The position numbers and the translations under genes are program-made. Below are positions 1-20,186 of a DNA stretch of 20,186 nucleotides, piece after piece; position 1 is the first letter of the stretch, and every line of letters starts with the position of its first letter. Source of the stretch: a virus. The notes under the pieces were generated by a model. The model did no database searches and was not told the DNA's origin. It saw only the letters and a list, made by a program, of their open reading frames with translations. Location of the stretch: positions 1 to 20,186 of the IMG/VR virus record IMGVR_UViG_3300046010_004868; one strand, 5' to 3'.

Positions 1-2
1 TT

Positions 3-299
3 AACAATATCGAGGATGATATTAAATACTTAGCTTTACAAGATAAAACCATGCAAGAAGATATAAATAAATCTGATGACGAGAAGGCTCAACACAGTGC
101 GTGGGTGAGAGGTAAGCAAACGGAGTTGCTTAATAAAAAACGGCAGTTGATGAAGCTAGACCCTTTAGGTGAGTTTACCTATACCCCTCAACCAAAAGAT
201 GAACGAAGCTGGTTGGAGAAGATGACTAGTACAACACCCAAGCCCAGCGCTGTAGTAAAACCTGCACCTGTTGGTAAAACCTCCGTATCTAACTGGTAA
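3..299 (+). CDS. C-terminal part of an unidentified phage protein, cut by the left edge
   Basis: The frame is open from the left edge to the TAA at 297-299, so only the last 98 codons are visible. An internal ATG at 51 has no clear ribosome binding site and is probably not the start. The visible part is charged and probably helical (rich in Asp, Glu, Lys and Gln), followed by a Pro/Thr/Lys-rich tail ending SVSNW. I recognise no domain. It lies 4 nt upstream of the giant virion protein on the same strand, so a virion or morphogenesis role is plausible by position only. Confidence 0.6.
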   Translation, partial: NNIEDDIKYLALQDKTMQEDINKSDDEKAQHSAWVRGKQTELLNKKRQLMKLDPLGEFTYTPQPKDERSWLEKMTSTTPKPSAVVKPAPVGKTSVSNW

Positions 300-303
300 T
301 CTT

Positions 304-3300
304 ATGCCTAGAAATATTACAGTATCGTTTGAAGATGGTACCCAGCACGTCTATGAGAATGCGCCTGATGATATTACACCAGAAGCGGTTATAGCGCGTG
401 CCTCTAAAGAATTTGGTGGTGTACCTATATCTAATGTAGACGGGGGCAGAGAAACCCAAACAGAAGAACTCCCTTCTCGTACTGGTGGCGATATAGTTAA
501 AGATATAGGTGTTACTGCAGGTAGAAGTGCTATTAGTGGGCTTCAACAAGTTGAAGGGTTAGCAGACCTACTTCCAGGGGTTAATGCAACTAAATATCTT
601 AGTGAGCACGGTGTTGACTTAGGGAAAGCTAAGGAGTATTTGCAAGAGAACGCATCTCCTCAACAGCAGCAAGCCTATAAAAACCTAACTGAAGCACAGG
701 GTGCAGGTAATATTCTAAGTGCAGCTATAGAAAACCCCTCTGCTGTAGCTGAGTTAGTTGGCGAGAATATTATCCCTATGCTTACAGGCGGGGCAGAGGC
801 TAAACTACTAACTAAAGGTGTTCCTGCACTGGCGAAGTACGCACCGAGTATCGGTGAAGGTCTCGCACAGATGGGGCAAGAAGCCCAGAAACTTACCGCA
901 GAAGCTCCAGATAAAGAACTCTCAGGTAAAGGAGAGCTCGCCGCTATTGGGTCAGGTGCACTAGATGCAGTTATTGGACGGTTTGCAGGTAAGCTTGTAT
1001 CTAAAGCTGGCGGTACTAACGTAGAAGATACTCTATACGGTACACTTGCTAGAGATATGGGTGAAGAGGCTGCACGCAACCCCAGTGTTGTTAAACGAGT
1101 CCTTGTATCTACGTTAGGTGAAGGTGCAGAAGAAGCACTTCAATCAGGGCAAGAGCGTATCTGGGACAACTATGCAAAAGGTGCTACTAACTTACCTACA
1201 CTTCTTGAAGGAGCTGTTGACGATGCAACATTAGGTTCTATCTTAGGTACTGTTATGGGTGGCGGTGCATCTGTAATAAGCGGTAAAGGTGAACAAGCTC
1301 CAGCTTCAGAACAACCCGCAGTAGAACCAGTGCAACCTACGCAACCACAAGGGTTCTCAGAAAGAGATCGTAAAGTAGACATGGAGGACGGTCTTGAGCT
1401 TGCAGGGGTAAATCCAGACGACCACCCAGAACTGTATGCAGAGCTATCAGACCCAAGACACTACGAATCTGAAGAAACTATCAATGCACTCGATGAGCGT
1501 TTGAAACGCTATAAGTCAGACGAAGCACCTGTAGAAGGTGAAGAAGCTATAGATTTTGCCTCTGCTCTACCTAAAGAGTTTGATGACACTGCATGGGAAG
1601 CTCACTTAGAAAAGCAACGCGAGTATGCGCGGCAGACAGCACCAGCGGCAGAGCAGCCACAGGCTGATAACGTAGCGCCAGAAGTAACAGAACCAGAAGT
1701 AACAGAGCCAGAAGTAACAGAACCAGAAGAGAGTTATGGGGCAAGTCACATACCGTATGAATCTTCAGAAACTCCTGGGCAAATAGGTGCATCTACGCTT
1801 GTTAATTATGCAGGTCGAGTGATTACTGTTCGTGATGTTAATGGTACTAAAGTACCTTTCTATTTAAGTTCAGGACTTGCGGGTAAAAAGAACGTAGCGT
1901 CAGGTAAATGGTATCCATTCTTTGGTGTTGGTAAAGATGGGTGGATAAATAAAACCAGTGAAGCCGATATGAATTCGTATTACGGTAGCCCCGCATTAAA
2001 AGCTGCTGCCGAACACTTAGACAATACCATTGGTGATATTCGTAATGATGCTAATGTACCTAAAGTAGGTGCAGAAGGTCGCCATATGGACTTCATTAAT
2101 GAAGGGCTTACTCCAACAGAATTTAAATCTCCTGACACCGTAGGCAGAGTTAAACAAAACATAGATAAGATAATTAGTTCTATTAACACAGTTAAAGAGC
2201 CTTCTGAAACTGTAGAACCTAAACCTTCCGTATCAATATCAGATGCTATAACGGAGCATAACGTAGAGTCGTTGCAACCTCACCTCACACCAGAAATGAG
2301 ACGCCTTGTAGTTAGTGGTAAGTTAACGCTTCACGATAGTATGGACACATTGCCAGGTGAAGGACATCCAGAAAACGTACAAGGGCTTACAACACCCCAA
2401 GGTGAAGTGCATTTAGTAGCTAATAAGCTTACCCCAGAGACGCTACCTAGAGTGGCGATGCATGAGATGGGTGTACACGTTGGTATGAGAGGTATGGTGG
2501 GTGATAAAGTCTGGGGGGATTTAACCTCTCAAGCTCTGACTACTAAAGGAGATGCGTTTGACCGTGCACGTCAGTCTGTCCCTGAAAATACCCCAGAGCA
2601 TTTAAAAGGCGAAGAAACCTTAGCATACTTAGTTGAGAATGCGCCTAATCTACCTATTGTAAAACGTGCAATATCAGCGGTTAAAAACTGGGCACGTATT
2701 ACATTCGGTGCAAAATTAGATTTAACAGAAGCAGACGCTCATCACTTAGCCGCTAAAGCATTGCGTAGAGAATCCCAAACAGCTACTCGTGCACCGAGAG
2801 AAGAGACTGCATTCTCAGTAACCCCAAACTCAAAGCTCCAAGAGCAAGTAGAGAAAGACCGTCAGGGTATGCGTCCTGCTGCGGTTAAAAAGAAAAAAGG
2901 GCTTAGAGATACTCTTGGTATCTCAGCTAAAAATATGCAGGATAAAGCAGATTTGTACGAAACAAAAATGGTCAGCCATGATGCAAGATTTGTTAACTCG
3001 ATGCGTAGAACTTTACAGAGTATGGGACTAGACCCTAATGTAATAGGGCGTATTATGGATAGGATATCTCAAGCCCAAACTGTAAATGAGTCTTCAGTGG
3101 CAGCTGAAGCGGCACTGCGGGGGGGTATGGAGTATGACAAAGATACAGAGTTTTTCGTAGCCGTAGATAAAACGGATAACGTGGTATCTATGCGTCAGCT
3201 AATGGAGGATGCAGGTAAAGCGGAAGGTTGGTCAGAGTACGAGACTAATAGGTTCTTCACTACGTATATGGTATCTAAACGACTGCAAGAGATGTACAAA

Positions 3301-5577
3301 AAGATGCATTCTCTAAAAGTAGAGGCTAACAAACAAACCGACCCTGCTGCAAAGTCTGCACTTTATAAACAATCCCGTGAACTGAAAGCAAAGTTAGACT
3401 TAGAATCTTTATCAGAAGAAGACTGCAACAAAGCTATTGATGCCTATAAAACAGTAGATGGTTTTGTTAAGGCTGAGAAGATGTGGCATAAGATTAGAGA
3501 GAATGTCATAGGTACACTTGTAGATTCTGGGTTGTACTCGAAAGAAAAAGCTACAGCCTATTTTGACGCCGCCGCATATGCTCCTATGTGGCGTATTATG
3601 ACTAAAGAAGTCACTAATGAAGAACTCGATAATATCTACGAAGATATGGCTACTGGTGCATATAAGACTAATATCTCATCCTTAACTAAGGGTATGCGTG
3701 AGCGTAGCTATAAAGGGTCTAAGCGCGACGTCTTTAACATGATGGATAACGTAGAGCATTGGGTGCAGCTGAGTAATTCCCGTGCCATTAGAGCTAAGAA
3801 AGCTACGGACTTAATTGATGTTGCTAGACGATACTTACCCGAAGGTTCTGTGTCACGGTTATATGGTACTAAGACGGATAAAGAAGGGGCTATAACGTGC
3901 TATTTTCATGGTAAGAAACAGTACTGGAAATTTGAAGACCCTCTAATGGCACTTGCATTTACGGGTATACCTGCTGCACCGCTTACATTTAAGTTAATCT
4001 CAGATGTAAGTAACTTAATGCGTGATACTATCGTTCTTGCCCCAACCTTTACGATTGCGCAGCTACCTCAAGACATATACTCTGCAGCGTTCTCTACGGG
4101 GATTAAGAACCCAGCTATGCTACTTAAAGATATGGTAGTAGAGTTTGGGTTAACTGCATTCTCTAAAGATAAAACTCAGACTCACGATATACTAAAACGT
4201 ATTGGGGCTGTAGGTTCAAAAGACGCTTATGCAGATTCACGTTCTCTTCATGTATATGATACGGCTCACCATACTCACTTAAGTAGTAAACCTAAAGGTA
4301 CACTACGTAAAACTAAAGACTGGTTAGAGCAGTTTGCTATGGCTGGGGATAACGCTATCCGTCAAGCAGTGTATAAACGTACTATGAAGGAGTTAGAGGG
4401 CGACCCTCGTGCTAAGTCTATTGCCTATCAGAGAGCGTTTGACGTAATTAACTTCCGTAGACGTGGGGCTTCTGCAAAACTAGAACAACTTCGGTCTATG
4501 GTACCTTTTATGGGGGCAGCGCTCCAAGCACAACGCGCAGCGTTCCAAGTACTAGCTGGGAGAGGCCTTGCATACCAGTCTAGCGCAGATAATAAAAGTA
4601 TTCGTAAGCGTCTACTAAGTACTTCAATGGTGATGATGGTGTCGTCACTACTCTATAATATGTTATATGGAACTGTGCTTGGAGATGATGAGGATAAAGA
4701 TGCATTTAACAAAGGGGACATTCATGAACGGGATACGCATATTATGGTGTTTGGGGGTAATTCTCCTGTGTCTGTGCCTATTCGACCTGATATATTTGCA
4801 CTACCCTTTATTATGGGGAACCATTTATATCATGGTCTAAAAGGAGATGAGAACCCTAAACAAACCCTAGAAGCTTATAGAGATGCGATACTATCTGCTT
4901 CAGGGATTAACATCCCTCTAGTACCTCCTGCTGTTAAGGAACCTGTACAGCTTGCAGCTAATTATGATTTCTATACAGGCAGACCTATTGTTGCAGAACG
5001 TCTACAAGGTAAGCTCCCAGAATATCAATATGATGAAAAAACGTCTGAGTTAGGGAAGTTAGTAGGTAAGTTTGGTGTGTCCCCTGTTAAGTTTGACCAT
5101 ATGGTTAAAGGTATTTTTGGTGGTATGGGTACAGCAGTACTTGGGGTATCTAATATATCTAATCTTATTTCGGATAACCCTACTAAAGATTATTCGGCTC
5201 GTGAGATAGCTAGAATGATTCCAAGTATGTCAGGGCTTGTACCTAAAGAAAACTTTGAACAGGCTACTGATACCTACTACAGTTTGGATGAAGAGGTGAG
5301 ACGTGCAAATAATACTTACAACGCTCTTGTGAAAGATGGTAAGCGGGCGGAAGCTAAGGAGTTTAAACAGGATTATAAAGCTTTATTAGACCCTAGCGTA
5401 CATCAACGTATGAACCATATCAAAACGGAGTTAGATAAAAACCATCAGAAATCTCGGCAGATATCCAATAACAAGAACTTATCTTCAGAAGATAAGACTG
5501 CCAAGTTAAACGCTCTCAAAACAAAGGAGCGTAGGCTACTGTCACACGTCCAGACTTTATACGATAAAGTCCATTAA
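304..5577 (+). CDS. Giant polyvalent virion protein (probable internal/ejected virion protein, LPD38-like region)
   Basis: This encodes 1757 residues from the ATG at 304. An upstream in-frame TTG at 271 lies inside the previous gene and is less likely. The first 40 residues (MPRNITVSFEDGTQHVYENA) resemble the N-terminus of many large phage virion proteins. A Gly/Ala-rich helical region follows, then an acidic linker with three EVTEP repeats (about residues 460-474). A zincin-like patch has H720, E721 and H725 with downstream Glu at 770-771, but the spacing is HExxxH, not HExxH, so peptidase activity is unproven. Residues about 1230-1440 resemble the large polyvalent protein domain LPD38 (pattern recall, no search). 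A hydrophobic segment near 1440-1460 could cross a membrane, and the last 70 residues look coiled-coil. Size, architecture and position fit proteins such as T7 gp16 that are ejected with the DNA; this is inference. A terminator follows directly. Confidence 0.75.
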   Translation: MPRNITVSFEDGTQHVYENAPDDITPEAVIARASKEFGGVPISNVDGGRETQTEELPSRTGGDIVKDIGVTAGRSAISGLQQVEGLADLLPGVNATKYLSEHGVDLGKAKEYLQENASPQQQQAYKNLTEAQGAGNILSAAIENPSAVAELVGENIIPMLTGGAEAKLLTKGVPALAKYAPSIGEGLAQMGQEAQKLTAEAPDKELSGKGELAAIGSGALDAVIGRFAGKLVSKAGGTNVEDTLYGTLARDMGEEAARNPSVVKRVLVSTLGEGAEEALQSGQERIWDNYAKGATNLPTLLEGAVDDATLGSILGTVMGGGASVISGKGEQAPASEQPAVEPVQPTQPQGFSERDRKVDMEDGLELAGVNPDDHPELYAELSDPRHYESEETINALDERLKRYKSDEAPVEGEEAIDFASALPKEFDDTAWEAHLEKQREYARQTAPAAEQPQADNVAPEVTEPEVTEPEVTEPEESYGASHIPYESSETPGQIGASTLVNYAGRVITVRDVNGTKVPFYLSSGLAGKKNVASGKWYPFFGVGKDGWINKTSEADMNSYYGSPALKAAAEHLDNTIGDIRNDANVPKVGAEGRHMDFINEGLTPTEFKSPDTVGRVKQNIDKIISSINTVKEPSETVEPKPSVSISDAITEHNVESLQPHLTPEMRRLVVSGKLTLHDSMDTLPGEGHPENVQGLTTPQGEVHLVANKLTPETLPRVAMHEMGVHVGMRGMVGDKVWGDLTSQALTTKGDAFDRARQSVPENTPEHLKGEETLAYLVENAPNLPIVKRAISAVKNWARITFGAKLDLTEADAHHLAAKALRRESQTATRAPREETAFSVTPNSKLQEQVEKDRQGMRPAAVKKKKGLRDTLGISAKNMQDKADLYETKMVSHDARFVNSMRRTLQSMGLDPNVIGRIMDRISQAQTVNESSVAAEAALRGGMEYDKDTEFFVAVDKTDNVVSMRQLMEDAGKAEGWSEYETNRFFTTYMVSKRLQEMYKKMHSLKVEANKQTDPAAKSALYKQSRELKAKLDLESLSEEDCNKAIDAYKTVDGFVKAEKMWHKIRENVIGTLVDSGLYSKEKATAYFDAAAYAPMWRIMTKEVTNEELDNIYEDMATGAYKTNISSLTKGMRERSYKGSKRDVFNMMDNVEHWVQLSNSRAIRAKKATDLIDVARRYLPEGSVSRLYGTKTDKEGAITCYFHGKKQYWKFEDPLMALAFTGIPAAPLTFKLISDVSNLMRDTIVLAPTFTIAQLPQDIYSAAFSTGIKNPAMLLKDMVVEFGLTAFSKDKTQTHDILKRIGAVGSKDAYADSRSLHVYDTAHHTHLSSKPKGTLRKTKDWLEQFAMAGDNAIRQAVYKRTMKELEGDPRAKSIAYQRAFDVINFRRRGASAKLEQLRSMVPFMGAALQAQRAAFQVLAGRGLAYQSSADNKSIRKRLLSTSMVMMVSSLLYNMLYGTVLGDDEDKDAFNKGDIHERDTHIMVFGGNSPVSVPIRPDIFALPFIMGNHLYHGLKGDENPKQTLEAYRDAILSASGINIPLVPPAVKEPVQLAANYDFYTGRPIVAERLQGKLPEYQYDEKTSELGKLVGKFGVSPVKFDHMVKGIFGGMGTAVLGVSNISNLISDNPTKDYSAREIARMIPSMSGLVPKENFEQATDTYYSLDEEVRRANNTYNALVKDGKRAEAKEFKQDYKALLDPSVHQRMNHIKTELDKNHQKSRQISNNKNLSSEDKTAKLNALKTKERRLLSHVQTLYDKVH
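1681..1725 (+). repeat. Three 15-bp tandem repeats encoding EVTEP
   Basis: Three consecutive 15-bp units (GAAGTAACAGAACCA, with one A-to-G change in the middle copy) keep the reading frame and encode EVTEP three times, followed by EES. They lie in the acidic, proline-rich linker of the giant virion protein. The length could vary by slippage without breaking the frame. Confidence 0.95.
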
Positions 5578-5583
5578 AAGAGA

Positions 5584-5605
5584 GGGGGCGTTAAGCCCCC
5601 TTTTT
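5584..5605 (+). terminator. Rho-independent terminator between convergent arms
   Basis: A perfect 6-bp GC stem (GGGGGC, loop GTTAA, GCCCCC) is followed by TTTTT. It starts 6 nt after the stop of the virion gene. On the - strand the same hairpin follows the PrimPol-helicase stop and is trailed by CTCTCTTTT, so it may work in both directions, with a weaker U-tract on that side. The TGA of the - strand gene begins at the last T of the + strand T-tract. Confidence 0.88.
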
Positions 5606-8394
5606 CACCCCATCTGCGTGGTATCTAAAACCAGTGCAATTACTGCAGGACTGTCCTGCACCGTACCAGCCGACATCCTAACTTTAGTTGTGTCGAGTAG
5701 GATACCAATTTTCTTCAAGTCCTCTACTAAGCATTTATACGACAACTGCTTTCTCGCACACCACGATTTAAACACTGACGCTATGATGTAGGCTCTATGC
5801 GTATCTGGCTCCCTGCGTATCACAAGCGCACCGCGAGGAGTTTCAATAGGTACACCAAGTGTCCCTGCAATAGTAGGGGGCTTATTATTTATTACAAGCT
5901 GATTCTGCATATGCTCTGACATAAACAACCCTAAGTTAGCTGACGCTTTATCTTCCTGCACCTTCTCTATCTTTCTTGCGTGCCCTATTTTCTTAGCTAG
6001 ATAGTCAATCACAGGTTGCATAGGGATATTAATAATACCTAACTCATTTGCAAGTTTACCTCCGAAGATAGCAGTTGCAACTAGAGCAGAGTAGTAGCGG
6101 TCTCTTTGAAGTAAGTTAGCCTTCACATCGAACTGGCGTTGGCACTCAAATAACTCATTAACAGATTCATCGTAGTTATCCAAAATAGCCTGTGCAATGA
6201 TATCCCCTGCATGACCGTAGTTACATATAAGGTCTCTACTAAATAGCTGGTCAGACTGTTGCTTAGTTAAGGAGTCAGCGCGTACTACTTCAAGCTCTAA
6301 GATACGCAGTATCTCACCCTCTGGGTCAGCCTTTAAAGTTTGCAGTACCTCATGCAGACTGTTGTTACCAGACGTAATGCAAGGCATAGACCATGTAGTG
6401 TTGTTAACTCTTTCAATGTTAGCTGAAGAGCTCATACGGTTTCTACCACGACCATTTGTAATACCAAACGCTAAGTCACTGATATCATCTGCAGGTAGGT
6501 TAGTCAGCTCGTCAATGCAGAGAATAAGGTTTTGAATGATACCCATACGCTGATACTTAGCGAGAATCTTATCGTCATTAACCAGCATAGTTTTTGTAGG
6601 GTGACCCCATACGCTATTAGCTACATATTGGATAGTTGATTTACCCACACCTGATGATGCATTAGTTAAGTGGAGCATCGCGCCACCTAGTGAGAACACC
6701 TTAAACATGGGTGCGCCAAGACTTAGGAATAATGCAAAGGCTCGTACTTCATTTCCGGGAAGCCCATAAGTATTGACTACGTTAGACCACGCTTCAAGCG
6801 ACCCTTCTTTAGTGTATACCTTAGCGGCTTCTTGTGTGGTGGCTGAGGGCGGACTGTATTTAGGGAATGCACCTTTAGTCATTTCTCGTGCTCCGACAAC
6901 AAACGATGTGTTATCTGAGTTCCATCCAAACTGCACTCTTACGTGCTCTGCCTTCGTTGTGTTTTGCAAGTGCTTAGTCCACGCTACTAGGTAAGCCATA
7001 ATCAGTTTCATCTGATTAGTATGAGCCGCGATACCTTTATGAGAAAGAAGCTCACGGCATTTATCCCCTGCTGTTACCGTTGCAAGAGGAGCAATAAAAT
7101 CACTCACCCCATCATGCGGACGGATAAGACGCATATGCAGAACCTCACCATCATTTGGGTCACTACGTCTACCTACTACATAAAAATCGTTTTCGTACAC
7201 TAATGCTTTATCAGTCTCTTCTCCATCACCGGAATCAAGTACGCTCTTAACGTACACACCGCCATTAGGTCCTCTAGTGTATGGATATGGGTATTTGGGA
7301 ATCTCTATATCTATTGTGCCAAGCTCTTTACTCTCTGCGGTAACGATGTTATCCGAAGGTGATGCTTCTAGTATGTCTCTACCTAACATCAAGGGTGTTG
7401 TTATATTCCCAGTGTGCTTACACCCTACGCACAGTTCTGGATTGATAGTGTTAAATGTTTCGCATAAATGTGGACCCTTAATGAGCCACGCCTTTCTTTC
7501 AGTCTCAGCAGGACTATATTCATCATGTGCTTGAGATATTTTATGTATCGCTGTTTCTTTATCTACGCAGAACTGTGCAATAGAAAGCCCTGCTCTCCAG
7601 AGAGGTTCAGATATATCGTTTTGATTTAAGTATATATTAGCCATTTGCGCACAACCACTACCACTAAGGCTTTTATGCATAACACGAGAGAACTTGTATA
7701 TGATGTTCCCGAGTAGCGCACGAGTTGTATCGTTGAGCGTTACATTAGAAGCGGCGAGCTCTGCTTGTGCTAGGGGAGTTAATATATCTTTTGGTGTTAG
7801 TACATCTCTGAAATACTGCACGGGGTTTGAAGGAGAGAGTGCTATAAGTTCAACATCAACTGCTTCACCACGTTTAAAATTCTTGGTCTGAGGGATACGC
7901 AGAATGCGAGCACCGTCAGTTGTTATACCCATATCTTTAACTTGAAACTTCTCAGCTGTCATGCGGTCAACTAATGCAGTAGCTAAGGGTTTCCATTCGT
8001 TGTAATCAATCGTAGTATCAAACGCCCAGTAGATGTGTAAGCCGTAGCCTGATGATACGATGGTTGGTTTGGGAAGGTTAACTGCTTTGCAAAAATCTTT
8101 AAGGGCACCGATACCTGTAACCTGTGTTTCATGCGCAGTACCTTTGCCGATATCTAAATCCACCCATAGCGATTTAAACAAATTAACATTCTTAGCACTT
8201 CTACTTATATTTGAATGGTAGGTAGCTAAAGCGAAGTAGGCATCTACTCCAGCCGCTGTTTGTTCGTCTGCCCAAACCTCTACTTCCTCGAATGTGTTAA
8301 AGAATACTTGGGTAGTTCTTTTATTGATTATCCCTACTGCGCAATACAAACCCCCTTGCGCTACTACTGTATTAAAAAAATCTATCCTGTTCAT
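5605..8394 (-). CDS. Primase-helicase (archaeo-eukaryotic PrimPol plus DUF927-like/P-loop helicase)
   Basis: This 929-residue protein probably primes and unwinds DNA at the phage fork. The N-terminus shows archaeo-eukaryotic primase motifs: DLD at 79-81 (metal-binding acids), SGYGLHIYW at 115-123 with H120, and an arginine-rich ARILRIPQTKNFK near 162-174. A Cys-rich patch around 310-335 (C-x11-C-x2-C-x-H) may bind zinc. The C-terminal half has a Walker A motif SSGVGKST (K585) and a Walker B motif LCIDE (D628, E629), as in DUF927-type helicases of phages and plasmids. The final 100 residues could be a winged helix. Start: ATG at 8394, after a weak purine stretch. It lies downstream of the ssDNA-binding candidate but behind a terminator (8417-8444), so its expression may depend on read-through. 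I saw no separate promoter in the 66-nt gap. The domain call is firm; the biochemical role is inferred. Confidence 0.85.
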   Translation of the reverse strand: MNRIDFFNTVVAQGGLYCAVGIINKRTTQVFFNTFEEVEVWADEQTAAGVDAYFALATYHSNISRSAKNVNLFKSLWVDLDIGKGTAHETQVTGIGALKDFCKAVNLPKPTIVSSGYGLHIYWAFDTTIDYNEWKPLATALVDRMTAEKFQVKDMGITTDGARILRIPQTKNFKRGEAVDVELIALSPSNPVQYFRDVLTPKDILTPLAQAELAASNVTLNDTTRALLGNIIYKFSRVMHKSLSGSGCAQMANIYLNQNDISEPLWRAGLSIAQFCVDKETAIHKISQAHDEYSPAETERKAWLIKGPHLCETFNTINPELCVGCKHTGNITTPLMLGRDILEASPSDNIVTAESKELGTIDIEIPKYPYPYTRGPNGGVYVKSVLDSGDGEETDKALVYENDFYVVGRRSDPNDGEVLHMRLIRPHDGVSDFIAPLATVTAGDKCRELLSHKGIAAHTNQMKLIMAYLVAWTKHLQNTTKAEHVRVQFGWNSDNTSFVVGAREMTKGAFPKYSPPSATTQEAAKVYTKEGSLEAWSNVVNTYGLPGNEVRAFALFLSLGAPMFKVFSLGGAMLHLTNASSGVGKSTIQYVANSVWGHPTKTMLVNDDKILAKYQRMGIIQNLILCIDELTNLPADDISDLAFGITNGRGRNRMSSSANIERVNNTTWSMPCITSGNNSLHEVLQTLKADPEGEILRILELEVVRADSLTKQQSDQLFSRDLICNYGHAGDIIAQAILDNYDESVNELFECQRQFDVKANLLQRDRYYSALVATAIFGGKLANELGIINIPMQPVIDYLAKKIGHARKIEKVQEDKASANLGLFMSEHMQNQLVINNKPPTIAGTLGVPIETPRGALVIRREPDTHRAYIIASVFKSWCARKQLSYKCLVEDLKKIGILLDTTKVRMSAGTVQDSPAVIALVLDTTQMG

Positions 8395-8416
8395 GGCTAT
8401 ACCTAAAAATGAGGGT

Positions 8417-8444
8417 AAAAAAAGGGGCGGTGCTATCCGCCCCT
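8417..8444 (-). terminator. Rho-independent terminator after the ssDNA-binding candidate gene
   Basis: On the - strand a perfect 8-bp stem (AGGGGCGG and CCGCCCCT, loop ATAGCA) is followed by seven T. It lies 17 nt after the stop of the gene ending at 8461 and 23 nt before the primase-helicase ATG at 8394, so it separates the two genes. Confidence 0.9.
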
Positions 8445-8460
8445 TCTAATGGGGAAGTGC

Positions 8461-9336
8461 TTAGTCAGCCCATTCAGCCAATGTACTTTCAAGGTCAGTT
8501 GGGTTAGCTACTGTAGCTGAGGGCTTCTTCTCTCTTACAACGGGTTCAGCAACGGGAGCGTCTTTGAATAAGCCCTGCGGTGCTGGTTTAGGTGCAGGAG
8601 CTGGAGCTTCTTCTTTTTTAGCTGCTGAGAAGCTGGTAGTAATTGCTTGGATTGCTTCAAGTGAAGTAGCTTTATCTAATACAACCTCAATCTCTTTTTC
8701 ATCTAATGGACGTACTGCACGGAATACCATCTTAGGTGTTGCAGAATCTGTATCAAATCTAAGCTCGGTTACAACGTCAGTGACGTTCATACCATGACCC
8801 GCTAGTTGCTTGGCATATTGGAAGAGAGGCATTTTACCGTTCTCACCTTTACCAAATAAAGAGGTTGCCGCAAGTGATAACTCATATACGTCACCATGCA
8901 TATCATTCTCAAGTAATACTGCGAGGCGGTGAGTATATCTGCAAGCTCTACCAGAACCTTGACCAGACCCCGCGATGTTCATAGGGCAGGTAGCACAGTT
9001 GTGGTTTTTAGGAGTTTCAATAGTTGGACTAGGTACTTCACCATCCGTACTCCAGCAATCTGGGGAAGAGACTACACCTTCTTGGTATGTGCCTGCGTAA
9101 TACTGACGTGATGTTTTAGGTGCCGCCGCCGCAATGATAATGTTCATTGCACGGTCTTCATTCTTAGCAACCTCTTGACCACCAACAGTTAAGCGGAAGA
9201 TGTTACCTCTTACTGAGATGCGGCGAGCATCAGATGAGCCGCCCATAAGAGCCTTAGTAGTTTCACTCAACTCTCTTTTTGCAAAGTGTGCTGGAATTGC
9301 TGCGCCTGTTGTAAATAAACTCATTTCGTTAGCCAT
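8461..9336 (-). CDS. Probable ssDNA-binding/replication protein with a four-cysteine cluster
   Basis: This encodes 291 residues. I chose the ATG at 9336 because AGGAG lies 9 nt upstream; a longer in-frame start at 9363 would run deeper into the preceding HTH gene. Cysteines at about 94, 114, 117 and 132 (NCATCP and GRACRY context) could bind zinc. After residue 230 the chain becomes an Ala/Pro/Lys-rich linker and ends in an acidic tail with a bulky residue (LESTLAEWAD), the usual layout of phage and bacterial ssDNA-binding proteins. It is the last gene of a promoter-driven operon and lies beside the primase-helicase. The SSB role is inferred from tail, zinc-like cluster and context; I do not recognise a specific family. 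It overlaps the HTH gene by 8 nt. Confidence 0.6.
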   Translation of the reverse strand: MANEMSLFTTGAAIPAHFAKRELSETTKALMGGSSDARRISVRGNIFRLTVGGQEVAKNEDRAMNIIIAAAAPKTSRQYYAGTYQEGVVSSPDCWSTDGEVPSPTIETPKNHNCATCPMNIAGSGQGSGRACRYTHRLAVLLENDMHGDVYELSLAATSLFGKGENGKMPLFQYAKQLAGHGMNVTDVVTELRFDTDSATPKMVFRAVRPLDEKEIEVVLDKATSLEAIQAITTSFSAAKKEEAPAPAPKPAPQGLFKDAPVAEPVVREKKPSATVANPTDLESTLAEWAD

Positions 9337-9547
9337 GTGTATTTGCTCCTGATAATTTAACAATAGTAGTTTTTCTAGAGATTAGTGCTTTTACTTCGTT
9401 AGCACTTAATAGGTATTCATTACCTCTGCGGTAAGAACTTAATTTACCTGTGTTTCGTAGTTTGGAAATATACTGCCTAGAGCAGTTTAGTATCCCCATT
9501 ACTTGTTTAGTTGTCAAAAATACTTCTTCATCATCTTGCGGTTCCAT
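9329..9547 (-). CDS. Small helix-turn-helix protein (excisionase/MerR-like)
   Basis: This 72-residue protein matches the HTH_17/excisionase-like pattern: FLTTKQVMGILNCSRQYISK forms the HTH (residues 10-29), then a wing with RRGNEYLL and a third helix. Such proteins bind DNA as repressors, activators or recombination directionality factors. Start: ATG 9547, with AGAAGGA 6 nt upstream in the end of the previous gene. Its stop overlaps the next ATG by 8 nt (ATGGCTAA). It is the second gene of the operon driven by the promoter at 9976-10004, so it could bind the direct repeat there as autoregulator; that is a hypothesis. No integrase is visible, so excisionase function is not supported. Confidence 0.75.
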   Translation of the reverse strand: MEPQDDEEVFLTTKQVMGILNCSRQYISKLRNTGKLSSYRRGNEYLLSANEVKALISRKTTIVKLSGANTHG

Positions 9548-9548
9548 A

Positions 9549-9941
9549 TCATTTCCTTCTAACGGTTATGGCATATCTGCTATCAATATTCATGCCTGGA
9601 GGCATGAGGTTAGGGTTTTCTTCTAAAAAGGATTTCATGTTTGTCTGATGCACTCGTTGCTCAAGTAGCTCAAACGCATCGTTCTCCTTAATAAAGTTTT
9701 TCATACTGTTCCAATCGCTTGTCCAGTATCTTGTTTTAACCGTCCGTGTCACTGTACCTGCTGAGGTCTTAAGTCCGTCTGTCCCCGTCTCCTTGCAAAG
9801 CTCTAGTAGAGCCTGTTGTACTGCATCTTGTTGCTGTTTAATTCTATCGTCTGCTTCATCAAACTCTCGTTGCAGTTGCTGTCTTGCATCTCTCATTTTT
9901 ATGTAAGCTTTGACGAGTTGTTCTACATTTATTGTGCTCAT
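9549..9941 (-). CDS. Coiled-coil phage protein of unknown function
   Basis: This 130-residue protein has an N-terminal coiled coil (residues 5-50, rich in Gln, Arg, Glu and Asp). A compact C-terminal part follows, with a TSAGTV strand, a DWNSMKNFI helix, LLEQRVH and a final PPGMNIDSRYAITVRRK. The layout recalls small phage proteins sometimes labelled Gam-like or Gp157-like, but I cannot assign it. It is the first gene after the promoter; the ATG at 9941 is preceded by GAGGA with 5 nt spacing. Its stop lies 1 nt before the HTH gene. Confidence 0.75.
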   Translation of the reverse strand: MSTINVEQLVKAYIKMRDARQQLQREFDEADDRIKQQQDAVQQALLELCKETGTDGLKTSAGTVTRTVKTRYWTSDWNSMKNFIKENDAFELLEQRVHQTNMKSFLEENPNLMPPGMNIDSRYAITVRRK

Positions 9942-9975
9942 GTGATTCCTCGTGCCTTTCTTTGAAAGAGATTAT

Positions 9976-10004
9976 ATTGTACACCCTTGTAACCCTTGTG
10001 TCAA
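9976..10004 (-). promoter_or_regulatory. Near-consensus sigma70 promoter with a tandem repeat in the spacer
   Basis: On the - strand a perfect -35 box TTGACA (10004-9999) is followed by exactly 17 nt and TACAAT (9981-9976, five of six). The spacer is mostly a direct repeat, ACAAGGGTT then ACAAGGGTG (9999-9991 and 9990-9982), which could be an operator. Transcription would start near 9969, about 28 nt before the ATG at 9941. The -35 box overlaps the TGA stop of the helicase gene. This is the clearest promoter I found in the window. Confidence 0.85.
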
Positions 10005-11557
10005 CTGATAATATCTTTATACAAATCCAATAACTTAGTCTGAGCCGCACCTTTATCTTCTAATACGTTTAAGACTTTCTTCTCTACGGGTGAGCCTACA
10101 AGATGCACCACGCTACATCTGTTTACTTGCCCTGCACGGTGAATACGCGCATTGGCTTGCTTATAGGTTTCCAGTGAAAGTGTGACGCCCCACCACACGA
10201 TTGTATTAGCCGCGTGCAAAGTTACCCCATGCGCCGCCGCTTGCGGCTGGATAACTAGAATCTGCGGGTTGGGTGAAGTCTGGAATGCGTTGAATAATTC
10301 AGAGCGTTTGTTTGCATTAATGCCACCATGAATAACTCCCACACTGTAGCCTACATCTAATAATATTCTCTCTACTATCTCTATGGTGTGCTTAAACTGC
10401 ACGAACACAATCGTCTTATGGGATGTTTCAGCTACGATGTCCAGCAGTTCTGCCGCACGAGATTTCACATCAAACTCAATCACTTCTCCAGTATCCGAAT
10501 ACACCGCCCCAGATGAAAGTTGCAATAGTTTGTTTAAAGCAACCGCCGCATTAGCCGCAGTAATCTCTTCTCCTGCCGCTTGCATGAGCATCTCTTTCTT
10601 GAGCATCTTGTAATACTTCTCTTGTTGCGGAGATAGCGGTACATCTCTTGTCTGATACGTTAGCTCTGGTAGGTCTAGGCATTCTTCTTTAGTAAACCGT
10701 ATCGCAGGTTGCATGAACCTATGCACTATCTGCTCTGCATCGGGTCGGTTCTTAAACGTAAACTGCGAGGTGCGTATCTGCACCATATCTCGAAACGCAT
10801 TAAACGCTCTAGGTGTTTGCTTGGGGTTAACCAGTTTAATTAGTCCATACGCATCCACTGGTGACTGCGCCGCAGGTGTACCCGTTAACATCCAGAGCCA
10901 TGTGTCTGCAGTGACTAGACGGTTCATTGTTTTCCATCTGCGAGTCGATACGTTTTTTAAATGCGTAGCTTCATCTACTACAATCAAACCAAACCCGCCT
11001 TCAGCAATCTCCTTCTCTACTATCTCAACACCATCAAAGTTTATGATGACTATCTCTGCATTACCTTTAATAATCTGAGCACGCTTCTCTCTACTACCAT
11101 GTGCAATCTCAACTGACCGATGCATAGCTGTCTTAAATAAATCTTTGCGCCATGCCGCATCCATAATAGATAGAGGGCAAATCACAAGCATACGGCGTAT
11201 CACACCGAGTTTCATTAGATAGTCAGCCGCCCAGATAACAGAGTTAGTTTTTCCCGTACCCATCTCATTTAAGCAAAAGGCTCTTCGGTTAAGTGTTAGA
11301 AACTCTGATGTTACTCGCTGATGGTCAAAGGGTTTATACATCCCTGTCCACGTATACTGTGTGCGAATAGGTGAAGGCACGTTTTTAATACCTATGTTGT
11401 TTAGGATATGCGCTTCACCTAGCCCAAAGTTTACCCATACCTCTGCTGTACCAAAATCAATATCTTTAATTTTACTTTTAGGTATTACCCCTGTAATAGC
11501 ATCGGGGGCAGTGGTCTTGATAGACAAGACCTTATCTTGAATAACTTGTATTTCCAT
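10001..11557 (-). CDS. SNF2/DEAD-like superfamily 2 helicase
   Basis: This encodes 518 residues from the ATG at 11557, which has GGAG 5 nt upstream; the longer in-frame start at 11593 lacks such a site. All main superfamily 2 motifs are visible: GTGKT (100-104), DEAT (195-198), LTGTP (224-228), and in the second RecA domain VFVQF, VIHGG and QANARIHRAGQ (near 480, arginine finger). The order and the final motif fit the SNF2-like ATPases of phages, which translocate on or remodel DNA during replication or recombination. It follows small phage genes and a RecB-like nuclease, suggesting a recombination or replication role (inference). Confidence 0.9.
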   Translation of the reverse strand: MEIQVIQDKVLSIKTTAPDAITGVIPKSKIKDIDFGTAEVWVNFGLGEAHILNNIGIKNVPSPIRTQYTWTGMYKPFDHQRVTSEFLTLNRRAFCLNEMGTGKTNSVIWAADYLMKLGVIRRMLVICPLSIMDAAWRKDLFKTAMHRSVEIAHGSREKRAQIIKGNAEIVIINFDGVEIVEKEIAEGGFGLIVVDEATHLKNVSTRRWKTMNRLVTADTWLWMLTGTPAAQSPVDAYGLIKLVNPKQTPRAFNAFRDMVQIRTSQFTFKNRPDAEQIVHRFMQPAIRFTKEECLDLPELTYQTRDVPLSPQQEKYYKMLKKEMLMQAAGEEITAANAAVALNKLLQLSSGAVYSDTGEVIEFDVKSRAAELLDIVAETSHKTIVFVQFKHTIEIVERILLDVGYSVGVIHGGINANKRSELFNAFQTSPNPQILVIQPQAAAHGVTLHAANTIVWWGVTLSLETYKQANARIHRAGQVNRCSVVHLVGSPVEKKVLNVLEDKGAAQTKLLDLYKDIIS

Positions 11558-11571
11558 TGTCACTCCATACA

Positions 11572-11587
11572 GCCCCTTAAGGGGGCG
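11572..11587. other. Short GC hairpin in the helicase leader
   Basis: GCCCC and GGGGC arms flank TTAAG, between the stop of the 69-residue gene (11590) and the helicase start (11557). There is no T-tract, so it is unlikely to terminate transcription. It may shape the leader RNA just upstream of the helicase ribosome binding site. No function is claimed. Confidence 0.45.
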
Positions 11588-11589
11588 AA

Positions 11590-11799
11590 TCATTTATCTT
11601 CTAATACTTCAAATAGCTGAGGCTTATTCGTACTTCTATTAAAGTACCATGCTCTTACTTTGTTTAGGCACATCTTCCGTTCACTAATACGCGTTCTAAG
11701 AGTCATGGTACATAGAGCGTCTATGTGACGCTCTACTAAACTCTCAGGTAAACCAGACTCCGTTGCAATAATCTGCACTGACTTTACGGATACTTCCAT
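11590..11799 (-). CDS. Small protein of unknown function (69 residues)
   Basis: The 69-residue product is helical and basic, with an SVKSVQIIATESGLPESLVERHI stretch that resembles a short HTH-like helix pair. It then has TLRTRISERKM and a C-terminal YFNRSTNKPQLFEVLEDK. It starts 1 nt after the stop of the HNH gene and ends 32 nt before the helicase start. I recognise no family. DNA binding is possible but unproven. Confidence 0.65.
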   Translation of the reverse strand: MEVSVKSVQIIATESGLPESLVERHIDALCTMTLRTRISERKMCLNKVRAWYFNRSTNKPQLFEVLEDK

Positions 11800-11800
11800 A

Positions 11801-12097
11801 TTATTTCTTCTTAGGTTTAGCTTTCTTTGGTGGTTCGTTCTTCTTCATAGTATGGTCACTGTTGCGTTGAAACGAACGATTCACTTCTGGTGCTCGCAGG
11901 CGCAAGTTGTCTTTACCATTACCCGCTTTAACACCTTTAATATGGTCGATGTCTTTACCATCACGGTCAATACCCGCTTTATCATATGCACGGCGAGCAC
12001 GTTGTCTCTCCATTCTAGCTTCATGCGCCCCAGGGCGAGTCTTCTCTAATTCATATTCTCGTTTAACATTTCTATCTGCTTTGTTTTTGTAGGGCAT
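11801..12097 (-). CDS. Small HNH endonuclease-like protein
   Basis: The 98-residue product has a basic N-terminus and a compact HNH core: DIDHIKGVKAGNGKDNLRLR (residues 49-68), then EVNRSF, and a Lys/Pro-rich tail (PPKKAKPKKK). The DHI histidine and downstream Asn fit the HNH metal site. It could be a free-standing homing nuclease or a phage DNA-processing nuclease; its small size and embedding in a tightly overlapped operon favour the second (inference). Its ATG overlaps the nuclease stop as TAATG, with AAGGAGG just upstream. Confidence 0.8.
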   Translation of the reverse strand: MPYKNKADRNVKREYELEKTRPGAHEARMERQRARRAYDKAGIDRDGKDIDHIKGVKAGNGKDNLRLRAPEVNRSFQRNSDHTMKKNEPPKKAKPKKK

Positions 12098-12786
12098 TAC
12101 CCCTCCTTATAGTTACCGTTATGAATGCACCGTGTAGCCTGACACCACTTTTTGCATAGCCCGTTAGGAATAGGATTAAATACTCCCGTCTCGTAGGCTA
12201 CTGACCGTTGCGCTAATACAGGTGCTAGTTTATCAAAAATACCCAATCTATTCTCATATGTATATTCTTCTTTTACCATCTCGTTAGCTACTACGAATAG
12301 TAGCATCCCTTTGATATTCTCAACATACGGGAACTCTAGGAACACCGCCGCCGCTAGTAGTGCTAGTTGCTTAGTGTCTGCATACTTTGCTGACTTGCCT
12401 GTTTTATAATCCACAATATACGCTTTCTTAGCATCTGCGTCTACGATGACAAGGTCTGCAATGCCACGCCAGTACCTATTAGGTGCTTCATAATCACAGA
12501 ACTCATACCCAGTACCTACCTTCGCCACCGCGAGTTTATATTCGCAAAGCTTTCTGCCTTTGATGTTATTGATAGTATCAAGGAACTTCTTAACAAATAT
12601 AAACCGCTCTGGTAATGCCTCACCTTTACCTATGTAGTTCTCAGCCGCAAGATGTAAGTCTTTTCCATACAGCGTAGCTGAGGTATCTGCGAAGGGTATG
12701 TACTTTAAAACATGGTGTGCTTCGTACTGCTTAGGGCAGGTAATAAACCTACTCAGTGAACTATAAGTAAAACTAGGTACGCTCAT
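12097..12786 (-). CDS. PD-(D/E)XK nuclease, RecB/Cas4-like with probable Fe-S cluster
   Basis: The 229-residue product shows YSSLSRFITCPKQY at the N-terminus, GKDLH (G41, H45), E82, RGIADLVIVD (D111) and VDYKTGK (D126, K128). These are the catalytic elements of the RecB-like PD-(D/E)XK family. Q140 in TKQLALLAAA fits the following helix motif. Cys17 with Cys211, Cys215 and Cys220 matches the one-plus-three cysteine layout that binds a 4Fe-4S cluster in AddB/Cas4-type nucleases. Likely a DNA exonuclease in replication or recombination, next to an SNF2 helicase and an HNH protein. No CRISPR array or other Cas gene is present, so a Cas role is not implied. Confidence 0.9.
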   Translation of the reverse strand: MSVPSFTYSSLSRFITCPKQYEAHHVLKYIPFADTSATLYGKDLHLAAENYIGKGEALPERFIFVKKFLDTINNIKGRKLCEYKLAVAKVGTGYEFCDYEAPNRYWRGIADLVIVDADAKKAYIVDYKTGKSAKYADTKQLALLAAAVFLEFPYVENIKGMLLFVVANEMVKEEYTYENRLGIFDKLAPVLAQRSVAYETGVFNPIPNGLCKKWCQATRCIHNGNYKEG

Positions 12787-12869
12787 TTTTGCATACCCAT
12801 CTTATGTAAGCCTTCTGAGGCGTTGAAGCAGTACAGGGTATAGACTTCCACTCTGTGTAGCAGACCCAC
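12783..12869 (-). CDS. Possible 28-residue ORF, or in-frame read-through extension of the preceding gene
   Basis: The 86-nt gap between the zinc-finger gene and the nuclease has one open frame. It is in phase with the preceding gene after its TAG stop and ends in a TGA that overlaps the nuclease ATG (ATGA). The product would be about 28 residues from a GTG at 12869 and includes VEVYTLYCFNASEGLHKMGM. There is no Shine-Dalgarno sequence, so reinitiation or amber read-through would be needed. The ATGA junction is typical of translated neighbours here, but chance cannot be excluded. Confidence 0.3.
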   Translation of the reverse strand: MGLLHRVEVYTLYCFNASEGLHKMGMQK

Positions 12870-12872
12870 AAA

Positions 12873-13091
12873 CTACCGGTTTTTCTTAGTTTCGGCTTCA
12901 AATATATCCGCGCATTCTCTATCACACCATCTCCTCTTGTATCCTATAAAGTCACCGCACGTCCAGCAAAGTCCGGTGGGGTTAGTTGTATCTATTTGTG
13001 CAGCTTCTCTGCAAATAACTGCGATAAGTTTATCTCGCATCATCTCCTCATGCAGTGACGCGAGGTCTGTGTTTCCATCTTCTGTTGCCAT
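12873..13091 (-). CDS. Small zinc-finger protein (DksA/TraR-type C4 finger)
   Basis: The 72-residue product has an acidic helical N-terminus and a finger CWTCGDFIGYKRRWCDREC (C-x2-C...C-x3-C), the pattern of small phage zinc-finger proteins related to the DksA/TraR finger. It may bind nucleic acid or RNA polymerase; the N-terminal coiled coil of true DksA is absent. Its ATG lies 1 nt after the stop of the DUF3310 gene. It ends in TAG, and the frame stays open for 29 more codons. Confidence 0.75.
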   Translation of the reverse strand: MATEDGNTDLASLHEEMMRDKLIAVICREAAQIDTTNPTGLCWTCGDFIGYKRRWCDRECADIFEAETKKNR

Positions 13092-13092
13092 G

Positions 13093-13395
13093 TTATTTTT
13101 CGTTATGTATAAATACTAATCTAGACAGGTACCATTGCGCTTTCTGCAAGTCTTCATGTGCTTTACCTTTGTTTCGGTATCGCCACATATACTTAAAGGC
13201 GTTGCCTCGCAGATACCCAATAAACTCTTCGGGCGTAAGCATTGCTTCCATCGCAACAATACATTCTATTTTACCATTTTTGTAGTGTGGAGGCTCGTTA
13301 ACCATGTCTTCTTTTTTAGCTTCGTGTACTGAGTCACCCATGTATAATTGCCCTTGTGTGTATGCATCGTAAATTGTTTTAGGTTTGTCGTTCAT
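13093..13395 (-). CDS. DUF3310 family protein (SaV-like)
   Basis: This 100-residue protein carries the DUF3310 core PPHYKNGKIECIVAMEAM, then EEFIGYLRGNAFKYMWRYRNKGK and EDLQKAQWYL (residues 35-92). Family members are common in tailed phages and have been described as nucleotide-kinase-like, but the biochemistry is poorly defined. Its place among ThyX, dUTPase and an RNR-like gene fits nucleotide metabolism. Start: ATG at 13395 with GGGAG upstream, overlapping the previous stop by 4 nt (ATGA). Confidence 0.88.
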   Translation of the reverse strand: MNDKPKTIYDAYTQGQLYMGDSVHEAKKEDMVNEPPHYKNGKIECIVAMEAMLTPEEFIGYLRGNAFKYMWRYRNKGKAHEDLQKAQWYLSRLVFIHNEK

Positions 13396-13607
13396 AGTGT
13401 TAGCTCCCAGCCTGTCGGCTTTATTAAATGTTGTTGTAAAAACTTTCTACACATCTTGTTGTCTAGTGAACTAACGTCCCTGCGCTTGCGTCTTTGCAAA
13501 TGGTCTTGCACTCCTGCTACCACTGCACATCTCTTACATATTGTACTATCTGTTTTAAATGCTGATTCTTCTTTGATTAAGTTACATACCTCGCATAACC
13601 TATTCAT
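13392..13607 (-). CDS. Small zinc-binding protein (two CxxC pairs)
   Basis: The 71-residue product begins MNRLCEVCNLIKEESAF and has a second pair at CKRC, so CEVC and CKRC form a four-Cys zinc knuckle in the first 30 residues. A basic HLQRRKRRD stretch follows. I chose the ATG at 13607 because AAGGAG lies 7 nt upstream; a longer in-frame ORF to 13724 lies inside thyX and is not supported. It overlaps the thyX end by 8 nt. The zinc-knuckle/basic layout suggests nucleic-acid binding; no specific function is recognised. Similar recognition fingers occur in small HNH-related phage proteins. Confidence 0.75.
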   Translation of the reverse strand: MNRLCEVCNLIKEESAFKTDSTICKRCAVVAGVQDHLQRRKRRDVSSLDNKMCRKFLQQHLIKPTGWELTL

Positions 13608-14184
13608 GCTCAAGCTCCTTAAAGATATTTGGTGCAATACCATGTAGCTGGCGGTTAATCTCATGTGCCACTGCGCGTATCTCCCACTGCACTTCTTTAC
13701 CACTACGCAGTTTAATAAAGTCATACCACGCTTGGAAGTTACCGACTACCAGTAATTCTGTTGTCGTGCCTTGTGGTAAGATGAATCGTGCATCTTCTTT
13801 CTTTACGCCTTCGGCAATTAAATCTTTATAGACTTGAGTTAACTCAGCATACACAGTTTCAACTATTGTCTTATGTTCACCCTTAATTGAGGGGGGTATA
13901 ACCATTGCTACTTCACCTTCATTGCAATACCTCTGACTACGTTGCAAGAAATCTAAATGCTTACTGCGAACAAACTGATGTGAGCAAATACGACTAATGT
14001 CTGCAACTAAGAATGTCGCATGAGCAAAGCGTAGTGTAGATAGATGACCTTTAGTCACGCAGTGTTCTGCCCGTTTGATGCACTGCTCTGGTGATTGTTC
14101 ACCTGTCTTACCGTAGCATATACCTGCAAGTAATCCGATGTGTTCCTCTGGGTTAGGTGTGCTTTGCACTAGGGTTACTTTCAT
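13600..14184 (-). CDS. thyX: Flavin-dependent thymidylate synthase ThyX
   Basis: The 194-residue product catalyses FAD- and NADPH-dependent methylation of dUMP to dTMP with methylenetetrahydrofolate. Landmarks are GHLSTLRFAHATF (near 46-58) and the signature region RSKHLDFLQRSQRY (R73 to Y86). The classic RHR-x7-S signature is here RSK-x7-S: the spacing and active-site serine (S83) are kept, but His and the second Arg are replaced by Ser and Lys. The C-terminus has ILPQGTTTELLVVGNFQAW and LRSGKEVQWEIR, as in the family. Start: ATG 14184, with GGGAGGA 6 nt upstream. dUTPase just upstream would supply its dUMP. Length is slightly below the usual 210-250. Confidence 0.92.
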   Translation of the reverse strand: MKVTLVQSTPNPEEHIGLLAGICYGKTGEQSPEQCIKRAEHCVTKGHLSTLRFAHATFLVADISRICSHQFVRSKHLDFLQRSQRYCNEGEVAMVIPPSIKGEHKTIVETVYAELTQVYKDLIAEGVKKEDARFILPQGTTTELLVVGNFQAWYDFIKLRSGKEVQWEIRAVAHEINRQLHGIAPNIFKELEHE

Positions 14185-14492
14185 ATTTTGTCCTCCCATG
14201 AGAAGTTGTATCTATCTTTTGCTTTAAATATCAGTAAGCCTCTTTCATCAACCTCATCAACCTCATCAACCTCATCACACGTAAACTCAGGCATATTACA
14301 AAAAGTATAAGGAGATTTCTCATCAGGTACGCTGTCATATAACAAGCGTAATACCTCTTGCATAATCCAGAACTTATCCATTACTTCTGTAAACTCTTTA
14401 AGAAACTCTTCACTAACCTCAACCTCTTTACCAAACCCATCACCTATATCATATATGGGGTAGAGCTCATCCTCACTAACTTTTAGTTTCAT
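14181..14492 (-). CDS. Acidic protein of unknown function
   Basis: The 103-residue product (ATG 14492, GGAGAG upstream; overlap of 4 nt with the preceding stop) is strongly acidic. The N-terminal half is helical (EEFLKEFTEVMDKFWIMQEV). The second half contains a DEV tripeptide repeat (DEVDEVDEVDE) produced by a 9-bp tandem repeat, then LLIFKAKDRYNFSW. I recognise no family. Its stop overlaps the thyX ATG (ATGA), so it is translated just ahead of thyX. A longer in-frame start at 14537 lies inside the previous gene. Confidence 0.65.
   Translation of the reverse strand: MKLKVSEDELYPIYDIGDGFGKEVEVSEEFLKEFTEVMDKFWIMQEVLRLLYDSVPDEKSPYTFCNMPEFTCDEVDEVDEVDERGLLIFKAKDRYNFSWEDKI
14246..14277 (-). repeat. 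3.5 copies of a 9-bp tandem repeat encoding DEV
   Basis: CATCAACCT (+ strand) is repeated three times at 14246-14272 and followed by CATCA. On the coding - strand this gives the DEVDEVDEVDE stretch of the acidic protein. The unit is a multiple of three, so copy-number change would keep the frame. Confidence 0.95.
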
Positions 14493-14689
14493 TTCTTCTC
14501 TCCAGTAAGTTGATAAGGATGACAGGTTAAATTCCATCTGCCTGCAAACTGCAAATTTTTAAATGCAAAATCCTGTTTAACTGCCGCGCTTTCACACGAT
14601 GCCTTATCTGCAAAATCGATTGTTGATTGTGTAAGCTCACCGTGAGTTGTTACAGCGATAATTAAAATATAGGCTGTTGTACTAATCAT
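14489..14689 (-). CDS. Small probable exported protein with a cysteine pair
   Basis: The 66-residue product (ATG 14689, inside the end of the dUTPase gene, with GGAG upstream) starts with a hydrophobic MISTTAYILIIAVTTHGE that could be a signal peptide or anchor. A short mature part follows, with KASCESAAVKQ and NLTCHPYQ (two Cys). The arrangement of a hydrophobic start, ACxxA helix and terminal Cys is shared with the 82-residue protein at 19801-20049, so the two may be related. A disulfide-stabilised periplasmic domain is plausible. No function is recognised. Confidence 0.6.
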   Translation of the reverse strand: MISTTAYILIIAVTTHGELTQSTIDFADKASCESAAVKQDFAFKNLQFAGRWNLTCHPYQLTGEKK

Positions 14690-15125
14690 TACCTGTACTC
14701 CCAAAGCCACCTGCACCACGCTCAGTCACTGTGCTGAACTCCTCAACTTCTACAAACTCTGCTCGAATTACTGGAACAAAAAGCATCTGTGCAATCCTGT
14801 CTTGTGGGGATATTTTATACAGCCCGTTACCTGTGTTCTTAATACTAACTTTAAGCTCACCTTGATAGTCACTATCAATTAAACCAACCGAGTTACCCAA
14901 CTTGATACCATAGTTATGTCCAAGTCCACTACGAGGCATGATAAGAGCCGCCGCTTCTACGTCATGGATATTTATTGCAATACCTGTCGGTATCATCGCA
15001 ACCTCACCTAAATCTAACTTAATCGGTTTTGTGATGTTAGCTCTTAAGTCTACTGCCGCACTGCCCAAAGTTTCATAGGCAGGAATAACTACATTCTTTG
15101 TTAACTTCTTAATTTCAATTTTCAT
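14682..15125 (-). CDS. dut: dUTP diphosphatase (trimeric dUTPase)
   Basis: The 147-residue product hydrolyses dUTP to dUMP and pyrophosphate, keeping uracil out of phage DNA and feeding ThyX. All five family motifs are visible: SAAVDLRA (22-29), PRSGLG (64-69), GNSVGLIDSDYQGEL (77-91, catalytic D84 and Y87), GLYKISPQDRIAQ (101-113), and the C-terminal P-loop-like RGAGGFGSTG (136-145). Length is normal for a homotrimeric enzyme. ATG 15125 has GGAG upstream and overlaps the previous gene by 11 nt. Confidence 0.95.
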   Translation of the reverse strand: MKIEIKKLTKNVVIPAYETLGSAAVDLRANITKPIKLDLGEVAMIPTGIAINIHDVEAAALIMPRSGLGHNYGIKLGNSVGLIDSDYQGELKVSIKNTGNGLYKISPQDRIAQMLFVPVIRAEFVEVEEFSTVTERGAGGFGSTGND

Positions 15126-15336
15126 TTTCTACTCCAATACCGTGTTCTTTTTCTATTGCTCTGACAAACTTAAAATAGGGGTTATTATCAATGTAACCAT
15201 ACTCGTTTAAAAAGCCGTAGACAGAACCATCATCATCTTTAACATGATCAAGAGTGAATCCTGCATTGTATCCAATGTTAAAAATTTCATCTTCACTCAA
15301 AGGTTCACGTTTTGGTGGTGCTTGTTCTTTATTCAT
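15115..15336 (-). CDS. Small phage protein of unknown function with a C-terminal FVRAIEKEHGIG motif
   Basis: This 73-residue protein has an acidic N-terminal helix (LSEDEIFNIGYNAGF) and the terminal motif KFVRAIEKEHGIG, which I recall from many short phage and prophage proteins of unknown role. It lies between the RNR-like gene and dUTPase and overlaps dut by 11 nt. No catalytic residues are apparent. Confidence 0.7.
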   Translation of the reverse strand: MNKEQAPPKREPLSEDEIFNIGYNAGFTLDHVKDDDGSVYGFLNEYGYIDNNPYFKFVRAIEKEHGIGVENEN

Positions 15337-15343
15337 CTCTCAA

Positions 15344-15946
15344 TCACCCACACTTGCTATCGCCACAATTAGTACACGTCATACAGCCATCCATTAGTAT
15401 CAGAGCTTTGACATTACATTTAGTGCAGAGTTGCATCTCAACACCTTTAGCTTCTTCTTTCTTAGCTTCCAAGTACGCTTGTTGATGTGCGTCCACTTCA
15501 ACTTTAATAACACCTATGCTTATTAAATGTTGCTCGATAACTGTTCCTATTTCTGCTACGAGCGATGGCATATACACACCACCTTTTTTATAGTAACCAC
15601 CTTTCGGGTCAAACACATTCTTAAGTTCTTCAACTAAAAACGTAGAGTCACCACCTTTTCTCCACACTGCGGACACCAAACGCGTTAATGCAAGTACCCA
15701 CTGAAAGTGCTCCATGTTCTTACTGTTAATAAACATCTCGTAGGGATGACGCTCGTCACCGTTAAGCACCATATCATTGATAGTGATATACAGAGCGTGT
15801 TCGCTTTGTGGCGTTTTTACTTTGTACGTTGTACCCGTCAAATGCGGTGGGCGAGGAAAATTCTCGTGTATCATCTCAAACACTACTTTTTCTTCTGTCT
15901 TATCAACTACTTTGTAGCCTACAATCTTTTGGTCAATTTTATTCAT
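15344..15946 (-). CDS. Stand-alone TSCPD/NrdJb-like C-terminal domain of class II ribonucleotide reductase
   Basis: Residues 35-142 (TGTTYKVKT, ALYITIND, ALTRLVSAVWRKGG, SLVAEIGTVIEQH) match the TSCPD domain found at the C-terminus of adenosylcobalamin-dependent ribonucleotide reductase. The end carries six cysteines at 174, 177, 188, 191, 194 and 199 in the pattern C-x2-C...GC-x2-C-x2-CGDSKCG. This is the redox/zinc tail of NrdJ, which relays electrons to the active site. The catalytic barrel is not in this window. Some bacteria encode the enzyme as NrdJa plus a separate NrdJb, and this fits a phage NrdJb of 200 residues. It may work with a phage NrdJa elsewhere in the genome, or alter a host enzyme (inference). 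Confidence 0.8.
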   Translation of the reverse strand: MNKIDQKIVGYKVVDKTEEKVVFEMIHENFPRPPHLTGTTYKVKTPQSEHALYITINDMVLNGDERHPYEMFINSKNMEHFQWVLALTRLVSAVWRKGGDSTFLVEELKNVFDPKGGYYKKGGVYMPSLVAEIGTVIEQHLISIGVIKVEVDAHQQAYLEAKKEEAKGVEMQLCTKCNVKALILMDGCMTCTNCGDSKCG

Positions 15947-16079
15947 CTATCATGTCCTCTAAAAATTCCCCAATACAATCTAGCAGTATGCTAAGCCCTA
16001 ATAACATCTGACTTGCTAAGTACAACAAACAGCAAGTACAGAATACAGGGAACTTCAATATGTTTATTAGTGTCTTCAT
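15939..16079 (-). CDS. Small membrane protein (46 residues)
   Basis: The frame runs from the ATG at 16079, overlapping the previous stop by 4 nt (ATGA), to the TAA at 15939, which overlaps the next ATG. The sequence begins MKTLINILKFPVF, continues CTCCLLYLASQMLLGLSIL (one long hydrophobic stretch, Cys-rich) and ends with an acidic tail EFLEDMIDE. It fits a single-pass or hairpin membrane protein. Tight coupling to both neighbours supports translation. Function unknown. Confidence 0.65.
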   Translation of the reverse strand: MKTLINILKFPVFCTCCLLYLASQMLLGLSILLDCIGEFLEDMIDE

Positions 16080-16234
16080 CTCTGATGCTTCACTACGTTA
16101 AAAATAGGGCGTTGTTCTTTGCACTTGTCACATTCACGATACCCACGACTTTGATACACTCTCCAATGGTCATGCTTACAGTGTACTGCGCTAGTCACAG
16201 GAGTTACTGCTTCTACCTTTTTAACTTTGTCCAT
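16076..16234 (-). CDS. Small Cys/His-rich zinc-binding protein
   Basis: The 52-residue product starts at the ATG at 16234 (GAGGA 4 nt upstream) and contains HCKHDHWRVYQ and YRECDKCKEQR, so C-x-H and C-x2-C pairs can bind one zinc. The longer in-frame start at 16288 lies inside small membrane-protein genes and lacks a ribosome binding site. Related short fingers are common in phage early regions. It overlaps the gene ending at 16213 by 22 nt and the next gene by 4 nt. Confidence 0.65.
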   Translation of the reverse strand: MDKVKKVEAVTPVTSAVHCKHDHWRVYQSRGYRECDKCKEQRPIFNVVKHQR

Positions 16235-16302
16235 ATAATCCTCATCGATAAGCCAAGTAATCCTACATAAGCAACAAGTGCCACCCAATCATCTAAGGTC
16301 AT
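16213..16302 (-). CDS. Tiny membrane protein (29 residues)
   Basis: The ATG at 16302 is preceded by AAAGGGG with 6 nt spacing; an alternative in-frame ATG at 16308 is too close to that site. The product MTLDDWVALVAYVGLLGLSM continues RIIWTKLKR: one hydrophobic helix with a basic end, as in phage single-pass peptides. It overlaps the genes on both sides (ends 16289 and start 16234). Confidence 0.5.
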   Translation of the reverse strand: MTLDDWVALVAYVGLLGLSMRIIWTKLKR

Positions 16303-16381
16303 CGTCATCCCCTTTAGTGTACTCAATCATAAAACAGACCATAGTAATTCCAATTACAGTCCAATACGTTATCTCAGCCAT
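16289..16381 (-). CDS. Tiny membrane protein (30 residues)
   Basis: ATG 16381 overlaps the previous stop as ATGGCTGA and has AGAGGTG upstream. The product begins MAEITYWTVIGITMVCFMIE and ends YTKGDDDDLR: a single hydrophobic helix with an acidic tail. Function unknown. The spacing and ribosome binding site support it more than its sequence does. Confidence 0.5.
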   Translation of the reverse strand: MAEITYWTVIGITMVCFMIEYTKGDDDDLR

Positions 16382-16523
16382 CTAACACCTCTTGTTCTTC
16401 CATCGCTCTGAGCATCAGCTTGAGTTGCTGTATCTCTGCGAGGATTTTAAGTTTAACTTTCTTTAATTCTTTCTTGTTCTTCTGCGCCATCTCAAGGCGT
16501 TTATACACTTCAGTCTTTGTCAT
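16374..16523 (-). CDS. Small charged coiled-coil protein (49 residues)
   Basis: ATG 16523, with GGGAG 6 nt upstream, overlaps the end of the previous gene by 14 nt. The 49 residues form one Lys/Glu/Leu-rich helix (KKELKKVKLKILAEIQQLKL) likely to be a coiled coil. No family is recognised. Confidence 0.6.
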   Translation of the reverse strand: MTKTEVYKRLEMAQKNKKELKKVKLKILAEIQQLKLMLRAMEEQEVLDG

Positions 16524-16713
16524 CTTCGTCTCCCATATGTTCTATATGTGTGATTGCCATATCTAAACTCTCTATGGCACATTTATTACACCATTTAATA
16601 AAATCCCAATCGGATTCTTCATCTTCTAGTGGCGTAGGTATTGAAGTACCCATAACAATAAGTTGATGTATGATGTGCCTACACTGCTCTATTATGTTTT
16701 GTTCGGTATCCAT
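16510..16713 (-). CDS. Small acidic protein of unknown function (67 residues)
   Basis: The product is helical and acidic (EQNIIEQCRHIIHQLIVM, then PLEDEESDWDFIKWCNKCAIESLDMAI and a terminal GDEDDKD). The KWCNKC pair could bind metal with Cys11, but this is weak. ATG 16713 has GGAGAG upstream and lies 9 nt after the polymerase stop, so it is probably co-transcribed with the polymerase. Confidence 0.65.
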   Translation of the reverse strand: MDTEQNIIEQCRHIIHQLIVMGTSIPTPLEDEESDWDFIKWCNKCAIESLDMAITHIEHMGDEDDKD

Positions 16714-16722
16714 CTTTCTCTC

Positions 16723-19386
16723 CTAACAATCAGCTATACTTCTACCCCAGCCGCCCTCAGCCGCTAGTGGTATACCTTGCATCCACTCTGGTGGTCTGCA
16801 CATCTCTTCAATTAAAAAGTCTAAGGCTTCCTGCGCCTCATCCTCTGGCACAACTATATACAGCGCGTCATGAATAGACAGCGCGATTTGATACCTCTTA
16901 GCTATGCGAACCATAGCCTCTGACATGATGCATCGTGCCGTACCTTGCACCAGATTGTTTGTTAACTTACCGCCGTAAAGTCTATCATATCCATTGCGCA
17001 GTTTATACTTGTAACCCTTCTCGCCAGACGATTCGTCTATCACATTCTCAAGCTGTGGGTACTGCATATATAGACCAGACGGGAACTTCACACCACGCTT
17101 ACCATCTACTATATACAAACCATTGCGACCAAATGTAAACGTACCATCGTCAGCGATTGCCTTAATAGCACTACTACACGTCTTCCAAAACGCTGTCACC
17201 CCTGTGTATGTATTGCGGTAGAGGTCTACGATGCGCTTCGCCTCTGCCTCACCTAAGTCAGTACCTGACTGTGATTTTATAGAGTTTTGGAGTTTAGAAT
17301 GTCCTACACCAAAGATAAGCCCGAGCTGGCAGTTATGGACAATTATAGGACCTCTATTTGTAAGTACTGTAAATCTATTTCTCGTACCTACTGAGTTCAA
17401 GTCGTAGACGGGTAACCTCATCTTCGAGGTCATTGACCCTTCGTTTGTTTCTGTTATTGTCGCTCCTTGAGACGAACCTAATATTCCCCGGCTCGTACCC
17501 TCTATTGTTGTCTCTCCTGTCCATATCGTACTCTGGGATGTCCCATCCTTCCAAGGTCTGTACATACTTAAGGAATTCCCCTTTGTCATTACGCCACTCA
17601 TCACATACAGTAATTCCTCTTGCCCCATACGATTTGTACGACCCATTAGAGGGTGTATGACATCTAGTAATTGCTGCACATAGCCTATTAAGTAGCCTAG
17701 CCCTATGGTCATCGTCTGGCATACTACTAATGTAGTTCCAATATCTTTTTGTAGCCCCTGCTTTACGAGCGCACTTAAAGCATCTAGTAGTCTTAAACTC
17801 TTTGAAGTTATGCTGGTCCAACGTGTATTCAGGAAACCCACAATCACATTTAACAATGAGGGCTTTGAGTCCCCCTTTTGCCCCCAACACGTACCCTGTA
17901 ACGGTAATTTTTCCGACCCTGCATCCAATACTTGGGATAGGTCGCACTCTGTTGAACCCACCTGATCTGCTCGTACCCACTTCTGTCCTGACCACACTAG
18001 GTGATCTGGAGTTAACCAAATCCCGCAAATCTCTAGCGTTTCTTTCAAACCGTTCGTAACTAATCCTAGGTGGCATACCCATTCCTCCCCATCCCATACC
18101 CTATCATTTATGGAAACTTTTTCTATAGGTTTCCACCCCGATTCACATAGTACAGGAGTTCCCTTGGCAAGACAAGTTTTACCGATAAACCGCTGTGCCT
18201 TAGTTACCTCCTCGTATGGCACGTTAAACGCAAGGGATGCAAACTCCTTATACAAATCCCGACCATCACCTAGTGACTTGAGAGCCTCCATCTCATCACA
18301 TACCCAAAGACCCACACGCAGTTCAATGTTAGATAAGTCAGCCCCTACTACGACCATACCATCAGGTGCAATAATAGACTTCTTAAGTGTGCTATCTCTT
18401 GGTAAGTTCTGGAAATTTACCTTCTGCCCACCACCTGCTGACCACCTGCCTGTTGCCGCACCATAATAGTTTAGCGGTATGGGTAAGTAATTAGTTCGTT
18501 TAGCGATTCCAATAAAGCGTTCAGTCCGTGTTTCTTCGATTGTACTCTTAACACCAAGTCGCGTTGCGACCAGTACCTGCACATCTGGGTTCTCATGTTC
18601 GAGTAAGTCTTTGAGTCCGTCATCAGTCTTTGCGAAGGCATACGTTAGTTTTCCTGTAGTAGGTGATACTTTCATTGGTACATCAACCCCGTAGCTCTCA
18701 AGCAGTGCCGCGAACTTAGGGTTACTCATCAACTCTTTCTTATCGGCAACCACTCGACTCAGTAAGTCTTCCTTCTTTGTGCGTACTTCATGCAGGTAGG
18801 ACTCCAGCATAGGCAGGTCGATAGTTAGCGTAGGGTTTGTTGCCATCTTAATAGTAATATCAATTAGCGATAGCTCCTGTGTGTTGAAGTGCGGCATCAG
18901 TGCATGGAATAGCTTATACGTAACCTCCACATCGTTCACACAGTATTCACCATACCTTGCAAGCTCTTCCTCAGTAAAGTCTTTGAGGTGTTTACCCAAT
19001 GCGTTTACTACCTCCGTACCCTTCGCCCCTAGTTCATAATACTCTACTAGTTTAGCTAGGCTACCGCCTACTGATATGCCATGTATTGCACGAGCCATAG
19101 ACAGGGTGTCTATATACCTCTTAGCCGTGATACCAAAATACTCTGATAGAATCGTTGCATCAAAGAATGTGTTATGGCACAGCAGGATTTGATTAGGTAT
19201 ATCGTATAAGTCTAGGTACGCCTTAAGCTCCTCCTTAGTTCCTGTGTAAAAGATAGTAGGTTTATCGTCTACCTTGATGCCTACACCAATCACCTCAAAC
19301 TCATCACCGTTTACATACTCTTCAGTGGTTAGCTTAGATAAGCTGTAGGTCTTGCTGTAATACGTTTCCATATCTAGCGTAATCAT
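16723..19386 (-). CDS. polA: Family A DNA polymerase with proofreading domain, interrupted by an in-frame intein
   Basis: The 887-residue precursor contains a 281-residue intein (405-685); the spliced enzyme would have 606 residues. The N-terminus is a 3'-5' exonuclease: DME (D5, E7), HNTFFDATIL (D76) and YCVND (Y148, D152). Polymerase motif A is ADLSNIELR (D350), and motif C is SIHDALYIVV (H839, D840). Motif B, the O-helix, is split: R399 and K403 lie before the intein, then CQLGLIFG (686-693). After splicing it reads R-x3-K-x3-L-x3-F, so the equivalents of E. coli F762 and Y766 are Leu688 and Phe692. There is no 5'-3' exonuclease domain. It is the replicative polymerase by context (primase-helicase, helicase, SSB candidate). 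Start: ATG 19386, overlapping the previous stop (ATGA). Activity should depend on splicing, because the intein breaks the nucleotide-binding helix. Confidence 0.95.
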   Translation of the reverse strand: MITLDMETYYSKTYSLSKLTTEEYVNGDEFEVIGVGIKVDDKPTIFYTGTKEELKAYLDLYDIPNQILLCHNTFFDATILSEYFGITAKRYIDTLSMARAIHGISVGGSLAKLVEYYELGAKGTEVVNALGKHLKDFTEEELARYGEYCVNDVEVTYKLFHALMPHFNTQELSLIDITIKMATNPTLTIDLPMLESYLHEVRTKKEDLLSRVVADKKELMSNPKFAALLESYGVDVPMKVSPTTGKLTYAFAKTDDGLKDLLEHENPDVQVLVATRLGVKSTIEETRTERFIGIAKRTNYLPIPLNYYGAATGRWSAGGGQKVNFQNLPRDSTLKKSIIAPDGMVVVGADLSNIELRVGLWVCDEMEALKSLGDGRDLYKEFASLAFNVPYEEVTKAQRFIGKTCLAKGTPVLCESGWKPIEKVSINDRVWDGEEWVCHLGLVTNGLKETLEICGIWLTPDHLVWSGQKWVRADQVGSTECDLSQVLDAGSEKLPLQGTCWGQKGDSKPSLLNVIVGFLNTRWTSITSKSLRLLDALSALVKQGLQKDIGTTLVVCQTMTIGLGYLIGYVQQLLDVIHPLMGRTNRMGQEELLYVMSGVMTKGNSLSMYRPWKDGTSQSTIWTGETTIEGTSRGILGSSQGATITETNEGSMTSKMRLPVYDLNSVGTRNRFTVLTNRGPIIVHNCQLGLIFGVGHSKLQNSIKSQSGTDLGEAEAKRIVDLYRNTYTGVTAFWKTCSSAIKAIADDGTFTFGRNGLYIVDGKRGVKFPSGLYMQYPQLENVIDESSGEKGYKYKLRNGYDRLYGGKLTNNLVQGTARCIMSEAMVRIAKRYQIALSIHDALYIVVPEDEAQEALDFLIEEMCRPPEWMQGIPLAAEGGWGRSIADC
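17375..18076 (-). CDS. HNH homing endonuclease encoded out of frame inside the intein
   Basis: This 233-residue protein is read in the -1 frame relative to the polymerase, and its gene overlaps intein codons 437-671. I chose the ATG at 18076 because GGGGAGGA lies 6 nt upstream; in-frame ATGs at 18097 and 18082 are worse placed. After about 50 residues of unclear sequence there is a GCRVGKITVTGY strand and a zinc ribbon (C77, C79, C99, C102). Then come YKSYGARGITVCDEW (147-161) and the HNH core DMDRRDNNRGYEPGNIRF (184-201), then SDNNRNKR and a terminal coiled coil. These are hallmarks of phage HNH homing endonucleases. It probably cuts intein-free polymerase genes to spread the intein (inference). 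The N-terminal 50 residues share DNA with intein block B and may not be free to evolve. Confidence 0.88.
   Translation of the reverse strand: MPPRISYERFERNARDLRDLVNSRSPSVVRTEVGTSRSGGFNRVRPIPSIGCRVGKITVTGYVLGAKGGLKALIVKCDCGFPEYTLDQHNFKEFKTTRCFKCARKAGATKRYWNYISSMPDDDHRARLLNRLCAAITRCHTPSNGSYKSYGARGITVCDEWRNDKGEFLKYVQTLEGWDIPEYDMDRRDNNRGYEPGNIRFVSRSDNNRNKRRVNDLEDEVTRLRLELSRYEK
18083..18090 (-). promoter_or_regulatory. Shine-Dalgarno sequence for the nested HNH gene, inside intein block A coding sequence
   Basis: GGGGAGGA sits 6 nt before the ATG at 18076. In the intein frame the same bases encode part of DGEE. It is as strong as the sites before thyX and the HNH gene at 12097, and shows that the nested frame has its own initiation signal. 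Confidence 0.8.
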
Positions 19387-19586
19387 TTCGTCACCATGTT
19401 ACCTTGCACATCGCGGGTTAACTCATATACCCCATACATCTTACCGTCTCGTAGCATGAACTCACCGATGTTTGTCTTAATGATTTCATGGTAGTGTCTG
19501 TGCAATGCGCAGACTGTGAGTGTACCTGCTAGTATACCTGCTAAAAAGATTGCCACTGCAACCCAAATAAAGTTTTCATCTTTCAT
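19383..19586 (-). CDS. Small single-pass membrane protein
   Basis: The 67-residue product has an N-terminal MKDENF, one clear transmembrane helix (IWVAVAIFLAGILAGTLTVCA, about residues 7-27) and a soluble tail ending DVQGNMVTK. An in-frame GTG at 19598 would add four residues. The ribosome binding site is weak. Its stop overlaps the polymerase ATG (ATGA). Function unknown; such proteins sit beside phage replication genes, sometimes as membrane anchors or spanin-like factors, but nothing here is specific. Confidence 0.65.
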   Translation of the reverse strand: MKDENFIWVAVAIFLAGILAGTLTVCALHRHYHEIIKTNIGEFMLRDGKMYGVYELTRDVQGNMVTK

Positions 19587-19591
19587 ATCAA

Positions 19592-19804
19592 TCACCACAA
19601 TTTTTTAGGACGTCCACGAGGGGACAAATAAGTATTTACCAGCGATAACGCTTTTTCTAAATCGTCTAGTGCCCATAGCCATGACATCTTCCCATAGGTA
19701 TCTACTCCAACAGGAGAAGCATTGAGAGCGATTAACTTCCTTCTGAGCGTAGCTTGCGACATCCCTGTCTTCTTCGTAAACTGTTTAACCGTCATGGTTT
19801 TCAT
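19592..19804 (-). CDS. Small HTH DNA-binding protein with an AT-hook-like C-terminus
   Basis: The 70-residue product starts MKTMTVKQFTKKTGMSQATLRRK, a MerR/excisionase-like helix-turn-helix (residues 4-26), followed by a wing (VDTYGKMSWLWALDDLEKAL). It ends SPRGRPKKLW, whose RGRPKK core is an AT-hook. A short regulator or DNA-architecture protein is likely. ATG 19804 has GGGAG upstream and overlaps the previous stop (ATGA). Confidence 0.7.
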   Translation of the reverse strand: MKTMTVKQFTKKTGMSQATLRRKLIALNASPVGVDTYGKMSWLWALDDLEKALSLVNTYLSPRGRPKKLW

Positions 19805-20049
19805 TGCACCACTCCCGTAGCTGAGTCGTTACATACTGCTGTGATAATACGAGTAGGTCTTTTACTCATCTGATAAGCCCCTATTGCAAGATTCCATTCC
19901 TCCTTAGCATTGTTGCAAGCCGTCATGCTGTCATAGGGGATTACACTGGTAGTGTAGGCTATGGTTTCATGGCTCGTTGTGCGTCCTTTCTTGTCGATGT
20001 TGGTATCGACAGTTAAAAAACTTAATGTAAGTACAAGTGTTGCGCTCAT
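19801..20049 (-). CDS. Small probable exported protein with a cysteine pair
   Basis: The 82-residue product starts with a hydrophobic MSATLVLTLSFLTVD that can serve as signal peptide. A mature part follows, with DSMTACNNAKEEW and ITAVCND (two Cys, likely a disulfide). ATG 20049 has TAGGAGAG upstream. The organisation resembles the 66-residue protein at 14489-14689. Function unknown. Confidence 0.65.
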   Translation of the reverse strand: MSATLVLTLSFLTVDTNIDKKGRTTSHETIAYTTSVIPYDSMTACNNAKEEWNLAIGAYQMSKRPTRIITAVCNDSATGVVQ

Positions 20050-20059
20050 GTGTTCTCTC

Positions 20060-20179
20060 CTATGCTTTAAAGACAGCTTGTTTTAGTTCGGGGTGTTTGT
20101 TCTTCATCTCTTCCATGTACTCTCTAATCAGAGGGACGACTTCAGACAATAGTTTTTCTTGATGGTCATCCTCAATCAT
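20060..20179 (-). CDS. Short helical protein, probably cut by the right edge
   Basis: The frame encodes 39 residues from the ATG at 20179 (MIEDDHQEKLLSEVVPLIRE, then YMEEMKNKHPELKQAVFKA). It is also open through the right edge (ATT CTA upstream), so the true start may lie outside. It is charged and helical. Its TAG lies 10 nt before the next gene's ATG. No family is recognised. Confidence 0.55.
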   Translation of the reverse strand: MIEDDHQEKLLSEVVPLIREYMEEMKNKHPELKQAVFKA

Positions 20180-20186
20180 TAGAATC

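Follow-up and report, generated by a model that had tools for sequence, protein, structure and literature searches.

A promoter of the sigma-70 type located on the minus strand at positions 10004 to 9976 of virus record IMGVR_UViG_3300046010_004868 probably starts a separate transcription unit that encodes, in order, a Gam-like protein, a winged-HTH protein and an SSB-like protein. On this reading, both promoter boxes and the distance between them are conserved, the sequence of the spacer is specific to each lineage, and the 9-bp tandem repeat found in the spacer would have been produced by base changes. The analysis covers the whole 20,186-nt stretch of the record, which we call the window. 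Sequence comparison shows that the promoter keeps its position in relatives and that the repeat is restricted to one clade, and it also shows the order of the genes and the terminator-like hairpin. We infer that host RNA polymerase is used, where transcription starts and why extra expression would be needed.

The promoter and its probable transcription unit

The features of the region are listed below in the direction of transcription.

10001-11593, minus strand: SNF2-type helicase gene, upstream, ending inside the -35 box
9999-10004, minus strand: -35 box TTGACA, which encloses the helicase TGA stop codon (10001-10003)
9982-9998, minus strand: 17-nt spacer CAAGGGTTACAAGGGTG, which differs between clades
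9992-9999, minus strand: first copy of ACAAGGGT, overlapping the end of the -35 box by its first A
9983-9990, minus strand: second copy of ACAAGGGT, 9 bp from the first
9976-9981, minus strand: -10 box TACAAT, giving 11 of 12 consensus matches together with the -35 box
9956-9968, minus strand: inverted repeat CTTTCAAAGAAAG (CTTTC-AAA-GAAAG) in the sequence at the expected transcript start and leader
9549-9941, minus strand: first gene, for a Gam-like (Pam3 gp33-like) protein, from Pfam and phrog matches
9329-9547, minus strand: second gene, for a winged-HTH protein of 72 residues (Pfam HTH_17, 35.5 bits, cut-off 27)
8461-9333, minus strand: third gene, for an OB-type protein (SSB-like, phiC31 gp3-like) in which four cysteines are invariant
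8417-8443, minus strand: terminator-like hairpin GGGGCGG-ATAGCA-CCGCCCC-TTTTTTT at the 3' end of the unit

An earlier note on this DNA had singled out TTGACA-17-TACAAT as the best promoter present and had placed it within the helicase stop codon, and both statements hold. In a consensus scan of the window, no sigma-70-like site scores better than this one, which ranks first among 37 promoter-like sites, and its spacing falls within the 16-18 nt expected for near-consensus hexamers. Given that shuffled windows contain 43.8 promoter-like sites on average, the consensus match by itself is no evidence. Like a vegetative sigma-70 promoter of bacteria or of phages that use host RNA polymerase, the site combines TTGACA, a 17-nt spacer and TACAAT with an AGGA-type ribosome-binding sequence, which precedes the next gene in the window. 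It differs from such promoters in that its -35 box carries the stop codon of the upstream gene and its spacer is filled by a clade-specific tandem. Transcription would be expected to start near position 9969.

Comparison with relatives indicates that the promoter is genuine. Loci were gathered by using the SSB-like protein (80 loci) and the Gam-like protein (80 loci), with many contigs occurring in both sets. The 130 loci retained comprise the window, 78 of the 80 SSB-set loci (L022 and L037 have no upstream sequence) and 51 of the 80 Gam-set loci; the 29 Gam-set loci omitted are 28 contigs that were already included and the fragment L129. Some contigs nevertheless entered twice, and 36 of the 130 rows duplicate the Gam and upstream sequence of another row. 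The loci were grouped at 90% DNA identity of the Gam gene into 42 clusters, a number that varies with the choice of this cut, and one locus with enough sequence was used for each cluster.

Exact TTGACA is present in the 100 nt upstream of the Gam-like gene in 29 of the 42 clusters, and TTGAC[AGT] in 34, such that the hexamer is kept at the same gene boundary in most clusters. The corresponding control counts upstream of the SSB-like gene are 0 and 1 of 41, those upstream of the HTH gene are 0 and 1 of 11, and those for all 100-nt tiles are 58 and 182 of 2263. Sequences upstream of the helicase gene, with 4 and 6 of 19, exceed this tile background. All eight clusters that lack TTGAC[AGT] before Gam have a helicase-Gam gap of 270-1110 nt. 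Three of these eight carry TTGACA directly after the helicase gene, and five of the 42 clusters have neither arrangement. Wherever the -35 box is present, the best -10 sequence at 16-18 nt matches at four to six of six positions, although the scan takes the best site per locus and therefore only the comparison of exact hexamers with controls is free of selection. Compared with the window, L007-L018 have differences at 0-1 of the 12 box positions and at 1-14 of the 17 spacer positions (0 in L008).

The overlap of stop codon and promoter is itself recurrent, with the helicase stop codon lying within TTGACA in 17 of the 42 clusters, distant relatives included. Among cultured phages, Pseudomonas phage Rollin (L233) has TTGACA-16-TATACT, starting at position 2136, at the stop codon of a helicase homologue (gene 571-2139, 36% identity); one additional gene comes next in Rollin, followed by the Gam-like and SSB-like genes. 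Acinetobacter phage Effie likewise has TTGACA across the stop codon of its helicase homologue, with a poor -10 sequence. The site in Xp15 is weak, and no convincing promoter was seen at the corresponding place in RHph_TM3_14A. The promoter can be followed in relatives down to approximately 40-50% protein identity and thus could be tested in a cultured relative. A literature search for 'phage Rollin' with Pseudomonas found nothing, and the DNA of the window had no match by DNA similarity in the phage collection.

In the mechanism we favour, a promoter of the host sigma-70 type would lie within a long co-directional cluster of replication genes and would initiate a separate transcript, carrying the Gam-like, winged-HTH and SSB-like genes, that ends at the terminator. 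The cell could then make a single-strand-binding-type protein independently of the helicase message. The -35 box, the -10 box and their spacing would be what is conserved, the sequence of the spacer would be lineage-specific, and the 9-bp tandem, instead of being a conserved operator, would have arisen through base changes in one clade. A search for phage-type RNA polymerase gave no match in seven records, but no control matched either.

The 3' boundary of the proposed unit is marked by the terminator-like hairpin. Of 40 clusters, 15 have such a hairpin after the SSB-like gene, compared with 0 of 41 after the Gam gene and 0 of 42 after the helicase gene; a simple scan left the hairpin of the window (8443-8417) unlisted. 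Within the unit, the HTH and SSB-like genes overlap by ATGA. The Gam-like protein matches Pfam DUF7307 (E 1.7e-5, 25.2 bits, cut-off 27) and Mu_Gam-like (E 8.4e-4), both below cut-off, and phrog_13900 (E 2.1e-23), which is labelled minor head protein. Cysteines 93, 113, 116 and 131 of the SSB-like protein are invariant in 43 aligned sequences, which suggests a zinc site in an OB-like protein. The predicted model, of modest confidence (mean pLDDT 69.1), has an OB-like core that aligns with phiC31 gp3 (Z 8.3, 152 residues aligned, rmsd 4.2) and with the T4-type gp32 of RB69 (Z 6.1, 157 residues aligned, rmsd 4.7). A sequence profile of the protein had no match up to E 1 among solved structures.

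The tandem repeat in the spacer

The earlier note described the spacer as two copies of ACAAGGGT and proposed that this tandem serves as an operator. The pair is indeed present at 9-bp spacing. However, because the first A of copy one lies in the -35 box, the spacer is not strictly two copies. Exact 8-mer pairs at spacings of 8-12 occur 1.9 times on average per shuffled window when overlapping pairs are counted, and at least one such pair is present in 80% of 300 shuffled windows. The chance of finding an exact pair in a given 29-nt region is approximately 0.001, and the direct-repeat p value for the 55-nt promoter stretch was printed as 0.00, corresponding to at most 1 in 300 shuffles.

To place the repeat among relatives, we used a leader motif that fits only clades A, A' and B. 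A scan of the collection with this motif yielded 64 stretches, of which 23 had TTGAC upstream; removal of the unrelated L223 left 22 records, not counting the window, that share promoter and leader. Nine of these have the exact pair, one (L007) has a broken second copy that reads ACAATGGT, five have neither copy and seven have an unrelated spacer. The HTH protein of L007 is identical to that of the window. The five records with neither copy encode nearly the same recognition helix; in four loci with both copies broken (L009, L010, L011 and L053), the HTH protein is 82-89% identical to that of the window and its recognition segment differs by one residue. Thus, the exact repeat is not kept wherever the DNA-reading residues are kept, with L007 and these four loci as the exceptions.

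The search of the rest of the genome for further repeat pairs that the earlier note had called for gave little. The 64.8-kb and 64.5-kb sister records each contain a single exact pair. Of the records of ten relatives, G001-G004 have one exact pair each and the remaining six have none. When up to three mismatches were allowed, the window gained one site, at 17005-17021 with three mismatches, and a reversed control pattern also gave one; the three-mismatch sequence recurs in three of the ten relatives' records. As judged from the records found, the 9-bp tandem is limited to one narrow phage clade.

Loci that lack an HTH gene between the Gam and SSB genes (L055, L056, L060, L062-L067, L070, L071 and L079) retain the promoter. 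Given that the exact pair is bound to one clade and is broken alongside the same HTH protein, and that the promoter persists in these loci, we conclude that the repeat is not a conserved operator; an operator role for the exact repeat is unlikely. What survives of the proposed operon is the genuine promoter of a Gam-like/HTH/SSB-like unit.

We also considered an origin of the repeat by tandem duplication and rejected it. At the place of CAAG in clade A, clades A' and B both read TGGG, and a G of the second copy is T in A'; base changes fit this pattern better. In a tree of the downstream genes, L007 nests inside clade A, and therefore reversal or recombination probably accounts for its broken copy.

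The HTH protein and possible autoregulation

An alternative with a broader view of the operator makes the HTH protein an autorepressor of the BldC type, assembling head to tail over the spacer and the -10 region. Its operator could be inexact and would change with the recognition helix, and the tandem of this clade would be one version of it. We regard this alternative as rather unlikely, although several observations speak in its favour.

The earlier note was correct in identifying the second gene as encoding an HTH protein, with HTH_17 scoring above its cut-off. A search of solved structures with a profile of the family found BldC (6ama, E 1.3e-6; 6amk, E 2.4e-6) and CvkR (E 1.4e-4), with weaker matches to RdfS (E 0.012) and phage Xis (4j2n, E 0.039); the repeat protein 8vd6 ranked third, with no stretch passing alone. 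The single sequence had no match to solved structures up to E 10, and so BldC is found by profile only. The predicted model (pLDDT 82.5) aligns with BldC (Z 8.2, rmsd 2.3, 56 residues aligned) and Xis (Z 7.9, rmsd 1.7, 52 residues aligned), and BldC is its best Foldseek hit (E 4.5e-3). On the evidence of this model, the protein is a member of the HTH_17 / BldC-Xis winged-HTH fold group, for which BldC is the nearest solved relative by both profile and fold. The shared fold does not show function.

Streptomyces BldC, a MerR-like member of the HTH_17 group, is likewise a small stand-alone winged-HTH protein, and its protomers bind 9-bp direct repeats head to tail (PMC5859096), the same spacing as in the window. 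However, the BldC contact residues Arg30, His46, Arg47 and Arg48 are replaced in the phage protein by Lys29, Glu44, Tyr45 and Leu46, such that it does not qualify as BldC proper, and the repeat in the window, a candidate site only, is unlike the BldC site AATTXXXX(C). RdfS, which like the Xis excisionases belongs to the same fold group, binds its own promoter and exerts negative autoregulation, with no consensus motif identified (PMC11963761). This was the only paper that our literature search on negative autoregulation by excisionases through direct repeats in bacteriophages returned. An excisionase role for the HTH protein itself was set aside: in contrast to those systems, no match to tyrosine integrase (PF00589) was present in seven possibly incomplete records of the phage group, while the control matched 14 of 14.

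The remaining support comes from the evolution of the spacer, which we compared with four-fold sites of the Gam gene (approximately 38-50 sites per pair, with pairwise p values unadjusted). Within clade B, the spacer differs at 0 of 17 positions despite 11-40% four-fold divergence. For L012 and L016, all 17 positions are identical while 17 of 43 four-fold sites differ (Fisher p 0.0013), and thus the clade B spacer looks constrained. Between A' and B, the spacer differs at 10 of 17 positions at 18-41% four-fold divergence (L010 and L016, 10/17 versus 8/44, p 0.0038), and between the window and clade B at 14 of 17 versus 10 of 44. Plain drift does not easily give an A-B spacer difference that exceeds the four-fold level. 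As read from these alignments, the whole spacer appears to track the recognition helix of the HTH protein better than it tracks the intervening Gam gene, and in the A-B comparison DNA identity falls at the promoter and again at the HTH gene but is higher in the Gam gene between them.

Other comparisons run against the autorepressor. Between the window and L009-L011, the spacer differs at 4-6 of 17 positions, the four-fold sites at 5-6 of 45 and the boxes at 0 of 12, which indicates that the spacer is not specially conserved in the clade of the window. No significant difference between spacer and four-fold sites was found for the pairs window-L009, L019-L020, L024-L026 and L043-L044, and the spacer is no more conserved than four-fold sites in comparisons inside A/A' or among L019-L025. 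Parts of the SSB-like and primase genes show a drop in A-B identity as well, so the dip at the HTH gene is not unique. Moreover, the tests draw on few lineages, the A-B change is a single event, and the helicase and Gam genes bear evident marks of recombination. Only one of 14 HTH-bearing promoters, that of the window, contains a direct repeat at p<0.1. The broken copies described above, some beside an identical or nearly identical HTH protein, and the persistence of the promoter without an intervening HTH gene count against the autorepressor as well.

Regardless, given that the protein is BldC-like and that divergence of the spacer goes with divergence of the recognition helix, one may tentatively entertain that the HTH protein controls its own promoter through the spacer or the -10 region. 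A more elaborate version, which we consider unlikely, is that a phage BldC-like regulator oligomerises over the spacer and -10 box of its own SSB-type operon, that regulator and operator turn over as a linked pair while the Gam gene between them recombines separately, and that the tandem is the operator of one clade. From our analysis, BldC-like autoregulation of this promoter is a possible, testable lead rather than a finding. It opens a clear test of autoregulation of a replication operon by the small BldC-like proteins of these uncultured phages; should the promoter alone prove real, the result is a useful annotation and little beyond.

Two further observations concern this region. Relative to L001-L008 and L051, the window has 0-2 differences at 46-47 four-fold sites of the Gam-like gene and none at 30 of the HTH gene, with 5-20% in the helicase gene, and the promoter-Gam-HTH block of the closest clade shows signs of recombination or a recent sweep. 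The spacer of clade B (L012-L018), identical across the members compared, contains a palindrome with 6-bp arms beside the -10 box, ACAGTA-GG-TACTGT, with p 0.20 against shuffles.

The leader inverted repeat and other features of the window

The inverted repeat CTTTCAAAGAAAG (9956-9968) might be the functional control element in place of the spacer repeat, acting as a dimer operator or as a 5' hairpin. The leader is nearly unchanged between clades A and B, with one of 16 positions different, while the spacer diverges at 10-14 of 17. In addition, inverted repeats at p<0.1 occur at seven of 14 HTH-bearing promoters and at one of 13 promoters without an HTH gene, in an exploratory test run once with spacers up to five differences apart merged. 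However, these repeats are placed differently between clades, the p value for the window itself is 0.24, and an initially transcribed sequence may be kept for promoter escape alone. As an RNA structure the leader was rejected: four leaders were folded, and none does better than shuffles (z 0.39, 0.21, 0.09 and -0.71), and the whole window has no Rfam match at gathering scores. Overall, we judge a control function for this inverted repeat to be improbable.

The tandem repeat is extremely unlikely to serve as an iteron in a replication origin, since it has only two copies, recurs as no other exact pair in the two 64-kb sister records and is absent from related clades, even though it sits among replication genes with a spacing near one helical turn.

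Elsewhere in the window, a tandem array of a 9-bp unit at 14245-14277, within a 118-aa ORF (14181-14537), encodes a repeated VDE peptide. The DNA polymerase gene (16723-19386) carries an intein-like or endonuclease insertion, with a match to phrog_93 at residues 424-692, and a 240-aa ORF (17375-18097) on the same strand in another frame overlaps the region of this insertion.
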